64,000 nucleotides of DNA from Planctomycetota bacterium (GTDB lineage: Bacteria > Planctomycetota > Phycisphaerae > Phycisphaerales > SM1A02), in assembly GCA_022574595.1 (NCBI GenBank), contig JACZRS010000002.1, positions 310,001 to 374,000 of the forward strand, read 5' to 3'. The notes under the pieces are model-generated. The model searched no databases. It saw nothing but the letters and a program-made list of their open reading frames with translations, and was not told where the DNA came from. The position numbers were made by a program, and so were the translations under genes. Of this stretch, positions 1 through 64,000 are shown in pieces (position 1 is the first letter of the stretch; every line of letters starts with the position of its first letter).

Positions 1-1
1 A

Positions 2-2134
2 GGTGGGGGATTTCTGGGGGTGTCGGGTGTGTGGCGGATGTACCGGGCGCTCAGGTCTAAGAACGCTTGTAAAACCTGCGCTTTAGGAATGGGCGGCCAA
101 AGAGGTGGGATGGTTAACGAGGCAGGAAAGTTCCCAGAAGTTTGCAAAAAGTCCATACAAGCGATGGCTGCGGACATGCAGGGGGCCATTCACCCGCACT
201 TTGCAAGCGATTTTGACCTGAATAAATTGCGCAGTTTTTCTTCACGTGAATTAGAAGCAGCAGGACGATTAACTGATCCGCTTTACGCTGGCCCGCTTGA
301 TTTGAATTACCGAAACATAAGTTGGGATGAGGCGATTGAGCGAATCAGCAACAAATTAAAGCAAACTGATCCCGCAGAAAGTTTCTTTTATTTTTCTGGC
401 AGATCTTCAAATGAAGCTGGCTTCCTGTTGCAGCTATTTGCTAGACTCTTTGGCACCAACAACGTCAATAGCTGCTCGTACTACTGCCACCAGGCATCGG
501 GTGTGGGACTTACAAGCGTTACTGGCTCAGGCACCGCAACCATTGTCCTGGAAGATATAGCTGAATGCGATCTGATATTCCTCATTGGCGCTAATCCTGC
601 GTCCAACCATCCGCGCTTAATGCGCGAACTCATTAAGCTGCGAAGACGAGGTGGAAAGGTTATCGTCATCAATCCGCTGCGCGAAATAGGGCTTGTGAAT
701 TTTAAGGTTCCATCAGATATCCGAAGTTTGCTCTTTGGGTCGAAGATTGCGGATATATATGCCCAGCCACACATCGGCGGAGATATCGCATTGTTGACCG
801 GCATACTAAAAGCCATCATCGAGCAAAACGCTACAGATGAGCACTTTACAGCTAAATATTGCGATGATTGGGATCATTTTAAGGAACATATAGATGCCAT
901 TTCTTGGGAAGTGATTTTACATCAATCAGGCGTGACGCGCGACACTATTAGCAAGATCGCACAAATCTACGCAAAGTCGAAGAAAACAATTTTCTGCTGG
1001 GCTATGGGAATCACGCATCACGAGCATGGTGTAGAAAATGTGCAAATGATCGCAAACCTTGCCATGGCTCGTGGAATGTTGGGGCGGAACGGCACTGGCC
1101 TATTGCCTTTGCGCGGACACTCCAATGTGCAAGGTATTGGTTCCATGGGTGTTTCTCCCAAACTTAAGGATGCAGTATTTGAGCGCTTGCAGGAAACGTT
1201 TGGAGTAAAACTGCCAACTACTGCGGGTATGGATACGCTTGATGGAATTCTCGCAGCTGATCAAAACAGTATTCGTTTTGCATGGTGTCTGGGTGGCAAT
1301 CTATACGGATCTAATCCTGATTCCGCGTTTGCTGCCAGGGCCATGAGCAAGATCGACATGACGGTTTACTTAAACACCACCCTAAATACCGGACACGCTT
1401 GGGGTCGGGGCAAGGAAACGATTATCCTTCCTGTGCGGGCGCGCGATGAAGAATCACAATCAACCACACAGGAATCAATGTTTAATTATGTACGCCTAAG
1501 TGATGGAGGAAAACCACGCCACGATGGCCCACGCGGAGAAGTGCAGGTCATTGCGGATATCGCCCAGCAAGTTTTAGGTAATAACACAGGTGTTGATTGG
1601 AACGAAATGCGCCAGCATGGATCGATCCGCAAAGCTATCTCGAAGATAATCCCCGGCTACGAAAAAATCGCAGACATCGACGAAACCAAGCAAGAGTTTC
1701 ATATTAAGGGCAGAACTTTTCATGAACCATCGTTCGCAACCGATACCGGCAAAGCTAAATTTCACCCGATCAATTTGCCAACGCTTATGGATAACACCAA
1801 TAACGAACTTCGCTTAATGACCGTCAGATCGGAAGGTCAATTTAATACTGTTGTTTATGAAGAGCACGATATTTATAGAGGGCAAGATCGCCGTGATGTG
1901 ATCATGTTGCATCCGGAAGATATTTCCCGATTGAATTTAGTGATTGATCAGCAAGTAACTGTAAAAAGTAAATGTGGTGAGCTTGGCAATTTGCTGGTGA
2001 GATCAATTAACATCCGCCCAGGCAATGCGGTGATGTATTACCCCGAAGCCAATGTGTTGATCCCTAAGCTGGCGGATCCAAAATCAAAGACGCCTGCATT
2101 TAAGAACACAACAATTTGGATCCAAGCGACATAA
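2..2134 (+). CDS. Molybdopterin oxidoreductase, FdhF/YdeP-like (5' partial)
   Basis: Large molybdopterin-dependent oxidoreductase of the formate-dehydrogenase-alpha-like FdhF/YdeP type; the natural substrate of this branch is not settled. The N-terminus visible here carries an iron-sulfur type motif CKTCALGMGG followed by MVNEAGKFPEVCKK, then the molybdopterin-binding body (FFYFSGRSSNEAGF, LIFLIGANPASNHPR, GHSNVQGIGSMG) and a C-terminal cofactor-capping domain from about residue 600. The frame is open to base 2, and homologues have more residues before CKTC, so the gene begins upstream of the window; GTG at 20 is only the first possible start inside it. MobA and a MOSC protein lie convergently just downstream, which fits a molybdenum-enzyme locus. 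Family is clear; substrate is not. Confidence 0.88.
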   Translation, partial: GGGFLGVSGVWRMYRALRSKNACKTCALGMGGQRGGMVNEAGKFPEVCKKSIQAMAADMQGAIHPHFASDFDLNKLRSFSSRELEAAGRLTDPLYAGPLDLNYRNISWDEAIERISNKLKQTDPAESFFYFSGRSSNEAGFLLQLFARLFGTNNVNSCSYYCHQASGVGLTSVTGSGTATIVLEDIAECDLIFLIGANPASNHPRLMRELIKLRRRGGKVIVINPLREIGLVNFKVPSDIRSLLFGSKIADIYAQPHIGGDIALLTGILKAIIEQNATDEHFTAKYCDDWDHFKEHIDAISWEVILHQSGVTRDTISKIAQIYAKSKKTIFCWAMGITHHEHGVENVQMIANLAMARGMLGRNGTGLLPLRGHSNVQGIGSMGVSPKLKDAVFERLQETFGVKLPTTAGMDTLDGILAADQNSIRFAWCLGGNLYGSNPDSAFAARAMSKIDMTVYLNTTLNTGHAWGRGKETIILPVRARDEESQSTTQESMFNYVRLSDGGKPRHDGPRGEVQVIADIAQQVLGNNTGVDWNEMRQHGSIRKAISKIIPGYEKIADIDETKQEFHIKGRTFHEPSFATDTGKAKFHPINLPTLMDNTNNELRLMTVRSEGQFNTVVYEEHDIYRGQDRRDVIMLHPEDISRLNLVIDQQVTVKSKCGELGNLLVRSINIRPGNAVMYYPEANVLIPKLADPKSKTPAFKNTTIWIQAT

Positions 2135-2144
2135 TAAGTTCTAA

Positions 2145-2212
2145 GTGGCACGGGCGTCTCGCCCGTGCTTAGATTGATAAAGGCAAATGCACGGGCGAGA
2201 CGCCCGTGCCAC
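2145..2212. repeat. 68-bp element with hairpin terminal inverted repeats
   Basis: Two perfect 24-bp inverted repeats (2145-2168 and 2189-2212) flank a 20-bp spacer. Each arm is itself a hairpin, ACGGGCG-tct-CGCCCGT. The core hairpin recurs alone at 14590-14606. It sits between the convergent oxidoreductase and mobA genes, so it may also end transcription, although it has no T-run. Confidence 0.8.
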
Positions 2213-2216
2213 TGGA

Positions 2217-2807
2217 TCAATTACAATGAAATTCTCTCACTGCTTTTTCATAATCAGCTAGCGTATTTACATTAGCAAGCAGCTTAAACCACTCTTTTAC
2301 AGCTCCAACTTCCTCAACATCAATTTTCTGCATCAAGCGAAAAACCGCACGGCGACCTGCATCAAGTAACTCGCGCACATTATCTAAAGCAGCAACTGAT
2401 ATTCGAGCAGGCAAAGGCAATCTATCATCAAACCCTTCTATTGAAAGAACCGTAGCAGCAGCAGAGGATGACTTCGTAAGCGCTCTTAATAACTCACCAT
2501 TAACAAACGGCAAATCACAAGGACAAACCAAGTAATGCGTATCCATACCACTAGCAAGTAGAGCTTCGATCCCAGCCAGCGGCCCTTGGTCATCACGCAA
2601 ATCAGCAATATGTTTTACATCATCCAGTGTTTCAAACGAACTAACAACAACTATGCGATCACAAACTTGGCGCATCGCAGCTGCAACAGTTTCGATCATG
2701 GTTAAACCATTTGGTAATTTTAGTGCGTGCTTAGGCGAACCGATGCGCGAGCTTTTGCCACCCGCCAGGATGGCACCGGTGTGTGGCCACTTTGATTGCT
2801 CAGTCAT
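2217..2807 (-). CDS. mobA: Molybdenum cofactor guanylyltransferase MobA
   Basis: Transfers GMP from GTP to molybdopterin to make the MGD cofactor, which the neighbouring oxidoreductase would need. The nucleotidyltransferase signature is near the N-terminus (GAILAGGKSSRIGSPKHAL), followed by LRDDQGPLAGIEALL and the acidic metal-binding stretch VCPCDLPFVNG. About 196 residues, normal for MobA. I chose ATG at 2807 because it overlaps the end of the upstream MOSC gene by 8 nt (ATGACTGA) and begins just before the fold; the reading frame stays open upstream within MOSC but that extension has no homology value. Translational coupling with MOSC is likely. Confidence 0.9.
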   Translation of the reverse strand: MTEQSKWPHTGAILAGGKSSRIGSPKHALKLPNGLTMIETVAAAMRQVCDRIVVVSSFETLDDVKHIADLRDDQGPLAGIEALLASGMDTHYLVCPCDLPFVNGELLRALTKSSSAAATVLSIEGFDDRLPLPARISVAALDNVRELLDAGRRAVFRLMQKIDVEEVGAVKEWFKLLANVNTLADYEKAVREFHCN

Positions 2808-3279
2808 TTGCAATTGTCGATTGCAGAATATCGATGGTTTCGCCCGCTCGAATTTGTGCAGGCGCAATTACTTTGCCATAGCAACCGCATCGGCCTTTGA
2901 TGGTTTGCTTTAGCTTGGGATCGATGGCATCCAGTACGAAGCAGGGTTTGCGCATTTTAGTAATTTCCAGTTCGAGTCCGCCTGAGAAGCGCAATCGATC
3001 GCCGATGTTCAGCTCGTCCGCATTTAGGCCTTGTACCGTCAGATTTTCGCCGGTCGCACCTGGAGATAGATCGTACCCTTCGCTGGCAAGATCATCGAGA
3101 TCTTCCTGATCGATAATGCATATGGCCTGATTGGGTGTGCTATGCTTTTCATGATCGTGAGCGTCGCCAACGAGCCCATTCGGCGTGACTTCGCCCACCT
3201 CGATAGGCAGCTTGGGGATGCCCCCATCGGAAATATTCACAGATAGTACGATTGCGTTGGACTCATTCATATGGAACAT
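2800..3279 (-). CDS. MOSC domain protein
   Basis: About 159 residues. MOSC (molybdenum cofactor sulfurase C-terminal) domains bind the cofactor or carry a sulfur atom for it. Typical features are visible: VGEVTPNGLVGDAH, QAICIIDQEDLDDL, PGATGENLTVQGL, and a late conserved cysteine in MRKPCFVLDAID, followed by GRCGCYGKVIAPAQIRAGE. An AAAGG motif lies 5 nt before ATG 3279; ATG 3270 is an alternative. It is coupled to mobA by overlap and divergent from the SDR gene with only 34 bp between the starts, so their promoters overlap or lie inside coding sequence. Confidence 0.85.
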   Translation of the reverse strand: MFHMNESNAIVLSVNISDGGIPKLPIEVGEVTPNGLVGDAHDHEKHSTPNQAICIIDQEDLDDLASEGYDLSPGATGENLTVQGLNADELNIGDRLRFSGGLELEITKMRKPCFVLDAIDPKLKQTIKGRCGCYGKVIAPAQIRAGETIDILQSTIAND

Positions 3280-3313
3280 GATACCTTTACCAGCGATGGA
3301 GGACCGTTTGCTT

Positions 3314-4102
3314 ATGAATTATTCTATAGAAGGTAAAAAAGCCCTAATTTGTGGCAGCACTCAGGGGATTGGCTTGGCGTGTGCGACCGAGATTGCTCGC
3401 ATGGGGGCTGCGGTCGTACTCATGGCCCGTCACCAAGAAGCTCTGGAAAAAGCTGTCAAAGAACTGCCCTGCGAGCATGGACAAACTCACGATTTTTTAG
3501 TCGTTGATTTCAGCGATTGGCAAAACGTACAAACCAAGGCAAACGAATATGTCGCAGCCAATGGGCCAATACATATTCTCTTGAATAACACAGGTGGCCC
3601 GCCGGCCGGCCCCGTATTTGAAGCTACGCCTGAGGATCTGCAAAAAGCCCTCAACATGCACGTGATTTGTAATCAAGTGTTAGTGCATGCGGTAGCGGAA
3701 GGGATGCGAGAAGCAAAGTACGGCAGAATAATAAATATCATCTCAACTTCGGTAATCACACCCATCCGCGGCTTGGGTGTTTCAAATACAACAAGAGGAG
3801 CGGTAGCCAACTGGGCGCGAACTTTAGCAGGTGAACTAGGCCCATTTGGAATAACCGTAAACAATATCCTCCCAGGTTTTACTAAAACCGCTCGATTAAA
3901 CACACTTATTAAAGGTAGAGCTGATCGTGCAGGATCAACTGTTAAAGAAATCGAAGATGGCATGCTTGCAAACGTTCCGCTAAGGCGCTTTGCAGAACCA
4001 AGAGAAGTTGGAGCAGTCGCAGCATTCCTGGCATCACCCGCAGCTAGTTACTTAAACGGATTAAACCTGCCAGTAGACGGCGGCAGACTTGCATGGCAAT
4101 AA
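3314..4102 (+). CDS. SDR family oxidoreductase of the kynurenine cluster
   Basis: Short-chain dehydrogenase/reductase, about 262 residues. The dinucleotide-binding motif is CGSTQGIGLA, with LLNNTGGPP replacing the usual NNAG, and a C-terminal YLNGLNLPVDGG. The usual YxxxK catalytic pair is not obvious: the expected place reads SNTTRGAVANWAR, so Tyr and Lys appear substituted. SDRs of this divergent type are found next to kynurenine-degradation genes, but the reaction is unknown. Start: ATG 3314 has GGAGG at 3298-3302 and precedes the fold; upstream in-frame codons overlap the MOSC gene. First gene of the plus-strand SDR-dehydrogenase-RidA operon (15 bp to the next gene). Confidence 0.82.
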   Translation: MNYSIEGKKALICGSTQGIGLACATEIARMGAAVVLMARHQEALEKAVKELPCEHGQTHDFLVVDFSDWQNVQTKANEYVAANGPIHILLNNTGGPPAGPVFEATPEDLQKALNMHVICNQVLVHAVAEGMREAKYGRIINIISTSVITPIRGLGVSNTTRGAVANWARTLAGELGPFGITVNNILPGFTKTARLNTLIKGRADRAGSTVKEIEDGMLANVPLRRFAEPREVGAVAAFLASPAASYLNGLNLPVDGGRLAWQ

Positions 4103-4117
4103 TTAAACGTTCTACCA

Positions 4118-5584
4118 ATGACAAAAATAGCAAACTATATTAATGGGACATTCGTCGAGCCAATCTCCGGCTCGTACTTAGATAACGTTGATCCATCAAC
4201 GGGACAAGTTTATTCGCAGGTTCCCGATTCTGATGAGCGTGATGTTGAAAAGGCAGTTGAGGCAGCGACGAATGCTTTTAAGTCGTGGTCAACAACGCCC
4301 GCAGCTGAGCGATCTAACATTTTGCTGACTATTGCGGATCTAATAGAAAAGAATCTCGATAAATTGGCAATGGCGGAATGTGTAGATAATGGTAAGCCTT
4401 TGTCGCTGGCGCGCTCCGTTGATATTCCACGAGCGGCGACTAATTTTCGTTATTTCGCAACTGCGATATTACATACAAGTTCTGAAGCCCACTTTACCGA
4501 TGATTTGGCAATGAATTACACGCTGCGCCAGCCACGTGGTGTTGTTGGTTGCATTTCGCCCTGGAATTTGCCGCTTTATCTTTTTACCTGGAAAGTTGCG
4601 CCTGCGATTGCTACGGGTAATACAGTTGTCGCCAAGACATCGGAACTTACGCCAATGACTACGTATATGCTTGGGGAGCTTTGTAGTGAAGCAGGCTTAC
4701 CGCCGGGCGTTCTTAACATTGTTCACGGCCTGGGCAATAAAGTCGGTGCGCCTCTTGTAGCACACCCAGCCGTTACAACAATTTCTTTTACAGGCGGAAC
4801 CGTTACTGGCTCCTCAATAGCAGCAACCGCTGCACCAATGTTCAAAAAGCTCTCACTAGAGTGTGGCGGCAAGAACCCCAACATAATATTCGCTGATGCG
4901 GACATGGATCTTGCGCTCGAAACCAGTGTCCGAGCAGCATTTGCCAACCAAGGTGAAATATGCCTATGCGGTTCACGCATTTTCGTCGAACGATCAGAAT
5001 ATGATTCGTTTGTCAAGGCCTTTGTAGAAAAAACCCAACAGCTAAAAGTCGGCGATCCACTCGATAGCGATACCAATCAAGGGGCGCTGGTATCCCAAGC
5101 ACATTTAGCCAAGGTTAATTCTTATGTTGATCTAGCTCAGCAGGAAGGTGGGACTATTTTAACAGGCGGAAAGAAACCACAGGATTTACCCGAGCGCTGC
5201 AAAGATGGATTTTTCCTCGAGCCAACCGTTATTACAGGCCTCGACTGCAATTGCAGAACTAACCAGGAAGAAATCTTCGGACCTATAACAGCCATCATGC
5301 CCTTTGATAGCGAAAGTGAAGTTATAGATTTTGCCAACAGCACAAAATACGGCCTATCCGGCACAATCTTCACACAAAACCTCGACCGCGCACATCGCGT
5401 AGCTGCTAAACTTCAATCGGGAACAATCTGGATAAATAGCTGGATGCTACGCGACCTACGCATCCCCTTCGGCGGCATGAAACATAGCGGCATGGGACGC
5501 GAAGGCGGCGCAGAAACAATGCGCTTCTTCACCGAACCCAAAAACGTATGTGTAAAACTTAATAACGATCCAAACAATGTCTAA
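4118..5584 (+). CDS. 2-aminomuconate 6-semialdehyde dehydrogenase
   Basis: NAD-dependent aldehyde dehydrogenase of 488 residues. The whole ALDH fold is present: GCISPWNLPLYLFTWKVAPA, the Glu motif LSLECGGKNPNII, and the catalytic Cys in NQGEICLCGSRI, which matches the ALDH8A1/AMSDH-type GEICLCGSRI better than betaine or succinate-semialdehyde enzymes. In the lower kynurenine pathway it oxidises 2-aminomuconate 6-semialdehyde to 2-aminomuconate, after ACMSD (10478-11509) and before a RidA-type deaminase, whose start overlaps this stop by 8 nt. The substrate is inferred from the neighbourhood. Confidence 0.88.
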   Translation: MTKIANYINGTFVEPISGSYLDNVDPSTGQVYSQVPDSDERDVEKAVEAATNAFKSWSTTPAAERSNILLTIADLIEKNLDKLAMAECVDNGKPLSLARSVDIPRAATNFRYFATAILHTSSEAHFTDDLAMNYTLRQPRGVVGCISPWNLPLYLFTWKVAPAIATGNTVVAKTSELTPMTTYMLGELCSEAGLPPGVLNIVHGLGNKVGAPLVAHPAVTTISFTGGTVTGSSIAATAAPMFKKLSLECGGKNPNIIFADADMDLALETSVRAAFANQGEICLCGSRIFVERSEYDSFVKAFVEKTQQLKVGDPLDSDTNQGALVSQAHLAKVNSYVDLAQQEGGTILTGGKKPQDLPERCKDGFFLEPTVITGLDCNCRTNQEEIFGPITAIMPFDSESEVIDFANSTKYGLSGTIFTQNLDRAHRVAAKLQSGTIWINSWMLRDLRIPFGGMKHSGMGREGGAETMRFFTEPKNVCVKLNNDPNNV

Positions 5585-6017
5585 CGATCCAATGTTAATG
5601 TCATCTCGCGCCCCCGAACCTGTTGGTGCATATCCCCACGCCAAACGCATCGGAAACATGTTATATCTCTCCGGCGTAGGACCACGCAAACGCGGCAGTA
5701 AAGAAATCCCCGGCGTAACACTCGACGATCAAGGCAATATCACTTCATATGATATCGAGGCTCAGTGCCGATCCTGCTTTGAAAACGTAAAAACAATCCT
5801 CGAAGATGCTGGCTCGAGTTGGGAAAATATCGTCGATGTGCTCGTCTTTCTAACAAACATGAAGGATGATTTCCAAACCTACAACAAGGTTTACGCAGAG
5901 TACTTCGCAGGCCCACCAAATAGCGGTAAACCAAACCCCACGCGCACAACAATCGAGATTACAGCATTACCTACGCCGATTGCAGTGGAAGTTAAGGTTA
6001 TTGCGACGATTGATTAA
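5577..6017 (+). CDS. RidA-family protein, probable 2-aminomuconate deaminase
   Basis: 146-residue YjgF/YER057c/RidA-fold protein: SRAPEPVGAYPHAKRIGNMLYLSGVGPR, the RidA pattern CFENVKTILEDAGSSWENIVDVLVFLTNM, and the C-terminal TRTTIEITALPTPIAVEVKVIA. In kynurenine clusters this member is the 2-aminomuconate deaminase that releases ammonia to give 4-oxalocrotonate. ATG 5577 overlaps the end of the dehydrogenase by 8 nt, so translation is probably coupled. The stop (6015-6017) is 2 nt from the terminal inverted repeat of a mobile element beginning at 6020, so any native terminator has been displaced. Confidence 0.85.
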   Translation: MSNDPMLMSSRAPEPVGAYPHAKRIGNMLYLSGVGPRKRGSKEIPGVTLDDQGNITSYDIEAQCRSCFENVKTILEDAGSSWENIVDVLVFLTNMKDDFQTYNKVYAEYFAGPPNSGKPNPTRTTIEITALPTPIAVEVKVIATID

Positions 6018-6019
6018 GA

Positions 6020-6648
6020 ATTTGAAACACGGAGGGCCACGGAGAGCCACGGAGGAAGAAAAGAGAGATAAGAGAGGTAGAGGCAGAGAGGAAGAGGAAG
6101 ATTTATGAGAGGGTTAAGAATTTTATTTTTTGAGAGTAGATTATATAACACGGCGTGTTATGCCGTTTGTTAGTTTAACTACATTGAAATTTATTAATAG
6201 TCCTACCCTTTTGTTAGCTAGTTTTAGATAGGTCATTAGCTGAGCTTCATGCACTGGTAATACCTTTTCTACAGCTTTGAGTTCAACAATCACCTCATCA
6301 TCAATAAGTAAATCGATTCGAAATCCGCAGTCAAGTTCACAATCATCATAACGAATCGGCACATCAATTTGCTTTTGCACTTTCAATCCACTCTTAGCAA
6401 TCTCATGAGCTAAACAAACTTCATAAACAGATTCCAACAACCCAGGCCCCAACTCCCGATGCACCTTAACAGCAGCCCCAATAATCAACTCAGTAGTCTT
6501 CTCTGCAACCAACATAATTTCTTCTCCTACTAAATACCCCTCTTTTCTTATCTCCTTTCTTCTCTTGCCATATCTTACTCTCCCCTCTTCCTCTCTTCCT
6601 CTCTTCTTTCTTCCTCCGTGGCTCTCCGTGGCCCTCCGTGTTTCAAAT
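6020..6648. mobile_element. GxxExxY element with 42-bp perfect terminal inverted repeats
   Basis: A 629-bp unit bounded by perfect 42-bp inverted repeats at 6020-6061 and 6607-6648. The repeats contain three tandem CACGGAG(G/A)GC-like units followed by purine-rich AGGAAGAAA. Inside is one gene on the minus strand (6141-6515). A related, decayed unit is at 8607-9157; the left 260 bp of the two are nearly identical. No target-site duplication is obvious. The right repeat has been read through to form the C-terminal tail of KynB. No transposase is present in the unit, so any movement would need help from elsewhere or from the encoded nuclease-like protein. Confidence 0.8.
6141..6515 (-). CDS. 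GxxExxY protein, PD-(D/E)XK nuclease-like
   Basis: 124 residues. The family signature GLLESVYE (GxxExxY) is at about residues 25-32 and a PD-(D/E)XK-like core follows: CGFRIDLLIDDEVIVELKAV, giving the Asp...Glu-x-Lys arrangement of that nuclease superfamily. The remainder (HEAQLMTYLKLANKRVGLLINFN) is also typical. The biochemical activity of the family is not established. It is the only gene inside the inverted-repeat unit 6020-6648, and a second copy nearby is a pseudogene, so the protein is plausibly linked to spread or upkeep of the unit; that link is inference. Confidence 0.85.
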   Translation of the reverse strand: MLVAEKTTELIIGAAVKVHRELGPGLLESVYEVCLAHEIAKSGLKVQKQIDVPIRYDDCELDCGFRIDLLIDDEVIVELKAVEKVLPVHEAQLMTYLKLANKRVGLLINFNVVKLTNGITRRVI

Positions 6649-7267
6649 CCCCCTTCTCCCTCAGAATTGCACGCACTGGACTAGCATCAAAACCTATTAA
6701 TTTTAGCGGAAGCGCAATCAACTCGTAGATCCCATCCGGCACATCCTTCAGAACTATCCCCTCTAGAATCGCGATTTCGTTTTCCAGGAAACGTTTGTGA
6801 GCAGGCAAATCCTTAGACTCAAACAGATCAACGCTGGGCGTATCTATGCCAACTAAAATAACGCCCTCTTCGTGCAGTTGATCTACAAGTTCCGGGCTTA
6901 GGGCTGCGAAATCTTCATTAAAATTATTGGGATCAGGATAGGTACCCGTAGCAATAAGCACACGCTCCGCATCGATCGGCATCTTCATCTGATCGGGTTC
7001 GATGCGCATCCCGCGCTCAACGCTAACATGTATTACCTGACACGGGCCAATATAAGCTTCAAGTTGTTGCTCACCAATCCCCGGTTCGCCCAAGCCATAA
7101 TGGTTAGGCCCATCTACATGTGACCCCAAATGCACGGTGCTATGCAAAGTAGATAGCGTTAGATTGTCGCCCTTTGCCATATCCAGCAAAACCTGCCGCG
7201 TCGGCGGCGTATCACCTGGCCAAACCGCTATGTCCAAAGTAATTGGCGGACTAATATCGTAGATCAC
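6575..7267 (-). CDS. kynB: Kynurenine formamidase KynB (cyclase family), C-terminus extended by repeat
   Basis: Hydrolyses N-formylkynurenine to kynurenine. The metal-binding signature HLGSHVDGPNHYG (HxGxHxDxPxH) is at about residue 48, after DISPPITLDIAVWPGDTP, and the body ends with LIGFDASPVRAILREKG as in other KynB. I favour GTG at 7267, which overlaps the kmo stop by 4 nt (GTGA) and gives the usual VIYDISPP N-terminus; TTG 7282 is possible. The last 23 residues (LKHGGPRRATEEE and onward, highly charged) are encoded by the inverted repeat of the mobile element at 6607-6648 and by its flank, so the native stop has been lost. Confidence 0.88.
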   Translation of the reverse strand: MIYDISPPITLDIAVWPGDTPPTRQVLLDMAKGDNLTLSTLHSTVHLGSHVDGPNHYGLGEPGIGEQQLEAYIGPCQVIHVSVERGMRIEPDQMKMPIDAERVLIATGTYPDPNNFNEDFAALSPELVDQLHEEGVILVGIDTPSVDLFESKDLPAHKRFLENEIAILEGIVLKDVPDGIYELIALPLKLIGFDASPVRAILREKGDLKHGGPRRATEEERREEERKRGE

Positions 7268-8601
7268 TTCACCAATCCCCAAATTATTGCAAGAAGCACA
7301 ATGAATATTATCACTACAACCAATGCAACTAATATTATCACACGATCCTGTGCCTTGGCTTTTTTAACTGCTTCGGCATAAGGAATACGCGAAAAACTGA
7401 TCATGTTATATAGCGGTAAATACCACTGCGGAAAGAGTTTGTGTAAAATTCGCTCGCCCTTCTTTTTCATACGAAACACAGGCGATGCTGCTCTATCGCG
7501 CATTTCCATGAAATTAGATAGCGCCAAATCACGGATGGCATCTGCGTTTTCTTTTCGCCTCTTGTAATAAGATGAAAATATTTGCTCCCAATTGCCGCTA
7601 TGTACTTTGATACACTCCATTAGTGCTGCACAATCTTCAAAACCTGCGTTAATACCCTGGCCATAGAACGGCACAATCGCATGGGCGGAATCGCCAATAA
7701 GCACAACTTTACTCTTGTAATACCAAGGCCCACAACGAATCGTCATAAGCGAACTCGTAGGATTGGCTTGATAATCCTCGACTAAAGTAGGCATCAAAGC
7801 AGCTGCATCGGGAAAATGCTCTTGGAAAAACGGCTGAATGTCCGCTTCCTTTTTAATAGTCTCGAAACTATTTTCCCCTTCAAACGGCCAAAACAATGTA
7901 CAGGTAAATGTGCGATCCTTATTTGGTAAAGCGATCATCATATACCCACCACGCGGCCAAATGTGCAGTGCATTCGGTTCCATGGCAAACTCTCCAGCTT
8001 TCGTCGGCGGTATACAAAGCTCCTTAAATCCATGCGCAAGATATAGTTGATCGTAATCAAAGCGTTCCACAAATCTCATATTGTCGCGTACAGCTGAATA
8101 AGCTCCGTCAGCACCTATGACAATATCACCTTCCACCCATGTGATTTCGTTTGTCTTTGTATTAAGCAGCTTCACCGCAGGCTTATCAAGATCAACGTCC
8201 ACACAGCGCTGATCAAAGTGATGTGTTACGTTGGGAAGCTTATCCGCAGCATCAAACATTGTGATATTAAGCCCGCCACGCGAAACGGAATTAATCGCAT
8301 CATTAGGATTCTTACTGTAAGGTTGATAGCTAAGCTGACCGGTGGGTGAATGAATCGCTCGGCCGCGCATGGCAATCGCATCGTTGAGAACTATTTGGTC
8401 CAAACCCGCAAGCTTTAAGCCATAAATTGCCCGATCAGAAATCGCAAGGTTAATCGACCGCCCACCTAACGCACCTGTTAATCGCGGATCAGCTAATCGT
8501 TCATAGACCACAACCTCAAACCCCGCCTGCCCAAGCAGACAAGCCTGCAAAGCTCCAGCCAGCCCACCCCCAACAATAATGATGCGTTGGTTCTTTTTCA
8601 T
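7264..8601 (-). CDS. kmo: Kynurenine 3-monooxygenase
   Basis: FAD- and NADPH-dependent hydroxylase making 3-hydroxykynurenine. FAD-binding GGGLAGALQACLLGQAGF at the N-terminus, DIVIGADGAYSAVR in the middle, and the second FAD motif VVLIGDSAHAIVPFYGQGIN. A hydrophobic C-terminal anchor (residues about 420-443, ILVALVVVIIFIVLLAII) suggests membrane attachment, as in eukaryotic and Bacteroidetes enzymes. About 445 residues from ATG 8601. The mobile element ends only about 5 nt before this start and no Shine-Dalgarno is visible, so the original leader has been replaced. Overlaps kynB by 4 nt. Confidence 0.92.
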   Translation of the reverse strand: MKKNQRIIIVGGGLAGALQACLLGQAGFEVVVYERLADPRLTGALGGRSINLAISDRAIYGLKLAGLDQIVLNDAIAMRGRAIHSPTGQLSYQPYSKNPNDAINSVSRGGLNITMFDAADKLPNVTHHFDQRCVDVDLDKPAVKLLNTKTNEITWVEGDIVIGADGAYSAVRDNMRFVERFDYDQLYLAHGFKELCIPPTKAGEFAMEPNALHIWPRGGYMMIALPNKDRTFTCTLFWPFEGENSFETIKKEADIQPFFQEHFPDAAALMPTLVEDYQANPTSSLMTIRCGPWYYKSKVVLIGDSAHAIVPFYGQGINAGFEDCAALMECIKVHSGNWEQIFSSYYKRRKENADAIRDLALSNFMEMRDRAASPVFRMKKKGERILHKLFPQWYLPLYNMISFSRIPYAEAVKKAKAQDRVIILVALVVVIIFIVLLAIIWGLVK

Positions 8602-8606
8602 TAAGA

Positions 8607-9157
8607 ATTTTAAAACACGGAGGGCCACGGAGGGCCACGGAGTAAGAAAAGAGAGATAGGAGAGGTAGAAGCAGAGAGGAAGAGGAAGATTTATGAGAGG
8701 GTTAAGAATTTTATTTTTGAGAGTAGATTATATAACATGGCGTGTTATGCCGTTTGTTAGTTTAACTACATTGAAATTTATTAATAGTCCTACCATTTTG
8801 TTAGCTAGTTTTAGATAGGGCATTAGCTGAGCTTCATGCACTGGTAATACCTTTTCTACAGCTTTGAGTTCAACAATCATCATAACGAATCGGCACATCA
8901 ACCTGCTTCTGTACCCTCAATCCTCTCTCAGAAATCTCATGAGCTAAGCAAACTTCATAAACAGACTCCAACTCCCGATGCACCTTATCAGCAGCCCCAA
9001 TAATCAACTCAGTGATCTTCTCACAAACCAACATAAACTCTTCTCATACAAAAAAACCAATCTTTTCTTCCTCTTCCCCTTTCTTCCTCTTCCCCTCTCT
9101 TAATTCTTCCTCTCTCCTCTCCCTCCGTGGCCCTCCGTGGCCCTCCGTGTTTCAAAT
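8607..9157. mobile_element. Decayed GxxExxY inverted-repeat element
   Basis: Second copy of the unit at 6020-6648, in the same orientation. Its ends are imperfect inverted repeats of about 35 bp (8607-8642 and 9123-9157), each with two to three tandem GGAGGGCCAC units. The left 260 bp closely match 6020-6290; the right part has diverged and contains small deletions. It separates kynU from kmo and has removed any close leader for kmo. Confidence 0.78.
8728..9034 (-). pseudogene. GxxExxY pseudogene
   Basis: Broken copy of the gene at 6141-6515. Aligned by eye, it has a 15-nt deletion between two GTTGG repeats that removes GPGLL, including the Gly of GxxExxY, and a 53-nt deletion between two TGATTGT repeats that removes the segment with the catalytic-type Asp and creates an immediate TGA stop. 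The 3' third, including the matching stop codon, remains nearly identical to the intact copy. Confidence 0.85.
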
Positions 9158-9173
9158 TCCCCTCTTCTGTGTT

Positions 9174-10481
9174 TCAACTCTTAGTTAAAATTTCAGCAAA
9201 TCGCCAAACCTCGTGAAAGGTATTGTACATAGGTGTTGGAGCAGCTCGAATAACGTTCGGCTCACGGAAATCACACACTACCCCAGCTACATTTAACGCT
9301 TCAAACCGCTCCTTAGGCTTATCAAGAACTAACAGTGATAGCTGACATCCCTGCGAATCAGGATCAGCGGGCGTAACAATCTCAAACGCCTCTGATCCTG
9401 CTTGTTCAATTAAATATCTCAAGTAACCAGTGAGCTTAATTGACTTAGCGCGCAGGTTGTCAATTCCAGCTTCATCAAACATCTCCAGCGATGCCCGCAG
9501 AGACGCCATCGTCAAAATTGGAGGATTACTTATCTGCCAACCATCCGCACCGGGCTGAGGCTTAAACGCGCGCTGCCTGTGCATCTGAAACCGCGTGTTT
9601 GGATCATCACCCCACCAACCTGCATACCTCAGCAATTCGGAGTTATTCCCATGTTTTTCATGAACAAAACAACCAGCAACTGCACCTGGGCCACTATTTA
9701 AATATTTATACGAACACCACACCGCGAAATCGACTTCCCAATCGTGCAATTTGGGCGCGATATTCCCCGCTCCATGCGCTAAATCAAAACCAACAACACA
9801 ACCTTTTTCGTTGGCCTTAGCAGTAATATGCCTTATATCAAACACTTGGCCTGTATAAAAGTTCGGACAGCCAAGCCACACCACTGCAATACTATCACCC
9901 TGCTCTTCTAATAGAGCATCAATATCTTCCTGCCTAATAATGTGTTCACCCTCGCGTGGTTTAATCTGCACTAAAGCAACATTGGGATCTAAGCCTCGTG
10001 ATCGCAAATGTGTAGAAACCGCATAAAGATCAGAGGGAAAGGCCGGCCACTCCATAACAATCTTGTATCGCGTTTCGGTCGGTTGATAGAAAGTCACCAA
10101 CATCAAATGCAAATTCACCGTAAGACTGTTCATCATCACAACTTCACGAGCGCCTGGCTTTGCACCGACTAATCGCGCGCCCGCTTCACGGAAGTTCTCG
10201 TGATAGGAATACCATGGCTTGCGCCCGCCAAGATGGGCTTTGACTGCTAGCTTCTGCCAATCCTCAATTTCCTGTTGAACATATTCGCTGGTTTTCTTAG
10301 GTTGAAGCCCCAGCGAGTTACCCGCAAAGTAAATCAAACGTTCTCCATCGGGGCCAGTTGGGCAATGAAACTGCTCACGCCACTTGGCTAGTGGATCGCT
10401 TGCATCAAGCATTAGTGCGAATTCTTCGGTAGCTTCAAATTGGTCAGCTTTGGTTGTTTCTGTAGATTCTGTTTGCATCAT
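9174..10481 (-). CDS. kynU: Kynureninase
   Basis: PLP-dependent hydrolase that cleaves 3-hydroxykynurenine or kynurenine to 3-hydroxyanthranilate or anthranilate plus alanine. 435 residues, the family length. Recognisable parts: [14 protein letters not shown] near the N-terminus, [28 protein letters not shown] with the PLP-facing Asp, and the Schiff-base Lys in [16 protein letters not shown]. Its ATG overlaps the ACMSD stop by 4 nt (ATGA), so the two are translated from one message. The transcript continues toward kmo through the decayed mobile element. Confidence 0.93.
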
Positions 10482-11509
10482 GCTTTGATCTTAGCAGCAT
10501 CAAGATCAAGAAACTCAATCGCGGTGCCAGATAATATTCGCTGCTTATCTTGCGTTGATAATTCTTCCAACTGATCAATCAGTTTTCCTGGACAATCTTC
10601 ACCCAACACAAATGGATAATCCGTCCCAAGGGCAAGCCGATCAGGCCCAAACAACTTTATTAAATACCTAAGTGCTTCCGCATCATGAACAAGCGTATCC
10701 AGATATATCCGATCCAAATATGAGCGGGGTTCGCGCATAGACTCAGCTCCAACAAGATCGGGACGCGTACGATAGCCGTGTTCAATTCTTCCAAGTGTAA
10801 ATGGGAACGCACCTCCGCCATGGGCGAATGCAATGCGAAGGTTGGGCAGGCGATCCAGAACTCCACCTAGAATTACCGAGCAAATTGCCAGAGCGGTTTC
10901 TGCGGGCATACCGACAAGCCAGGGCAGCCAATGCTTTTCCATACGGTCACGCCCCAGCATATCCCACGGGTGAACAAACACAGCTGCGTTGAGCTTTTCC
11001 GCTGCCTCTAGTATTTCAACAATAGATGGGTCATCGAGATTCTTACCATTGACGTGCGTGCCGATCTCGATGCCACAAAGCCCTAGCTCCTTAACACATC
11101 GCTCAAGTTCTTTGATTGCAAGCTTAGGCTCCTGCATAGGAATTGTTCCCAACCCTGCAAACCGCTTGGGATTATCCTGACAAACTCCCGCAATATGATC
11201 GTTAAGTAGTTGCGCAAGATCCAGCGCATCCGCAGGCTTGGCCCAATAGCTGAACATTACCGGCACAGTCGATAGCACCTGCACATTAACCCCATGCGCA
11301 TCACAATCACTAATCCGCTCAGCTTCGTCCCAACAGTTTGAATTGATCTCGCGTACACCCTCTCCATCAATTAACATTCGCGCGCAGGTTGGACAATAGT
11401 GATCAAGCTTGGCCCATCCACCATATCCATATTTTTCATGCAGGTCCGGCCAATCCCTTGGCAGGATGTGAGTATGAAGGTCAATTTTGAGTTCAGCTTG
11501 GCTGCGCAA
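10478..11509 (-). CDS. 2-amino-3-carboxymuconate-6-semialdehyde decarboxylase (ACMSD)
   Basis: Metal-dependent amidohydrolase-superfamily decarboxylase of 343 residues converting ACMS to 2-aminomuconate semialdehyde, which diverts carbon from quinolinate toward degradation. Metal ligands are visible: IDLHTHILP (HxH), [16 protein letters not shown], and Asp in [12 protein letters not shown]. The only convincing start is TTG 11509; homologues begin at the equivalent of KIDLHTH, so the N-terminus is short. First gene of the minus-strand kynurenine operon, overlapping kynU by 4 nt. No clear promoter was found in the 70 bp between it and the next minus-strand gene upstream. Confidence 0.9.
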
Positions 11510-11578
11510 GTTCAGGTAGTGTAGCAGAAATCTAGCAGGAATTGCAAAATCTCTTGTGCATGCAGTGTAAGTAACTCA

Positions 11579-12244
11579 TCAAGCTGTTTGTGGTTTCAAA
11601 ATTACTGATCTTCTCCAACCACATTCGGAGCAGCCACTTTTAAGATCTCCTCGCAGATCGTACCCGCAGATTAAGCAACGGCCGCGCAAGAAACGAATAT
11701 TTCGCCTACCAAGCCACCATAAACAGTAAAGCACTAACAGCGCCAATGCGTAAAGCCCGGTATTGATTACAAAGCCTGGCCAGACTGGACGTAACGGCAG
11801 AACTTCAATTGGTTTTATTTCACGAACAGCTCCAGTTCTTGAAATGACAATTTGCGTATCTTTTGCCTTTGAATCAAAAGGAATCGCCCATTGAAAATCG
11901 ATCTGAGACTTCAACAAATTTGCGCCGAAGTATTCGCGTCCCTCCATTGATCGTAAAGGCCAACCTGCCCTATGTAGGTGATAGAATTGCTTAGTAGGCT
12001 GCTTTCTTTGAATCACAACAACATCATGCTGACCACTACGAAGCACACGGTCGATCCAGAAGCCCTCCTCTATTAGTTGAGGATATCGTTCCTCTTGCTC
12101 AAACCGGTGCCTGCGATACGAAGCTGTCACAAGCGCATCAAATTTTGGCACACCCGAGAAGACACTACACACCCAAGCCACCGCAATATTTAACGAGGCC
12201 GCCAAGAGTACAATTATCAAAGCAAAATAGAGTAGCCCCTTCAT
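11579..12244 (-). CDS. Membrane protein with GWPLR motif and C-terminal zinc ribbon
   Basis: 221 residues, function unknown. An N-terminal membrane segment (residues 4-27), an extracytoplasmic region of about 120 residues containing HRAGWPLRSMEGREY, then LPLRPVWPGFVINT, a second membrane segment (about 157-177), and a cytoplasmic zinc ribbon CLICGYDLRG...CSECGW near the C-terminus. The same architecture and motifs appear in the protein at 36683-37651, so they are paralogues. Zinc ribbons with CGYDLRG are common in Planctomycetes. It lies upstream of ACMSD on the same strand, but nothing ties it to kynurenine metabolism. Confidence 0.75.
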   Translation of the reverse strand: MKGLLYFALIIVLLAASLNIAVAWVCSVFSGVPKFDALVTASYRRHRFEQEERYPQLIEEGFWIDRVLRSGQHDVVVIQRKQPTKQFYHLHRAGWPLRSMEGREYFGANLLKSQIDFQWAIPFDSKAKDTQIVISRTGAVREIKPIEVLPLRPVWPGFVINTGLYALALLVLYCLWWLGRRNIRFLRGRCLICGYDLRGDLKSGCSECGWRRSVILKPQTA

Positions 12245-12295
12245 AACATGAGAATACCCATATCAAGACTCCTGTGCTGATTTGTTAACGAAAGA

Positions 12296-12432
12296 GCGAG
12301 CTCCCGATTCCATCGGGATGCCATCCCGATTCACGTGGGTAATGAAGAAAACGGCGTATTTTGCAATTTGTCTCGCGCAGTAAACGGCTAATTGCCATTG
12401 GACAAGAACCAGGCTGACACAGCCCGGCTCAC
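12296..12432. repeat. Hairpin-ended 130-bp repeat, copy 1 (diverged)
   Basis: Most diverged of three related copies (others 14395-14524 and 15627-15757). Shares TTCACGTGGGTA near the left end, TTTGCAAT in the middle and the right-end hairpin CCAGGCTGACACAGCCCGG. Its left hairpin is replaced by a different palindrome (CCCGATtccATCGGG, then ATCCCGAT). It fills most of the 304-bp gap between 12244 and 12549; the rest of that gap holds the promoter of the regulator. Confidence 0.7.
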
Positions 12433-12493
12433 AGTTCGCTCATAACAATTGATTCAGGTCAAATAAAAAAATCCTTGCATACCCAAGTGCCCC

Positions 12494-12522
12494 TTGACTT
12501 TCATCTGTTGGTACGGTATATT
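12494..12522 (+). promoter_or_regulatory. Sigma-70 type promoter of the GbsR/MarR-family gene
   Basis: TTGACT (12494-12499), a 17-bp spacer and TATATT (12517-12522), close to the housekeeping consensus. The predicted start of transcription is near 12529, about 20 nt before the ATG, leaving room for GGAGA at 12540-12544. Confidence 0.65.
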
Positions 12523-12536
12523 CTGTAATAACAGAA
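12521..12536. promoter_or_regulatory. Candidate operator, palindrome TTCTGT-N4-ACAGAA
   Basis: A perfect 6-bp inverted repeat with a 4-bp spacer overlaps the -10 box and the predicted transcription start of the regulator gene. This is the position expected for self-repression by a winged-helix MarR/GbsR dimer. The link to the regulator is inference from position. Confidence 0.5.
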
Positions 12537-12548
12537 ATTGGAGAACAC

Positions 12549-13085
12549 ATGGCCACTCTATCGCCCGCAGCTGAAAAATTCATCCTCCACTGGGGGGAAA
12601 TGGGGCCTAAATGGGGCATAAACCGCTCTGTAGCACAGATTCATGCGTTACTCTACCTCGCTAAAGAGCCTGAAACTGCTGAGGATATTGCGGAAACGCT
12701 GGGGCTAGCGCGATCCAATGTTTCCACCAGCCTAAAAGAATTGCAAGGCTGGGGTATCATTCGGCTGGTACATGTCATGGGTGATCGCCGTGACCATTTT
12801 GAGTCGCTAGCTGATGTGTGGGAGATGTTTCAGATCGTCATGGATGAGCGAAAACGCAGAGAGATCGACCCCACTATGAAGCTTCTGCGCGAATGTCTTA
12901 CGGATATCAAGCACGATTCCAAAGCACCAGACCACCTGGAAACCAGACTCAATGCCATGCTGGTTTTTTTCGAGACCATGAGCTCCTGGTACACGCAAAT
13001 TCGACTCTTGCCACAAGGAGCAGTCGTGAAATTCGTCAAGATGGGATCAAAGGTTGGGAAGTTGCTTGGAGTAAAGGCCGGGTAG
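12549..13085 (+). CDS. GbsR/MarR-family transcriptional regulator
   Basis: 178 residues. GbsR-like start (AAEKFILHWGEMGPKWGINRSVAQIHALLYL), a winged helix-turn-helix (AEDIAETLGLARSNVSTSLKELQGWGIIRLVHVMGDRRDHFES), then helices for dimerisation. GbsR was defined as a choline-sensing repressor, but the subfamily is broad and the ligand here cannot be read. GGAGA at 12540-12544 supports ATG 12549. A promoter with an overlapping palindrome directly upstream suggests autoregulation, and it likely controls the two genes that follow on the same strand. Confidence 0.85.
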   Translation: MATLSPAAEKFILHWGEMGPKWGINRSVAQIHALLYLAKEPETAEDIAETLGLARSNVSTSLKELQGWGIIRLVHVMGDRRDHFESLADVWEMFQIVMDERKRREIDPTMKLLRECLTDIKHDSKAPDHLETRLNAMLVFFETMSSWYTQIRLLPQGAVVKFVKMGSKVGKLLGVKAG

Positions 13086-13136
13086 GGTGGATGTCTCTTT
13101 CCTTGTTCTTGAGCGTTACTTTTCTTGAAGTTAGAT

Positions 13137-13592
13137 ATGACCAAATCACACAACAATCCAACGCAAGGCTACGGCTGGCTGTTTTATGATGAACACTGCC
13201 CAAGATGTTCACGCTGGGTAGGTCGCTTTAAGAAAGTGCTGCTGCGCAAGCATATATTGACCGCACCGCTGCAACGTGGTTGGGTGCAAGAGCGCCTGGA
13301 GCTTGATGCTGATGATGCATTTACGGAGATGCGCGTTCTCACCGCTAGCGGCAAAGTGTTGGGCGGGGCGAGCGCAATGGTGTACTTGGCTGAGCGTATA
13401 TGGTTCGCGAAGCCGCTAGCGGCGATAGCCAAACTTCCAGGAGTGATGGGGCAATTGGATCGGCTGTATGGTTACATAGCTCATCATAGAAATTGCCAAT
13501 CTACAAACTGCAAGGTAGCGAAACCGCAAAGTAAACATTCGACCAGCAAGCTTCGATCGGAGCCAAGACATGAAGCTGATCGAGCCGCCTAG
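13137..13592 (+). CDS. DCC-family (DUF393) thiol-disulfide oxidoreductase-like protein
   Basis: About 151 residues. DUF393 proteins have a thioredoxin-like motif near the N-terminus; here it reads GWLFYDEHCPRCSRWVGRF, keeping CxxC with a changed preceding residue. The middle (MRVLTASGKVLGGASAMVYLAERIWFAKPLAAIAKLPGV) matches the family pattern. The terminal 40 residues are charged and not conserved. ATG 13137 is preferred over 13125 because it has a cleaner N-terminus. It overlaps the next gene by 23 nt. Role unknown. Confidence 0.8.
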   Translation: MTKSHNNPTQGYGWLFYDEHCPRCSRWVGRFKKVLLRKHILTAPLQRGWVQERLELDADDAFTEMRVLTASGKVLGGASAMVYLAERIWFAKPLAAIAKLPGVMGQLDRLYGYIAHHRNCQSTNCKVAKPQSKHSTSKLRSEPRHEADRAA

Positions 13593-14364
13593 ACCGCGCG
13601 TTTGCCAATCGTTGTCTGCGAATGCTCAGCAGCGCTTCAAGCGAATCGAAGGCTGGCCGCTATTTTTTTGCGATTGGGATCGAGCGCTTTTCATGCACTT
13701 TGAAGTTGATCCGGATATATTGCAACCACAAATTCCTTTTGAATTGGATCTATATCGCGGTAAAGCGATTGTTTCACTCGTTGCGTTTACCATGCGCAAT
13801 TTGCGTTTATCAATCGGCGGAAGATTCAGCGCATTTCTAACAGCACCGGTAGCAACACATCCGCTGCTGAATGTTAGAACATATATTCGCCATCAAGACC
13901 AAGCGGGGATTTATTTCATGACCGAATGGATCCCAAATCGATTAAGCATACTAATCGGCCCAAGAACCTACGGCCTCCCCTACCGCTACGGCAAACTAAA
14001 TTACCAACACAATCACGAAAACGGCAACCTCCTTGGAGCAGTTACCCCCGGAAATAATACTGGCAGGTTTGCCTATGAAGCAACAATTGAAACAAACACA
14101 ACTTTCAAACCTTGCGCTACCGGAACACTAAGTCATTTCCTACTAGAGCGCTACACCGCATTCACAAAATGGCATAAACAAGCAAGATTATTCCGCATAT
14201 GGCACCAGCCATGGCTACAAACCCAGTTAAATGTAACAATCACAGATGACAGCGCGCTAAAAGCCAGCGGAACCTGGTACCAAGCATCACGGCTAGTAGG
14301 GGCAAACTATTCACCAGGCGTAAAAAAAGTATGGATGGCCCGCCCGCGAAGAGTGCGAACATAA
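13570..14364 (+). CDS. DUF2071 (YqjF-like) protein
   Basis: 264 residues. DUF2071 features: WPLFFCDWDRALFMHFEVDPDILQPQIP, LDLYRGKAIVSLVAFTMRNLRL, NVRTYIRHQDQAGIYFMTEW, GLPYRYGKLNY, and a final ANYSPGVKKVWMARPRRV. The family is widespread and uncharacterised. The overlap with the DCC gene and the shared regulator upstream indicate a three-gene operon. Codon use drifts toward A-ending codons in the second half without affecting the frame. Confidence 0.85.
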   Translation: MKLIEPPRPRVCQSLSANAQQRFKRIEGWPLFFCDWDRALFMHFEVDPDILQPQIPFELDLYRGKAIVSLVAFTMRNLRLSIGGRFSAFLTAPVATHPLLNVRTYIRHQDQAGIYFMTEWIPNRLSILIGPRTYGLPYRYGKLNYQHNHENGNLLGAVTPGNNTGRFAYEATIETNTTFKPCATGTLSHFLLERYTAFTKWHKQARLFRIWHQPWLQTQLNVTITDDSALKASGTWYQASRLVGANYSPGVKKVWMARPRRVRT

Positions 14365-14394
14365 CTTAAAGTAAGTCCGTGTGACAACAACTAA

Positions 14395-14524
14395 GCGAGC
14401 CGGGGCGTGTCGCCCCGGTTCACGTGGGTATTGAAAAATATAGCGCACTTTGCAATATGTTTTTTTGAGCAGCAAGCACTTAATTTACTGCGAACGCGAA
14501 CCGGGTTGACACAACCCGGCTCGC
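14395..14524. repeat. Hairpin-ended 130-bp repeat, copy 2
   Basis: Left end is a hairpin CCGGGGCG-tgt-CGCCCCGG; right end is CCGGGTTG-aca-CAACCCGG. The two ends are also inverted repeats of each other (GCGAGCCGGG ... CCCGGCTCGC). Copy 3 at 15627-15757 is nearly identical and in direct orientation. The rest of the gap to 14787 contains one more palindrome (14590-14606) and no gene that I can support. Confidence 0.82.
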
Positions 14525-14589
14525 GGTGGTGTGTGTTTTTATATTTCAGCAGATTAACGAAACTACGGGGCCTGTCTCTCAACAGTGGA

Positions 14590-14606
14590 ACGGGCGTCTC
14601 GCCCGT
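14590..14606. repeat. Palindromic repeat ACGGGCG-tct-CGCCCGT
   Basis: Single copy of the hairpin that forms both arms of the element at 2145-2212. Confidence 0.65.
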
Positions 14607-14787
14607 ACGAAATCCAAAGCCGCACGGCCGAGGCATTCTTACCATTATATAGCCACACCTAAACGAGCCCGTGCACTCTGGCATTAGAATAACTATCGTA
14701 ACATTGTTTTCCATTCTGCTTGGCTTGGACACGCTATACTGATTTGTTCAATTATTTATTCGTCATGCGTGAGAGGTAAATATTCTA

Positions 14788-15543
14788 ATGGTGGAACCGA
14801 AGATTAAATCATTTCCAGCAGACGTAGCTAGCAAGCTCAAGACCTACGTCTACAGGCTCATTGACCCGCGAAATGGTGAAACTTTCTATGTTGGAAAGGG
14901 GAAGGACAATCGCATATTTTCCCACATCCTCGCTAAGAAACATTTGGATGAAGGCGATGATCTGGACAATAAGATCAAACGTATACACGAGATTTGCCTA
15001 GCGGGATTCGAAGTCGCGCATGTTATTCACCGTCATGGGATGGACAGCGAAACTGCCATAGAGGTGGAGGCTGCACTTATTGATGCGTATCCAGGGCTTA
15101 CTAACATCGCTGGTGGTACAGGAAGTAGTGACTACGGGGTTATGCATGCTGATGAAATAATAAAGCGATATGCAGCAGAGCCAGCCGTGTTCAAGCACAA
15201 AGTCTTACTGATTAATGTCAACAGAAGCGCAACCGAGCGATCCTTATACGATGCAACTCGTTACGCGTGGAAGATCAGTAGGTCAAAGGCCAAGCAAGCT
15301 GAAGTCATCCTCGCCACCATCAAAGGCATGATAGTTGGATCGTTTATCGCAGAAGAATGGTTAGAGGCGACGGAGGCAAACTTCCCAGGTCGCGCGGAGG
15401 GCGGCGGTCTACCAGGCCGATTTGGTTTCGTTGGTGAGGAGGCACCCGACGACATAAAGAGCCTCTACGTTGGTAAGCGTGTTCCTGATGAATACCGAAA
15501 AAAAGGTGCTGCGAATCCGATTAAGTACACTTGGGACAAATAG
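14788..15543 (+). CDS. GIY-YIG nuclease-family protein (LEM-3-like domain)
   Basis: 251 residues. GIY-YIG signature in YVYRLIDPRNGETFYVGKGKDNR (residues about 20-42), with YVYRL as the GIY part and FYVGKG as the YIG part, a downstream Arg/His-containing helix, and Glu in AIEVEAALIDAYPGLTNIAGG, like the prokaryotic proteins related to the LEM-3/Ankle1 nuclease domain. The C-terminal half has no recognisable domain, though VGKRVPDEYRKKGAANPIKY resembles small-molecule-binding EVE/DUF-type tails only weakly. A GAGAGG motif precedes ATG. It is bracketed by direct 130-bp repeats, which suggests it is an accessory insert. Confidence 0.8.
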   Translation: MVEPKIKSFPADVASKLKTYVYRLIDPRNGETFYVGKGKDNRIFSHILAKKHLDEGDDLDNKIKRIHEICLAGFEVAHVIHRHGMDSETAIEVEAALIDAYPGLTNIAGGTGSSDYGVMHADEIIKRYAAEPAVFKHKVLLINVNRSATERSLYDATRYAWKISRSKAKQAEVILATIKGMIVGSFIAEEWLEATEANFPGRAEGGGLPGRFGFVGEEAPDDIKSLYVGKRVPDEYRKKGAANPIKYTWDK

Positions 15544-15626
15544 AAAACCGTATGCGTAAAAAGCATCAGGCTTGCCATGTAAAAAGCTATTCATTGCGTG
15601 AGAGTATCGCCTGCAATTCCCACCTA

Positions 15627-15757
15627 GCGAGCCGGGGGCGTGTCGCCCCGGTTCACGTGCGTATTGAAAAATATAGCGCACTTTGCAATATGTATTTTTG
15701 AGCAGCAAGCAGTCAATTTACTGCGGACGTGAACCGGGTTGACACAACCCGGCTCGC
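15627..15757. repeat. Hairpin-ended 130-bp repeat, copy 3
   Basis: Near-identical to copy 2 and in the same orientation, 1.2 kb downstream. Left hairpin has one extra G; right hairpin CCGGGTTG-aca-CAACCCGG is unchanged. Lies 13 bp from the end of the convergent dioxygenase gene. Confidence 0.82.
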
Positions 15758-15770
15758 AATGTGTTATCCC

Positions 15771-16352
15771 TCACTCCCGCTCGATAATCACTTCCGGTTC
15801 GAAGGTTATTTTTTTGATGGGCGTGGGTTTGCCGTTGGTTGTGCCGCAGCTTTTGCAGGTGTTTAGGGTTGGGTCGGACCAGAACTCTTCCATGGATTGG
15901 CTGAAGTGTTTGACGATGTCTTCGCAATCGAATTCTTTGTCGTAGACGAGTTCGTTGCAGTTTTCGCAATAGAATTGTTGGTGTTCGGTTTCGCCTGGGG
16001 GTCTGCGACGTTCGACTACTATGCCGATGGTTCCTGGCGGGCGGGTTGGAGCGTGCGGAACATTGCTGGGGATGAAGAAAGTTTCACCTTCGCGGATGGG
16101 TATATCTTTAATGACACCATCTTCTCGAATACGGACAATTATGTCGCCTTTGATTTGATAAAAATACTCTTCGGAATTGGTGACGTGGAAGTCATTTCTA
16201 GCGTTTGGGCCTCCGACCACCATCACGAAAAAGTCGTTGCCATCGTAGAGGTATTTATTGCCAACAGGCGGTTTTAAGTCTTTTTTATGCTTTTTAACCC
16301 AATTTAAGATGTTTATAGGCATGTTCACTTTTGCGGGTGCGGAGGTGGTCAT
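15771..16352 (-). CDS. nbaC: 3-hydroxyanthranilate 3,4-dioxygenase
   Basis: Cupin dioxygenase opening 3-hydroxyanthranilate to ACMS, the substrate of ACMSD. 193 residues. Iron ligands in RNDFHVTNSEEYFYQIKGD (His and Glu) and in VPHAPTRPPGTIG (His), with the conserved substrate arginines in both segments. The C-terminal rubredoxin-like site typical of bacterial enzymes is present as CENC and CKSC pairs (about residues 128-131 and 165-168). AGGA precedes ATG 16352. It is separated from the rest of the kynurenine genes by the DUF2071 operon, the GIY-YIG gene and repeats, so it has its own promoter. Confidence 0.93.
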   Translation of the reverse strand: MTTSAPAKVNMPINILNWVKKHKKDLKPPVGNKYLYDGNDFFVMVVGGPNARNDFHVTNSEEYFYQIKGDIIVRIREDGVIKDIPIREGETFFIPSNVPHAPTRPPGTIGIVVERRRPPGETEHQQFYCENCNELVYDKEFDCEDIVKHFSQSMEEFWSDPTLNTCKSCGTTNGKPTPIKKITFEPEVIIERE

Positions 16353-16588
16353 TGGCTTGATCCTCTTACTAAAAACTCATCTGAAAGCTATCTGGTGTAG
16401 CTTTATACCATATCAGGCACATTATGAAGTTACACATTATCAGCCCTTGGTAATACCTACGTCCGACAACTGTGAGATTTTACACCCTAAAGTAAAGCAA
16501 ATGGGGTGTAACTGCTGCCTGCACCAACATTTATTGGATAATGACTTAGGTGAATTGAGGTAGCAGGAGGCGAGCGCAGGAGAAGGAC

Positions 16589-17311
16589 ATGACTCGCAGG
16601 AAGCTATTACGTGCCCCCGCCCCCGGGAAACGCCAAAATGTATACGCAGCAAACAGAGATAACTCTATACGCAGCTTATATTTACGAATACAAGAGGATT
16701 GGCGCTATAACGGTGAAGATTGGACTCGCCCCGGTTTTAGAGCATTGGCTATGTACCGATTTGGTGTATGGCGAATGGGAATCCAATCGGACCTGCTGCG
16801 TTTGCCTTTGAATTTTCTATACAGATTCATGCACCGCAGCATTAGAAATCATTACGGAATCGAGCTTCATAGTACCGCTAAGCTCGGTCGGCGCGTGGTA
16901 ATTGCCCATCAGGGATCGATCGTAATCCATGAATTTGCTGAGATCGGCGACGATTGCGTCATCCGTCAAGGCGTAACGCTGGGCGCAGCTGGTCAATACA
17001 GTGTTGATGAAGCGCCAAGGCTAGGGCGTGGCGTAACTTTAGGTGCGGGTGCTGTTCTGGTTGGTTGTGTGAAAGTGGGAGATGGCGCCAAGATCGGACC
17101 AAATGCTGTGGTTATCGCGGACGTTCCCGCAGGATCGCTAGCTTTTGCTCCTCCGGCGAAGGTGATATCACAGGGTGGATTCGACCAAAAAGCTATTGAA
17201 CCCAAAGCCCAAACTGAGGCCCAAACTGAGACTATTCCCCAAGCTGAAATCAAAGAAAGTAACCAGCCGTTGCAATCTAATCTTCTGCCAATCCCAGTCG
17301 AGGCTGCGTAA
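16589..17311 (+). CDS. cysE: Serine O-acetyltransferase (hexapeptide repeat)
   Basis: Acetylates serine for cysteine synthesis. About 240 residues. The N-terminal region (SLYLRIQEDWRYNGEDWTRPGFRALAMYRFGVWRM) and left-handed beta helix (GIELHSTAKLGRRVVIAHQGSIVIHEFAEIGDDCVIRQGVTLG, then GVTLGAGAVLVGCVKVGDGAKIGPNAVV) resemble EpsC-like serine acetyltransferases and close relatives. The C-terminal 45 residues are Gln/Pro/Glu-rich and disordered. Strong Shine-Dalgarno AGGAGAAGG. An inverted repeat TTACACCC/GGGTGTAA (16480-16511) lies in the leader. Another acyl group cannot be excluded. Confidence 0.8.
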   Translation: MTRRKLLRAPAPGKRQNVYAANRDNSIRSLYLRIQEDWRYNGEDWTRPGFRALAMYRFGVWRMGIQSDLLRLPLNFLYRFMHRSIRNHYGIELHSTAKLGRRVVIAHQGSIVIHEFAEIGDDCVIRQGVTLGAAGQYSVDEAPRLGRGVTLGAGAVLVGCVKVGDGAKIGPNAVVIADVPAGSLAFAPPAKVISQGGFDQKAIEPKAQTEAQTETIPQAEIKESNQPLQSNLLPIPVEAA

Positions 17312-17425
17312 GCCAAATCAGCATAGATCGAGTCTTTTTTCTCAGTTCCGATGCGGTGACTCTTCCGCTAAGCTATTGCGGCGCAGGAGGATTCGATCAT
17401 CAAGGCTGAAAATAAAGTAGATCAA

Positions 17426-17863
17426 GTGCAGGAAGACTCAAGCGAAGAATTCACCTGGCGGGCGCACCCCGCTAGGGAGCGATTACCAATTGCGATAGCT
17501 GCTCTGATGTTGGTTTTGGCGATTTCGATAGCTATTTTTATCTCAGTTGATAGCTATTGGTGGGCGGGCTTGTCCTTTTTGGTATTGCTCGTTGCCTTGA
17601 ATCGCTTTTTTTTCCCGAGCAATTTTCACATCAATTCCCAGGGCATAACCGCTCGTTACCTGTTGAAAACACAAAAGTTAGCTTGGAAAGAGATCCGTAG
17701 ATTTATCCTAGATTCTCACGGAGGCTATTTATCAACCAGAGCTATACCTTCACGGCTGGACCCATATCGTGGGATGCATATTCTCTTCGGTCCTCATCGT
17801 GAGGCTGTAGTTAAGCAAATCCGTGCGCGATTAGCCCAAGGAGAGGCAGCGTGGGAGCAATAA
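17426..17863 (+). CDS. Small membrane protein of unknown function
   Basis: About 145 residues from GTG 17426. Two membrane segments back to back (residues about 22-60, IAIAALMLVLAISIAIFISV and AGLSFLVLLVALNRFFF), then a soluble region (FHINSQGITARYLLKTQKLAWKEIRRFILDSHGGYLSTR) of the bacterial PH-like type found in short membrane proteins. A strong AGGAGG at 17385-17390 lies too far from GTG 17426 but 5-8 nt from tandem in-frame ATC codons at 17396 and 17399, so the true start may be non-standard. The next gene begins before this one ends. Confidence 0.65.
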   Translation: MQEDSSEEFTWRAHPARERLPIAIAALMLVLAISIAIFISVDSYWWAGLSFLVLLVALNRFFFPSNFHINSQGITARYLLKTQKLAWKEIRRFILDSHGGYLSTRAIPSRLDPYRGMHILFGPHREAVVKQIRARLAQGEAAWEQ

Positions 17864-18285
17864 GGCAGAAAATCAAGCACGCATTTGCTGTGGATCCTTC
17901 GGGGCCAGCTGAGCCGACCGAGCAACAAAAGCCTGCTGTGGATTGGGTTTGTAATCAAATCGCAAAGCGAAGATTGACACTGCCGAGTCTTATTTTTCTG
18001 GAAATGGCAAGGCCACTTAATTACCTTGGTGCCCAGTGCATGCACTTTACTCAGCCGGGCATATGGGCGATTGCTCCCAAGCATATTTATGGGGGGTATA
18101 AGGATTTCGCCAAGTACCTCGAGCACCGAGGCTCTATGGAATATATGTGCAGGCGAATTGAGGAGATGGAAGCTGGTTATTTAGAGAAAGAAAACAAGCT
18201 AAAAGCTGAACGCAAGAAGATCAAAAAGGACAAAAAGAACAAACGAACTAACCCAAATCCAACTGAGAAGCATGACGAAGATTGA
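17851..18285 (+). CDS. Hypothetical protein with charged coiled-coil tail
   Basis: 144 residues, GTG start overlapping the preceding gene by 13 nt. Not recognised. The central part (CNQIAKRRLTLPSLIFLEMARPLNYLGAQCMHF, GIWAIAPKHIYGGYKDFAKYLEHRGSMEYMCRRIEEME) has the look of a compact helical domain; the final 35 residues are almost all Lys/Glu/Asn. It overlaps the start of the MutL-like gene by 14 nt, so it is probably co-translated with the operon that follows and may belong to it. Confidence 0.7.
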   Translation: MGAIRQKIKHAFAVDPSGPAEPTEQQKPAVDWVCNQIAKRRLTLPSLIFLEMARPLNYLGAQCMHFTQPGIWAIAPKHIYGGYKDFAKYLEHRGSMEYMCRRIEEMEAGYLEKENKLKAERKKIKKDKKNKRTNPNPTEKHDED

Positions 18286-20095
18286 CCCTGATAAAGTAAA
18301 AGTAATTCTCGCTACGGACTGTGGAAGCACTACGACTAAAGCGATTCTCATACAGCAAGTAGATGGCGAATATCGTCAAACACATCGCGGAGAAGCGCCC
18401 ACTACAGTCGAAAAACCATTCGCTGATGTGACGATGGGAGCGATTAACTCAATTACTGAAGTTGAGGAATTGGCGGACAGGCGACTTATTGGCGACGACG
18501 GTCGAATTATTCAACCCGCTACCGAAAACGAAGGTTGCGATATATTCATATCAACATCCTCAGCTGGTGGCGGTTTGCAAATGATGGTGGCTGGTGTTGT
18601 GGCGCAGATGACAGCTGCGAGCGCTAAACGGGCTGCACTTGGCGCGGGCGCGATTGTGATGGACGTTATTGCGGCTAATGACAAACGTCGGCCACACGAA
18701 CAGATCCAGAGGATACGCGAGCTAAGGCCTGACATGATTCTTGTTTCAGGCGGGACCGATGGCGGGAACACTACGCAGGTAGTGCAAATCGCGGAGCTTA
18801 TAGCACCCGCAAAACCTCAGCCACGCTTTGGTAGTGAATTTACTTTACCTTTGATCTTTGCAGGTAATAAGGATGCAGCTCCGCTAATCAAAGATGTCTT
18901 CGATGAAAGCATCGACCTGAGCATCGTAGAAAACCTCAGGCCAACGCTTGAGCAGGAAAACTTAGGTCCAGCCCGCGATGCAATTCACGACATGTTCCTC
19001 GAACACGTCATGGCCCACGCACCGGGGTATGACAAGCTGATGACATGGACGGATGCTCCGATCATGCCCACACCAGGGGCTGTGGGAAACATCCTTCAGA
19101 CAATTGCGCAGACGCAGAAGATAAACGTTGTAGGCGTAGATATCGGTGGAGCAACAACGGATGTGTTCAGCGTCTTTGATGAAACTTTTAACCGAACAGT
19201 AAGCGCTAACCTGGGAATGAGCTATTCAATCTCAAACGTCTGTGCTGAAACGGGAATGGCAAATATCCTAAGGTGGGTTCACTTTGACATGGATGAACGC
19301 GAGCTGCGCAACCGTGTTAAAAACAAAATGATACGCCCAACCACTATCCCGCAATCTAAAGAAGCTCTTATTTTCGAGCAAGCAGTTGCGCGTGAAGCTT
19401 TAAGGCTGGCTTACATTCAGCATAAGGAATTTGCTACAACCCTCAAGGGCGTACAGCAACAACGAACAGTGGGTGATACGTTCAGTCAAGAGATCGGCGG
19501 GCAGACTATTGTAAATAATATGAAGCTTAATCTGCTTGTTGCATCGGGTGGTGTACTTTCACACGCACCGCGAATGCATCAGACCGCTGCACTACTTATT
19601 GATGCGTTTGAGCCTGAAGGTTTTACTACCTTAGCTAAGGATTCGATATTCATGATGCCCCACCTTGGCGTACTAGCGCAGGTGCATCCTAAAGCATCGC
19701 TTGAAGTATTTACGCGTGACTGCCTGATTTATCTCGGAACCTGCGTTGCAGCTAAGGGGTTAGGTAAACATGACAAGCCTTGCTTTAGTTATGAAATTAC
19801 CGGCGAAACGCTAAACGAATCGGGGACGATCAACTTTGGCGATGTCAAATTATTGCCGCTTGGGCCTGATGAAACTGCTCAGGTAGCGATTGAGCCTGCT
19901 AAGGGATTTGATTTCGGTGCTGGGCCTGGCAAACGAGTTCAAAGAAAAGTGACGGGCGGAACGGTTGGACTTTTCTTGGATGGTAGAGGTCGGCCACTAA
20001 AACTACCCGAAGCTCGATCGGAATCTCAACAGACAATGAATCGTTGGGTTACCGCAATGGAGCTTTACCCAGAGATGGAAGCTGCTCTCGTCTGA
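18272..20095 (+). CDS. MutL-like (glutamate mutase L type) ASKHA-fold protein
   Basis: 607 residues. The actin/Hsp70 (ASKHA) nucleotide-binding motifs are clear: ATDCGSTTTKAIL (residues about 13-25, phosphate 1), VVGVDIGGATTDVFSV (about 285-300, phosphate 2) and VASGGVLSH (about 422-430, adenosine). This is the family annotated as glutamate mutase L, named for a gene beside B12-dependent mutases and thought to reactivate them. No mutase subunit is nearby. Instead, five genes follow with gaps of 46, 6, 12, 3 and -4 nt, encoding one soluble and four membrane proteins, so I infer a nucleotide-driven role in a membrane complex. Also has an Ala/Gly-rich insertion near residue 95. Confidence 0.8.
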   Translation: MTKIDPDKVKVILATDCGSTTTKAILIQQVDGEYRQTHRGEAPTTVEKPFADVTMGAINSITEVEELADRRLIGDDGRIIQPATENEGCDIFISTSSAGGGLQMMVAGVVAQMTAASAKRAALGAGAIVMDVIAANDKRRPHEQIQRIRELRPDMILVSGGTDGGNTTQVVQIAELIAPAKPQPRFGSEFTLPLIFAGNKDAAPLIKDVFDESIDLSIVENLRPTLEQENLGPARDAIHDMFLEHVMAHAPGYDKLMTWTDAPIMPTPGAVGNILQTIAQTQKINVVGVDIGGATTDVFSVFDETFNRTVSANLGMSYSISNVCAETGMANILRWVHFDMDERELRNRVKNKMIRPTTIPQSKEALIFEQAVAREALRLAYIQHKEFATTLKGVQQQRTVGDTFSQEIGGQTIVNNMKLNLLVASGGVLSHAPRMHQTAALLIDAFEPEGFTTLAKDSIFMMPHLGVLAQVHPKASLEVFTRDCLIYLGTCVAAKGLGKHDKPCFSYEITGETLNESGTINFGDVKLLPLGPDETAQVAIEPAKGFDFGAGPGKRVQRKVTGGTVGLFLDGRGRPLKLPEARSESQQTMNRWVTAMELYPEMEAALV

Positions 20096-20141
20096 TTTTT
20101 AACACTTTTACACAAATTACTTTTTTCAGATAAAAGAAACT

Positions 20142-21269
20142 ATGGCTAAGGCATACACACCAGGACTTAAAGTTACTAACCGCATCAAGCATCGCGTCAA
20201 GCGCATTTTGCCAATCCCTGGCGATGTGCTGGCAAAGGTTGGCGATGTTGTTAGCGCAGACGATATTGTCGCAGAAACATTCATGCCAGGCGATGTCGAA
20301 CCTATAAACCTTGCAAACCTGCTCTCCCTGCCTCCGAGGGATGTAGCGGAATGTGTACTTATAAAGGTTGGCACAAAAGTAAAAGTCGGAGAACCCCTTG
20401 CTCAAACCAAGGGAATGTTCGGCATGTTCAAAAATACTTACAACTCAAAATTTGCCGGTACTGTCGAGACTATTTCCCCAGTCACAGGCCAACTCATTCT
20501 TAGAGGCGAACCATTACCAGTACAAGTAACTGCTTATATCTCCGGTAAAGTTGTAGAAGTTATCGAAAATGAAGGCGTTGTCATCGAAAACGAAGTCTCC
20601 TTCATTCAGGGGATATTTGGTATCGGCGGGGAAACACATGGCCCAATTGTGATCGCATGTAAGAGTCACGATCAGGAAGTAACCGCAGATCTAATCACCT
20701 CGGATATGAAAGGTGCGGTAGTCATCGGAGGCGCGAGAACAACTGCTGATGCAATCATCAAGGTTCGCGATGTTGGTGCGGCTGCATTAGTAACCGGTGG
20801 AATTGATGACCAGGATCTAAAAGAATTTTTAGGATACGACCTGGGAGTTGCGATTACAGGAAGCGAAAAAGTCGGTTTAACACTCATCATCACCGAAGGA
20901 TTCGGTGAAATCTCCATGGCGGTGCGGACCTTTGATCTATTAAACACGAGAAAAGGTGATGAAGCATCGGTAAATGGAGCAACTCAGATTCGTGCAGGTG
21001 TGATGCGTCCTGAGATCATTATCCCGCTTACAGCTGAAGAAATTGCCCACGAAGTTGAGCAGGATCACTCGGAGGGCTTGCTGGAATTGGGCAGACCGGT
21101 AAGAATAATCCGCGATCCTTACTTTGGTTTGATAGGTGAAGTGGCAGCTTTGCCAACTGAACCTGCGGTTTTAGATTCCGGATCCAAGGCCCGCGTGCTT
21201 GAAGTTAAATTAGATTCCGGAGAGAGTGTCACGATTCCACGAGCAAATGTTGAGCTCATTGAAGGGTAG
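20142..21269 (+). CDS. Conserved protein with barrel-sandwich and KOW-like segments
   Basis: 375 residues, uncharacterised. No signal peptide. The N-terminal third is rich in short beta strands with repeated lipoyl/RnfC-like turns (GDVLAKVGDVVSADDIVAE, KVGTKVKVGEPLAQTKG, AGTVETISPVTGQLILRGEP). The middle has a Gly-rich Rossmann-like stretch (MKGAVVIGGARTTADAIIKVRDVGAAALVTGGID). The C-terminus has a KOW-type turn (IRDPYFGLIGEVAALP). Second gene of the MutL-like operon and its only other soluble protein, so it may be the cytoplasmic partner that contacts the membrane subunits. Confidence 0.7.
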   Translation: MAKAYTPGLKVTNRIKHRVKRILPIPGDVLAKVGDVVSADDIVAETFMPGDVEPINLANLLSLPPRDVAECVLIKVGTKVKVGEPLAQTKGMFGMFKNTYNSKFAGTVETISPVTGQLILRGEPLPVQVTAYISGKVVEVIENEGVVIENEVSFIQGIFGIGGETHGPIVIACKSHDQEVTADLITSDMKGAVVIGGARTTADAIIKVRDVGAAALVTGGIDDQDLKEFLGYDLGVAITGSEKVGLTLIITEGFGEISMAVRTFDLLNTRKGDEASVNGATQIRAGVMRPEIIIPLTAEEIAHEVEQDHSEGLLELGRPVRIIRDPYFGLIGEVAALPTEPAVLDSGSKARVLEVKLDSGESVTIPRANVELIEG

Positions 21270-21275
21270 GTTGGC

Positions 21276-22562
21276 ATGAATAGATTTCTTATTGTCTCGC
21301 TAACAGCTTCGGCGATAGCGTTAGCTGGACCACCTCAGCAAACAGCTATTGCTCAAGAAGCAAAACCAGCTCCGCCAAGCAATCTCACCGCAACAGATCA
21401 TCCATGGGATAACGGAGAGGTGCTGGACTTGGCATGGGATGCACCAGCAGGCGGTAATGCTGATGGTGAATATTTCATTCTCCGGACAGTCGCAAAGGTC
21501 GGCGATCAAATCGTCACGCACGATTTTAAGATCATCGACTCCGCACCGGGCGATGCAACAAGTATAGGCGTTGAAGTCAAGCACCACCTAAAGCGTGCAG
21601 CAGTTCGTCAGCTTGGAGACCGCATAGATTTCGAAGCTATTTTAGCAACAGGTGAATACAAATTTACCGTTGGGTATCTATTTCAAATCGTTTCTGTTAA
21701 CGCGGATGGAGTTCGATCATCGCCTGCTCAAACAGCAGAAATTGCCTACGCAACAATGCAGCCATTCGATTTAGGAAGATTGGCGCTGCTTTGCGTTACG
21801 ATAATTTTATGTGGGGCTGTGATTTTCTGGATCAGGCGAGCCCGCAGTGGCAAGCCTATTAAAGTTCGCAAGATCGCAGGACTCGAAGCTGTCGATGAAG
21901 CGGTGGGGCGCGCCACAGAAATGGGACGACCCATTCTGTATGTTCCAGGAATTCAGGATATCAATGAAATCCAAACCATCGCGTCAATGACTATTCTCTC
22001 ACACGTATCAAAAACCGCAGCTGAATATGATGCCAAGGTTGAAGTGCCTACTTCCAAATCATTGGTAATGACAACAGCGCGCGAAACTGTTCAGGCAGCA
22101 TTCCTGGCAGCGGGTCGGCCAGATGCTTACAACAAGGATCTGATTTATTATGTAACTGATGAGCAGTTTGGTTATGTTGCGTACCTTCAAGGCATGATGG
22201 TTCGTGAAAAACCCGCAGCTTGCTTTTATATGGGAGCCTTCTTCGCTGAATCTCTGATTCTTGCTGAAACCGGCAACTCCATCGGTGCAATTCAGATCGC
22301 AGGTACGGCGATGCCCGCGCAGCTCCCGTTCTTTGTAGCAGCATGCGACTACACACTAATTGGTGAAGAGTTCTTCGCTGCCTCAGCGTATCTTTCAGGT
22401 TCTCCCGAAGAACTGGGAAGCCTCAAGGGACAGGATGTTGGCAAGGTGTTTGTTGCACTTGTGCTGATCATCGGCGTACTCATGGCAACTGCAGGTTCAA
22501 TGCTCGACTCACCTGCAATTAAAGAAGCTGTTGAGTACTTAAAGAATACTCTTCTAACATAA
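21276..22562 (+). CDS. DUF6754-like membrane protein with N-terminal FN3-like domain
   Basis: 428 residues. Signal peptide (1-26), a fibronectin type III-like domain outside the membrane (about 33-160: PSNLTATDHPWDNGEVLDLAWDAP, YLFQIVSVNADGVRS), a membrane segment (about 167-187), a conserved cytoplasmic domain (LEAVDEAVGRATEMGRPILYVPG, VPTSKSLVMTTARETVQAAF, GAFFAESLILAETGNSIGAIQIAGTA) and a last membrane segment at about 393-412. The central domain resembles that called DUF6754. Six bp after the preceding gene. Function unknown. Confidence 0.72.
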   Translation: MNRFLIVSLTASAIALAGPPQQTAIAQEAKPAPPSNLTATDHPWDNGEVLDLAWDAPAGGNADGEYFILRTVAKVGDQIVTHDFKIIDSAPGDATSIGVEVKHHLKRAAVRQLGDRIDFEAILATGEYKFTVGYLFQIVSVNADGVRSSPAQTAEIAYATMQPFDLGRLALLCVTIILCGAVIFWIRRARSGKPIKVRKIAGLEAVDEAVGRATEMGRPILYVPGIQDINEIQTIASMTILSHVSKTAAEYDAKVEVPTSKSLVMTTARETVQAAFLAAGRPDAYNKDLIYYVTDEQFGYVAYLQGMMVREKPAACFYMGAFFAESLILAETGNSIGAIQIAGTAMPAQLPFFVAACDYTLIGEEFFAASAYLSGSPEELGSLKGQDVGKVFVALVLIIGVLMATAGSMLDSPAIKEAVEYLKNTLLT

Positions 22563-22574
22563 GGATCCCGGCGG

Positions 22575-23273
22575 ATGAAAAGACAAATACCGCTTCTTAT
22601 AGCAATGATTGCCGGGTTCGTCATGATCGTGGCGTACTTCATCCCATATACCGTATCATGGGGTGATACGGTCATTGTCTGGTTCGATGTTCTGGCAGCA
22701 ATCGCATTCGTGCTTGGCGGGGGCAACCTGCTGAAAGTCCACCTCAAGAAAACATCTGATCAAGTGCCTGGTTGGGGCTATTCCGTTATTACCATCGTTG
22801 CGTTTGTTATTATGCTTGTGATTGGCCTGGGCAAGATTGGAGTGAATCCTGCTGCGAAGTACCCGGAATTTGCCTGGTCGGGAAAATTCAGCGAAATGGG
22901 ATCACCGTTCTGGTGGCTTTACGAATATGTTTTCAAACCACTCCAGGCAACAATCTTTTCAATGCTGGCGTTCTATGTTGCGTCCGCAGCTTTTAGAGCA
23001 TTTCGAGCTAAGAACATTGAAGCAATTCTCCTGCTTGCAACAGCCTTCATTATCCTGCTGGGTCGAACTGCAGCAGGGCCAGCACTGACAGGCTGGTTCC
23101 CAGATGCAATCGAGGGGTTGGAAGCGGATAAACTTACCTCATATCTGATGACTGTTTTTAATACTGCGGGCAACAGAGCAATTATGATCGGTATCGCTCT
23201 TGGAACTGCTTCGGTATCGCTAAAGATTCTACTGGGCGTCGAACGATCTTATCTTGGATCTGGAGAAGAATAA
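22575..23273 (+). CDS. Polytopic membrane protein of the MutL-like operon
   Basis: 232 residues, about six membrane helices (visible at roughly 6-26, 33-48, 66-85, 112-135, 148-162, 200-217). A conserved-looking loop GGGNLLKVHLKK follows the second helix. No known domain recognised. Starts 12 bp after the DUF6754-like gene with GGATCCCGG upstream and ends 3 bp before the next gene, so it is an integral part of the operon. Confidence 0.72.
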   Translation: MKRQIPLLIAMIAGFVMIVAYFIPYTVSWGDTVIVWFDVLAAIAFVLGGGNLLKVHLKKTSDQVPGWGYSVITIVAFVIMLVIGLGKIGVNPAAKYPEFAWSGKFSEMGSPFWWLYEYVFKPLQATIFSMLAFYVASAAFRAFRAKNIEAILLLATAFIILLGRTAAGPALTGWFPDAIEGLEADKLTSYLMTVFNTAGNRAIMIGIALGTASVSLKILLGVERSYLGSGEE

Positions 23274-23276
23274 GCC

Positions 23277-24158
23277 ATGATCGAATTCCTTAAAAACTTA
23301 GATCGACGCTGGATCTTTCTCCTGATGTTGTTATCTGTGGCTATACCAATCTTGCTTCAGACACAGTTTGAAGAGACACCTTCTAAACTTTCTATAGCTG
23401 TATTTGACCAACTCGAAAAGCTTGAAGAAGGTGACAAAATCCTGCTTGCGTTCGACTTCGATCCGGGAAGTGAGGGCGAGCTGGGGCCTATGGCGACTAC
23501 TTTCGTACGACACTGCTGCGAGAAGAAACTGAAGATGTACTTCATGGCCCTTTGGCCCGTTGGCGAACAAATGATCGTCGACAACATTGCCAGGGTTATC
23601 AAAGCTGACTTTCCAGAATTGGTTTACGGTACAGACTATATGAACCTCGGGTTCAAAGCTGGAAACGAAGGGGTCATAAAAGTTGTCCTAACAGATATGC
23701 GTCAGCTTTACACAACAGATGCTGAGGGAACCGCAATCGATGAAATCCCAATGATGCAAGGCGTAGACAACATCAAAGCAATGGATCTGATGATTAATAT
23801 CTCAGCGGGTTATCCGGGAACCAAAGAATGGGTTCAATACGCAGTAACTCGTTATCCAGATAAAATTACCTTGGTTGCAGGCTGCACAGGCGTGCAGGCA
23901 CCGCTTCTTTATCCATATATTCCTCAACAACTCCCCGGTTTGCTTGCAGCAATTAAAGGGGCTGCGGAATACGAAAAGCTTGTCATGGATAAGTATGGCA
24001 AACGCGATGCTGATGGCAATATGGATGAGGAGGGCAAATACTTCGAGGGCCGAAGAAGGATGGGGCCTCAGCTTGTCGCCCACGTGCTTATGGTTCTGCT
24101 GATTGTTGTGGGAAACCTTATCTTCTTTGCTGAACGAAGACGGGAGAAACGCCAATGA
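23277..24158 (+). CDS. Membrane-anchored protein of the MutL-like operon
   Basis: 293 residues. An N-terminal helix (about 12-30), a large extracytoplasmic or cytoplasmic alpha/beta domain (about 40-260) with LLAFDFDPGSEGELGPMATTF, VVLTDMRQLYTTDAEGT and DLMINISAGYPGTKEW, and a C-terminal membrane helix (about 268-285) ending in basic residues. The alternating pattern of the domain suggests a Rossmann-like fold; I do not recognise its family. It overlaps the next gene by 4 nt (ATGA). Confidence 0.72.
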   Translation: MIEFLKNLDRRWIFLLMLLSVAIPILLQTQFEETPSKLSIAVFDQLEKLEEGDKILLAFDFDPGSEGELGPMATTFVRHCCEKKLKMYFMALWPVGEQMIVDNIARVIKADFPELVYGTDYMNLGFKAGNEGVIKVVLTDMRQLYTTDAEGTAIDEIPMMQGVDNIKAMDLMINISAGYPGTKEWVQYAVTRYPDKITLVAGCTGVQAPLLYPYIPQQLPGLLAAIKGAAEYEKLVMDKYGKRDADGNMDEEGKYFEGRRRMGPQLVAHVLMVLLIVVGNLIFFAERRREKRQ

Positions 24159-25120
24159 ACAAATCTAATCGTTTGTGGGTAATCCTGTTTATTATAGGGG
24201 CAGTCCTGGTTGCGGGACGCATGCTCATAAGCCAAAGCTTAATAGGCAAAGCTTATGTACAAGCTGTGCCGGTCAACGCTGATGAAGAAAACGAAGATCA
24301 CAAGTGGACTCTTTACGAACAGTCAAGCCAAACCAAATTCAATGAAGCAGTCCTGGAAGACCCGAATCAAACTAAATACTTGTTCAGCTTCTCAAGAACA
24401 ATTGGCGTTTGGATTGCTGCACTCTTAACAATATTTGTTCTGTCATTTCTCATTAGAGACAATCCGTTATACAAATTCGCGGAATCCATTTTTATAGGGA
24501 TATCAGCTGCTTACTGGATGGTCGTAGGCTTCTGGTCAACTGTTGTTCCCAACCTATTTGGAAAACTCTCACCAGATATGGTGCGCGACTGGGCAATGCC
24601 CGGGCTGGGGATAGATGAACGAGTTGAGCTAATGTACATCGTGCCACTGGTGCTTGGACTTATGCTGCTTTGGATACTTTCACCAAAGGGTGGTTGGATA
24701 AGCAGATGGCCAACGGCGTTTATCATCGGCGTGTTCTGTGGCCTAAGGCTTATCACATTCATTCACGCAGACTTCCTAAGCCAAATCCGTAACGGAATTG
24801 CTCCTTTGTGGATGGTAGATAGTTCAGGATCATTTGATTTCTGGGAATCGCTGCGAAATGTATTTCTAATCATCGGTGTTCTTTCCTGTCTCGTCTACTT
24901 CTTCTTCTCGTTTGAACACAAGGGCATTATTGGCAAGACCGCGAAGCTGGGCATCTGGTTCATGATGATTACATTCGGTGCCGCCTTCGGCTATACCGTC
25001 ATGGGTCGAATTGCTCTGCTGGCCATTCGCCTGGAGTTCCTCTTTGACGATTGGCTCTGGCTTATTGACCCGACGGGTAAGCGGCTAGAGGCTGTGATAT
25101 CCATGCTGGGGCTGTTCTGA
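24155..25120 (+). CDS. Polytopic membrane protein, last gene of the MutL-like operon
   Basis: 321 residues with about seven membrane helices (first at about 8-24; others near 85, 112, 165, 190, 228, 262). An early extracytoplasmic loop is acidic (VNADEENEDHKW). No known family recognised. Start is coupled to the preceding stop by ATGA. About 195 bp without a gene separate it from rpmF, marking the end of the operon; no clear terminator hairpin was found. Confidence 0.72.
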   Translation: MNKSNRLWVILFIIGAVLVAGRMLISQSLIGKAYVQAVPVNADEENEDHKWTLYEQSSQTKFNEAVLEDPNQTKYLFSFSRTIGVWIAALLTIFVLSFLIRDNPLYKFAESIFIGISAAYWMVVGFWSTVVPNLFGKLSPDMVRDWAMPGLGIDERVELMYIVPLVLGLMLLWILSPKGGWISRWPTAFIIGVFCGLRLITFIHADFLSQIRNGIAPLWMVDSSGSFDFWESLRNVFLIIGVLSCLVYFFFSFEHKGIIGKTAKLGIWFMMITFGAAFGYTVMGRIALLAIRLEFLFDDWLWLIDPTGKRLEAVISMLGLF

Positions 25121-25182
25121 CCAGGTTAAGTGAGCGCAAACGACACAAAAGCGAGTATATAACTATCCATTAGGATGCACGC

Positions 25183-25210
25183 TTGACTTTCTAAGTTACG
25201 GTTTTAGAGT
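25183..25210 (+). promoter_or_regulatory. Candidate promoter of the rpmF-plsX-fab cluster
   Basis: TTGACT at 25183-25188, 16-bp spacer, TAGAGT at 25205-25210. The -35 is good and the -10 moderate. It lies in the gap before rpmF, the first gene of the cluster. Confidence 0.4.
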
Positions 25211-25314
25211 TGGCAGCTTGCTTGCCTTGACGTGGGCATCCGGCAATCGCAGATTGATTCCGGCATATGGGCAGGACTAACCTCAGAAAATGGGCACTTT
25301 TAGGAAGGACCAAA

Positions 25315-25500
25315 ATGGCCGTTCCCGCATTTAGAACTTCTCCCGCTCGCAAACGTAGGCGACGATCACATCTAGCAATCAAAGCTGATGCACATGTGGT
25401 TTGTCCAAACTGCGGAGACGCCAAGCGGCCTCATCACGCCTGCACATCCTGTGGATTTGTAAAACCAGGTCTTCAGGTACGAGTCGGCGAGGAAGACTGA
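25315..25500 (+). CDS. rpmF: Ribosomal protein L32
   Basis: 61 residues. Typical bL32: MAVPAFRTSPARKRRRRSH, then a four-cysteine zinc ribbon CPNCG...CTSCG. The start at ATG 25315 is fixed by the conserved N-terminus AVP; the upstream in-frame codons are not part of the protein. First gene of the rpmF-plsX-fabH-fabD cluster, an arrangement found in many bacteria; 3 bp before plsX. Confidence 0.95.
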   Translation: MAVPAFRTSPARKRRRRSHLAIKADAHVVCPNCGDAKRPHHACTSCGFVKPGLQVRVGEED

Positions 25501-25503
25501 TCC

Positions 25504-26535
25504 ATGCGGATCGGACTGGATGTGATGGGGGGGGACAACGCCCCGGACGCTATCATTGATGGAGCCCTGGGGTCACTAGACCAACTTGACCAGGACGATC
25601 AATTGGTACTGGTTGGTGATAAAGAGATTATTGAAAAAGCAATCTCCGATAGAGGCGTCGATGATCCACGCCTGGAAATTATTGCATCAACTCAGCAATT
25701 CCCCAATGATGTCTCGCCTGTCGAAGCAATTCGAGGTTACCCCGATAGCTCGATAGCTGTCCTGGCGGAAATCGCAAGTGAGCGCAAATCAAGTAAACGA
25801 GGCATTGAAAAAGTAGATGGAATTATCTCCGCAGGTAACACTGGCGTTTGCGTTACAGCAGCGCAAATGTCAATGCGAAGATTGCCCAATGTAAGCCGGC
25901 CCGGCATCACTTGCACTATTCCGACATTTGCGGGGCCTGTTGTTCTAATTGATGTGGGCGCAAACATCGAACCCAAACCTCACCATCTTGCTCAATATGG
26001 CGTAATGGGTGGCATTTATGCACAACTAATACTCGGTATTGATAATCCTCGCGTTGCGCTAATGAATGTTGGTGGAGAAGAGCAAAAGGGCACAAGCCAC
26101 ATGAGAGATGCCCGAGATCGCCTTCGTTCTACTCCATCGATCAATTTCATTGGGAATATAGAAGGCAGAGCTGTGTTTAACGGCGAGTCTGATGTTGTCA
26201 TCACAGATGGGGTTGTGGGCAATGTCATGATTAAACTCGCAGAGGGACTCTCAGCGGGGATCTTCAAAGCCATCGGTAGAGAAGTTAACGCAATCGATCC
26301 AGATCTGTCCAAGCGGCTTGAAGTCGTCATTAAGAAAATCTACGCGGATCACGATTATCACGAATATGGCGGAGCACCACTACTCGGAGTTAATGGACTT
26401 TGCTTGATTAGTCACGGTTCAAGTGTTGCACGAACTTTCACTAATGCAATAATTCGATCAATACAGTTTTGCAGTTCGGGTGTAAACCAAGCGATCTCTG
26501 AAAAACTCGCGCTTCAAGAAGAAGCTGTTGTATGA
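25504..26535 (+). CDS. plsX: Phosphate acyltransferase PlsX
   Basis: Makes acyl-phosphate from acyl-ACP for phospholipid synthesis. 343 residues. Recognised by MRIGLDVMGGDNAPDAIIDG at the N-terminus, GIISAGNTGVCVTAAQ, VLIDVGANIEPKP, ALMNVGGEEQKG, NFIGNIEGR and DVVITDGVVGNVMIKLAEG. Overlaps fabH by 4 nt (ATGA), so the two are translationally coupled. Confidence 0.95.
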   Translation: MRIGLDVMGGDNAPDAIIDGALGSLDQLDQDDQLVLVGDKEIIEKAISDRGVDDPRLEIIASTQQFPNDVSPVEAIRGYPDSSIAVLAEIASERKSSKRGIEKVDGIISAGNTGVCVTAAQMSMRRLPNVSRPGITCTIPTFAGPVVLIDVGANIEPKPHHLAQYGVMGGIYAQLILGIDNPRVALMNVGGEEQKGTSHMRDARDRLRSTPSINFIGNIEGRAVFNGESDVVITDGVVGNVMIKLAEGLSAGIFKAIGREVNAIDPDLSKRLEVVIKKIYADHDYHEYGGAPLLGVNGLCLISHGSSVARTFTNAIIRSIQFCSSGVNQAISEKLALQEEAVV

Positions 26536-27533
26536 CAATGGTTCATAAATATGGCGTGCACATCGCCGGCACTGGTTCAGCCGTTCCACCACGCATACTT
26601 ACAAATGCCTGTTTGGAAAAAATTATTGATACTTCTGATGAATGGATTGTTCAGCGAACAGGTATCCATGAACGAAGAATTGTAGATCAAGACAAAGAAG
26701 GGACATTCACACTTTCATGTGATGCACTTAATAATGCACTTGATGATGCTTCAATAAGCCCATCAGAGTTGGACCTGGTAATCGTTGCTACAGTTACCGG
26801 CGAAATGACTTGCCCTGCGGTTTCAGCAAGAGTTGTATCTACAATCGGCGCTACTCCTGCAGGAGCATTTGACCTACTGGCTGCGTGTTGTGGGTTTGTA
26901 TACAGCATCAACGTCGCAGATGCGATTGTCCGAAGTGGGCGCTACAAGACAGTAGGAGTGGTTGGATGTGATGCAATGAGTACTGCGGTGGATTACAAGG
27001 ATAGATCCGTTTCGATTCTCTTTGGTGATTGTGCTGGCGCGGTGATTCTTACTCGTGATGACGATCCTGAAATAGGGTGCTTATACCAAAACATGCACTC
27101 TGATGGAGCACATTGGGAATCGCTTTATATACCAAGGCGAAAACAAGAAATCCCAGATTGTGACAAGGATAATCCTAACGTCTTAGGTACTCTTCGCATG
27201 AAGGGACGCGAGATCTATAAATTCGCAGTTTCAAAGATGAGGCTGATGATTGAAGAAGCTTTAGAAGCTACGGGTCTTGATGCGGATCAAATCAGCCAAT
27301 TCATTTGCCATCAATCTAATCTGAGAATCATAGAATCTGCTCGAGATAAACTCGGATTGCCACGCGAAAAGGTATATATCAATATCGACAAGTATGGAAA
27401 CTCCTCAGCTGGTTCTGTTGGACTTTGCTTTGATGAAATTCGACGAGCGGGGAAGGTAAAACCAGGCGATTACATAATGTTCATAGCAATCGGCGGGGGG
27501 TTAACCTGGACAACAAGCGTCTGGAAAGTTTAA
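26532..27533 (+). CDS. fabH: Beta-ketoacyl-ACP synthase III
   Basis: Starts fatty acid synthesis by condensing acetyl-CoA with malonyl-ACP. 333 residues. Catalytic Cys in FDLLAACCGFVYSI, His in FICHQSNLRIIE, Asn in KYGNSSAGSVGL; N-terminal IAGTGSAVPPRILTN and TSDEWIVQRTGI. The alternative ATG six nt later (MVHKYG) may be used. In operon between plsX and fabD. Confidence 0.94.
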   Translation: MTMVHKYGVHIAGTGSAVPPRILTNACLEKIIDTSDEWIVQRTGIHERRIVDQDKEGTFTLSCDALNNALDDASISPSELDLVIVATVTGEMTCPAVSARVVSTIGATPAGAFDLLAACCGFVYSINVADAIVRSGRYKTVGVVGCDAMSTAVDYKDRSVSILFGDCAGAVILTRDDDPEIGCLYQNMHSDGAHWESLYIPRRKQEIPDCDKDNPNVLGTLRMKGREIYKFAVSKMRLMIEEALEATGLDADQISQFICHQSNLRIIESARDKLGLPREKVYINIDKYGNSSAGSVGLCFDEIRRAGKVKPGDYIMFIAIGGGLTWTTSVWKV

Positions 27534-27569
27534 CAACTAAACATCTACCATCCAATTGGTCTCTAGCAA

Positions 27570-28496
27570 ATGTCACAAGAACCAATCGTAATTCTGTGTC
27601 CCGGCCAAGGTGCTCAGGCTGTAGGAATGGGAAAAGCCTGGCGGGATGCCAGTGATGCTGCTGCAAGTACTTTTAGGGAAGCGGATGAAATTCTCGCAAA
27701 TTCGCTTGGTGCGCCGCTAAGTGAACTTTGCTTTGAAGGGCCTGCTGAAAAGTTAAATAGAACAGATATCACACAGCCGGGCCTTTATGTCTGTGGCGTT
27801 GCCAGCTATCGGGGTATGGTTCAGCTACATGGGCCCATGCCGATCGCCGCTGCTGCGGGTCTATCGCTTGGGGAATACACAGCTTTACATCTGGCTGGTG
27901 CGTTTGATTTTGCCCAAGGCTTAAAACTCGTTGCTCTGAGAGGCAAACTCATGCAGGAAGCAGCTGAGGCTATTGATAGTTCGATGGTCGCCTTGATTGG
28001 AGCAGATGAGGAGCAAGCCCAGGCGATCTGCGATGAGGCCTCACAAGGCGAGGTGCTGGTCACCGCAAACTTCAATGCACCCGGTCAAATAGTCCTCTCA
28101 GGACACACCTCAGCCTGTAATAGGGCTGTCCAAGCTGCCCAGGAGAAGCAGATCAGGGCCACGAGCCTTACCGTGGCTGGGGCCTTCCATTCACCACTTA
28201 TGCAGTCAGCAGCTGATAAGCTAGGCGAAGCTTTAGCGTCAATCACCATTGGGGAGTTGAAAACGCAGGTTTGGTCAAATGTCACGGGAAAACCCCATGA
28301 TCCACATAATCCGGAACTTATTAGGCAAAGGCTCGTCGAACAGATTATTAACCCTGTTCGTTGGGACGAAACCTGTCAACAGCTCGCCCTAGAGGGTACA
28401 ATGGAGTTCCGTGAACTCGCCCCCAGCGGTGTGCTTCGAGGACTAATGCGTCGTATCAACCGTAACGTGAAGGTACACAAACATGATGAACCGTAA
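27570..28496 (+). CDS. fabD: Malonyl-CoA:ACP transacylase
   Basis: Loads malonyl groups on ACP. 308 residues. Nucleophile elbow in AAAGLSLGEYTAL (GxSxGE), glutamine oxyanion motif LCPGQGAQAVGMG at the N-terminus, catalytic His in VAGAFHSPLM. 36 bp after fabH. The lipoprotein gene that follows starts 14 nt before this stop. Confidence 0.94.
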   Translation: MSQEPIVILCPGQGAQAVGMGKAWRDASDAAASTFREADEILANSLGAPLSELCFEGPAEKLNRTDITQPGLYVCGVASYRGMVQLHGPMPIAAAAGLSLGEYTALHLAGAFDFAQGLKLVALRGKLMQEAAEAIDSSMVALIGADEEQAQAICDEASQGEVLVTANFNAPGQIVLSGHTSACNRAVQAAQEKQIRATSLTVAGAFHSPLMQSAADKLGEALASITIGELKTQVWSNVTGKPHDPHNPELIRQRLVEQIINPVRWDETCQQLALEGTMEFRELAPSGVLRGLMRRINRNVKVHKHDEP

Positions 28497-29307
28497 ACGA
28501 AACATGATCATAGCCGTGGGCAATTTGGCCTGCGTGGCTGTGATTGTCGCAATGACCGGATGTGGAAGTGAAGAGCCAGAAACAGCGCCTGTTGTTTATA
28601 CACCCCCACCACCACCACCTCCTGCAGCTCCAACTGTAACCCCAGTTCAGACCCTTATGAGCCAATTGGGTATTGATGAACGAATTGAAATGGAAGAGGA
28701 ATGGGCTCCGGACAACGATGAAGGTCGCATAGCCGTTCTGGAATTCTTCGATGCATTTGCACGTGGCGACAACACAGTGGTTGCAAGCATGCTTTCTATG
28801 GCGGATCGCATGGAACTTGACGCATTGGTCGAGTCAGGCAAGTGGAGCAGCATAACAGCTCAGATTTCCCGTATTCAAATTCAGGCTGGATACAATCCTA
28901 ATGACCCGAAGACTGCAAAAAGCAAGGGCGATGCCTGTACGGTTGCAATGATTTTCGTTGGTACATCCTTTCAGCCGCAACTTTGGCACTTTAGTAGTGA
29001 CGACTACGATGAAGGCATGGTCTTTGGTGCTGGCGCAACTCCACCAGGGATAATGGATCGGCTTACTGGTACTGACTGGATCGCAGCGTGGTTTGGCATC
29101 CTCGATGAAGAGTGGGCCCTTGCCGACGTTCCGGATGAAGAACTGTTCATCGCGCAAAAGAACTATGACACTGGCGACGATGGCGAATCCAGCGGTAGCG
29201 GCCCCGATGCTAGACCAGACAACCCAATGTCACCAGGAGGCGCACCGGGATTAGGCAGGCGAAAGAGACCAGGTGGTAAGCGAAAGCCACCAGGCCCTGG
29301 CGGCTAA
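28483..29307 (+). CDS. Predicted lipoprotein of unknown function within the fab cluster
   Basis: 274 residues. Lipobox VAMTGC at about residues 21-26 after a hydrophobic segment, then a polyproline spacer (TPPPPPPPAA) and a domain (VLEFFDAFARGDNTVVASMLSMADRMELDALVESGKW) of the type seen in SnoaL/NTF2-like folds, with a Gly/Pro/Lys/Arg-rich C-terminal tail. No family recognised. It overlaps fabD and precedes a strong terminator, so it ends the rpmF-fabD transcript. Confidence 0.7.
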   Translation: MMNRKRNMIIAVGNLACVAVIVAMTGCGSEEPETAPVVYTPPPPPPPAAPTVTPVQTLMSQLGIDERIEMEEEWAPDNDEGRIAVLEFFDAFARGDNTVVASMLSMADRMELDALVESGKWSSITAQISRIQIQAGYNPNDPKTAKSKGDACTVAMIFVGTSFQPQLWHFSSDDYDEGMVFGAGATPPGIMDRLTGTDWIAAWFGILDEEWALADVPDEELFIAQKNYDTGDDGESSGSGPDARPDNPMSPGGAPGLGRRKRPGGKRKPPGPGG

Positions 29308-29372
29308 ATAAGCAAACTGAGAAGGCTCTGCAAGATAGTAGTTGGCTTCCTCAGTAATGACACTACAATCCA

Positions 29373-29401
29373 GGCCCGCCAATTAATGGCGGGCCTTTTT
29401 T
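29373..29401 (+). terminator. Rho-independent terminator after the lipoprotein gene
   Basis: Perfect 9-bp stem GGCCCGCCA/TGGCGGGCC with a 5-nt loop (ATTAA) followed by six T. Splits the fab cluster into two transcription units. Confidence 0.92.
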
Positions 29402-29436
29402 ACTTTACGATTTTCTTCACCACTGCAGTTTAGAAT

Positions 29437-30183
29437 TTGAGGTCAATCATCGAGCAACGCATCGCAATAGTTACTGGAGCCAGCCGCGGAATCGGTCGAG
29501 CAATTGCTGAACGGCTTGCTGCCGATGGACGCTTGGTTGTTTTAGTCAGCCGTTCCGCGGATGCACTAGAAGAAGTTCATCAAGCCATATGCCAAGCTGG
29601 CGGTCAATCCGAAGTTTTTGTGTGCGATGTAGCTGATGGCGATGCTCTTGGATCTACAATAGAAGGCATTGCTTCAAAGCATGGCCGACTTGACATCCTG
29701 GTAAACAACGCAGGAATGACGCGAGATGGACTTTGCCTGAGGATGAGCAATGAGGATTTCGATCAAGTAATAAATGTAAATCTACGCTCAGCGTTTATCG
29801 CTTGTAAAACAGCGGCCAGGCCCATGATGCGCGGTCGATTTGGCCGGCTGATAAATATCGGGTCAGTAGTCGGCCTCGTCGGAAACGCCGGCCAGGTCAA
29901 CTACGCAGCAGCCAAGGCTGGTCTATCTGGAATGACCAAATCATTTGCCAAGGAGCTTGGCCCTAAGGGAATTACCGCAAATGTCATCGCGCCTGGCTTT
30001 GTTGATACAGCAATGCTTGAAGCCCTTTCCCCTCAGATAAGGGAGCAGGCAGCTAAAGCTTTGCCGGTGAGGAGGTTTGCCAGGCCCGAGGAAATCGCCC
30101 ATGCGGTCTCGTTTGTAGCCTCAGACCTCGCCAGCTACTTTACAGGCCAAGTACTTACCGTAGACGGTGGAATGGTCTGCTAG
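29437..30183 (+). CDS. fabG: 3-oxoacyl-ACP reductase FabG
   Basis: NADPH-dependent SDR of fatty acid elongation, about 248 residues. VTGASRGIGRAIAERL, LVNNAGMTRDGL, SVVGLVGNAGQVNYAAAKAGLSG with the Ser-Tyr-Lys triad, and YFTGQVLTVDGGMVC. The start is unusual: an in-frame TAG lies at 29431-29433 and no ATG or GTG precedes the fold. TTG 29437 is the only standard choice but has no Shine-Dalgarno; GAGG at 29439-29442 is instead 6 nt before an ATC (29449). Confidence 0.92.
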   Translation: MRSIIEQRIAIVTGASRGIGRAIAERLAADGRLVVLVSRSADALEEVHQAICQAGGQSEVFVCDVADGDALGSTIEGIASKHGRLDILVNNAGMTRDGLCLRMSNEDFDQVINVNLRSAFIACKTAARPMMRGRFGRLINIGSVVGLVGNAGQVNYAAAKAGLSGMTKSFAKELGPKGITANVIAPGFVDTAMLEALSPQIREQAAKALPVRRFARPEEIAHAVSFVASDLASYFTGQVLTVDGGMVC

Positions 30184-30268
30184 GGGCTTTTTGATGATTT
30201 TATGCTTCCACAATAAGGCGCAAGCCGACTTTTCTGATATATCAATAAGTTGCCCAAAGCAGCTTTCT

Positions 30269-30296
30269 TTTACTTAACAGGTTTTGTGGCTATAGT
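30269..30296 (+). promoter_or_regulatory. Candidate acpP promoter
   Basis: TTTACT (30269-30274), 16-bp spacer, TATAGT (30291-30296) in the 169-bp gap before acpP. ACP is usually highly expressed and often has its own promoter. Confidence 0.45.
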
Positions 30297-30352
30297 GACC
30301 GCCTGATATCAGTGTACAGACGTACATCGTTACTTTTTGAGGAGAGTTCACC

Positions 30353-30628
30353 GTGACGGAAACCGAGATCGAAGCCAAAGTGATTGATATCGTCGCTGAG
30401 CAAATGGGCGTCGATAAAACCACGATCACACGCGACACTAACTTCACCAACGATCTTCATGCAGACAGTCTCGACACAGTTGAGTTGGTCATGGAGTTCG
30501 AAGACGAATTTGAAACGTCGATCCCGGACGAACACGCAGAGAAGATTCAAACGATCGGCCAGGCAATTAGCTTCATCAAAGAAGCGGTTGGTGCCGAATC
30601 TAACGATTCCTCCTCTGCTCAGGCCTAG
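30353..30628 (+). CDS. acpP: Acyl carrier protein
   Basis: 91 residues. Phosphopantetheine attachment at Ser in [19 protein letters not shown]; typical acidic four-helix protein with [13 protein letters not shown] before it. GTG start with GAGGAGA about 10 nt upstream. The C-terminal 10 residues (SNDSSSAQA) exceed the usual length by a few. Confidence 0.95.
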
Positions 30629-30725
30629 TTAGTGAAGAAAGCTAAACGCCACCTTGCTCGACGTATAGTATTACACAATATCGTGCATTGCAGCCTTTGA
30701 ATCGTGAACCTGAGAACAACTGCGC

Positions 30726-31985
30726 ATGACTAGCATTCCAAAACTGCGTGTAGTTGTCAGTGGCATGGGGGCGGTATCTGACATAGGCAACAACGTTAAA
30801 AATTCGTGGCAGTCACTAATAGAAGGCCGCAGCGGTATTGCTGCAATCACTGCTTTCGTTCAAGACCAACAGTGGAAAGCAAGGATCGGAGGGGAAGTAA
30901 GAGATTGGGATCATACAAAGCTAATAGATGTCAAGGAAGCAAGACGAATGGATCGCTTTTGTTTGCTTGGCGTTTGCGCAGCTGTTGAAGCTGCTGAAGA
31001 TTGCGGTATTGACTTTACTGATGGTGATCCTTACAGACGAGGTGTCGTTATCGGTTCGGGAATTGGTGGCATCCTTACTATCGAACAAGGCCATCGTAAG
31101 CTAATAGAAATTGGACCTCGAAAAGTAAGTCCATTTACCGTACCCAGGCTTATGGTAAATGCCTGTGCGGGAAATGTTTCTATTAGATTTAACCTAAAAG
31201 GCGTAAATTCCGCTGTGGCGACAGCCTGCGCAACAGGTGGACATGCCATCGGTACTGCAATGCAGCTTATTCAGCGGGGCGACGCAGATGTTATGCTGGC
31301 GGGCGGAGCTGAAGCAGCAATTACTCCGCTTTGTATTGCATCGTTCGCTGCAATGAATGCACTTTCTACAAGAAACCATGATCCAACGAGAGCATCAAGA
31401 CCATTCGACCGTGATCGTGATGGATTTGTTCTTGCTGAAGGTGCTGCTGTTGTTGTATTAGAAGAACTTGAGCACGCTAAAGCACGCGGAGCAAGAATTG
31501 ATGCCGAAATCGTAGGCTTCGGTTCAACCGGCGATGCCGGACACATTGCTGCTCCCGATCCTCAGGGCAGAGGCGCACTACGAGCAATGCAAGCTGCGGT
31601 GAAAGACGCTGAACTTAATCTCGATGATGTTGATTACATAAATGCACACGGAACTTCTACTCCGCTTGGTGATTCTGCTGAGGTGAAAGCGGTGAAGGGA
31701 CTATTTGGCGATCACGCATACAAACTTGTTATGAGTTCGACAAAATCTATGACCGGCCACGCGCTAGGAGCAGCTGGAGGACTCGAATCAGTCTTCAGCA
31801 TTCTTGCAGTTAAAAATGACATTGTCCCGCCTACTATAAACCTGGATAACCCTGATGAAGGATTTGATCTGGACTTCGCTGCAAATACAGCGCAAAAACG
31901 AAAAGTCCGCTGTGCCATAAATAACACATTCGGCTTCGGCGGACACAACGTAACGCTTGTGTTTAAGAAATACGACGGAACATAA
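30726..31985 (+). CDS. fabF: Beta-ketoacyl-ACP synthase II
   Basis: Elongation condensing enzyme, 419 residues. Catalytic Cys in SAVATACATGGHAIG, His in NAHGTSTPLGD and in STKSMTGHALGAAGG, plus NNTFGFGGHNV at the C-terminus. 97 bp after acpP on the same strand, the usual acpP-fabF order. Confidence 0.94.
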   Translation: MTSIPKLRVVVSGMGAVSDIGNNVKNSWQSLIEGRSGIAAITAFVQDQQWKARIGGEVRDWDHTKLIDVKEARRMDRFCLLGVCAAVEAAEDCGIDFTDGDPYRRGVVIGSGIGGILTIEQGHRKLIEIGPRKVSPFTVPRLMVNACAGNVSIRFNLKGVNSAVATACATGGHAIGTAMQLIQRGDADVMLAGGAEAAITPLCIASFAAMNALSTRNHDPTRASRPFDRDRDGFVLAEGAAVVVLEELEHAKARGARIDAEIVGFGSTGDAGHIAAPDPQGRGALRAMQAAVKDAELNLDDVDYINAHGTSTPLGDSAEVKAVKGLFGDHAYKLVMSSTKSMTGHALGAAGGLESVFSILAVKNDIVPPTINLDNPDEGFDLDFAANTAQKRKVRCAINNTFGFGGHNVTLVFKKYDGT

Positions 31986-32218
31986 TTCAGCCTTGGCTTG
32001 AAATAATCGCTTTGCTCCGATCGTCAAGGTCTGTGAAATTAAGGTTCTATTAGTCCTTTATTAGAACAATTAGACACTTTTCTCGCCTGCCAGGTTGCTA
32101 TAAGTGCTAATCTCACAACAACTTATTGCATATGAAATCATCCTTGTATAGGTTATAGACGGAAGACTTTTCATTCAATTGGCACGCCGATTGAGTTAAC
32201 CTAGAGGAGATTACCATC

Positions 32219-33001
32219 ATGACCTTTATCAAACCTAATTTAGTGGCCGCTTGCGCAGCCATCCTCGTCTGCGGGTCTGCATTTGCTGATAACTTTGCAC
32301 TTAGTGCGATTGACCGGGGTTGGTACAACAACTCAGGTTTACATTCGCCTACAAATATGAATTATGTAACTGGAGAATTCATTGGCCAGGAGTATCGCAA
32401 CTGGTTTGTGTTTGATCTCTCAAATATTTCACAAGAAATCCTCTTAATACAATTCATCGCTTTGAACCCAAGTGGTGACAATTCAGGCTACGTAAGCCCG
32501 GATCCAACTGAAACATACTCGATCTTTGATGTTTCAACTGACATCAACTTACTTACTTCAGGCAATGCAGGCATCGAAGCATTTGATGACCTTGCAACAG
32601 GTAATGTATACGCAAGCCAAGTAGCTTCCCAAGAAGATAATGGCACATATTTAACCATCATGCTAAATGAAAACGCTCTTGCGGATGCAAATAAAGCAAT
32701 TGGCGGATTATGGGCGATCGGTGGTTTACTAACTACTATTGATCTTAAAACCGAAGACATTGAGCAGCTATTTAGTGCTACTAACAATGGTATACTCAAC
32801 GACACTTTCATCTTAGTAATAACAGCAAATCCTATACCCGGTGATTTAGATGGCGACGGAGTAGTTGGCACAAGTGACTTGCTTATATTGCTCACACTTT
32901 GGGGGGAGTGCATCAATTGCAAGGATTGCCTGGCTGACCTGGATGATGATTGCAATATCGGTACAAGTGATTTACTGATTCTGCTCAATAATTGGGGATA
33001 A
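32219..33001 (+). CDS. Secreted protein with two C-terminal dockerin-like repeats
   Basis: 260 residues. Signal peptide 1-23 (cleavage near SAFA-DN), then a 180-residue beta-rich domain of unknown type (GQEYRNWFVFDLSNI, SGNAGIEAFDDLATG), then two Ca-binding-like repeats: PGDLDGDGVVGTSDLLILL and CLADLDDDCNIGTSDLLILL, each ending in WG. This GC-type dockerin-like tail is typical of Planctomycetes and Phycisphaerae secreted proteins and probably serves surface attachment. Strong Shine-Dalgarno AGAGGAG. Confidence 0.82.
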   Translation: MTFIKPNLVAACAAILVCGSAFADNFALSAIDRGWYNNSGLHSPTNMNYVTGEFIGQEYRNWFVFDLSNISQEILLIQFIALNPSGDNSGYVSPDPTETYSIFDVSTDINLLTSGNAGIEAFDDLATGNVYASQVASQEDNGTYLTIMLNENALADANKAIGGLWAIGGLLTTIDLKTEDIEQLFSATNNGILNDTFILVITANPIPGDLDGDGVVGTSDLLILLTLWGECINCKDCLADLDDDCNIGTSDLLILLNNWG

Positions 33002-33793
33002 CTAAAACGGCAAACTCAAGCCCACGAAGCCATAGATGCTGTCCATCCCGGGATTTCTGTCAAATGTTCTGCCGTTTGATAAGTGATGCCAACGTAAGCC
33101 TGTAAGTAAGCGTACATCATCACCCAAATCCACACTTATTCCCGCACCTGCTTGTGCTATGAAATTAAATCCTGCTCCGTTTGCAGGAACCTCATCAGTG
33201 GTTATTACAATTCCACCCGCCATTTCAACAAAAGCTGACCAAGATTCATTAGTCATGTAATGCCAGCGCAATAGGAGATTGAAGTTGAAGCCGCCAGCCT
33301 CTGGCGCCTGATCCTGCTCAAAGTACATGCCGTCAAATTCAACGTTCAAGCTGAAGTCATCGATGGGAAAATAACTGAATCCAAATCCACCAAGAGCAAA
33401 CTTATTTTTAGAGTCATCGAACTCTATACCATACCCAAATTGCATGGTCCAGCGCCAAGTATCTTCACTTGCAAATCTAGATGGTGTTCCTTCCAACATT
33501 CCCGCAGATGGTAAAAGTAACTCAAAATCCAAAGACTGCTCCTGTACGTTGGTTTGCTCGATATTGTCAATAACGCTTACTACAGGTATATGCACAAACT
33601 CCAAGCTGGTTGATGAAGATCTATCCTGGGATGCTTCATAATCCTGGGCAAAGCCTGATAAAGTGAGGCATAAGACACTGCATATTGCGATAAAGTATCG
33701 AATTACTTTCGTGCTCCCAGAAAGACAGATACTTATCGGGGAAATAGCGCGGCGGTCATTTCTTGCAGGGAAATTGAAGTCGTTTGGCTGCAT
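33002..33793 (-). CDS. Acyloxyacyl hydrolase (PagL-like) outer membrane protein
   Basis: 263 residues. A signal-like hydrophobic segment lies at about residues 30-48 (VIRYFIAICSVLCLTLSGFA), so the true start may be internal. The C-terminal beta-barrel with alternating aromatic residues ends in GFVGLSLPF, and contains the PagL-type catalytic motif LRWHHLSNGRTF (His-x-Ser-Asn). PagL removes an acyl chain from lipid A, so its presence implies an LPS-bearing outer membrane. Its stop touches the stop of the convergent dockerin gene. Confidence 0.78.
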   Translation of the reverse strand: MQPNDFNFPARNDRRAISPISICLSGSTKVIRYFIAICSVLCLTLSGFAQDYEASQDRSSSTSLEFVHIPVVSVIDNIEQTNVQEQSLDFELLLPSAGMLEGTPSRFASEDTWRWTMQFGYGIEFDDSKNKFALGGFGFSYFPIDDFSLNVEFDGMYFEQDQAPEAGGFNFNLLLRWHYMTNESWSAFVEMAGGIVITTDEVPANGAGFNFIAQAGAGISVDLGDDVRLLTGLRWHHLSNGRTFDRNPGMDSIYGFVGLSLPF

Positions 33794-34104
33794 CAGTAGA
33801 GTATGCCTTAAGTAGACGGATGATTGGCTTATTAGCCTAATCTGAGCAAATCATCGGCAAATAAATGCAGAATGATGAGCAACAGAGTTCGAAGAACACC
33901 TATGTGACAATGAATGTGAACGTCCCACAACTCGATTCAAATAATAAACGCCAACTTCCTTAAGCGTCAACAACATAATCGATACTAGAACTGAATTAAG
34001 CTTGCATTGCAAAGAGACTCAATACTACTGACATATGGGTGGAGTCAAAGTTATATTTACCGGATAATCGCAACACATACTAATTGAAATTAATTGGCTT
34101 TGAG

Positions 34105-34253
34105 TTCGTAGCAGGTAAGAGCATTGCGCTAGCCACTCTTCGACGCAGGTTTTCATTCCACAAAGTGGTTGATGAAAGAAACCCGCCGTCCGGATGCTCC
34201 GACACTTCCGGACGGCGGCACGCCGCGGCCTAGGCCGTTTTATCGGCTACGAA
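34105..34253. ncRNA. Candidate structured RNA
   Basis: GC-rich island inside an otherwise AT-rich 1.2-kb gap (33794-35009). An 8-bp closing helix TTCGTAGC (34105-34112) / GCTACGAA (34246-34253) encloses a TTTCAT..CCAC/GTGG..ATGAAA hairpin (34152-34177), a perfect 12-bp hairpin (34183-34194 with 34207-34218) and a 12-bp palindrome CGGCCTAGGCCG (34226-34237). I do not recognise the RNA class; strand unknown. Confidence 0.4.
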
Positions 34254-34877
34254 GGACAGTAGTCATGCTCCCTGCCTCGTGTCAATGATAGATTTTGACC
34301 TTAAGGCAAATTTCGTAAATGCCTACTGCACAGTCACTTACAATCAGGCAAGAATTGCCCTTACTTCTAATGGTAATCTTTAGCGACTAAAGGAGCCGTG
34401 CAATGGAAAACGATGTGAAATTCGGCCGTATATGAGAAGTGCAGATGCAATACTCGGCTCAAATTAGAGTCCACAAGCTATTTTTCAAATATTGTGGATA
34501 ATTTGACAGTTAGATCTTCTGCTCTGAAATTATCCAACTGCAAAACTAGCTTAAACCATTGTAGAAAATGGCTTTAACGCAACCACCAATAGGGTTTTCC
34601 CTTGCAAAACTAAGAAAATGTATATAAATCGTTGAATCTTGGCTCACTTTCACTGGAAAGCGTGGTAAATTACCTGAGCAAATAGCAGGCAAGGCTAAGG
34701 CTTTAAGAGACTTACAATCATCTGCTACTCATGATACTTTTTGCTGCCAAGATCCAAGATCCAAAGTATCACGATATAAATGCCCTTGCTCTGGGATTGA
34801 GAGGATTCTATTTTTGCATCTAGCCTGCTGATGTAGTGCAAGATGCTGACGCTTTCCGAAGGCGAGAAGGAACATAG

Positions 34878-34914
34878 GCGGTGCTGTACCTGCGAGGGTG
34901 GCACCGCCCTTTTC
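34878..34914 (+). terminator. Hairpin with short T-run
   Basis: GGCGGTGC (34878-34885) pairs with GCACCGCC (34902-34909), loop of 16 nt, followed by CTTTTC. It could end a transcript crossing the gap, including the candidate RNA. The remaining gap sequence (33794-34100, 34254-34877) shows no gene I can support. Confidence 0.5.
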
Positions 34915-35009
34915 TATTACCTCAAGAGCTATATTTTGCAAGTTTGGCCAGCTAAATCCCAACAAGATTGTGCGATTGATCCCCTTTAATGGCACATTAG
35001 AATAACTGC

Positions 35010-35675
35010 ATGGCTATTTCTCACATTTGCATAAATTGTGCCAAGGACTTGGCGAGACAACCAGCTATTTTTGATCCACATTATTCTCTGCCATTGGTCA
35101 TCTGCCCAGACTGCAATAAAGCATCTGTAAGAAGGCCGAACTATTACTCAATAAAATACAAGAGTCTGCTGCGCATCATCACGGTATTTTCCACTTTGCT
35201 ATTTCAAACTCTTTGCATCATTGCTCTTGCTGGAGCTACTGTTGCGTGCGTCTTTCTGATAGGTAATGTTGTCTTCTTAATGACTGATGCAGAACTATCA
35301 CGATTATCTGTTACTAATGTCATAATTGCTGTTTCCCTGACCTCAATAGCAACGGGTGCATGGTTGACGGCTGGCTTCAGTCATATCCCTAAGCTTAAAG
35401 TATGGATTGGTTGGTCAGTTTTCCTTGTAATGGTTACTGCGATTGCATCTATTATTTATTTTCTTTCGAAGTCAAATATCGATGCGAATTTTGGCTCGGC
35501 TACTATCTTGTTGGTTCTAGCAAACACTTTAGCATTGATTCCTATTCTTGTGATGATGATATTGGCAATGGTGGGAATCCCTTTAGGTAACTTTTTCCTC
35601 TATCTATATCAAATACTTGCGCGCGAGCTCTGGCAGTGGCGCAAGCGAAGACTATCTCTGGGGCGCACCCGGTAA
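35010..35675 (+). CDS. Membrane protein with N-terminal zinc ribbon
   Basis: 221 residues, unknown function. Zinc-ribbon cysteines at the N-terminus (CINC...CPDC, residues about 7-34), then four membrane helices (about 55-87, 98-117, 126-148, 158-185) and a basic C-terminal tail. Overlaps the next gene by one nucleotide (TAATG), so translation is coupled and the two likely act together. Confidence 0.7.
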   Translation: MAISHICINCAKDLARQPAIFDPHYSLPLVICPDCNKASVRRPNYYSIKYKSLLRIITVFSTLLFQTLCIIALAGATVACVFLIGNVVFLMTDAELSRLSVTNVIIAVSLTSIATGAWLTAGFSHIPKLKVWIGWSVFLVMVTAIASIIYFLSKSNIDANFGSATILLVLANTLALIPILVMMILAMVGIPLGNFFLYLYQILARELWQWRKRRLSLGRTR

Positions 35676-36673
35676 TGAAAGCTGATCAAGAAAAAATAGA
35701 TTTACAAGCTGAAATTGCCTCACCGCAACCTATCAGCATAATCGTTGGCGATCGATTGTGCGTGCACTGCGGTTACAACCTGACCGGGCAAAGTATCTTT
35801 CGTGAATCACATTATGATCTGCTAATTGCGCGATGCCCGGAGTGTGGATCAGTTACTTCATTACAAGATTATCCATCATTAGGTAGGTGGGCCAACCGAT
35901 GGGCGGGAGTTGCTGCGGGCCTTTGGGTATTCTTGCTACTTGCAATGTGGGCAGGTTCAAGCGGTGCGATCTTCGGCATATCAATGGCAACAGCAATGGA
36001 AGCATCGAGCGGCCCATTTAGAAGTTATATAGATGATCAATTTCAAGAGTGGAAAATTGAACAGGAAGCACTTGCAGCTAATAACCCGTCTACTGCGAAC
36101 TCTGCTACAAACAATACAGCAATCCAAGGGATTACTCTGCCAACTGGTACGCCTGCACAAGCTCAAGTGTTTTTTAGAGGTGGGGGCCTGTACACAAATT
36201 TTTCAAAATGGTGGGATTTGCAGGATAATGCAGCGCTAATTAAGCAATTTGGGGGATGGCGCCAGGCTGTGGATAATGATGCATTCTATTTTTGGATTCT
36301 TCTTACATTGTTAGCATTTGCCATGGGGTGTTTTTGGGGTATTGCGCTACTTAAACAAAGAAGGCGTGGCCTATTGATTTGGGCGTCTCTAATCATTGCT
36401 ACCTCATGCGTATTTGCAATCTTTGCTTTTGTGGATTGGTTTACTACTGATGCCTATTACCCAAGGAGCGCATCGGAGCACGTAATAGCTCCGCCCATTC
36501 TTGTACTATCAATTGCCTTCGCGGTTATCCCATTATTCACAGGTGTATTGCTAGGCCGACCCATCGCCAGACGATTAACTAGAATTCTGCTCCCCCCAAG
36601 ATTACTGAATTCATTATCCACTCTATGGATCACCGACGGCTTGGAGCCGCCGCATTTGCAAAGTAGTAGATAA
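35675..36673 (+). CDS. Membrane protein with CGYNL zinc ribbon
   Basis: About 332 residues from ATG 35675, which overlaps the preceding TAA. Zinc ribbon CVHCGYNLTG...CPECG at about residues 29-63, then membrane helices near 80-100 and 205-320, with an extracytoplasmic linker rich in Asn/Thr/Ala (NNPSTANSATNNTA). Same ribbon type as the proteins at 11579-12244 and 36683-37651. Function unknown; convergent with the next gene. Confidence 0.7.
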   Translation: MKADQEKIDLQAEIASPQPISIIVGDRLCVHCGYNLTGQSIFRESHYDLLIARCPECGSVTSLQDYPSLGRWANRWAGVAAGLWVFLLLAMWAGSSGAIFGISMATAMEASSGPFRSYIDDQFQEWKIEQEALAANNPSTANSATNNTAIQGITLPTGTPAQAQVFFRGGGLYTNFSKWWDLQDNAALIKQFGGWRQAVDNDAFYFWILLTLLAFAMGCFWGIALLKQRRRGLLIWASLIIATSCVFAIFAFVDWFTTDAYYPRSASEHVIAPPILVLSIAFAVIPLFTGVLLGRPIARRLTRILLPPRLLNSLSTLWITDGLEPPHLQSSR

Positions 36674-36682
36674 AATTAAGCA

Positions 36683-37651
36683 TCACCCACCAGGCCACGT
36701 TTCATAAATAACAGCTAGTATGTAAATGGGCAAATAAGTTAATACGCCAAGTATCAATGCAACAGCACCAGCTATGGAAATACGCTGCTTTGAGTATCGA
36801 TCCGGGTACGAAGCAAACGCGATTATAAAGAGAAAAACTAATCCTACTAGCAAAGAGGTGAGAACTTTATACTCCATGACAGGATATTCCCAGGACATGT
36901 AAAACCTAAGCTGATGCCAATTTACTAATCCAACTGTCCACGCAAGAAAGAACGCAATTGATGGCAATGACATTGGTACCATCCACCACTGCATGAATAA
37001 CTTGGGGCGTTCAAACAGTTTTACAGACACTTTTTGCGAACATTCAGGGCATACTGCGCCAGTTGCGGTAATAGATTTGCATAAATTGTAATTACATTGT
37101 GGGCAGCATTTGCGGTCTAATCTGATGCGCTGACGAAGTTTTTGCAAAGCGACAATGAATAATCCGCTTATAAACGCATAACACAAAGTATTGAGTATCA
37201 TCCCCAACCAAAGCACGCGCAATGGTAACTGCCGCCCACCCCAATAAATCGGACCCAATTTATGCGGAAGAATTAGTGTAGCTACTTCATGTAGCTTTGA
37301 TACATAGTTAGGATCAAACGAGTAATGCCGTTCTCTCTCTAAGCATCGCAAAGGCCAACCTGTTCGAACCAGAATACAACCCTTCAAAAAATATATAGGG
37401 CTGTCCCCTGATGACCCATAGGAAATATCAATTTCTGTTATGCCGCTCCCTTCAAATCGTTCCCCCCGCAAACCCTTACCTCTTATTGGAGCATTAACAT
37501 ATTTTGTCCACAAAATTTGTGCTTCATTTGAGCTTAAAGCATTTCTTGAATCAGTAGGCCTTGAAAACATCGCACATCGCCAGGACACCATGACACTAAT
37601 CACCAAGCCCGCGAATAAAATAATAACGATGGTTGGCCAACGAAACGGCAT
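36683..37651 (-). CDS. Membrane protein with GWPLR motif and zinc ribbon
   Basis: 322 residues. N-terminal membrane segment (8-28), extracytoplasmic region with VRTGWPLRCLERER, LPLRVLWLGMILNT, a second membrane segment (about 155-173), zinc ribbon CPQCNYNL...CPEC, and then three or four extra membrane helices (about 220-320). The first 215 residues match the layout of the protein at 11579-12244, so this is a longer paralogue. Function unknown. Confidence 0.72.
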   Translation of the reverse strand: MPFRWPTIVIILFAGLVISVMVSWRCAMFSRPTDSRNALSSNEAQILWTKYVNAPIRGKGLRGERFEGSGITEIDISYGSSGDSPIYFLKGCILVRTGWPLRCLERERHYSFDPNYVSKLHEVATLILPHKLGPIYWGGRQLPLRVLWLGMILNTLCYAFISGLFIVALQKLRQRIRLDRKCCPQCNYNLCKSITATGAVCPECSQKVSVKLFERPKLFMQWWMVPMSLPSIAFFLAWTVGLVNWHQLRFYMSWEYPVMEYKVLTSLLVGLVFLFIIAFASYPDRYSKQRISIAGAVALILGVLTYLPIYILAVIYETWPGG

Positions 37652-37703
37652 GCTGGCATTGTATCGCGATTTGCATATTCCAGCTAAAATTCTAATGCCT
37701 ATT

Positions 37704-37733
37704 ACAATAAAACCCCACGGATTGCTATCCGTG
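37704..37733 (-). terminator. Terminator of the decayed dockerin gene
   Basis: On the minus strand, CACGGAT-agca-ATCCGTG followed by GGGGTTTTATT. It stands about 35 bp after the stop of the dockerin remnant. The same stem sequence forms the terminator at 59905-59932. Confidence 0.6.
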
Positions 37734-37769
37734 AGCGTCTATTGGTGTTCAATGCCTTAGTGTGTTCTT

Positions 37770-37946
37770 TTACCCCCAATTGAGCAGCAAGAAAAGTAGA
37801 TCGCTTGTATTAACTGTGCAATTACCGTCAATATCCGCTATGCAGTTTCCGCAGTCATCACTGCCTCTGGGGAACCTTGATAAATCAACAAAGCCACAAC
37901 GCTTTTGTAAGCAAAGCAAGCATACCACCAGCCAGGTCCGGATCAA
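37770..37946 (-). pseudogene. Remnant of a dockerin-type secreted protein gene
   Basis: Minus-strand frame ending in DDCGNCIADIDGNCTVNTSD then LLFLLLNWG and TAA, the exact layout of the second dockerin-like repeat at 32219-33001. Upstream of about codon 30 the frame has no signal peptide, no plausible domain and soon meets a stop, so only the 3' end of a gene remains. The rest of the 391-bp gap 37652-38042 has no supported gene. Confidence 0.65.
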
Positions 37947-38042
37947 TGAAAAAACACTTTCACTAACTACCTATCTTGCCAACAAAGCGGATATTGCGGC
38001 CGATATTCGCCACAATGACTTCTAAGAGCTGCTAGCTATTAA

Positions 38043-38738
38043 TTATTTGTCTATCACAGGTGCAAACTGATCGCTTATTAGGGCATCACTAATTGCTGCT
38101 AATAACCTGCGTTCAAAAGCCTGATCTCGCTGTACCGGCGTCCAATACTGACCAGGTGCTGGCTCTTCGTTTTTATTAGTAGGTATTATCTTCATTCGCC
38201 TTGATCTTGATCGCGTCCAGGTACTTCGCCTACGACCAGGCGCATGGGCGCGCTCAACGTATACCCAAACCCTTAGTTCAATACTTCCAGTTGCGCGAGT
38301 TAAATCTAATTCCATATGATCAGAGTCAAATAAATCAGGCTCATCTGCAAAACCTTGACTGTTGTTGGTTGGCTTAAAACCAACGGGCACAAACTCAAAC
38401 CGGGCGCGGCGACGCTGATGCGATATTGTATTTTCGAGCGCTTGATCCCAATTTGAAATGCCGCCTTGCCAGGGATCAACAAATGAACCGGACATCGTCG
38501 GATCTGTTTCAATAATCCCTGAGCGCCTATCTTTAACTGTAGGCGTAAAACCAGCTTTTCGTGCAGCTTCTACAGCGGTATCAAATGTGTGGTGATAGGT
38601 CGCAGCATTGATGGTTAAAAACTCCGGCCCTTCGCTTGATGCGCATCCACTTCCAATAAGGCATACAAACAAAAACGCAATAATACTTACTATGCGGGCA
38701 GTGGTAGATATTGAATTTTTTCCAGGTAGACTCATCAC
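38043..38738 (-). CDS. Predicted lipoprotein
   Basis: 231 residues. Hydrophobic segment then lipobox IGSGC (about residues 29-33). The mature part (TFDTAVEAARKAGFTPTVKDRRSGIIETDP) resembles a small alpha/beta domain that repeats in Planctomycetes lipoproteins; a basic stretch RRRSTWTRSRSRR precedes the C-terminus. No function known. Last gene of the operon with the sigma factor at 39181-39789. Confidence 0.7.
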   Translation of the reverse strand: MMSLPGKNSISTTARIVSIIAFLFVCLIGSGCASSEGPEFLTINAATYHHTFDTAVEAARKAGFTPTVKDRRSGIIETDPTMSGSFVDPWQGGISNWDQALENTISHQRRRARFEFVPVGFKPTNNSQGFADEPDLFDSDHMELDLTRATGSIELRVWVYVERAHAPGRRRSTWTRSRSRRMKIIPTNKNEEPAPGQYWTPVQRDQAFERRLLAAISDALISDQFAPVIDK

Positions 38739-38765
38739 ATCAATATTGTACCAATAGGTTCACAT

Positions 38766-39188
38766 TTATGATGGATCCTCATCTGGTGTATCGCGAGAAA
38801 TACCCAATTCCTCATCAGTAACAGCATTAGTGAGCCAAATTCGCCCCTGGCTACGCACGATACCGGCCGGTCTGTTTATTTGAGCAAGTAAAGCGATCAG
38901 CTCATCATCGTTGATGTTCTTGACTAGCGTCATCTTAGCTGTCGGTGGTGCTTCGATTTTTAAGGGATGCTCAATGACAATTCTATTAGGCTGAGGGTTT
39001 AAAAGCTTAAGCGAAACAACCCAAACAGTAATTGCACAAATAATAACCAGAGTAAGAGTATGAATGACGCGACGGCGCACTTTGCGTGCGTTATGAATGT
39101 GGTTCATCTGCCCAACAAGCTGCGAAAGCATCTCTTCTTTGCGCTCCTCGCCTTGTGGCGATAGCTGCTTATTATTTTGATCAATCAT
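38766..39188 (-). CDS. Single-pass membrane protein next to a sigma factor
   Basis: 140 residues. Basic cytoplasmic N-terminus (NHIHNARKVRRRVIHTLTL), one membrane segment (about 42-62), and an extracytoplasmic domain (IEHPLKIEAPPTAKMTLVKNINDDELIALLAQINRPAGIVRSQGRIWLTN). Overlaps the sigma factor gene by 8 nt. The topology fits an anti-sigma factor, but I see no zinc-binding HxxxCxxC motif; the assignment is inference from position. Confidence 0.65.
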   Translation of the reverse strand: MIDQNNKQLSPQGEERKEEMLSQLVGQMNHIHNARKVRRRVIHTLTLVIICAITVWVVSLKLLNPQPNRIVIEHPLKIEAPPTAKMTLVKNINDDELIALLAQINRPAGIVRSQGRIWLTNAVTDEELGISRDTPDEDPS

Positions 39189-39789
39189 GAGATTGCTCCT
39201 TGGCGCGGCGACGCAATTTGCGCACTAAACGCTGAAGCTTCCCATCTACTGCGCCCGGCTTTAAGCCTAGCGATTGACCTATGCGTTTTAAGGTCCAACC
39301 GAATCTATGTCTCATCAATAAGAGTTCTGCATCACTGCGATCCATAGATCGAAGTTCGCGTTCTAACCATTGCAAACGTTCGCGTATTATTTCCTGATCT
39401 TTTGAGCTTTGAGCAGGTTCAAATTTTCTTTCACGTGCGATGCGTCTTGCTTGTTCTCGGAACCGATCGTAGGTACAAGTTTTAACGACAATATGAAGCC
39501 AACGTCTTAAATCATCCGCACTATTCATTGGCTTAATTGACTTGATGACTTTCAGCATTGCATCTTGAACAATATCAAGGCAAAAAGATTCATCGCGCTG
39601 CGAAACCTGTTGAGCTTGTTGGTACATCACGTTAAACCAATCACGATAAAAGACCGCAAACGCATCAGTATCACCTGCTGCGACTGCGGCTGTGAGGGCT
39701 TTGACATCCGGCAGCACATGAGTGCTACTGTGGGGCGGGGAGTATGCCAAGAGCCAGTCAATTGTCTTTACTGCCTGATTTGTCATCAT
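39181..39789 (-). CDS. ECF-type sigma-70 family RNA polymerase sigma factor
   Basis: 202 residues. Region 2 (DAFAVFYRDWFNVMYQQAQQVSQRDESFCLDIVQDAMLKVIKSI) and region 4 (LLLMRHRFGWTLKRIGQSLGLKPGAVDGKLQRLVRKLRRR) are visible. It overlaps the STN-domain gene upstream by 32 nt and the membrane protein gene downstream by 8 nt, so all are one operon. Its target promoters cannot be read from the window. Confidence 0.85.
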   Translation of the reverse strand: MMTNQAVKTIDWLLAYSPPHSSTHVLPDVKALTAAVAAGDTDAFAVFYRDWFNVMYQQAQQVSQRDESFCLDIVQDAMLKVIKSIKPMNSADDLRRWLHIVVKTCTYDRFREQARRIARERKFEPAQSSKDQEIIRERLQWLERELRSMDRSDAELLLMRHRFGWTLKRIGQSLGLKPGAVDGKLQRLVRKLRRRAKEQSHD

Positions 39790-40693
39790 CAGCTGCTTGC
39801 CTTAGTTTGCGGTCTAGTAAAGCCTGCACATCTCGAAGCTTGCTTGTGGCATCGCGGAGCATACCCTCGCGTTCATTCAGCATACGCGTAGTTGCCACAA
39901 AACGCCCCATTTGTGTTTCTAATTCAAGGCGAAGAGCTTTATTTTCATCTTCGAGCTGAGCTTGTTTGACAGCGGACGCATTGGCTTTATCGGATGTTAT
40001 ATTCAGTTCATTCTTCAAGTGTTCCAAGTCGCTTTCCAGCTTCAATTGCGACTTGTAAGACTTCATCTGCTGTGATTGCCCAAGCTCGTCGAGCACATTT
40101 TCGATTGCGGAAAGCTGCGATGTGCTTCCCGATGCTATAAGTAGGCCGGTCGCTTCGTGAAAACGAATATCCACTTTGGATGTAGATTTAGTAACAGCAA
40201 TCGCCATTTCAACCGCATCTAACACTACCTTGGAATTAAAAACACCATCTTGAATCAAGTGTGCTATTGACCAAACTCTAGAATGAGTTTGAGTTTTAAC
40301 TTCTGTTGGACTTCTATAAGCATTGATCTTAAACGTCTCTTGCTCGTTAACCTCATATCGCTTCAGGTGATTAACATTAAAACTAACTAATTGATCGTTC
40401 TTATCTGTTCTTGTTCCTTTTACAAGATCAATCGCAGCAGAAACGGAAACTTTCGTCAGCTTCACCGGGGGCATAGAAAGGTCCGCAGCTTCAGTCGAAA
40501 TCAGCACATTCACCGAACCCGCAGCTTTTGCTAGAGCGTCAATATATTCAGTAATGGTTCCCCCCGGAAAGTCCACTGAAATCAGCCCTACGTCCGGGAC
40601 ATCATTCTGTGCCTGAGTAGAGCCAGCACTTAAGAAAGTAAGAACTAAAGCGACAAGCACAACGACCAGATTCTTTCTATTTAGTAATGTCAT
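39758..40693 (-). CDS. Exported STN-domain protein with coiled coil
   Basis: About 311 residues from ATG 40693, 7 nt after AGGAGT; ATG 40696 also possible. Signal peptide (about 1-28, ending AGSTQA-QN), an N-terminal STN/secretin-like domain (VDFPGGTITEYIDALAKAAGSVNVLIS, KLTKVSVSAAIDLVKG), a middle domain with FHEATGLLIASGSTSQLSAIENVLDEL like secretin N1 modules, and a C-terminal coiled coil (about 230-300). No secretin pore domain. Overlaps the sigma factor start; possibly the stress-sensing end of this operon. Confidence 0.72.
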   Translation of the reverse strand: MTLLNRKNLVVVLVALVLTFLSAGSTQAQNDVPDVGLISVDFPGGTITEYIDALAKAAGSVNVLISTEAADLSMPPVKLTKVSVSAAIDLVKGTRTDKNDQLVSFNVNHLKRYEVNEQETFKINAYRSPTEVKTQTHSRVWSIAHLIQDGVFNSKVVLDAVEMAIAVTKSTSKVDIRFHEATGLLIASGSTSQLSAIENVLDELGQSQQMKSYKSQLKLESDLEHLKNELNITSDKANASAVKQAQLEDENKALRLELETQMGRFVATTRMLNEREGMLRDATSKLRDVQALLDRKLRQAADDDKSGSKDN

Positions 40694-40842
40694 CATCAAG
40701 ACTCCTAATTTGCAGTAATATTGTCCATCCACACTTACAACGCTGCGGGGATGAAAATCTCGCGCTTTTTGTTAGAAATTACTGAATTGTGCTGCTGGCA
40801 GGCCCTTTGAGACTTGTTTTACAGATACTGCCCGCTTGCTCA

Positions 40843-41229
40843 ATGACCAATCCGTATCCAGCCGATATCGCTGTCATGCCTGCTGATATCAAAGCCATAC
40901 TCCAGCTAGAGGTTCCTATCATTGTCCAGATCGCTGAGCGCGACATGACGGTTCAGGAGGTGACTTCTCTGGTACCGGGCGCCATCATCGAGCTTCCCAA
41001 GCTTTCCGATGAAGAATTGGATCTGATGGTCAATAACGTTGGAATTGGGGCAGGAACAGCGGTAAAAGTCGGCGAAAATTACGGTCTTAAGGTGACCTTT
41101 ATTGGGGATCTAAAAGAACGTATAGCTGCATTAGGTGGTGCCAACGACCAAGATCAAACTGAATCTGAATCCAAATCTGAACCAGATGCAGACGCAATAG
41201 CGGAAGCTGCAGAGAAAGCTACCAAATAA
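40843..41229 (+). CDS. FliN/SpoA-domain protein
   Basis: About 128 residues from ATG 40843. A single SpoA (surface presentation of antigens) domain as in FliN: ILQLEVPIIVQIAERDMTVQEVTSLVPGAIIELPK, then VKVGENYGLKVTFIGDLKERI. The C-terminal 30 residues are acidic (ESESKSEPDADAIAEAAEK). FliN forms the flagellar C-ring; no other motility gene is in the window, so it is either an orphan C-ring gene or part of a different SpoA system. Confidence 0.8.
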   Translation: MTNPYPADIAVMPADIKAILQLEVPIIVQIAERDMTVQEVTSLVPGAIIELPKLSDEELDLMVNNVGIGAGTAVKVGENYGLKVTFIGDLKERIAALGGANDQDQTESESKSEPDADAIAEAAEKATK

Positions 41230-41315
41230 TCAACTTATGCTCTGATTCGTGCAGAACTTTTAAGAGATAGTCTCCCAACGTCCATCTAAGCGCTATCAAG
41301 GAGTAAGAGCGCAAA

Positions 41316-43322
41316 ATGCCACGCGATATACCAGTAGGAAACGGCCAATTGCTCGTCACTTTCGATGACAAGTATCGCATACGCGATATCTACTACCCAC
41401 AAGTAGGGTTGCATAACCACACCGGAGGCAATGTGCAGCGTTTCGGCGTTTGGGTTGATGGGCAATTTTCCTGGATCGAAGACGATGCATGGACAAGGTC
41501 ACTTCGCTACAAACCCGATTCTATGATCACCGAAGTTCGTCTAAAAAACCAACAAATCGGTATCGAACTTCTTTGTAATGATGCGGTCGATTACCACAGC
41601 CCGGTATTTTTCCGCAAAGTAACTATTGTTGATTTGCACGGAAAACCTAGAAATGTCCGGGTCTTTTTCCATCAGGACATTTCCGTCAACGGTTCACCAG
41701 TAGGCGATACCGCCAACTATGATCCATCCACCAGCAGCCTGATCCATTACAAGGACGATACTTACTTTCTCATCAACGCATGTGATGAACTAAGGTGCGG
41801 CATCGACCACTGGACCACGGGTACTAAACGCCTTGGAGATGCAGAGGGCACATGGCGCGATGCAGAAGATGGCCAACTTGCACACAATGCCATCGCTCAA
41901 GGATCAGTAGATTCAACTGTGGGTTTCAATTTGCATCTTTCAGCTAATGGGTCAAGCACACTCATTTACTGGATTGCGGTGGGTAATGATTATCAATCAG
42001 TAAAGAGATTGAATCAGAAGATATTAGAAAAAACTCCTCAGCGAATGATGGATCGCACAGAAGCGTATTGGCGTTTGTGGGCATGCAAGGAACCGGTTCA
42101 GTTCTCGCCATTACCTGAACCTGTGCGCGATATGTATGTACGCAGCCAACTTATCTTGCGCACACAAATTGATAATGGCGGTGCGATCATCGCTGCCAAC
42201 GATAGTGATATCACTCACTTTTCGGGCGACACCTACTCTTATATGTGGCCACGCGATGGGGCGCTTGTAGCACAAGCACTAATACTTGCAGGACATGGCG
42301 AACTAAGCAGAGCGTTCTTTCGCTTTTGTGCGGATGTAATAGAAGACAATGGATTTTTCCTTCACAAGTACAATCCTGCTGGACGACTTGCATCGAGCTG
42401 GCATCCTTGGATGATGGATGGTAAAAAGGTGCTGCCCATACAACAAGATGAGACCGCATTGGTGCTATGGGCTTTGCGCAAACATTTTCTTGTCTATCGT
42501 GATGTTGAGTTCATCAAGGCTTTGTATACGCCACTGATTATTAATCCGGCGCGTTGGATGCTTGAGCATCGTGATCATAACGGACTACCCAAACCCAGCT
42601 GGGATCTTTGGGAAGAGCGCTACGGCATACACACCTGGACGGTAGCAGCAACAATCGGAGCTTTAAAGGCGGCTGCGGACTTCGCCGAAGACATGGGTGC
42701 GCATGATCATGCTAGCGAATTTACTGAAGGAGCGGAGCGCATGCGTGGAGCCTTGATGCGCCAAATGTGGGTAGAAAGTGAGCAACGCTTCGCACGAACC
42801 GCAACGCTGCTAGATGATGGCACATATCGGCTGGATATGACTATAGATGCAGCAAACTGCGCCTTATTCGCTTTTGATGCACTGGAAGCAGATCACCCCG
42901 CAATCATGGCAGAGGTTAATGCCATTGAGCAGCGACTTACAGTTAAAACGCCTATTGGAGGGGTTGCGAGATATGAACGAGATTACTATCACCAGGTTGA
43001 GCACGATAACATAGACGATGTGCCGGGCAATCCCTGGGTAATTTGCACACTATGGATTGCGCAACACAAAATCGCCATCGCAAAGACGTCCGATGAACTT
43101 CAAAAGGCACTACCATACCTCGACTGGACATTACATAGATCACGCGATTCCGGGGTATTAGCAGAACAATATCATCCTTATACTGGTGAAGCTATTTCCG
43201 TAAGCCCATTAACCTGGTCGCACGCAACTGTTATGACAGTTGTTCTGCAATACCTTCTTAAACACGCCCAAATAACCGGCAAGCCCTCAGGCGTAGTAGC
43301 AGAACTGACTATGCAGGATTAG
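41316..43322 (+). CDS. Glycoside hydrolase family 15 protein (glucoamylase-like)
   Basis: 668 residues. N-terminal beta-sandwich domain (about 1-265, GNGQLLVTFDDKYRIRDIYYP) and an (alpha/alpha)6 barrel (about 275-650). GH15 hallmarks: FSGDTYSYMWPRDGALVAQAL, the general acid region PSWDLWEERYGIHTWTVAA, and the general base region GVLAEQYHPYTGEAISVSPLTWSHA. GH15 enzymes release glucose from alpha-glucans or cleave trehalose. No signal peptide, so it is cytoplasmic and may act on storage polysaccharide. Monocistronic. Confidence 0.9.
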   Translation: MPRDIPVGNGQLLVTFDDKYRIRDIYYPQVGLHNHTGGNVQRFGVWVDGQFSWIEDDAWTRSLRYKPDSMITEVRLKNQQIGIELLCNDAVDYHSPVFFRKVTIVDLHGKPRNVRVFFHQDISVNGSPVGDTANYDPSTSSLIHYKDDTYFLINACDELRCGIDHWTTGTKRLGDAEGTWRDAEDGQLAHNAIAQGSVDSTVGFNLHLSANGSSTLIYWIAVGNDYQSVKRLNQKILEKTPQRMMDRTEAYWRLWACKEPVQFSPLPEPVRDMYVRSQLILRTQIDNGGAIIAANDSDITHFSGDTYSYMWPRDGALVAQALILAGHGELSRAFFRFCADVIEDNGFFLHKYNPAGRLASSWHPWMMDGKKVLPIQQDETALVLWALRKHFLVYRDVEFIKALYTPLIINPARWMLEHRDHNGLPKPSWDLWEERYGIHTWTVAATIGALKAAADFAEDMGAHDHASEFTEGAERMRGALMRQMWVESEQRFARTATLLDDGTYRLDMTIDAANCALFAFDALEADHPAIMAEVNAIEQRLTVKTPIGGVARYERDYYHQVEHDNIDDVPGNPWVICTLWIAQHKIAIAKTSDELQKALPYLDWTLHRSRDSGVLAEQYHPYTGEAISVSPLTWSHATVMTVVLQYLLKHAQITGKPSGVVAELTMQD

Positions 43323-43349
43323 GGCAGGATTAGCGCAGGAAATCTTGGC

Positions 43350-43384
43350 AAAAAAGGCCGAAGCACGTTTTTGGTGTTTCGGCC
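43350..43384 (-). terminator. Rho-independent terminator of the second sigma factor pair
   Basis: Reading the minus strand: an 11-bp stem (GGCCGAA-CAC arms, one G-T pair, 43356-43366 with 43374-43384), 7-nt loop, then TTTTTT at 43355-43350. It lies 80 bp after the stop at 43465. Confidence 0.88.
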
Positions 43385-43464
43385 CAAGCTTGGGGTGCTG
43401 AAATCTTGTTAGCTCAAGGTTGGAAAGAGGAGAAGGCAGTCCATTACCGAAAATGGAGGCTGAG

Positions 43465-43881
43465 CTAACCGTGATCATTTAGAATGCAAAGAGCACCTCC
43501 CGCTAGATCACGCAACTGGTCCGGCAGCTTCGCGTCGTCCAGAACCATTTGCAAAGCCCGGCGCAGGGCATCATCAGATTGGCGTGTGATTCGACAGTTA
43601 TGCCTGACCAAACCCGCAGCAATTGCTCCTGCATAAAGCTTGGTAGCTAACCTCCTATCAGAAGATGTTTCGCCTAAAATACGCATCGTCTTAAAAACAG
43701 CCTTGGCCTGTTGTAAATGTTCAAGTGATACAGTGGGGTTTGCAACAAACTCGAATGCGCCGCTGCAGGTTGGATCAATATCCCGAGCCAACCAATCCGC
43801 AGCAGCCATTGAGGGATCTATTGAAGCTTCTAATGTGCTTCGGATTACTTCACTTAGTTGCTCGCGGGGGATCGTACTCAT
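43465..43881 (-). CDS. Small protein paired with a sigma factor
   Basis: 138 residues, not recognised. Mostly helical: REQLSEVIRSTLEASIDPSMAAADWLARDI, then SLEHLQQAKAVFKTMRILGETSSDRRLATKLYAGAIAAGL. No membrane segment. It overlaps the end of the sigma factor gene by 4 nt (ATGA) and is followed by a terminator, so the pair forms a closed two-gene operon. A role in controlling the sigma factor is inference. Confidence 0.7.
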   Translation of the reverse strand: MSTIPREQLSEVIRSTLEASIDPSMAAADWLARDIDPTCSGAFEFVANPTVSLEHLQQAKAVFKTMRILGETSSDRRLATKLYAGAIAAGLVRHNCRITRQSDDALRRALQMVLDDAKLPDQLRDLAGGALCILNDHG

Positions 43882-44621
43882 AACGGTTGCTCCAAGTCTA
43901 GCAAAAGTTGGCGCAGCTCATCATCAATATCAGTTTCTTTGCTTACCGTACTGCCAACCTCTCTATAAAGGGCAGCAACAAATCTCCGCTTAACCGTAAC
44001 CATCATGTTTGCTGCTTGAGATTCTTCTTTTAGGCCTAGCTGTTTTATCAATGCCGCATAATCAGTTGGAGATTCATCAAACATCATTGGCCTAACTATG
44101 CGACGTTCAAAAATTGTCCAATGTGCATCAAGTCCTGCTGCACTACATTCATTTCTAACTATTTCAAGTACACGTTTAACAATGATCGCACTCCATTGAT
44201 AAGAAAAAGCATCCTCTGGGGTTGAGTGCTGCGAATCTGCAATTCTTTCGATAACCTCAGGACTCATTGAAAGTGGTTCATCTGTCTTACCCGATCGACG
44301 AAGTCGCTCCTTTCGTCGATGCTCCTGCACTAAGTAGTTCTTTAGAGAAGTAAGCAGCAAATTGCGAAATCGACCACGTTCGTGGTCTGCCGACGCTGCT
44401 AAACGGCGTACTATCATGACATCACAAATAAAACCCTGCGTAAGATCCGATGCTTCATGGACGCTTCGACCAGTCTTGCGAATGTACGCATAAACCGCGG
44501 GCCAATATCGCTTTACCATTTGCTCGAGTGCCTTGGCTGCAACTTCCTCATCCTGCTGGCCAGCGCTTACGATCATCGACCAATCGGTGTGTGAAGCGGA
44601 GTTGGATTCCATCAATTGCAC
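43878..44621 (-). CDS. RNA polymerase sigma factor, ECF-related planctomycete type
   Basis: 247 residues. Sigma region 2 is at YWPAVYAYIRKTGRSVHEASDLTQGFICDVMIVRR, followed by RGRFRNLLLTSLKNYLVQEHRRKERLRR; the region 4 part is YAALIKQLGLKEESQAANMMVTVKRRFVAALYREVG. Longer than ordinary ECF factors because of a linker, as in the sigma factors of Planctomycetes that accompany Ser/Thr kinases. No kinase is adjacent here. ATG 44612 is an alternative start. Confidence 0.8.
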   Translation of the reverse strand: MQLMESNSASHTDWSMIVSAGQQDEEVAAKALEQMVKRYWPAVYAYIRKTGRSVHEASDLTQGFICDVMIVRRLAASADHERGRFRNLLLTSLKNYLVQEHRRKERLRRSGKTDEPLSMSPEVIERIADSQHSTPEDAFSYQWSAIIVKRVLEIVRNECSAAGLDAHWTIFERRIVRPMMFDESPTDYAALIKQLGLKEESQAANMMVTVKRRFVAALYREVGSTVSKETDIDDELRQLLLDLEQPL

Positions 44622-44806
44622 GCGTTAGATCCTAGGGTTAAGTTTATCAGCACCACAGTATCATGGGCTTCTATAGGTCTTTACGCCGTTTACCGGGAAA
44701 TCTTGCGCGCTTTTATAAAAAAAAGTCAAAAAAATGCCCCAAACCTGCCTCAGATGGGTCTAAGGGCATAGTAGAAATATATTTCTCTCTGAAAATGGCA
44801 CCATAG

Positions 44807-44841
44807 GGAGACGGGCTACCCGGCGCTGGTGGCTCGTCTCC
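44807..44841. other. Long hairpin in the gap before the sigma factor
   Basis: GGAGACG (44807-44813) pairs with CGTCTCC (44835-44841), extended by a G-T and two more pairs, with ACC/GGT in the loop. On the plus strand a weak TCTCCTTTTAG follows. It lies between ribBA and the sigma gene, both minus strand; no plus-strand gene needs it. Confidence 0.4.
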
Positions 44842-44894
44842 TCTCCTTTTAGTCTTAGCTAGATTGCTAAATCCCACTCACAGCAGGTTACGAT

Positions 44895-46094
44895 CTACTC
44901 ATCCATCGATATTGCGACTTGCTCAACAACATCAAGCCCAAACCCAGGTAAACCAACCCATTTCCGGGGATGGTTCGTCAACACCTTTATCTTTCTTAAC
45001 CCCAGATCCAGCAATATCTGTGAACCAATTCCAACTACTCTGAGATCCATCGGCTGCGCCCGTGCTGCAACGCCATCAGTCCGCGTCAAATCCGGTGCAT
45101 TTATATTATCCTTTTCAGGACGATTGATGCGCAGCAAACGTTGATGAAGAGCATCACCCGACCCTTCTGGTCTTAAATAAACTAAAGCGCCTCGTCCAGC
45201 TTTTTGAATCATGCGCAGCGATGCGCGAAGCTGCTTGCCTGTGGGGTTTGTCACTTCATCAAAAATATCGCCTAATAAATCACGTCGATGCACACGAACT
45301 AATACAGGCTCATCGATTGATTTCGCAGATCCATTGCCAGCATAATCACCAACACCCCCAACCGTCAGCACAATGTGGGGCAGCGGATCTATTGCACTTT
45401 GATACGCAATCAAATTAAACTGCCCATAAGGCGTGTCGATCATCGTTCCATTAACCGGATCAATGCGCTCAACCAGTCGCTCAACTGCGAGTCTGTGTTC
45501 GATGATTTGATCTACCGAACACATTTTCAGGTTGTGCTTTTTGCATATCTCATCTAGATCGTTCATACGGGCCATGTTGCCATCTTCACGAACAACTTCT
45601 ATTAGCACAGCACTAGGATGCATTCCCGCAAGCTTTGCTAAATCTACCGCTCCTTCGGTTTGGCCGGTGCGCACCAATACGCCGCCATCACGCGCGCGAA
45701 GTGGATTGATATGCCCGGGCCTGACAAAATCATCAATGGTTGATTTGGGATCGATCATCAACTCAATGGTTTTCGCTCGATCAAAAGTGGAGACACCTGT
45801 GCTAACACCGTGCCGAGGATGACCGTCGATTGTTACGGTAAGTGGCGTACCCCACAAGCTGGAGTTTGATGACGCCTGCGGAACCAGATTCAGCCGATCA
45901 CAGTGATCGCCAGTAAGTGGCACACATAAATAGCCCGCCCCGACACGAGTCATGAAATTAATGATCTCAGGCGTAACTTTCTCAGCTGCGCATACGAAAT
46001 CTCCCTCGTTCTCGCGCTTCTCATCATCAACCAGCACAATGATCCGCCCTGCACGAAGCTCTTGTAGAATCTCCGGTATTGGTGATAACGCCAT
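44895..46094 (-). CDS. ribBA: RibBA-type protein: DHBP synthase with degenerate GTP cyclohydrolase II domain
   Basis: About 399 residues from ATG 46094 (in-frame ATG 46118 is upstream). N-terminal DHBP synthase, which makes the four-carbon riboflavin precursor: [57 protein letters not shown]. The C-terminal domain keeps the GTP cyclohydrolase II ending ([33 protein letters not shown]) but the zinc site, normally C-x2-GDxxxSxxCDC, reads [15 protein letters not shown] with no cysteines. So the second domain is probably not a GTP cyclohydrolase. Isolated from other rib genes. Confidence 0.88.
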
Positions 46095-46163
46095 AGGCCA
46101 TAGTGTAGGCATCCTCATCCCTCATGGCTCAGCCCTCATCCCTCATAACTCAGTACTTTAGTG

Positions 46164-46264
46164 GGGTGCCACTGACAGCGCAGCGAAGCGGAGTCGTCAG
46201 TGTTTTTCAAAGTTTCTCATCTAATCTACACGCACGACTCGAAGACTCGCTGTGCATGGCACCC
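46164..46264. repeat. Short repeat with GGGTGCCA ends
   Basis: Begins GGGTGCCACTGACAGCG and ends CGCTGTGCATGGCACCC, so its ends are imperfect inverted repeats; an internal CACTGAC/GTCAGTG pair folds within the left half. A related end, GGGTGCCATGCACAGTGAG, stands at 47584 inside another repeat, on the other side of the peptidase gene. Confidence 0.6.
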
Positions 46265-46309
46265 TCTTGGCTAATGGCTCAGCCCTCATCCCTTCCCTAC
46301 ACTCTGCCT

Positions 46310-47470
46310 ATGACTACTGCTGCACAACGAAATAAGCACAAACGCTGGCTACTTCAACTGACAGCTATGCCTACCGCTGCCGGCCACGAAACCCGTATTA
46401 TCCAATGGGTAAAAGACTGGGTAAATGCCCGCCCTACCATAAAGCTAAAAAGCGATAAAGCCGGCAACCTAATCATCACCCAAAAAAGAAAGTCCAAAGA
46501 TAAGCCAATCTTCATCACCGCACACATGGATCACCCTGCGTTTGTTGTGCGCAAAGTGATTTCTGACCGCGAAGTGCAACTCGAATTTCGAGGCGGAGTC
46601 CAAGATCCATATTTTAGTAATGCCGGCATTGATATTTTTAATAACCATGACAAATCCCACCGCGCAACTATCACAAACCTAAACAGCAAAGCTAAACCAT
46701 TTAAGATAATTACTGCAAGACTAGATAAGCCAAGTGAATCCCTACAGCCAGGCGATATTGGGCGCTGGGTTTATCACGGATATGAACAAGAGCCCAAGGT
46801 ACGCAGCGGAATTCTCTACGCGCCTGCTTGTGATGATGTCGCAGCAGTTGCAGCAGCGCTATCGACATTAGATATTTTGAGATCGCGCAAAACCACGGCA
46901 AACGTGGGCGTACTTCTAACACGAGCAGAAGAAATCGGTTTCATTGGCGCCATCGCTGCATGCAAACTAAATAGCGTTCCAAAGACCGCACGGTTAATTT
47001 GTTTGGAAAATTCACGAAGCTTCGCAGAATCACCAATCGGTGGCGGGCCAATCATTCGCGTTGGTGATAAAGCAAGCGTATTCAGCCCAAACCTGACCAA
47101 TCGCATTAGCACGATTATGGCAAATCATCAAAAACGCCATCGGAGCTTCAAATATCAGCGCAAACTAATGCCCGGCGGAACCTGCGAAGCCACGACATTC
47201 TCAAGCTACGGCTACGAATCAACCTGTTTGTGCTTACCCCTAGGCAATTATCACAACATGGTAGATATCGATGGCGTAGCTGCAAAAACACGAATAGCCA
47301 AGGTTGGACCCGAATATATATCAATAAACGACTACCACGGCCTGATCGAAATGTTAATCATAAGCTGCGCCCAATTAGATTCCCCCAAAGTTCCAACGAT
47401 TAAAGCACGTATGGAAGAATTGATAACCAAGCACAGTTCAATAGTAGGATTACCCCCAAGCCGGACCTGA
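46310..47470 (+). CDS. M42-like metallopeptidase (aminopeptidase/deblocking type)
   Basis: About 386 residues. Metal-binding signs: ITAHMDHPAF (first His/Asp), APACDDVAAVAA (bridging Asp), TRAEEIGFIGAI (Glu-Glu), LICLENSR (Asp/Glu region), and CLCLPLGNYHNMVD (last His). This is the M42 (and M20/M28 clan MH) layout. Start ATG 46310 follows a region of repeats; the longer in-frame extension consists of repeat sequence and is not likely protein. Divergent from ribBA. Cytosolic; peptide substrates unknown. Confidence 0.85.
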   Translation: MTTAAQRNKHKRWLLQLTAMPTAAGHETRIIQWVKDWVNARPTIKLKSDKAGNLIITQKRKSKDKPIFITAHMDHPAFVVRKVISDREVQLEFRGGVQDPYFSNAGIDIFNNHDKSHRATITNLNSKAKPFKIITARLDKPSESLQPGDIGRWVYHGYEQEPKVRSGILYAPACDDVAAVAAALSTLDILRSRKTTANVGVLLTRAEEIGFIGAIAACKLNSVPKTARLICLENSRSFAESPIGGGPIIRVGDKASVFSPNLTNRISTIMANHQKRHRSFKYQRKLMPGGTCEATTFSSYGYESTCLCLPLGNYHNMVDIDGVAAKTRIAKVGPEYISINDYHGLIEMLIISCAQLDSPKVPTIKARMEELITKHSSIVGLPPSRT

Positions 47471-47522
47471 CGACCCTTGGGAGGAAGGTCCGGGTAGAAA
47501 AGGGCACGAGTGTTGAGCCATG

Positions 47523-47642
47523 TTTAGCGGGAGACGCGCAGCGTCCCATTTTGGCATCGTGGCAACGTGGCATCACCATCCCGGGTGCCATGCACAGTGA
47601 GTGAATTCGCCACGGAAAACGCGGGGCAAGCCCCGCGGCTAA
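47523..47642. repeat. TTTAGC-ended hairpin repeat, copy A
   Basis: Left end TTTAGCGGGAGACGCGCAGC then GTCCC (hairpin GGGAGACGC/GCGTCCC); right end GCGGGGCAAGCCCCGC then GGCTAA. Both ends are TTTAGC plus a hairpin in inverted orientation. Copy B is at 59959-60085 and a single end is at 58460-58485. Confidence 0.72.
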
Positions 47643-47662
47643 GTAATTCTGTGCTTCGACGT

Positions 47663-48976
47663 TCACTTTCCGTTGCCGTTGGTGCCTCTTTTACCATTTA
47701 GTGATGAACCATCGTTTATCAGCTCGATGGCAACACGCTGAATATGTGTGCGCGTTGCGGTTATTGTTGTGAACTTAGCGTTATATGCCTCGACGATTTC
47801 GCCTTGTTTTGGTACGTGTCCTAGTCTTGCGAGCATGAAGCCGCCGATCGTGTCGTAATCATCATCCTCGGGTACATCAAGCCCTAACCGCTCATTTAGA
47901 TCATCAATATGAAAACGCCCATCGGCTTCAGCGTGTGTGTCATCGATACTAACTAATTGCGGATCATCTTCTGTATCTGGTTCGTGTTCATCGTGTATTT
48001 CGCCAACGAGTTCTTCGAGTACATCTTCGATGGTGACAAGTCCAGCCGTTCCGCCATATTCATCTATCACAATTCCCATGTGCACTTCGTTTTGCTGAAA
48101 ATCACGAAGCAGTTCGCTCACCAGTTTGGTTTCGGGAATAAAGATAGGCTGACGCAAAATCGGCTCCAGCTTAAAGTCAGTAGCATCTTCACCCAGATAA
48201 GGCACAAGATCCTTGATATACAAAATCCCTTTTATGTGATCTAAATCGTCCGCAAACACGGGAATACGAGAGTGGCCAACCTGAACGATAAACGCCCGGA
48301 TCTTTGCCAGATCATTCGTCAGCTCAATACCTTCGATATCAGTTCGAGGCGTCATAACCTCACCAACATCTGTTCCGGAAAATTCGACAACGCTTTCCAT
48401 CAATGCAGCTGAAGTAACATCCAGGCCACCCTCGCGCTGTGTGTCTTCGATACTTAAAAGTAATTCCTCTTCCGCTTGTTCTTCATCCTTTATTAAATTG
48501 GCTCCGCTAAGCCTGCGAATAGCTTCATCAATAAAAAATACTACCTTTATCAGAGGTCGGCCAAGTAACGCAATGATTCTTACAAAGCCTATGCCGGTTG
48601 AAATCAGTCCAATGTTCGCATGCTTGGCTAAGGCATAAGCAAGCACACTAGAAAACACCCAGAGCAAAGCTACGGTAATCAGGCCTGCCAATACGAGGCT
48701 GCCCCAATTGATAATTACTAGTTCACCTATCTCAACAAACATGGCTATGACTAGCACGAAAAATCCCACGCGCGCAAATGTTCGTAGTAAAGAGATCGAT
48801 AGAATCGCTTCATCAATGCGTGCAGCTAATTTTTCGCCTGATTCTGCTTTGCCCTTTCTCTCTAAGCGTTTTTGTAGCGCAGAGCGGCTAAAGTCGAGCA
48901 AAGCTAAATGTAAAGCTGACAGATAGGTGGCAATTATCAAAACCACTAAAGCGCCAAGCAGCAACCAATTACTCAC
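47663..48976 (-). CDS. CNNM/CBS-domain membrane protein (HlyC/CorC family)
   Basis: 437 residues. N-terminal CNNM domain with membrane helices (about 2-22, 58-78, 88-110, 120-140), then two CBS domains (about 200-330: MTPRTDIEGIELTNDLAKIRAFI, GHSRIPVFADDLDHIKGILYIKDL, MGIVIDEYGGTAGLVTIEDVLEELVGEI) and a CorC/HlyC transporter-associated domain (RFHIDDLNERLGLDVPEDDDYDTIGGFML). Proposed to move Mg2+ or other divalent ions. Located 12 bp after ybeY, a very common pairing. Confidence 0.92.
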   Translation of the reverse strand: MSNWLLLGALVVLIIATYLSALHLALLDFSRSALQKRLERKGKAESGEKLAARIDEAILSISLLRTFARVGFFVLVIAMFVEIGELVIINWGSLVLAGLITVALLWVFSSVLAYALAKHANIGLISTGIGFVRIIALLGRPLIKVVFFIDEAIRRLSGANLIKDEEQAEEELLLSIEDTQREGGLDVTSAALMESVVEFSGTDVGEVMTPRTDIEGIELTNDLAKIRAFIVQVGHSRIPVFADDLDHIKGILYIKDLVPYLGEDATDFKLEPILRQPIFIPETKLVSELLRDFQQNEVHMGIVIDEYGGTAGLVTIEDVLEELVGEIHDEHEPDTEDDPQLVSIDDTHAEADGRFHIDDLNERLGLDVPEDDDYDTIGGFMLARLGHVPKQGEIVEAYNAKFTTITATRTHIQRVAIELINDGSSLNGKRGTNGNGK

Positions 48977-48987
48977 GAACCGGATCC

Positions 48988-49590
48988 TCAGTCACGCCCT
49001 TTGGAATCGCAAGAGACATCGTGACCTGTCTCATTGCGTTTGTAAATCTCGCCCACTCCAATTGCAGCAAGAATTCGATCTTCTTCCTTATGTATAGCAC
49101 GGGATTGTTCATCTGTTTTATCATCAAACCCTGCGCAGTGAAGCAAACCATGAATCGCATATAGCAGCAGTTCCTGGTTAATGTTGTGGTTAAAGTTTGT
49201 TGCTTGCCTATGAGCTTCATCAACGCAAATTGCAATATCCACATCTATGGCATCGCCTTCAGCAGAATTCTCAAAAGTTAATACATCCGTTGTGGAATTA
49301 TCTTTGCTATGCGCTTGGTGAAGCTGCGTCATTTCGTGATCATCGATAAGTTTTATCGCAACACGCTGAACCGGCCTGGCGATTTGGCCAATAGCTCTAC
49401 TTAGCTGAGTCTCAAGCCAAGTTAAATCGATGCTATCATCGAGACCCGCGCATTGGATCGTCAAGACCGTCTTAGGGTCACTCATAGGTTCGGGTGGTTG
49501 ATCAGGGTCGCAGCCCAAACTAGGCTCAGGGCCATCTGCATCATCTGATGTTGTTTCTGATGTGATTATAGTTGGGGTTGCTTCGTTCAT
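48988..49590 (-). CDS. ybeY: Endoribonuclease YbeY
   Basis: rRNA maturation and ribosome quality-control RNase. 200 residues. Zinc motif in LLYAIHGLLHCAGFDDKTD, where the usual HGxLHxxGYDH ends in Asp rather than His (H-H-D). The conserved VAIKLIDDHEMTQLHQAH and TTDVLTF segments are present. The first 35 residues are acidic and Pro-rich and may be dispensable; ATG 49485 (MSDPKTVL) is an alternative start. Upstream partner of the CNNM gene. Confidence 0.88.
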   Translation of the reverse strand: MNEATPTIITSETTSDDADGPEPSLGCDPDQPPEPMSDPKTVLTIQCAGLDDSIDLTWLETQLSRAIGQIARPVQRVAIKLIDDHEMTQLHQAHSKDNSTTDVLTFENSAEGDAIDVDIAICVDEAHRQATNFNHNINQELLLYAIHGLLHCAGFDDKTDEQSRAIHKEEDRILAAIGVGEIYKRNETGHDVSCDSKGRD

Positions 49591-49825
49591 TAAGTGGTTT
49601 GGCTGCTGAATCTCAACAGCTCCAATCTACTATATCTACGGAAAAGCATATATCATGTTTCGGCTGATTGCCAGCAAAAATCCAATACCGGGCTCTCTCA
49701 TCGATATCGCATCCGATATTCCCCTAAATAGGTGCGTTCTAGAGTGTTAAATGCCAAATAAATACCGCCCGAACCATTCGTGACACTGGTGGAATTTGTC
49801 TGGATTCAATTGATTGGCTGCGTTC

Positions 49826-50884
49826 CTATTCCTTTTTGCTGGACTGGGCCAACTTAGCTGCCAGTGCCTTGATCTTTGCAAGTTGCTGCTCCATTGCCGC
49901 AATCTCAACCCAAAGTTGTGCCTCAACGCTATCGCTGCTCGGAGGTATCGTCTTCACAACAGCATCTAACCATTGCCTTTGTAGGTTACTAGTGGTAGCC
50001 TCAAGCACAGGCGTAACCTGAAGAATCTGATTGGAGATCTTTGGGTCGATGGTGACCCATTTCTGCTTCCTGCGATCTATTAATCTGGTGCGAACATCAG
50101 TTGCTATCAGTTCGAGATTACGGGCATGCCCAAGCTCGACTCCAAGGTTCAGCTTTGCAAGCCCTTTATTGTATATCTCATATGTCGTTAGTAACTTAGC
50201 GGTAGGCTCCACTTTTTCAACGATCACCTTCAACTCGACAGGCTCGCCTTCTCTCAATAGCCGAAGCGTGATTGATTGACCAGATTCATAACTCTGGATC
50301 AACTCCTTTAGTTTCGCAAGATTCACTCCCTTAACGCCTTCGATGTGAGTAATAACATCATGTTTCTTCACACCGGCCTTGAGCGCAGGTGCGCCTGCTA
50401 AGACCTCGGTAATCAGTAGTGACGCTTCCGGTTTGACTTTCAAATGCCCCGCAAGAGCTAGGCTTAATGCTTCGGTCACAATTCCAATGTGATTTCTCGG
50501 CCGGTTATCGACTAACTTAGCAATTAAGTCAATGCGACCATCAGCACTTAGCACCAGATTTCCTGTGGTTTTGCCTTGAGCATTAGCGATGGTAATCGAA
50601 TCTGCAATAACAACAATTTCCTTACTCTTTACGTCAGTTGGCTTGACGCGAACTTCGATTACTCTGCCATACTTGTCAGCTTTGAGGATAACATTCTGAG
50701 CGCTATCCAAAATAACCTCAAGCGCTTTATCAGACAAAAGTTTTTGCGAAGCCAAGACAACATTAACCGGTTTAGTATCGCCAACAACCGTCGGCGGACA
50801 AGCTGCAGCACTACTGAGCATCGAAACACCGATCACTCCTGCAAATGAACAACACAATAAATTTCGAACTATCATAAATTTCAT
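49826..50884 (-). CDS. Exported PDZ-domain protein
   Basis: About 352 residues from ATG 50884, 6 nt after AGGAGT. Signal peptide (about 1-29), a region of long beta strands (KYGRVIEVRVKPTDVKSKEIVVIADSITIANAQGK), and a PDZ domain at about residues 150-230 (LLITEVLAGAPALKAGVKKHDVITHIEGVKG, ITLRLLREGEPVELKVIVE). The C-terminal 100 residues are helical and end in KIKALAAKLAQSSKKE. No protease catalytic triad. It follows the sigma/anti-sigma-like pair by 97 bp and is probably part of that envelope-stress regulon. Confidence 0.8.
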   Translation of the reverse strand: MKFMIVRNLLCCSFAGVIGVSMLSSAAACPPTVVGDTKPVNVVLASQKLLSDKALEVILDSAQNVILKADKYGRVIEVRVKPTDVKSKEIVVIADSITIANAQGKTTGNLVLSADGRIDLIAKLVDNRPRNHIGIVTEALSLALAGHLKVKPEASLLITEVLAGAPALKAGVKKHDVITHIEGVKGVNLAKLKELIQSYESGQSITLRLLREGEPVELKVIVEKVEPTAKLLTTYEIYNKGLAKLNLGVELGHARNLELIATDVRTRLIDRRKQKWVTIDPKISNQILQVTPVLEATTSNLQRQWLDAVVKTIPPSSDSVEAQLWVEIAAMEQQLAKIKALAAKLAQSSKKE

Positions 50885-50981
50885 GATCAAACTCCTAGTG
50901 AGCTGTTTGTAAATGTTTCTAATCAATCCTCAATTAAGTAAAACAATGCGCTGACGCATTGACGGTGCACTTCGCAAGTAA

Positions 50982-51590
50982 CTACAACGCTTCTCTGGAT
51001 GGGCTGGAGATTTCATCGGTTGGCAGAACAACTGCCCGGCCCTGATCGTCCATCCCCATTTTGTACATCCCCTTAACATGCGCTTTTTCTATCACACGAC
51101 GAATATAAAACACATCCATTCCTTCGCCATCTTCTGCTGGACGTAAATCTACGGTTAATAAAGGAAGCTCTTCAATGATACGGCCCTCAGCCATACCAGC
51201 ACGCATGTACTGCTCTAAAGCTTCATTTGCAGTTAACAAAATATTTGGGCTAATCGATTCATTAACACTTGGCAAAGTAGGTTTGAGTATTGCCACTAGT
51301 AACCACGCGGCTGCAAGCATCGCTGCAGCGCTCCAACCTGACCAACGAACTATTGGATTTGTTGCTGAACGCTTTATCTCAAAGTTATCAGGTAACTCCA
51401 CAGATGCAGCGATTGACTCAGCCGTCTGCACTCCTGATTCAATCGTTGCAGTAGCGCGCAAAGTTGCTGCGATTTGTGTTAAAGCCTGCGGATCATTTTG
51501 TGAAAGTTGTGCAAGCTCATCAAGGTCGCGTGCTTCTATTTGGCGATTTAATATACGATCAACTAATTGTTCATATCGATCGGCGCTCAT
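50982..51590 (-). CDS. Anti-sigma factor-like membrane protein
   Basis: 202 residues. N-terminal cytoplasmic region (YEQLVDRILNRQIEARDLDELAQLSQNDPQALTQI), one membrane segment at about residues 85-103 (WSGWSAAAMLAAAWLLVAIL), then an extracytoplasmic domain (EALEQYMRAGMAEGRIIEELPLLTVDLRPAEDGEGMDVFYIRRVIEKAHV). Overlaps the sigma factor gene by 4 nt. Topology and position fit an anti-sigma factor, but no zinc-binding motif is present, so this is inference. Confidence 0.72.
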   Translation of the reverse strand: MSADRYEQLVDRILNRQIEARDLDELAQLSQNDPQALTQIAATLRATATIESGVQTAESIAASVELPDNFEIKRSATNPIVRWSGWSAAAMLAAAWLLVAILKPTLPSVNESISPNILLTANEALEQYMRAGMAEGRIIEELPLLTVDLRPAEDGEGMDVFYIRRVIEKAHVKGMYKMGMDDQGRAVVLPTDEISSPSREAL

Positions 51591-52192
51591 TGATCACCTC
51601 TATTAAATGATTCATATTGAGTGAAATTAAACGCATCAGTTACGAGATCATCATCCGCAGAATCTGCTAACTGCTCGGTTAACATTTTCCGGGCTCGACG
51701 AAGCCGCGTCTCTACTGTCTTAACAGGCACCCCGAGTACTTGAGCAATATGTTGCTGACTTAAACCACGCACAGCTTTTAGCAATAATGGTTCACGATAA
51801 TGCTCTGGTAAATCGCGAAGCAGTTCTAACGTCTCAAGCACTTTCTGTTTGGCATCCTGCTCATCATTAACAAATTCAGCTGGCTTAGTATCTTGGGTAA
51901 TCTTTAAGCGATTACGGCGATCAATTGTTGCTCGCCTGCCTGCAGTTTTTACAGTATTAAGCGCAATACTTCGCAGCCAGGGGCGAACTGCTTGTGTGTC
52001 TCGTAGTTTGTGTATTGATTTTACCACGGCTACCGCGATCTCCTGCATGAGGTCTTCAAGATCAGCTTCATTAGGCATGTGCGCCATGACCACAGCCGCA
52101 AGCCATCCACGGTGCTGACGCCACAGATGCTCAAGGGCTTTGCGATCACCATCGATCGCTCGGCCGACAACGGCTAGTGATTCCTCACGCAT
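51587..52192 (-). CDS. ECF RNA polymerase sigma factor
   Basis: 201 residues. Region 2 (EHLWRQHRGWLAAVVMAHMPNEADLEDLMQEIAVAVVKSIHKLRD, PWLRSIALNTVKTAGRRATIDRRNR) and region 4 (RDLPEHYREPLLLKAVRGLSQQHIAQVLGVPVKTVETRLRRARKML) match extracytoplasmic-function sigma factors. First gene of an operon with an anti-sigma-like membrane protein (4-nt overlap) and a PDZ protein, a typical envelope-stress unit. Confidence 0.9.
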   Translation of the reverse strand: MREESLAVVGRAIDGDRKALEHLWRQHRGWLAAVVMAHMPNEADLEDLMQEIAVAVVKSIHKLRDTQAVRPWLRSIALNTVKTAGRRATIDRRNRLKITQDTKPAEFVNDEQDAKQKVLETLELLRDLPEHYREPLLLKAVRGLSQQHIAQVLGVPVKTVETRLRRARKMLTEQLADSADDDLVTDAFNFTQYESFNRGDQ

Positions 52193-52282
52193 TATCTATG
52201 TTGTACAGTCGCGCCCGGCGAAGCGTTCACTTCAAGGAATATGTAATTTTGAGAATTGCCCGCAGGGAGTTAAGATGAAGGC

Positions 52283-52690
52283 TCAAGGCTTGGGAGCATG
52301 GTAGACAATTATGGAATAATTGCGGGCAAGCGTGAGTGCCCATTCCTGTATCTTTATCTTATCTTTCTTTTTACCATCATAATCTCGACGATTGAGTTCT
52401 GGAATCAAGGCGTGGCCAGGAAGGCTTGGCAGCGGATCAGGCTTCACCGTCATTCCCTCTTTTATAACATCGCGCACTTTAACTTCAGCAAGCGATCTTC
52501 TTTGCCCATCTCCCGCTTCAATAGCCAAATCAACAACAAACTTTCGCCTTGTGACTGATATTCCATCAATATCATTTTTGGTTGGCTTGAAATCCGTCCA
52601 GCGAGGAGGAGGCCCTCTTTCTGGAGTTTTTTCAACCTCGGGATGCCAATAAGGCAGAACGCGCCTAAGTATCTTCTCCTCCTCATCCAC
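52283..52690 (-). CDS. Small protein of the TIGR04255 module
   Basis: 135 residues, not recognised. Contains WTDFKPTKNDIDGISVTRRKF, a pattern (F.P...D.dGiSV.R) shared by small proteins in accessory modules, and a basic C-terminal region (RRDYDGKKKDKIKIQEWAL). No membrane segment. It follows the other two module genes by 63 bp on the same strand, and may be a third component. Confidence 0.6.
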   Translation of the reverse strand: MDEEEKILRRVLPYWHPEVEKTPERGPPPRWTDFKPTKNDIDGISVTRRKFVVDLAIEAGDGQRRSLAEVKVRDVIKEGMTVKPDPLPSLPGHALIPELNRRDYDGKKKDKIKIQEWALTLARNYSIIVYHAPKP

Positions 52691-52753
52691 ATTTATTCTA
52701 GAAGTGTTCTCTAAAGATTCGGCTTCCGGGCTATTATGCTTGTTAAACAGCTG

Positions 52754-53197
52754 TCATCCCTGAAGCTCAAGCTTGCGAGTACGTGGATCACGACGCAACT
52801 CAAAAGAATCAATCACTTTGCCGTGGCGGAAAACTGTCACCTCAATAATACCGCTCCCGATAACCTCTACGGTTTGAAGCTCGTCTACTGAACTCCATTC
52901 AAAGACAATTCCACCATCTCCACTCCATGCAATACTAGAAGGAACGGGAGAACTTTCAATTTGCCAGTCATACGCCAGGTCGATTGCACTTTGCCAACAC
53001 TCTTCCGTAGGTGCCTCCGAATCTTCTGAATCCTGCCAACTTAATAAAACGTCTAACGCATTCTGCCAACGCTTATTCTCACTGTTCCTTATATCTTCGG
53101 ATGAGCCTGCGGACCAACCTCCCGCTTGATTAGCATCGAGAAAAGGAGTCTCAACCGTTTCTGGAAATAATATCACACCTGTCTCTGCTTTGTTCAT
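52754..53197 (-). CDS. Hypothetical partner of the TIGR04255 protein
   Basis: 147 residues, not recognised. N-terminal half acidic and Trp-rich (WQNALDVLLSWQD, WQSAIDLAYDWQ); C-terminal half beta-rich (GIVFEWSSVDELQTVEVIGSGIIEVTVFRHGKVIDSFELRRD). Its start overlaps the TIGR04255 gene by 4 nt, so the two proteins are made together. Probably a structural or regulatory partner of the larger protein. Confidence 0.65.
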   Translation of the reverse strand: MNKAETGVILFPETVETPFLDANQAGGWSAGSSEDIRNSENKRWQNALDVLLSWQDSEDSEAPTEECWQSAIDLAYDWQIESSPVPSSIAWSGDGGIVFEWSSVDELQTVEVIGSGIIEVTVFRHGKVIDSFELRRDPRTRKLELQG

Positions 53198-54018
53198 TTT
53201 TCACGTCCCCAACGCTTGTGAGCCTCAGCACCTGTTAATTCAGCGAACGCACGCACAATTACAGATCGACCTAAATCCAGCCCATTCATAAGTTCCGTTT
53301 CATCTTCTGACTCAACTGGCCCACGTGCAACTAGCTGTAACGTCAGAATCTCGGTTTCTTCATCTTCTGTACTCCGAAAACCATGGTTTAGTTCAACATG
53401 TAGACGACCTTTACGAGGCTTAATCTCAAGTTGAATTCTTGTGCCTAGGCTCTCCTTTTCAAGTTGGGGAAGCTTAATGCCTGTTCCGATCAAACCTGGC
53501 ACCAATGCTTCCCAATCATCTGGCGACTTCCAATCCTCGCCAGCAAGGAAATGATTTACATAAGTCACCTCCCATTGCTTTGGCTTCAATTCCCCTATAT
53601 TCTCTTCTTTTAAGAATTCTCGAAACTTCGACAGCGCATCTCTAAATTTTTCTCGAGTCATTTTCCAACGCGGGTAGGTTCCTTTATCTAAACGCCGCCA
53701 ATTAAAGACTAGCCTGTCGTTTTGCATTTGAACCATCTGGTGATTGTCTTTGGACATCATCTGCAATCGAGCAGGCGGAAACGCCCCTACCTTCAAAATG
53801 GGAAATTGAGGTCGTTTTCGTGGGAGCTCTGAAAATTGTTCTGATTGCGATGAAATCGGTCCTGTATTAGTATGCTCGGGATAATCACTACGCAGTTTGT
53901 GATCCCAAAAAAGCGCCACTTGGGCATTTGATAACCCGCTCAATTGAATAAACTGGACGCTCGTTGCAGTTTCAATCAAAGGTGGTCGTTCAAATGATGG
54001 CAATCTGGATTCAGTCAC
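53194..54018 (-). CDS. TIGR04255-family protein
   Basis: 274 residues. Matches the sporadically distributed TIGR04255 family: N-terminal FERPPLIETATSVQFIQL, middle LVFNWRR...YPRWKMTREKFRDALSKF, and C-terminal LDLGRSVIVRAFAELTGAEAHKRWGREK. The family has no known function, patchy distribution and frequent association with other accessory genes. First of a three-gene module (with the genes at 52754 and 52283) lying between a sigma operon and the nuo genes. Defence or regulation are both possible; the sequence does not decide. Confidence 0.8.
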   Translation of the reverse strand: MTESRLPSFERPPLIETATSVQFIQLSGLSNAQVALFWDHKLRSDYPEHTNTGPISSQSEQFSELPRKRPQFPILKVGAFPPARLQMMSKDNHQMVQMQNDRLVFNWRRLDKGTYPRWKMTREKFRDALSKFREFLKEENIGELKPKQWEVTYVNHFLAGEDWKSPDDWEALVPGLIGTGIKLPQLEKESLGTRIQLEIKPRKGRLHVELNHGFRSTEDEETEILTLQLVARGPVESEDETELMNGLDLGRSVIVRAFAELTGAEAHKRWGREK

Positions 54019-54074
54019 ATTACCAATCCTTGGGGCAAATACAAATGGTTCATACCTAAGTATATGCCTTTCAC

Positions 54075-55424
54075 TTAGCTTGCGCCAACCGTCACACCTA
54101 CTGCGACCAAGGAGGGTCTCACTCGCGCTTCAAATTCGCTGCGGAACTTGTTTACGATGGTTCGCACCGCCCAGTTGTTGCCATCGGCTAGGCCGCAAAT
54201 TGTTGTGCCGGACACGATTCCCATTGATCCTGCGATTTCCAGCAGCATATCCAAGTCTTTGCTTGTGCCGTTACCTTGTTCGATTCTGCAAAGAATCTTA
54301 TACGTCCAGGAAGTACCCTCGCGGCAGGGCGTGCATTGGCCACACGATTCATTTGCAAAGAAACGACATATATTCCGTGCTACCGCAACCATATCCGTAT
54401 CTTCATCAAAGATCGTCGGACAAGCAGTGCCAAGGCCTAGCAATTGATTAGTTCGACCAATATCAAAGTCCATCTCTGCATCAAACTGGTCGGGGCCTAA
54501 TACTCCCATACTTACTCCGCCGGGGATTGCGCCTTTGAATTTCTTTCCACCTCTTATTCCCCCTGCAAAATCGTTAATTAATGTGCTTAATTTGATTCCA
54601 AGATCCACTTCATAAACACCTGGTTTATTTACGTGTCCGGAAACTCCCATGAGCTTTGGGCCATAGCTTGGCGGGGCGCCTATGCTTGATTCGCATCCCA
54701 TGCTTGCCCACCAGTCTTTGCCCTTTTTAACAATTGGACACAGCGCTGCAAGCGTTTCAACATTATTAATAATCGTCGGCCGACCAAACAACCCCTGCAC
54801 CGCTGGGAACGGTGGCTTGATTCGAGGCCACCCACGCTTGCCTTCAATACATTCTAACATCCCAGTCTCTTCACCACAGATATAAGCGCCTGCACTGCGA
54901 TGTAAATAACACTCTACCGCTTGCTTGCTTTTACCTTTAAGTAACCCTTGCTTGCCGAATATGCCGTGGGCGTAGGCTTCATCAATGGCATTCTGCACGA
55001 CTTTGGCTTGCTTGTGATATTCGCCACGTATGAAGAAATACGCAGTATCAAGCTGACATGCGTAACATGCAATTGCAACTCCTTCTAATACTAGATGAGG
55101 ATCAAAGTCGATTAACAGCCGATCCTTAAACGTGCAAGGCTCCGCTTCATCACAGTTGAGTGCTAGATATCTTCGACCACCATCAGGCTCGGGCAGGAAA
55201 GTCCACTTTAGTCCGCAAGGAAATCCTGCTCCGCCTCGGCCTCGAAGCTGCGATTCCTTGACGAGATCCACAACTTCCGCAGGCTTCATGGAAAGGGCTT
55301 TTTCCAGCGACTCATATCCGCCTGTCTTTACATATTCATCATAGCTAACTACATGTCGATCCTTAGGATCACCCCAAGGAGCAGTTGGAATACGCTTACA
55401 TAAAACTGGTTCGGTTACTGGCAT
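54075..55424 (-). CDS. nuoF: NADH-quinone oxidoreductase subunit F
   Basis: Binds NADH and FMN and holds a 4Fe-4S cluster. About 449 residues from ATG 55424. GRGGAGFPCGLKWTF (FMN/NADH site), NCDEAEPCTFKDR, GAYICGEETGMLECIEGKRG, NNVETL and the cluster motif ESCGQCTPCREG. The in-frame extension upstream to 55640 runs through the methyltransferase gene and is not coding. Last gene of the minus-strand nuo group; two other genes separate it from nuoE. Confidence 0.93.
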   Translation of the reverse strand: MPVTEPVLCKRIPTAPWGDPKDRHVVSYDEYVKTGGYESLEKALSMKPAEVVDLVKESQLRGRGGAGFPCGLKWTFLPEPDGGRRYLALNCDEAEPCTFKDRLLIDFDPHLVLEGVAIACYACQLDTAYFFIRGEYHKQAKVVQNAIDEAYAHGIFGKQGLLKGKSKQAVECYLHRSAGAYICGEETGMLECIEGKRGWPRIKPPFPAVQGLFGRPTIINNVETLAALCPIVKKGKDWWASMGCESSIGAPPSYGPKLMGVSGHVNKPGVYEVDLGIKLSTLINDFAGGIRGGKKFKGAIPGGVSMGVLGPDQFDAEMDFDIGRTNQLLGLGTACPTIFDEDTDMVAVARNICRFFANESCGQCTPCREGTSWTYKILCRIEQGNGTSKDLDMLLEIAGSMGIVSGTTICGLADGNNWAVRTIVNKFRSEFEARVRPSLVAVGVTVGAS

Positions 55425-55479
55425 GGTGATGTTGCGGTGCTTATTAAGTGCATTATAGATGCAGGTGTGAGATAGTTCA

Positions 55480-56199
55480 TTATTTCGGGACTCGGCGTAA
55501 AATCCATGCGTTGCGCAATTGCAGAAAAGACTCGAAGTCGCCGGAGTCAAGCATGCCAGAGTCCTTGATCGCGGACAGCACGCTTCCCCCGGGATAACCC
55601 AGATGCTTGGGGTGAGTGTCATGAAAAGCGACAAAGCCATTGGGCATAGTGAGAGGAACCCAGTCCTCTATATCCTTGCGGACCGCATCGTAGGCATGAT
55701 CCCCATCTATCCAAAGCATGGCAATAGCATTATCGAAGTCCGCTCGCGCATCATAGGAGAACTTGCGGATAATGTTGACTTTATCTGTGATAACCCAAGT
55801 CTCCAAGGTGCTATTGAATGTTGACCATGAAGTTTCCCCAGAGTCGCTGCCATTATCCGAATGTTTTGCAGCGGCACGATCCTGCCTGCTACCAATTTTC
55901 GTAAAAATATGTGGATCAATTGCGTACAACTTATTCGTGGCTTTCATTCCCTTGGCAAGGAATACGGTTGACTTGCCCTTAAAACTACCGATTTCAACAA
56001 TGGGTCCATCAGGACAAATACCAGCAACATAGCAGAGCAAGGCTGCCTGATCGGCGTGAAGCCATCCGGGAATCCTAAGTGCCTTGTCCAGATCTGCGCC
56101 CAATACAGATCGAGTAAACGCTCGCGATTGCCTTAATAATGAAGGTGTCGGACGAAAAGCTCGTGGGAGCCATGCTGGATGTTTAATATCAGTTGCCAA
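55480..56199 (-). CDS. Class I SAM-dependent methyltransferase (Methyltransf_24-like)
   Basis: 239 residues. SAM-binding segment GPIVEIGSFKGKSTVFLAKG followed by LYAIDPH, then IAMLWIDGDHAYDAVRKDIEDWVPL and GFVAFHDTHPKH, the pattern of the Methyltransf_24 family of O-methyltransferase-like proteins in glycan and antibiotic gene sets. Not part of complex I; it lies between the small gene at 56263 and nuoF, so it is an insertion into the nuo group. Substrate unknown. Confidence 0.85.
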   Translation of the reverse strand: MATDIKHPAWLPRAFRPTPSLLRQSRAFTRSVLGADLDKALRIPGWLHADQAALLCYVAGICPDGPIVEIGSFKGKSTVFLAKGMKATNKLYAIDPHIFTKIGSRQDRAAAKHSDNGSDSGETSWSTFNSTLETWVITDKVNIIRKFSYDARADFDNAIAMLWIDGDHAYDAVRKDIEDWVPLTMPNGFVAFHDTHPKHLGYPGGSVLSAIKDSGMLDSGDFESFLQLRNAWILRRVPK

Positions 56200-56262
56200 T
56201 TTTAAGCATACTCAACTAATCTTGCTGCGCGAATTCAATGATAATCTCTCAGTTTCGTTTCC

Positions 56263-56529
56263 TCAAGCCGAGTCTGAAGTGCCTTCGTCTCTGGGCTCTT
56301 TAGGTGCTACTTCCTGTTGTGGGTGCTTGGAGTTTCGGTCTCTGATTCTCTTAATTTCAATTTCTTCGATCGTGGTTCGGCGAAGCGTGATGTCGCCTTG
56401 TTTTGTTTCTTCAACAGTTTTTGATATAACCTTTTTTTCTATTGCCGTGTCGGTCCTTACCGCTTTTACGATGTGGCCGAAGAACGAACCGAGGTTGCGC
56501 ATCAATGATTTATTCTTCTTCGTAGTCAC
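56263..56529 (-). CDS. Small charged protein between nuoE and the methyltransferase
   Basis: 88 residues. Helical and highly charged: NLGSFFGHIVKAVRTDTAIEKKVISKTVEETKQGDITLRRTTIEEIEIKR, with a Pro/Glu-rich end. Not recognised. Starts 9 bp after nuoE stops, so it is probably co-transcribed with the nuo genes. Composition suggests a soluble or peripheral accessory protein. Confidence 0.65.
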   Translation of the reverse strand: MTTKKNKSLMRNLGSFFGHIVKAVRTDTAIEKKVISKTVEETKQGDITLRRTTIEEIEIKRIRDRNSKHPQQEVAPKEPRDEGTSDSA

Positions 56530-56538
56530 AACTTCAGC

Positions 56539-57066
56539 TCAGTCAGGCAGATTCTCCATAATCTGATCGAGCTTTTCGATCGTCAAATTTTCATGCAGTT
56601 CATCATTTACCAGCGCAACAGGCGCAGTATCGCATGACCCCAAACACTCAAGTGTCAGCAAGGTAAATTTCCCATCATCTGTTGTTTCATGTGGCTCAAG
56701 ATCCAACTTTTTCCGCACATGATCGAGAATCGCCTGGTGGCCACATATTTCACAGGCAACGGATTGGCACACCCCTATTACATACTTACCTAATTTCTCG
56801 ATCGAAAACTCTTCATAAAAAGAAGCAGTATCAAGCACATCTGCGGGCTTAAGCTCAAGAAAGGTTGCGATCTCTATCATGGCTTGATAGGGGATGCAGC
56901 GATATTCGTCCTGTATTTCGTGAAGGATTGGAATCAAAGATGCGTGCTTGGTTTCATAGCGAGGCAATAACTCTTCAGTAAAGCGATCTTGCATCTGCTG
57001 CGTTAGATACGGTTCGCTGCGCTTATCAATCTCGATTGTTGCAGACTGTTTAGTTTTCCAAGCCAT
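56539..57066 (-). CDS. nuoE: NADH-quinone oxidoreductase subunit E
   Basis: 175 residues, with a 2Fe-2S cluster of the thioredoxin-like NuoE fold: LIPILHEIQDEYRCIP at the N-terminal helix region, DVLDTASFYEEF, GVCQSVACEICG (first two Cys) and LECLGSCDTAPV (last two). 30 bp after nuoD. Works with NuoF in NADH oxidation. Confidence 0.93.
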   Translation of the reverse strand: MAWKTKQSATIEIDKRSEPYLTQQMQDRFTEELLPRYETKHASLIPILHEIQDEYRCIPYQAMIEIATFLELKPADVLDTASFYEEFSIEKLGKYVIGVCQSVACEICGHQAILDHVRKKLDLEPHETTDDGKFTLLTLECLGSCDTAPVALVNDELHENLTIEKLDQIMENLPD

Positions 57067-57096
57067 ATATTTATCCGGTTCTTACAACTTAAACTA

Positions 57097-58386
57097 TCAC
57101 CGATCAAGTTCCGCTGCGATAATATTTAACGAACCAAGTACCGCAACCACATCTGCGAGTTGGTGTCCTTCTAACATCTTAGGGAACACTTGATAATTAA
57201 TGAATGATGGCGGACGAACGCTGGCACGCCAAGCACATTTCGTGCCATCTGCGACAATATAAAACCCAAGTTCGCCGTTGGGAGATTCAATCGCAGCATA
57301 AGTTTCACCAACAGGTGTATCCCAACCACGGTTGGTCATGAATATCTCAAATAATTGAATCGTAGATTCAATCGAGCCATAAACATCACCTTTAGGAGGC
57401 ACGCAATACTTAGCATCCGCAAACGTATCCATCGGACCATCAGGTATATTGTCAATCAGCTGATGAATAATCTTTCGCGATTGACGAAGCTCTTCCAACC
57501 GCACTAAATATCTGCAAAGACAATCACCATCTTGTGCAATTGCAACGGAAAACTCCACCGCATCCGCACCTTCACCATCCCAATTATCCGCATAGCAAAG
57601 ATAGGGTTCATCCTTGCGAAGATCACGTTTAACCCCCGCAGCCCGAGCGGTTGGACCCGTCAAGCTCCAGGCTATTGCTTCATCCTTTGTAACAACACCA
57701 ACTGATGTCACACGATCAACAAAAATGCGATTGCGATTTAATAAGGTTTCAAGATCCTTCATGGCTTTCGGTAAGCGCACATCAATAAACTCTTTAACCA
57801 TGCGACGAAACACATCATCATCGGGAATATCGCACATGGCTCCGCCCACGCGCGTCCAATCTGGATGGTAGCGTTGGCCTGAAATGTAATCCATTATGTC
57901 GTAAATAAACTCACGCTCGTTAAAGACATAAAGAAAACCTGTAAACGCGCCGAGATCCAGACCAGCTGCACCCACACATAAAAGATGATTTTGCATACGC
58001 CCGAGTTCCATAAGAATCGTTCGCACAACTTTGCAACGAGGCGTCAGGTCGATGCCAAACAACGTTTCGACCGCATGATGCCAAGCTATGTCGTTTACGA
58101 TCGGCGACATATAATCCATTCGACTCACGGTGCAGACATATTGGTTGTAATCGTGATGCTCCGCTAATTTCTCAAAACCAGAGTGCAGATATCCAATGTG
58201 AGGAGTCACACGAACAACGCGCTCACCATCGAGTTCCAGAACCAGTCTCAGCGTAGTATGAGTTGCTGGATGCTGTGGGCCGAAGTTAAGCACCCACCGA
58301 TCCGGAGCGTCGATATGCTCATCTAAGTAAGCAGTCGACTCCATATCAACGTCGTATCCTTCATCAGGTGTAAGTGTGTAGGGCAT
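57097..58386 (-). CDS. nuoD: NADH-quinone oxidoreductase subunit D
   Basis: 429 residues. NuoD (49-kDa) motifs: FGPQHPATHTTLRLVLELDGE, HIGYLHSGFEKLAEHHDYNQY, RMDYMSP, GRMQNHLL, and the C-terminal FINYQVFPKMLEGHQLADVVAVLGSLNIIAAELDR. Forms part of the quinone site. It heads this nuo group; nuoA, nuoB and nuoC are not in the window, so the complex I genes are split. ATG 58386 is the first of the transcription unit; the 230-bp gap to 58617 holds one repeat end. Confidence 0.94.
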   Translation of the reverse strand: MPYTLTPDEGYDVDMESTAYLDEHIDAPDRWVLNFGPQHPATHTTLRLVLELDGERVVRVTPHIGYLHSGFEKLAEHHDYNQYVCTVSRMDYMSPIVNDIAWHHAVETLFGIDLTPRCKVVRTILMELGRMQNHLLCVGAAGLDLGAFTGFLYVFNEREFIYDIMDYISGQRYHPDWTRVGGAMCDIPDDDVFRRMVKEFIDVRLPKAMKDLETLLNRNRIFVDRVTSVGVVTKDEAIAWSLTGPTARAAGVKRDLRKDEPYLCYADNWDGEGADAVEFSVAIAQDGDCLCRYLVRLEELRQSRKIIHQLIDNIPDGPMDTFADAKYCVPPKGDVYGSIESTIQLFEIFMTNRGWDTPVGETYAAIESPNGELGFYIVADGTKCAWRASVRPPSFINYQVFPKMLEGHQLADVVAVLGSLNIIAAELDR

Positions 58387-58459
58387 AGGAGTAGTTAGGT
58401 ATCAGGAGTCAGGAGTCAGGGAAAAAGTCAAAACGTCGAAACGTCGAAAAGCAGAAATA

Positions 58460-58485
58460 TTTAGCCGCGTGGGCTTGCCCCGCGC
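58460..58485. repeat. Single TTTAGC hairpin repeat end
   Basis: TTTAGC followed by the hairpin GCGTGGGCTTGCCCCGCGC (one mismatch), like the right ends of 47523-47642 and 59959-60085, here without a partner end. Confidence 0.55.
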
Positions 58486-58616
58486 TCTTTTGCAGCGAGG
58501 TAGTATACGTCAACTTAGCCTTTGTCGTCAGCACGCTAAAGATGGGATGATAGACTTTCCTTTTCATCGTTAGCAACATCCATTGGGCCTTGATGATACA
58601 TTGCTATATCTAGGCT

Positions 58617-59171
58617 ATGACGTGCCCATCAGACCAACCCGATCAAGAACAACAATCGCTAGAAATTGAGCGTGTTTTCCTGCTAAATCGTCTGCCTGAT
58701 CTACCCGTTAGCGCTTTGAAATACAGGTTAATGCAGGGCTATCTACCCAAATCCACCGAAGCAGATGGCGAGAATACAGCTGAAGGAAGGCTCAGGAAAA
58801 CTATAAAATCCGATGGCTCAATCATCTATACCCACACCATCAAGCGAGGCCTGGGTCTTATTCGCCAGGAAACCGAACGCGAAATCTCGCAGCAGGAGTT
58901 CCAAAAGCTCTGGCCAGGGACAGAGGGAAGACGCCTGACAAAGACCCGTTACTTGGTTAAAGAAGATGAAAATCTCTGGGCGGTAGATGATTTTGATGAT
59001 CTTGATGTAGTTATGGCTGAGATCGAATTGGCTGAACCGGATACGCTAATCACACTCCCAGATTGGCTCAATGTCTGCATAATTAGAGAAGTGACCGAAG
59101 AGCCTGCTTACCGCAGCTATTTCCTCGCTGTATCCAAAACCGACGCCCACAGAAAGCACAACAGCAAATAA
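58617..59171 (+). CDS. CYTH-domain-like protein
   Basis: 184 residues. CYTH (tunnel fold) start LEIERVFLL, where the usual ExExK reads EIERV with Val for the Lys, followed by RLMQGYLPKS, GRLRKTIKSDGSIIYTHTIKRG, RETEREISQQEF, KTRYLVKEDENLWAVDDFD and VMAEIELAEPD, all in the CYTH order. CYTH proteins act on triphosphates such as PPPi, ATP (cyclase) or thiamine triphosphate. Loss of the Lys may change activity. Monocistronic. Confidence 0.8.
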   Translation: MTCPSDQPDQEQQSLEIERVFLLNRLPDLPVSALKYRLMQGYLPKSTEADGENTAEGRLRKTIKSDGSIIYTHTIKRGLGLIRQETEREISQQEFQKLWPGTEGRRLTKTRYLVKEDENLWAVDDFDDLDVVMAEIELAEPDTLITLPDWLNVCIIREVTEEPAYRSYFLAVSKTDAHRKHNSK

Positions 59172-59300
59172 CCCTTGCGGATTCCCCTATTTTGCAATTT
59201 GTGCATTTTTGCAATAACTAAACACATCGCTGACATTTGTTTCCAGTTAAGGATGTAGTCTTCATCTACATATTCAATCAAGCCCTCTCAGGAGTGAAAA

Positions 59301-59858
59301 GTGAAGTCTGTAAAAGTAGGAATCTATGCAGCCGTAACATGTTGCACAATATATATGGCTCATATGGTATTAGCTGGAACAATCCATGATGTCGCCGTTG
59401 GACCCGGTGGATCGTTCACATTTTCACCAGGGGATATCGTCATTGATCTAGGCGACACCATTCGCTGGACCTGGGAAGGCGACGGACATAACGTGGATTC
59501 AGGGATCCCTGGCGCTCCCACCGGAGCATTTTTATCCGGCCCACCCGCAGATGCAGGAACAGTCTTTGAAGTGGTCTTTGATCAAAACTTTCTCGATGAA
59601 AATCCAATCGTAGACGACCTTTACGACTACCACTGCCATCCCCACGGTAAATTATTCGGAATGGTCGGTTCAGTACAAGTATTAGTCCCAGCATCTTGCC
59701 CTTGGGATTTAGACAGTTCCGGCAATGTCAACACATATGACCTGCTCGCGCTGTTTGCTCTATGGGGCACAGCAGGACCAGCCGACTTCGACGAAAGTGG
59801 GTCCGTCAATACTAGCGACCTACTCATACTCTTCGCCAATTGGGGGCCGTGCCCGTAA
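59301..59858 (+). CDS. Secreted cupredoxin with dockerin-like repeats
   Basis: 185 residues. Signal peptide (1-26), a plastocyanin-like domain (about 27-125: DTIRWTWEGDGHNVDSG with a copper His, then YHCHPHGKLFGM with Cys, His and Met ligands), and two dockerin-like repeats: CPWDLDSSGNVNTYDLLALF and PADFDESGSVNTSDLLILF, each ending in W(G). The blue-copper site looks complete. The fused dockerin-like tail suggests that an electron carrier is fixed on the cell surface. Confidence 0.85.
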   Translation: MKSVKVGIYAAVTCCTIYMAHMVLAGTIHDVAVGPGGSFTFSPGDIVIDLGDTIRWTWEGDGHNVDSGIPGAPTGAFLSGPPADAGTVFEVVFDQNFLDENPIVDDLYDYHCHPHGKLFGMVGSVQVLVPASCPWDLDSSGNVNTYDLLALFALWGTAGPADFDESGSVNTSDLLILFANWGPCP

Positions 59859-59904
59859 TTCCTCCATCCCCCAATACAAACGGATCATGCAATCCCCCAC
59901 GACG

Positions 59905-59932
59905 CCCACGGATCACAATCCGTGGGTTTCTT
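59905..59932 (+). terminator. Terminator of the cupredoxin gene
   Basis: CCCACGGAT-caca-ATCCGTGGG followed by TTTCTT. The stem CACGGAT/ATCCGTG recurs after the dockerin remnant at 37704-37733. Confidence 0.8.
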
Positions 59933-59958
59933 AAAAATTGCAGCATCAAGGCACCAAG

Positions 59959-60085
59959 TTTAGCGGGAGACGCGCAGCGTCCCTTCTTAGCATGGGCCCT
60001 GCTCTGCAGGAAACGGACAGCAGTTTGCCAAGGATTGCGCGCATACGGCTTCACACGTTCGATCCCGGGCCAAGCCCGGGGCTAA
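59959..60085. repeat. TTTAGC-ended hairpin repeat, copy B
   Basis: Left end is the same 25 bp as copy A (TTTAGCGGGAGACGCGCAGC then GTCCC); right end CCCGGGCCAAGCCCGGGGCTAA, a hairpin of different sequence but the same form. The interior does not match copy A. Confidence 0.72.
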
Positions 60086-60160
60086 TGGCCAAACCCTGCC
60101 CCCTTTCCCTACCTGCCAACTGCCGCTAAACTGTTCGACTAATCGATACTGGAGTTAATG

Positions 60161-60583
60161 ATGGCCACGACCTTTCGCTGCAACATAGTCACACCCACAG
60201 AATCAGTCCTCGACGACGAGATCACCTATGCCTCTGTCCCCGCCTGGGATGGCCAGCTTGGTGTGATGACGGGCCAATCGCCGCTACTGACAAAGCTGGG
60301 CTACGGCTCGCTTAGGTTGGATTTCCCCGAAGGTGGCAGCCGATGGTTCATGATAGATGGCGGCTTCGCCCAAGTTCAAGATGGTGAACTTACACTTATC
60401 ACAGACCAGGCAAATCCAGCTGAGACTCTATCATTAGAAGAAGCTGAAGCTGAATTAGCTGAGGCCAACGCTCGATTCAACACGCCAGGTGAAGACCAGC
60501 AAAAAGTCGTTAAGGATCAGCAAAGAGCAATGGCTAAGAAAGCTTTGGCAAAGGAGACCCAGTCACGTGGCAGAGCAATCTAA
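60161..60583 (+). CDS. atpC: ATP synthase epsilon subunit
   Basis: About 140 residues. N-terminal beta-barrel (FRCNIVTPTESVLDDEITYASVPAWDGQLGVMTGQSPLLTKLG, GGFAQVQDGELTLITDQA) and a C-terminal helical region with EEAEAELAEANARF. ATG 60161 is 6 nt after GGAG; ATG 60158 also possible. The rest of the F1 genes are not present: its neighbour upstream is the cupredoxin gene, so this atpC is detached from the atp operon or the operon ends elsewhere. Confidence 0.9.
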   Translation: MATTFRCNIVTPTESVLDDEITYASVPAWDGQLGVMTGQSPLLTKLGYGSLRLDFPEGGSRWFMIDGGFAQVQDGELTLITDQANPAETLSLEEAEAELAEANARFNTPGEDQQKVVKDQQRAMAKKALAKETQSRGRAI

Positions 60584-60636
60584 GCAAACAATTGCTAGCT
60601 TCCAAGCTAACAAAAAAAGATAGTGCATCAATCAGC

Positions 60637-61359
60637 ATGACTCAGACCAAAAGTGAAACAAGTGATCCAATTGCAAAAGCACGAACCGTAAAGGTCGAGC
60701 TGGAGGATACAATCACGTCCTCGCTGACAGAAAAAATTGAAGCGTTACTACTTAGCACTGACCGCCCATTAAATGAAACAAAGTTGGCGGAATTGTTGGA
60801 TCTTTCAGACGAAGGCGCAAAGCTAAAAATTATAGATGCAGTAACGCAATTAAATGAGCAATACGAAAAGACTGGCAGATCCTTTCGCGCTCAGAACGTA
60901 GCAGGTGGTTGGCAATTTTTAACCTTGCCACAATTCGGACCTTTATTGGCAAACCTGCATCGGGATAGAGGCCAATCGAGACTCAGCCCCGCAGCTTTGG
61001 AAACCTTAGCCATAACTGCATACCGCCAACCTATCCTCCGCGCTGAAATCGAAGCAATCCGAGGTGTAGGAGCAGGCGAAGTCCTGCGCGGACTTATGGA
61101 GCGACGATTAATTAAAATAGTCGGGCGCGCAGAAGAACTTGGCAGGCCCATGCTTTATGGAACTACAACACAATTCTTGAAATTATTTGGTATAGCATCA
61201 ACCGATGATTTACCCGAAGTGCAGGGACTGCCTGAAGCAAAACCAAAGATTAAACGCAAATCCAAGCTGCAATCCCAAATTAGTGAACCCGATGAGCCTA
61301 CTAATGCGGATAATCCCCAGGCCAATGGTGAGTCTCAAATCACTGAAGTTGACTCGTAA
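60637..61359 (+). CDS. scpB: Segregation and condensation protein B
   Basis: ScpB of the SMC-kleisin complex for chromosome segregation. About 240 residues from ATG 60637, with winged helices: KIEALLLSTDRPLNETKLAELLDL, YRQPILRAEIEAIRGVGAGEVLRGLMERRLIKIVGRAEELGRPMLYGTT and FLKLFGIASTDDLPEVQGLPE. The C-terminal 40 residues are charged and disordered. 53 bp after atpC; scpA is not in the window. Confidence 0.92.
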   Translation: MTQTKSETSDPIAKARTVKVELEDTITSSLTEKIEALLLSTDRPLNETKLAELLDLSDEGAKLKIIDAVTQLNEQYEKTGRSFRAQNVAGGWQFLTLPQFGPLLANLHRDRGQSRLSPAALETLAITAYRQPILRAEIEAIRGVGAGEVLRGLMERRLIKIVGRAEELGRPMLYGTTTQFLKLFGIASTDDLPEVQGLPEAKPKIKRKSKLQSQISEPDEPTNADNPQANGESQITEVDS

Positions 61360-61398
61360 TTACATTCTTCATTTCCTGCCTTTCACACAGGTCTCAAT

Positions 61399-61905
61399 AT
61401 GAAGAGAAACTGCTCAGATATGTTGTCAATGCGACTTTTCTTGTTGAGTTTGTTTTTTATTGCTGCACTAGTTTTGACTGGGTGCGATTCATTTGTAATC
61501 CAAGGCAAAGTTGTGCAAGGGCAAAGCAGCTCAATGCATTTTGTCTCAAATGATAATACGGGGTTATCAACTGTGGGATTAGAGGGAGCAAGGATCACTG
61601 TTTATAGAGATCCTGATAGTTTGGGAACGAAAGTTGCAGGCACAGCAATATCAGATGACCAAGGTAGATTTGTTATTAAACTTGATGCCTTCGGAGCGGG
61701 GTGGATGCTTGAGCAGTTTGAAATTGTGGCACAAATGCAAGGTTACACGAACGTTACTTGGCAACAATCTCTTTTAGAAGAACATAAACAAAAAACACTT
61801 CTCGTTACTATGGAGCTGGGATTTTCCCAGCCGGTATCTCGAGATGAACTTTGGAAACAATACCAAGACTTACATCAACCCAAAAAATCCAGACCCAATA
61901 AATGA
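61399..61905 (+). CDS. Lipoprotein with carboxypeptidase-regulatory-like domain
   Basis: 168 residues. Lipobox VLTGC at about residues 25-29, then a beta-sandwich domain of the carboxypeptidase-regulatory-like type: IQGKVVQGQSS, VGLEGARITVYRDPDSLGTKVAGTAISDDQGRFVIKLDAFG. It overlaps the DUF58 gene by 4 nt (ATGA) and is therefore part of the same operon. Confidence 0.75.
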   Translation: MKRNCSDMLSMRLFLLSLFFIAALVLTGCDSFVIQGKVVQGQSSSMHFVSNDNTGLSTVGLEGARITVYRDPDSLGTKVAGTAISDDQGRFVIKLDAFGAGWMLEQFEIVAQMQGYTNVTWQQSLLEEHKQKTLLVTMELGFSQPVSRDELWKQYQDLHQPKKSRPNK

Positions 61906-63122
61906 AGCGACGTTATCACACAAGCATCCCCGGACTGTTGTATTTGGGCCTAATCGGCCTAACCGCTTTTACAGCGGTGAACAATCAGAACAACGTGCTG
62001 TTTTGGATCCTGGGATTACTGCTTTCGGGTCTTATTGTCTCCAGCATAGTTTCAGGAATGATGATTCGCAGCATAAGGATCAGAAGATTGCTGCCCGCTC
62101 ATGGCATCGTAGGCGAACCCATGATCGTTCGTTACGAAGTAACTAACCGTAGTCGTTTTTTGCCGATTTTTAACATTCACATTAAGGAGCGCAATGTTAA
62201 TGAGCCTTCGGGTTTTAATAACATGATGGATCCAATAAGTGCATGGGTGATGCATGTTGGCCCCAATGAAACAGTGCATGGTGAAGCAATACTTTGGCCA
62301 CGTAGGCGCGGCAAAGCTGTGTTTGGCTCTATTAGAATTTGGACCACATTCCCTTTAGGAGTATTTAGAAAGTCCATTAAGATTCCATTGCCTCAACAAG
62401 CCCTGGTTTATCCACAACTTTATGAACTAAAACCAGGCGTTCTTGAAGCGGTAACTCCACAAGGTTTACTAGGCGCGACGGTTTCTCGACACATGGGTTC
62501 GGGCGATGATTACTACGGCATGCGCGAATTTCGCCACGGCGATAGTATGAGACAGGTCGCGTGGAAACGCTCCGCAGCTATGGATCAGCTTGTTTGTATA
62601 GAGAGAACAACACCTGCCCCACCAAAGGTGCGTGTTGTTGTAAATCTAACAACGCCAACCGATAAATTGACTGTAGGATCAGATGAACTACATAGCCCGC
62701 ATGAATTGGAAGAAGCTGCCATCAGCCTTGCTGCTTCGATAATTTGCGCAGCTGACTTAAGTGGTTTTGAAATTGGGCTAAAACTCCCGGGAACAAAGTT
62801 GCCTTCGATCTTAGTTCGGAGAAATGTCTGGCATCGTGCGAAAATGCTGTCGGCACTTGCGAGTATAGATCTGAAACAGCCGCGAACTAAATTCAGCGCA
62901 ACATCACAAATTGAATCTGAGCAAATCGCACAAATTATAATACATCCTGACAGAGTAGTTACCTCAATCGGTGGTTCAATGGCGTGGCACCTTTCAGCTA
63001 GACAACTTGACACTCTTACTCTGCGAACAATTGGATGGGATGCAGCGCAGCTTACTGCTCATGATTCTGTAGCTAAAACCAATTACAAGAAGGACACAAT
63101 AAAAAGCGAGGTTCCAGCTTGA
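61902..63122 (+). CDS. DUF58 domain protein
   Basis: 406 residues. Two N-terminal membrane segments (LLYLGLIGLTAFTAVNNQNNVLFWILGLLLSGLIVSSIVSGMMI), a beta region (MIVRYEVTNRSRFLPIFNIHIKE), and the DUF58 core GSGDDYYGMREFRHGDSMRQVAWKRSAAMDQLVCIER followed by a vWA-like fold. DUF58 proteins are usually encoded with a MoxR ATPase and a transglutaminase; here the following gene is the transglutaminase-type partner. Overlaps both neighbours by 4 nt. Confidence 0.9.
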   Translation: MKRRYHTSIPGLLYLGLIGLTAFTAVNNQNNVLFWILGLLLSGLIVSSIVSGMMIRSIRIRRLLPAHGIVGEPMIVRYEVTNRSRFLPIFNIHIKERNVNEPSGFNNMMDPISAWVMHVGPNETVHGEAILWPRRRGKAVFGSIRIWTTFPLGVFRKSIKIPLPQQALVYPQLYELKPGVLEAVTPQGLLGATVSRHMGSGDDYYGMREFRHGDSMRQVAWKRSAAMDQLVCIERTTPAPPKVRVVVNLTTPTDKLTVGSDELHSPHELEEAAISLAASIICAADLSGFEIGLKLPGTKLPSILVRRNVWHRAKMLSALASIDLKQPRTKFSATSQIESEQIAQIIIHPDRVVTSIGGSMAWHLSARQLDTLTLRTIGWDAAQLTAHDSVAKTNYKKDTIKSEVPA

Positions 63123-64000
63123 GGCTTCTTAAAGGATTTCCAATCCTGGCGCTGGCGGTCGTGCTGCTAGGCATTGTGGGGTTTAGTGTCGCACAACAAA
63201 GTGCCGGCCTGCTTATGCTGTGGAGCGCTTTGGTTGTAATAAGCTGGTATATTACAGAAGGCCCACGTGGAAAGTCTTTGCCGCGATGGACATCAAACGT
63301 ATTAGTGCTGGCTATCACAATTAATGTGCTTGTTGAATTTTTCCAACCGCAAAGTCAAGTGCTCGGTGTGTTGGGGCGATTCGTAGTGTGGTTAATTGTT
63401 ATCAAGCTGTACGAACACAAGGCAGCGAAAGACTATGGGCAATTGCTGGCAATGAGTTTAGTACTCATGCTGATCGGTTCCATTCGTCCTGATAGCCTGG
63501 TATTTGCAGTTGTATTGTTCTTCTATGCAGGGCTTGGCATTTATGTACTCTTGCTATTTCAATTGTTTGCATCACATGAACGCACAAACGCAGCTCGATT
63601 AAAATCTATACCTCGCCAGTACAACCTTCTGCCATCACTTCAACCCATTCTTAGCCCGGGTATTGGACTTCATTTTAGAACTCTTGTTTGCGGTATTGGA
63701 ATTGTTGGTCTTGCATTAAGCAGCTTCCTATTCATTATCTTCCCACGTGGCATAGGTGAACGATCGTTCGGCAAATTTTACCGCGACAGCGACAACAATA
63801 TTGCAGGCTACACCGATGAAGTGAATCTAATAACCGGCAATCGAATAACCGATTCACGTAGAGCTGTAATGAATCTTACATTGCGCGATGCACAAGGCAG
63901 CCCCTTTAAGCAAGAAAGCCCTCTAAGACTAAAAGGAGCGGTGCTTGATACTTATAAAGAGGGAGGCAGATGGTTTAGTTCGCACGGCAGTCTTTCAAGA
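63119..64000 (+). CDS. DUF3488/transglutaminase-family membrane protein (3' partial)
   Basis: Begins with TTG 63119, overlapping the DUF58 stop (TTGA), and runs off the window with 294 codons seen. Multiple N-terminal membrane helices (LLKGFPILALAVVLLGIVGFS, VLVLAITINVLVEFF, LAMSLVLMLIGSI, LVFAVVLFFYAGLGIYVLL, LVCGIGIVGLALSSFLFIIFPRG) and then a soluble region (EVNLITGNRITDSRRAVMNLTL) match TgpA-like proteins (DUF3488 and transglutaminase). The transglutaminase domain itself would lie past the window end. Confidence 0.8.
   Translation, partial: MRLLKGFPILALAVVLLGIVGFSVAQQSAGLLMLWSALVVISWYITEGPRGKSLPRWTSNVLVLAITINVLVEFFQPQSQVLGVLGRFVVWLIVIKLYEHKAAKDYGQLLAMSLVLMLIGSIRPDSLVFAVVLFFYAGLGIYVLLLFQLFASHERTNAARLKSIPRQYNLLPSLQPILSPGIGLHFRTLVCGIGIVGLALSSFLFIIFPRGIGERSFGKFYRDSDNNIAGYTDEVNLITGNRITDSRRAVMNLTLRDAQGSPFKQESPLRLKGAVLDTYKEGGRWFSSHGSLSR

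Follow-up and report, generated by a model that had tools for sequence, protein, structure and literature searches.

The described proteins closest to the gene set reported here resemble its individual members. GlmL/MutL, the accessory protein of methylaspartate mutase (PF13941, NF040745, TIGR01319), belongs to the ASKHA family and shares its ATP motifs with one protein of our operon (hereafter MutL), which differs from it in being 607 aa long with a C-terminal extension, and in being paired with a barrel-sandwich hybrid (BSH) protein and a quartet of membrane proteins. ASKHA scaffolds of the PilM, GspL and FtsA types are encoded alongside inner-membrane proteins, but the operon set was not seen to be accompanied by any pilin, secretin, secretion ATPase or division gene. 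The barrel-sandwich hybrid domains of RnfC and NqrA are weakly matched by many members of the BSH family, which differs from them in its C-terminal KOW and distinct central region. Finally, the gene at 21276-22562 belongs to PF20539 (DUF6754), a Pfam entry without known function. Of the known systems compared, none is matched beyond the family level (PF13941, PF20539), and the system as a whole appears to be new. No published account of it was found in CC-licensed PubMed Central papers (an earlier description elsewhere is not excluded), and the same collection yielded no paper on DUF6754, PF20539 or PF13941 and nothing relevant on GlmL.

The operon lies in a Planctomycetota genome, within a 64,000-nucleotide stretch that was analysed as a whole (the window). 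It extends from 17426 to 25120 and comprises eight tightly packed genes, all on the + strand; three neighbouring pairs overlap, and no intergenic gap exceeds 46 bp. A first-pass annotation had proposed a six-gene operon starting at 18272. All six ORFs are present on the + strand, with gaps of 46, 6, 12 and 3 bp and one 4-bp overlap, in agreement with its description, but the start was misplaced: two further genes lie 5', and the true start is at 17426. The genes are as follows.

17426..17863, + strand: PH-like membrane protein, 145 aa, an optional first gene (weak PF10756 match, E = 0.0077)
17851..18285, + strand: small amphipathic protein, 144 aa, found in 57 loci and overlapping the genes on both sides
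18272..20095, + strand: long MutL-type ASKHA protein, 607 aa (PF13941, 426 bits, E = 2.3e-127)
20142..21269, + strand: BSH protein, 375 aa, with a barrel-sandwich hybrid, a glycine-rich central region and a C-terminal KOW
21276..22562, + strand: DUF6754 protein, 428 aa (PF20539, 409.5 bits, E = 5.8e-123)
22575..23273, + strand: 6-TM protein ("TM5" family), 232 aa, N-in/C-in, no Pfam family
23277..24158, + strand: two-anchor protein ("anch" family), 293 aa, two TMs flanking a periplasmic Rossmann-like domain, no Pfam family
24155..25120, + strand: multi-TM protein ("TM8" family), 321 aa, about 6 predicted TMs, no Pfam family

The protein identities proposed in the first-pass annotation have stood up: the glutamate-mutase-L-type ASKHA protein matches PF13941; the barrel/KOW-like protein has a Biotin_lipoyl/RnfC_N-like barrel and a C-terminal KOW, both of which are present in many homologues; the DUF6754-like protein is a full member of PF20539 (gathering cut-off, 27 bits) with an FN3-like fold predicted outside; and the remaining three are indeed two polytopic proteins (6-TM and multi-TM) and one with two anchors, whose gene lies between theirs. 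On the 5' side of the operon, an acyltransferase-like gene ends at 17311, and a fatty-acid cluster (plsX, fabH, fabD) begins 146 bp past the operon's 3' end, as it does 3' of the operon in six other Phycisphaerae-type loci. Neighbouring genes provide no functional clue, flanks being lineage-specific (PPDK in Zixibacteria, the fatty-acid cluster in Phycisphaerae) with none conserved across phyla. Scans for sigma-70 promoters and terminators gave results no better than those on shuffled sequences.

Profiles derived from the window proteins were applied to 40 planctomycete loci and to 79 others taken from a wider scan of 84,980 species genomes, which returned at least 582 stretches, at least 576 of them true relatives. 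The system is spread over at least 10 phyla. Carriers among the matches listed (names as deposited) include Planctomycetota, Zixibacteria, Neomarinimicrobiota, Gemmatimonadota, Latescibacterota, Cloacimonadota, Fermentibacteria, WOR-3/Stahlbacteria, Coatesbacteria and Calditrichota, as well as isolated bins named Acidobacteria or Deltaproteobacteria. Gene order, whose conservation across phyla had been suggested as a check, is kept: DUF6754 is followed in order by the 6-TM, two-anchor and multi-TM genes for 138 of the 160 DUF6754 ORFs (120 loci), with median gaps of 8, 2 and -4 bp, and the two-anchor gene lies between both expected neighbours in 141 of 146 cases, four of the five exceptions being at contig edges. 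As these two placements show, the clustering of genes in the assembled loci is far beyond chance. Upstream of the quartet, BSH comes after MutL in 63 of 71 MutL instances and DUF6754 after BSH in 69 of 78 cases. The small gene, whose membership had been raised as a possibility, precedes MutL or DUF6754 in 54 of its 57 loci, and 23 of the 25 loci with a PH-like gene have it in front of the small gene. Quartets also occur in tandem, two per locus in 12 loci and three in 10. The operon is composed of two modules that can be linked, one being (small)-MutL-BSH and the other the quartet headed by DUF6754. Two loci (L189 and L188) required correction, as ORFs adjoining BSH and taken as MutL are actually SelB and an FHA/GAF/cyclase protein.

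The modules do not always travel side by side. Among 246 Planctomycetota, DUF6754 was detected in 62 genomes, BSH in 59, the two-anchor protein in 63 and all three in 56, the carriers covering 28 families (Fisher p from 1e-44 to 1e-58; relatedness is uncorrected and these values are only indicative). All 11 carriers with at most 10 contigs have DUF6754, BSH, two-anchor and MutL. In one family (f48), the small, MutL and BSH genes are together and remote from the quartet, while part of another (f30) has its 6-TM, two-anchor and multi-TM genes elsewhere. Among 20 genomes picked for a BSH not near the quartet, mostly from phyla other than Planctomycetota, 19 encode BSH elsewhere. The first-pass annotation had held that genes scattered in other genomes would refute a common system; this condition is fulfilled in part, the modules being apart in some lineages, but the parts still co-occur genome by genome. 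There are exceptions: one genome that is 99% complete (G153) has MutL and BSH without a DUF6754 or two-anchor match, another (G249) has five DUF6754 genes without a BSH match, and in six planctomycete drafts DUF6754 is present but BSH is not. None of the 14 control genomes has DUF6754.

Copy numbers differ between the modules. In the Zixibacteria-centred phylum, DUF6754 was found in all 80 genomes sampled, mostly in 4-6 copies, with a triple quartet often accompanied by a short quartet without FN3, set between panC and an NDP-sugar nucleotidyltransferase, metK and ahcY. Six genomes of this phylum that have any stand-alone BSH were checked and each has one, an additional fused BSH copy being present in one of the six. 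Chiefly because quartets outnumber BSH genes, we propose that MutL-BSH is a shared actuator or chaperone; it is probably a shared actuator and not one fixed subunit per complex.

MutL matches PF13941 over the whole of the model (positions 1-450) and is the only MutL in the window genome. Its three ATP motifs (phosphate-1 DCGSTTTK, phosphate-2 DIGGATTDV and the SGG adenosine motif) show conservation of about 98% or higher across 63 system homologues, as does much else in the protein. The C-terminal extension (about 485-607) ends with a conserved G-G-x-x-G-x3-D-x-R-G-R motif. BSH is also highly conserved, with a mean column identity of 61% across phyla; barrel-sandwich matches are found in most members and KOW in 11 of 55. 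The best E value of the BSH family for biotin/lipoyl carriers is 3.5e-09, in one member, but inspection of region 72-125 of the window protein revealed no MKM-type attachment lysine, and a carrier role was rejected. The partnership of MutL and BSH is supported by fused ORFs of about 835-993 aa, in which the MutL domain is followed by BSH without KOW, carried by a planctomycete (G169), a Zixibacteria-group genome (L227) and Cloacimonadota-related L225 and L226. The planctomycete has two fusion ORFs (824-839 aa depending on start), and a shorter one is present in another genome (G124). ORFs 5' of the fused gene at locus L193 are antisense artefacts. As gene fusion occurs in three phyla, MutL and BSH appear to act together and probably interact. 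The fused genes are remote from quartets, and so the pair may have another client and may serve more than one.

The DUF6754 protein is laid out as a signal/anchor, an external FN3-like domain, a TM, a Rossmann-like domain and a second TM. Its AlphaFold2 model has a pLDDT of 85 as a whole, with values of 94-98 for the cytoplasmic domain, and that of the two-anchor protein a pLDDT of 95.7 (pTM 0.91). By the positive-inside rule, the Rossmann-like domain of DUF6754 is predicted to be cytoplasmic and that of the two-anchor protein periplasmic. In VIA comparisons, the DUF6754 domain aligns to Sir2Af2 (Z 11.8, rmsd 3.4, 141 residues aligned), the MthK RCK domain (Z 9.8), GmhA (Z 9.6) and CODH epsilon (Z 9.5), and the two-anchor domain has a best Z of 9.0, with CODH epsilon at 8.5 and TrkA at 8.0, all at the common Rossmann level. 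Foldseek searches with both domains returned no match at E <0.001. On these models, both domains are Rossmann-like and without a clear relative. The external part of DUF6754 matches FN3 (titin, Z 8.4). PDB sequence searches gave no convincing solved-structure relative for BSH, the two-anchor protein or DUF6754. External regions vary: FN3 is missing from DUF6754 in some lineages, the 6-TM protein has long periplasmic-loop insertions in some relatives, and HEAT repeats are inserted in one two-anchor protein. Neither the DUF6754 and two-anchor domains nor the two polytopic proteins show profile similarity to each other, and common ancestry was rejected for both pairs.

We favour, with a probability of roughly 0.5, a model in which MutL-BSH is a shared ATP-driven actuator or chaperone. 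The gene set, its order, co-occurrence, fusion, intact ATP motifs, predicted folds and predicted topology are established at the sequence level, while the physical complex, ATP turnover, coupling and transport role are inferred. DUF6754 and the 6-TM, two-anchor and multi-TM proteins would form a four-subunit inner-membrane complex. The cytoplasmic MutL-BSH pair would bind ATP and probably hydrolyse it, MutL opening and closing around the nucleotide as its ASKHA relatives do, and BSH would relay this motion to DUF6754 by way of its conserved Rossmann-like domain in the cytoplasm. The 6-TM and multi-TM proteins, as the membrane core, would hand it on to the alpha/beta domain in the periplasm and to the variable FN3/loop regions, which may touch lineage-specific partners or cargo. 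The pair is less likely to be a fixed subunit than an actuator that is recycled or a chaperone that reactivates, and the most likely overall job would be energy-driven transport or remodelling, either at the cell envelope or across it. A membrane complex with a nucleotide-dependent cytoplasmic component is what the first-pass annotation had envisaged; topologies and ATP motifs fit it, complex formation and ATP use being inferred. Variable periplasmic parts set against a highly conserved BSH count for the shared actuator. Against it, binding, ATP turnover and transport all lack direct evidence, the fold matches reach only the common Rossmann level and show no function, ASKHA proteins can act as static scaffolds, and the exceptional genomes (G153, G249 and the six drafts) and the fusions remote from quartets do not fit well.

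In another reading, MutL is a non-hydrolysing or slow ASKHA scaffold (PilM, GspL or FtsA-like). Together with BSH it would build the platform, on the cytoplasmic side, of a machine for secretion, adhesion or motility that spans the envelope and has its outer parts encoded at other places. The ASKHA fold beside inner-membrane proteins with large periplasmic domains, the variable FN3, HEAT or loop insertions and the mostly diderm lineages of the named carriers are all compatible with such a platform. We nevertheless hold it to be unlikely: operon neighbours are lineage-specific housekeeping genes with no outer-membrane, pilin, secretin or cytoskeletal gene among them, ATP motifs are fully conserved, beyond the need of a static scaffold, and one BSH per several quartets fits a fixed platform poorly. 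Ranked after it, and likewise improbable in our view, is a sensor, redox or ion-coupling device, in which a nucleotide or cofactor would be bound by each of the two Rossmann-like domains, one facing the cytoplasm and one the periplasm, while BSH would dock an electron or ligand carrier through its RnfC/NqrA-like barrel. BSH members give weak, partial matches to RnfC_N (E = 9.4e-06 at best) and NQRA_N (E = 9.1e-05), as they do to many other barrel-sandwich families; the two Rossmann-like domains align to the Sir2, RCK, CODH epsilon and TrkA folds listed above, and many polar residues are invariant. Yet barrel-sandwich domains are found in unrelated proteins including RNA polymerase; in Pfam and NCBIfam scans no Rnf/Nqr family exceeds its cut-off among the operon proteins (RnfC_N is sub-threshold for BSH), the Z-scores are typical of Rossmann folds, and the operon has no Fe-S, flavin or haem subunit.

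The family membership of MutL could also mean that it is a reactivase of a B12-dependent mutase, which the membrane genes adjoin incidentally; a methylmalonyl-CoA mutase is indeed encoded elsewhere in the window genome. We give this hardly any credence, as genome searches and GlmL cut-offs speak strongly against such a role. MutL meets neither the GlmL equivalog cut-off (229.9 against 475) nor the subfamily cut-off (168.9 against 204.05) and has its extra C-terminal region, whereas the short MutL of quartet-less planctomycetes (G197 and G235) does pass the subfamily cut-off. The first-pass annotation had remarked that no mutase, B12 or carrier gene is nearby; glutamate mutase E (PF06368) is below cut-off in all 12 carrier genomes searched, the window's own included, and methylmalonyl-CoA mutase has no match in four of the 12, including three single-contig genomes (G024, G105 and G217). 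Moreover, the genes co-occur and their adjacency is kept over at least 10 phyla. An anti-phage defence system was also considered and rejected, none of the eight proteins matching PADLOC-DB models (E up to 0.01).

Taken further, the preferred actuator model would make this operon an undescribed class of ATP-driven membrane machine, with a dedicated ASKHA-BSH motor or chaperone common to several inner-membrane complexes that are paralogous, consist of four subunits and expose one Rossmann-like domain to the cytoplasm and one to the periplasm. It would belong to the core biology of the envelope in Zixibacteria and in numerous other diderm phyla. We put forward this full reading only tentatively, the odds being somewhat against it. 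The MutL ASKHA family would gain a role without glutamate mutase and tied to membranes. Since it occurs in all 80 sampled Zixibacteria-phylum genomes and in at least 10 phyla, the gene set is likely to have a basic function not shared by model organisms, DUF6754 being absent from the 14 control genomes. Three protein families outside Pfam (6-TM, two-anchor and multi-TM) are newly defined here, and named isolates with DUF6754 exist, such as Thalassoglobus neptunius, making genetics and biochemistry feasible.

The two small genes at the 5' end have features of their own. The PH-like protein, whose family is found in 25 loci, consists of a TM hairpin followed by a bPH_6-like domain, and the family of the small amphipathic protein has a core of about 97 aa with the motif P-x4-LE-x3-P.

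Immediately downstream of the operon, the window carries a fatty-acid cluster:

25267-30628, rpmF-plsX-fabH-fabD-lipoprotein-fabG-acpP

Much of the same gene order adjoins the operon in six further Phycisphaerae-type loci. Apart from the window's own, all 16 genomes sampled from this class lack DUF6754; synteny with the fatty-acid cluster is nonetheless common to the window and other Phycisphaerae-type bins. We interpret the distribution of DUF6754 in the window's own class and order as repeated loss or patchy inheritance.

MutL and the barrel-sandwich hybrid protein (BSH) also occur as stand-alone fusions without a KOW domain. Such fusions come from three phyla and have no quartet (the four-gene membrane module) close by:

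L225, 11844-14825, MutL-BSH fusion without KOW
L226, 8047-10953, MutL-BSH fusion without KOW
L227, 8010-10958, MutL-BSH fusion without KOW
L193, 8275-10749, MutL-BSH fusion without KOW
L194, 8310-10817, MutL-BSH fusion without KOW

These quartet-distant fusions possibly represent a second, independent use of the MutL and BSH pair.

Zixibacteria-type genomes carry triple quartets, with 12-13 further loci resembling this example:

L238, 186-3493, triple-quartet neighbourhood

A conserved protein of ~107 aa and pyruvate phosphate dikinase follow the triple quartets. These genomes often also harbor a short quartet devoid of the FN3 domain, embedded among housekeeping genes whose arrangement is conserved (lpxH-like, panC, quartet, NDP-sugar nucleotidyltransferase, metK, ahcY; L237, L239, L242, L243), which is partly kept in L240, L241, L245, and L246. 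Finally, the two-anchor protein of L065 (4075-6006) exhibits a large HEAT-repeat insertion within its periplasmic domain.
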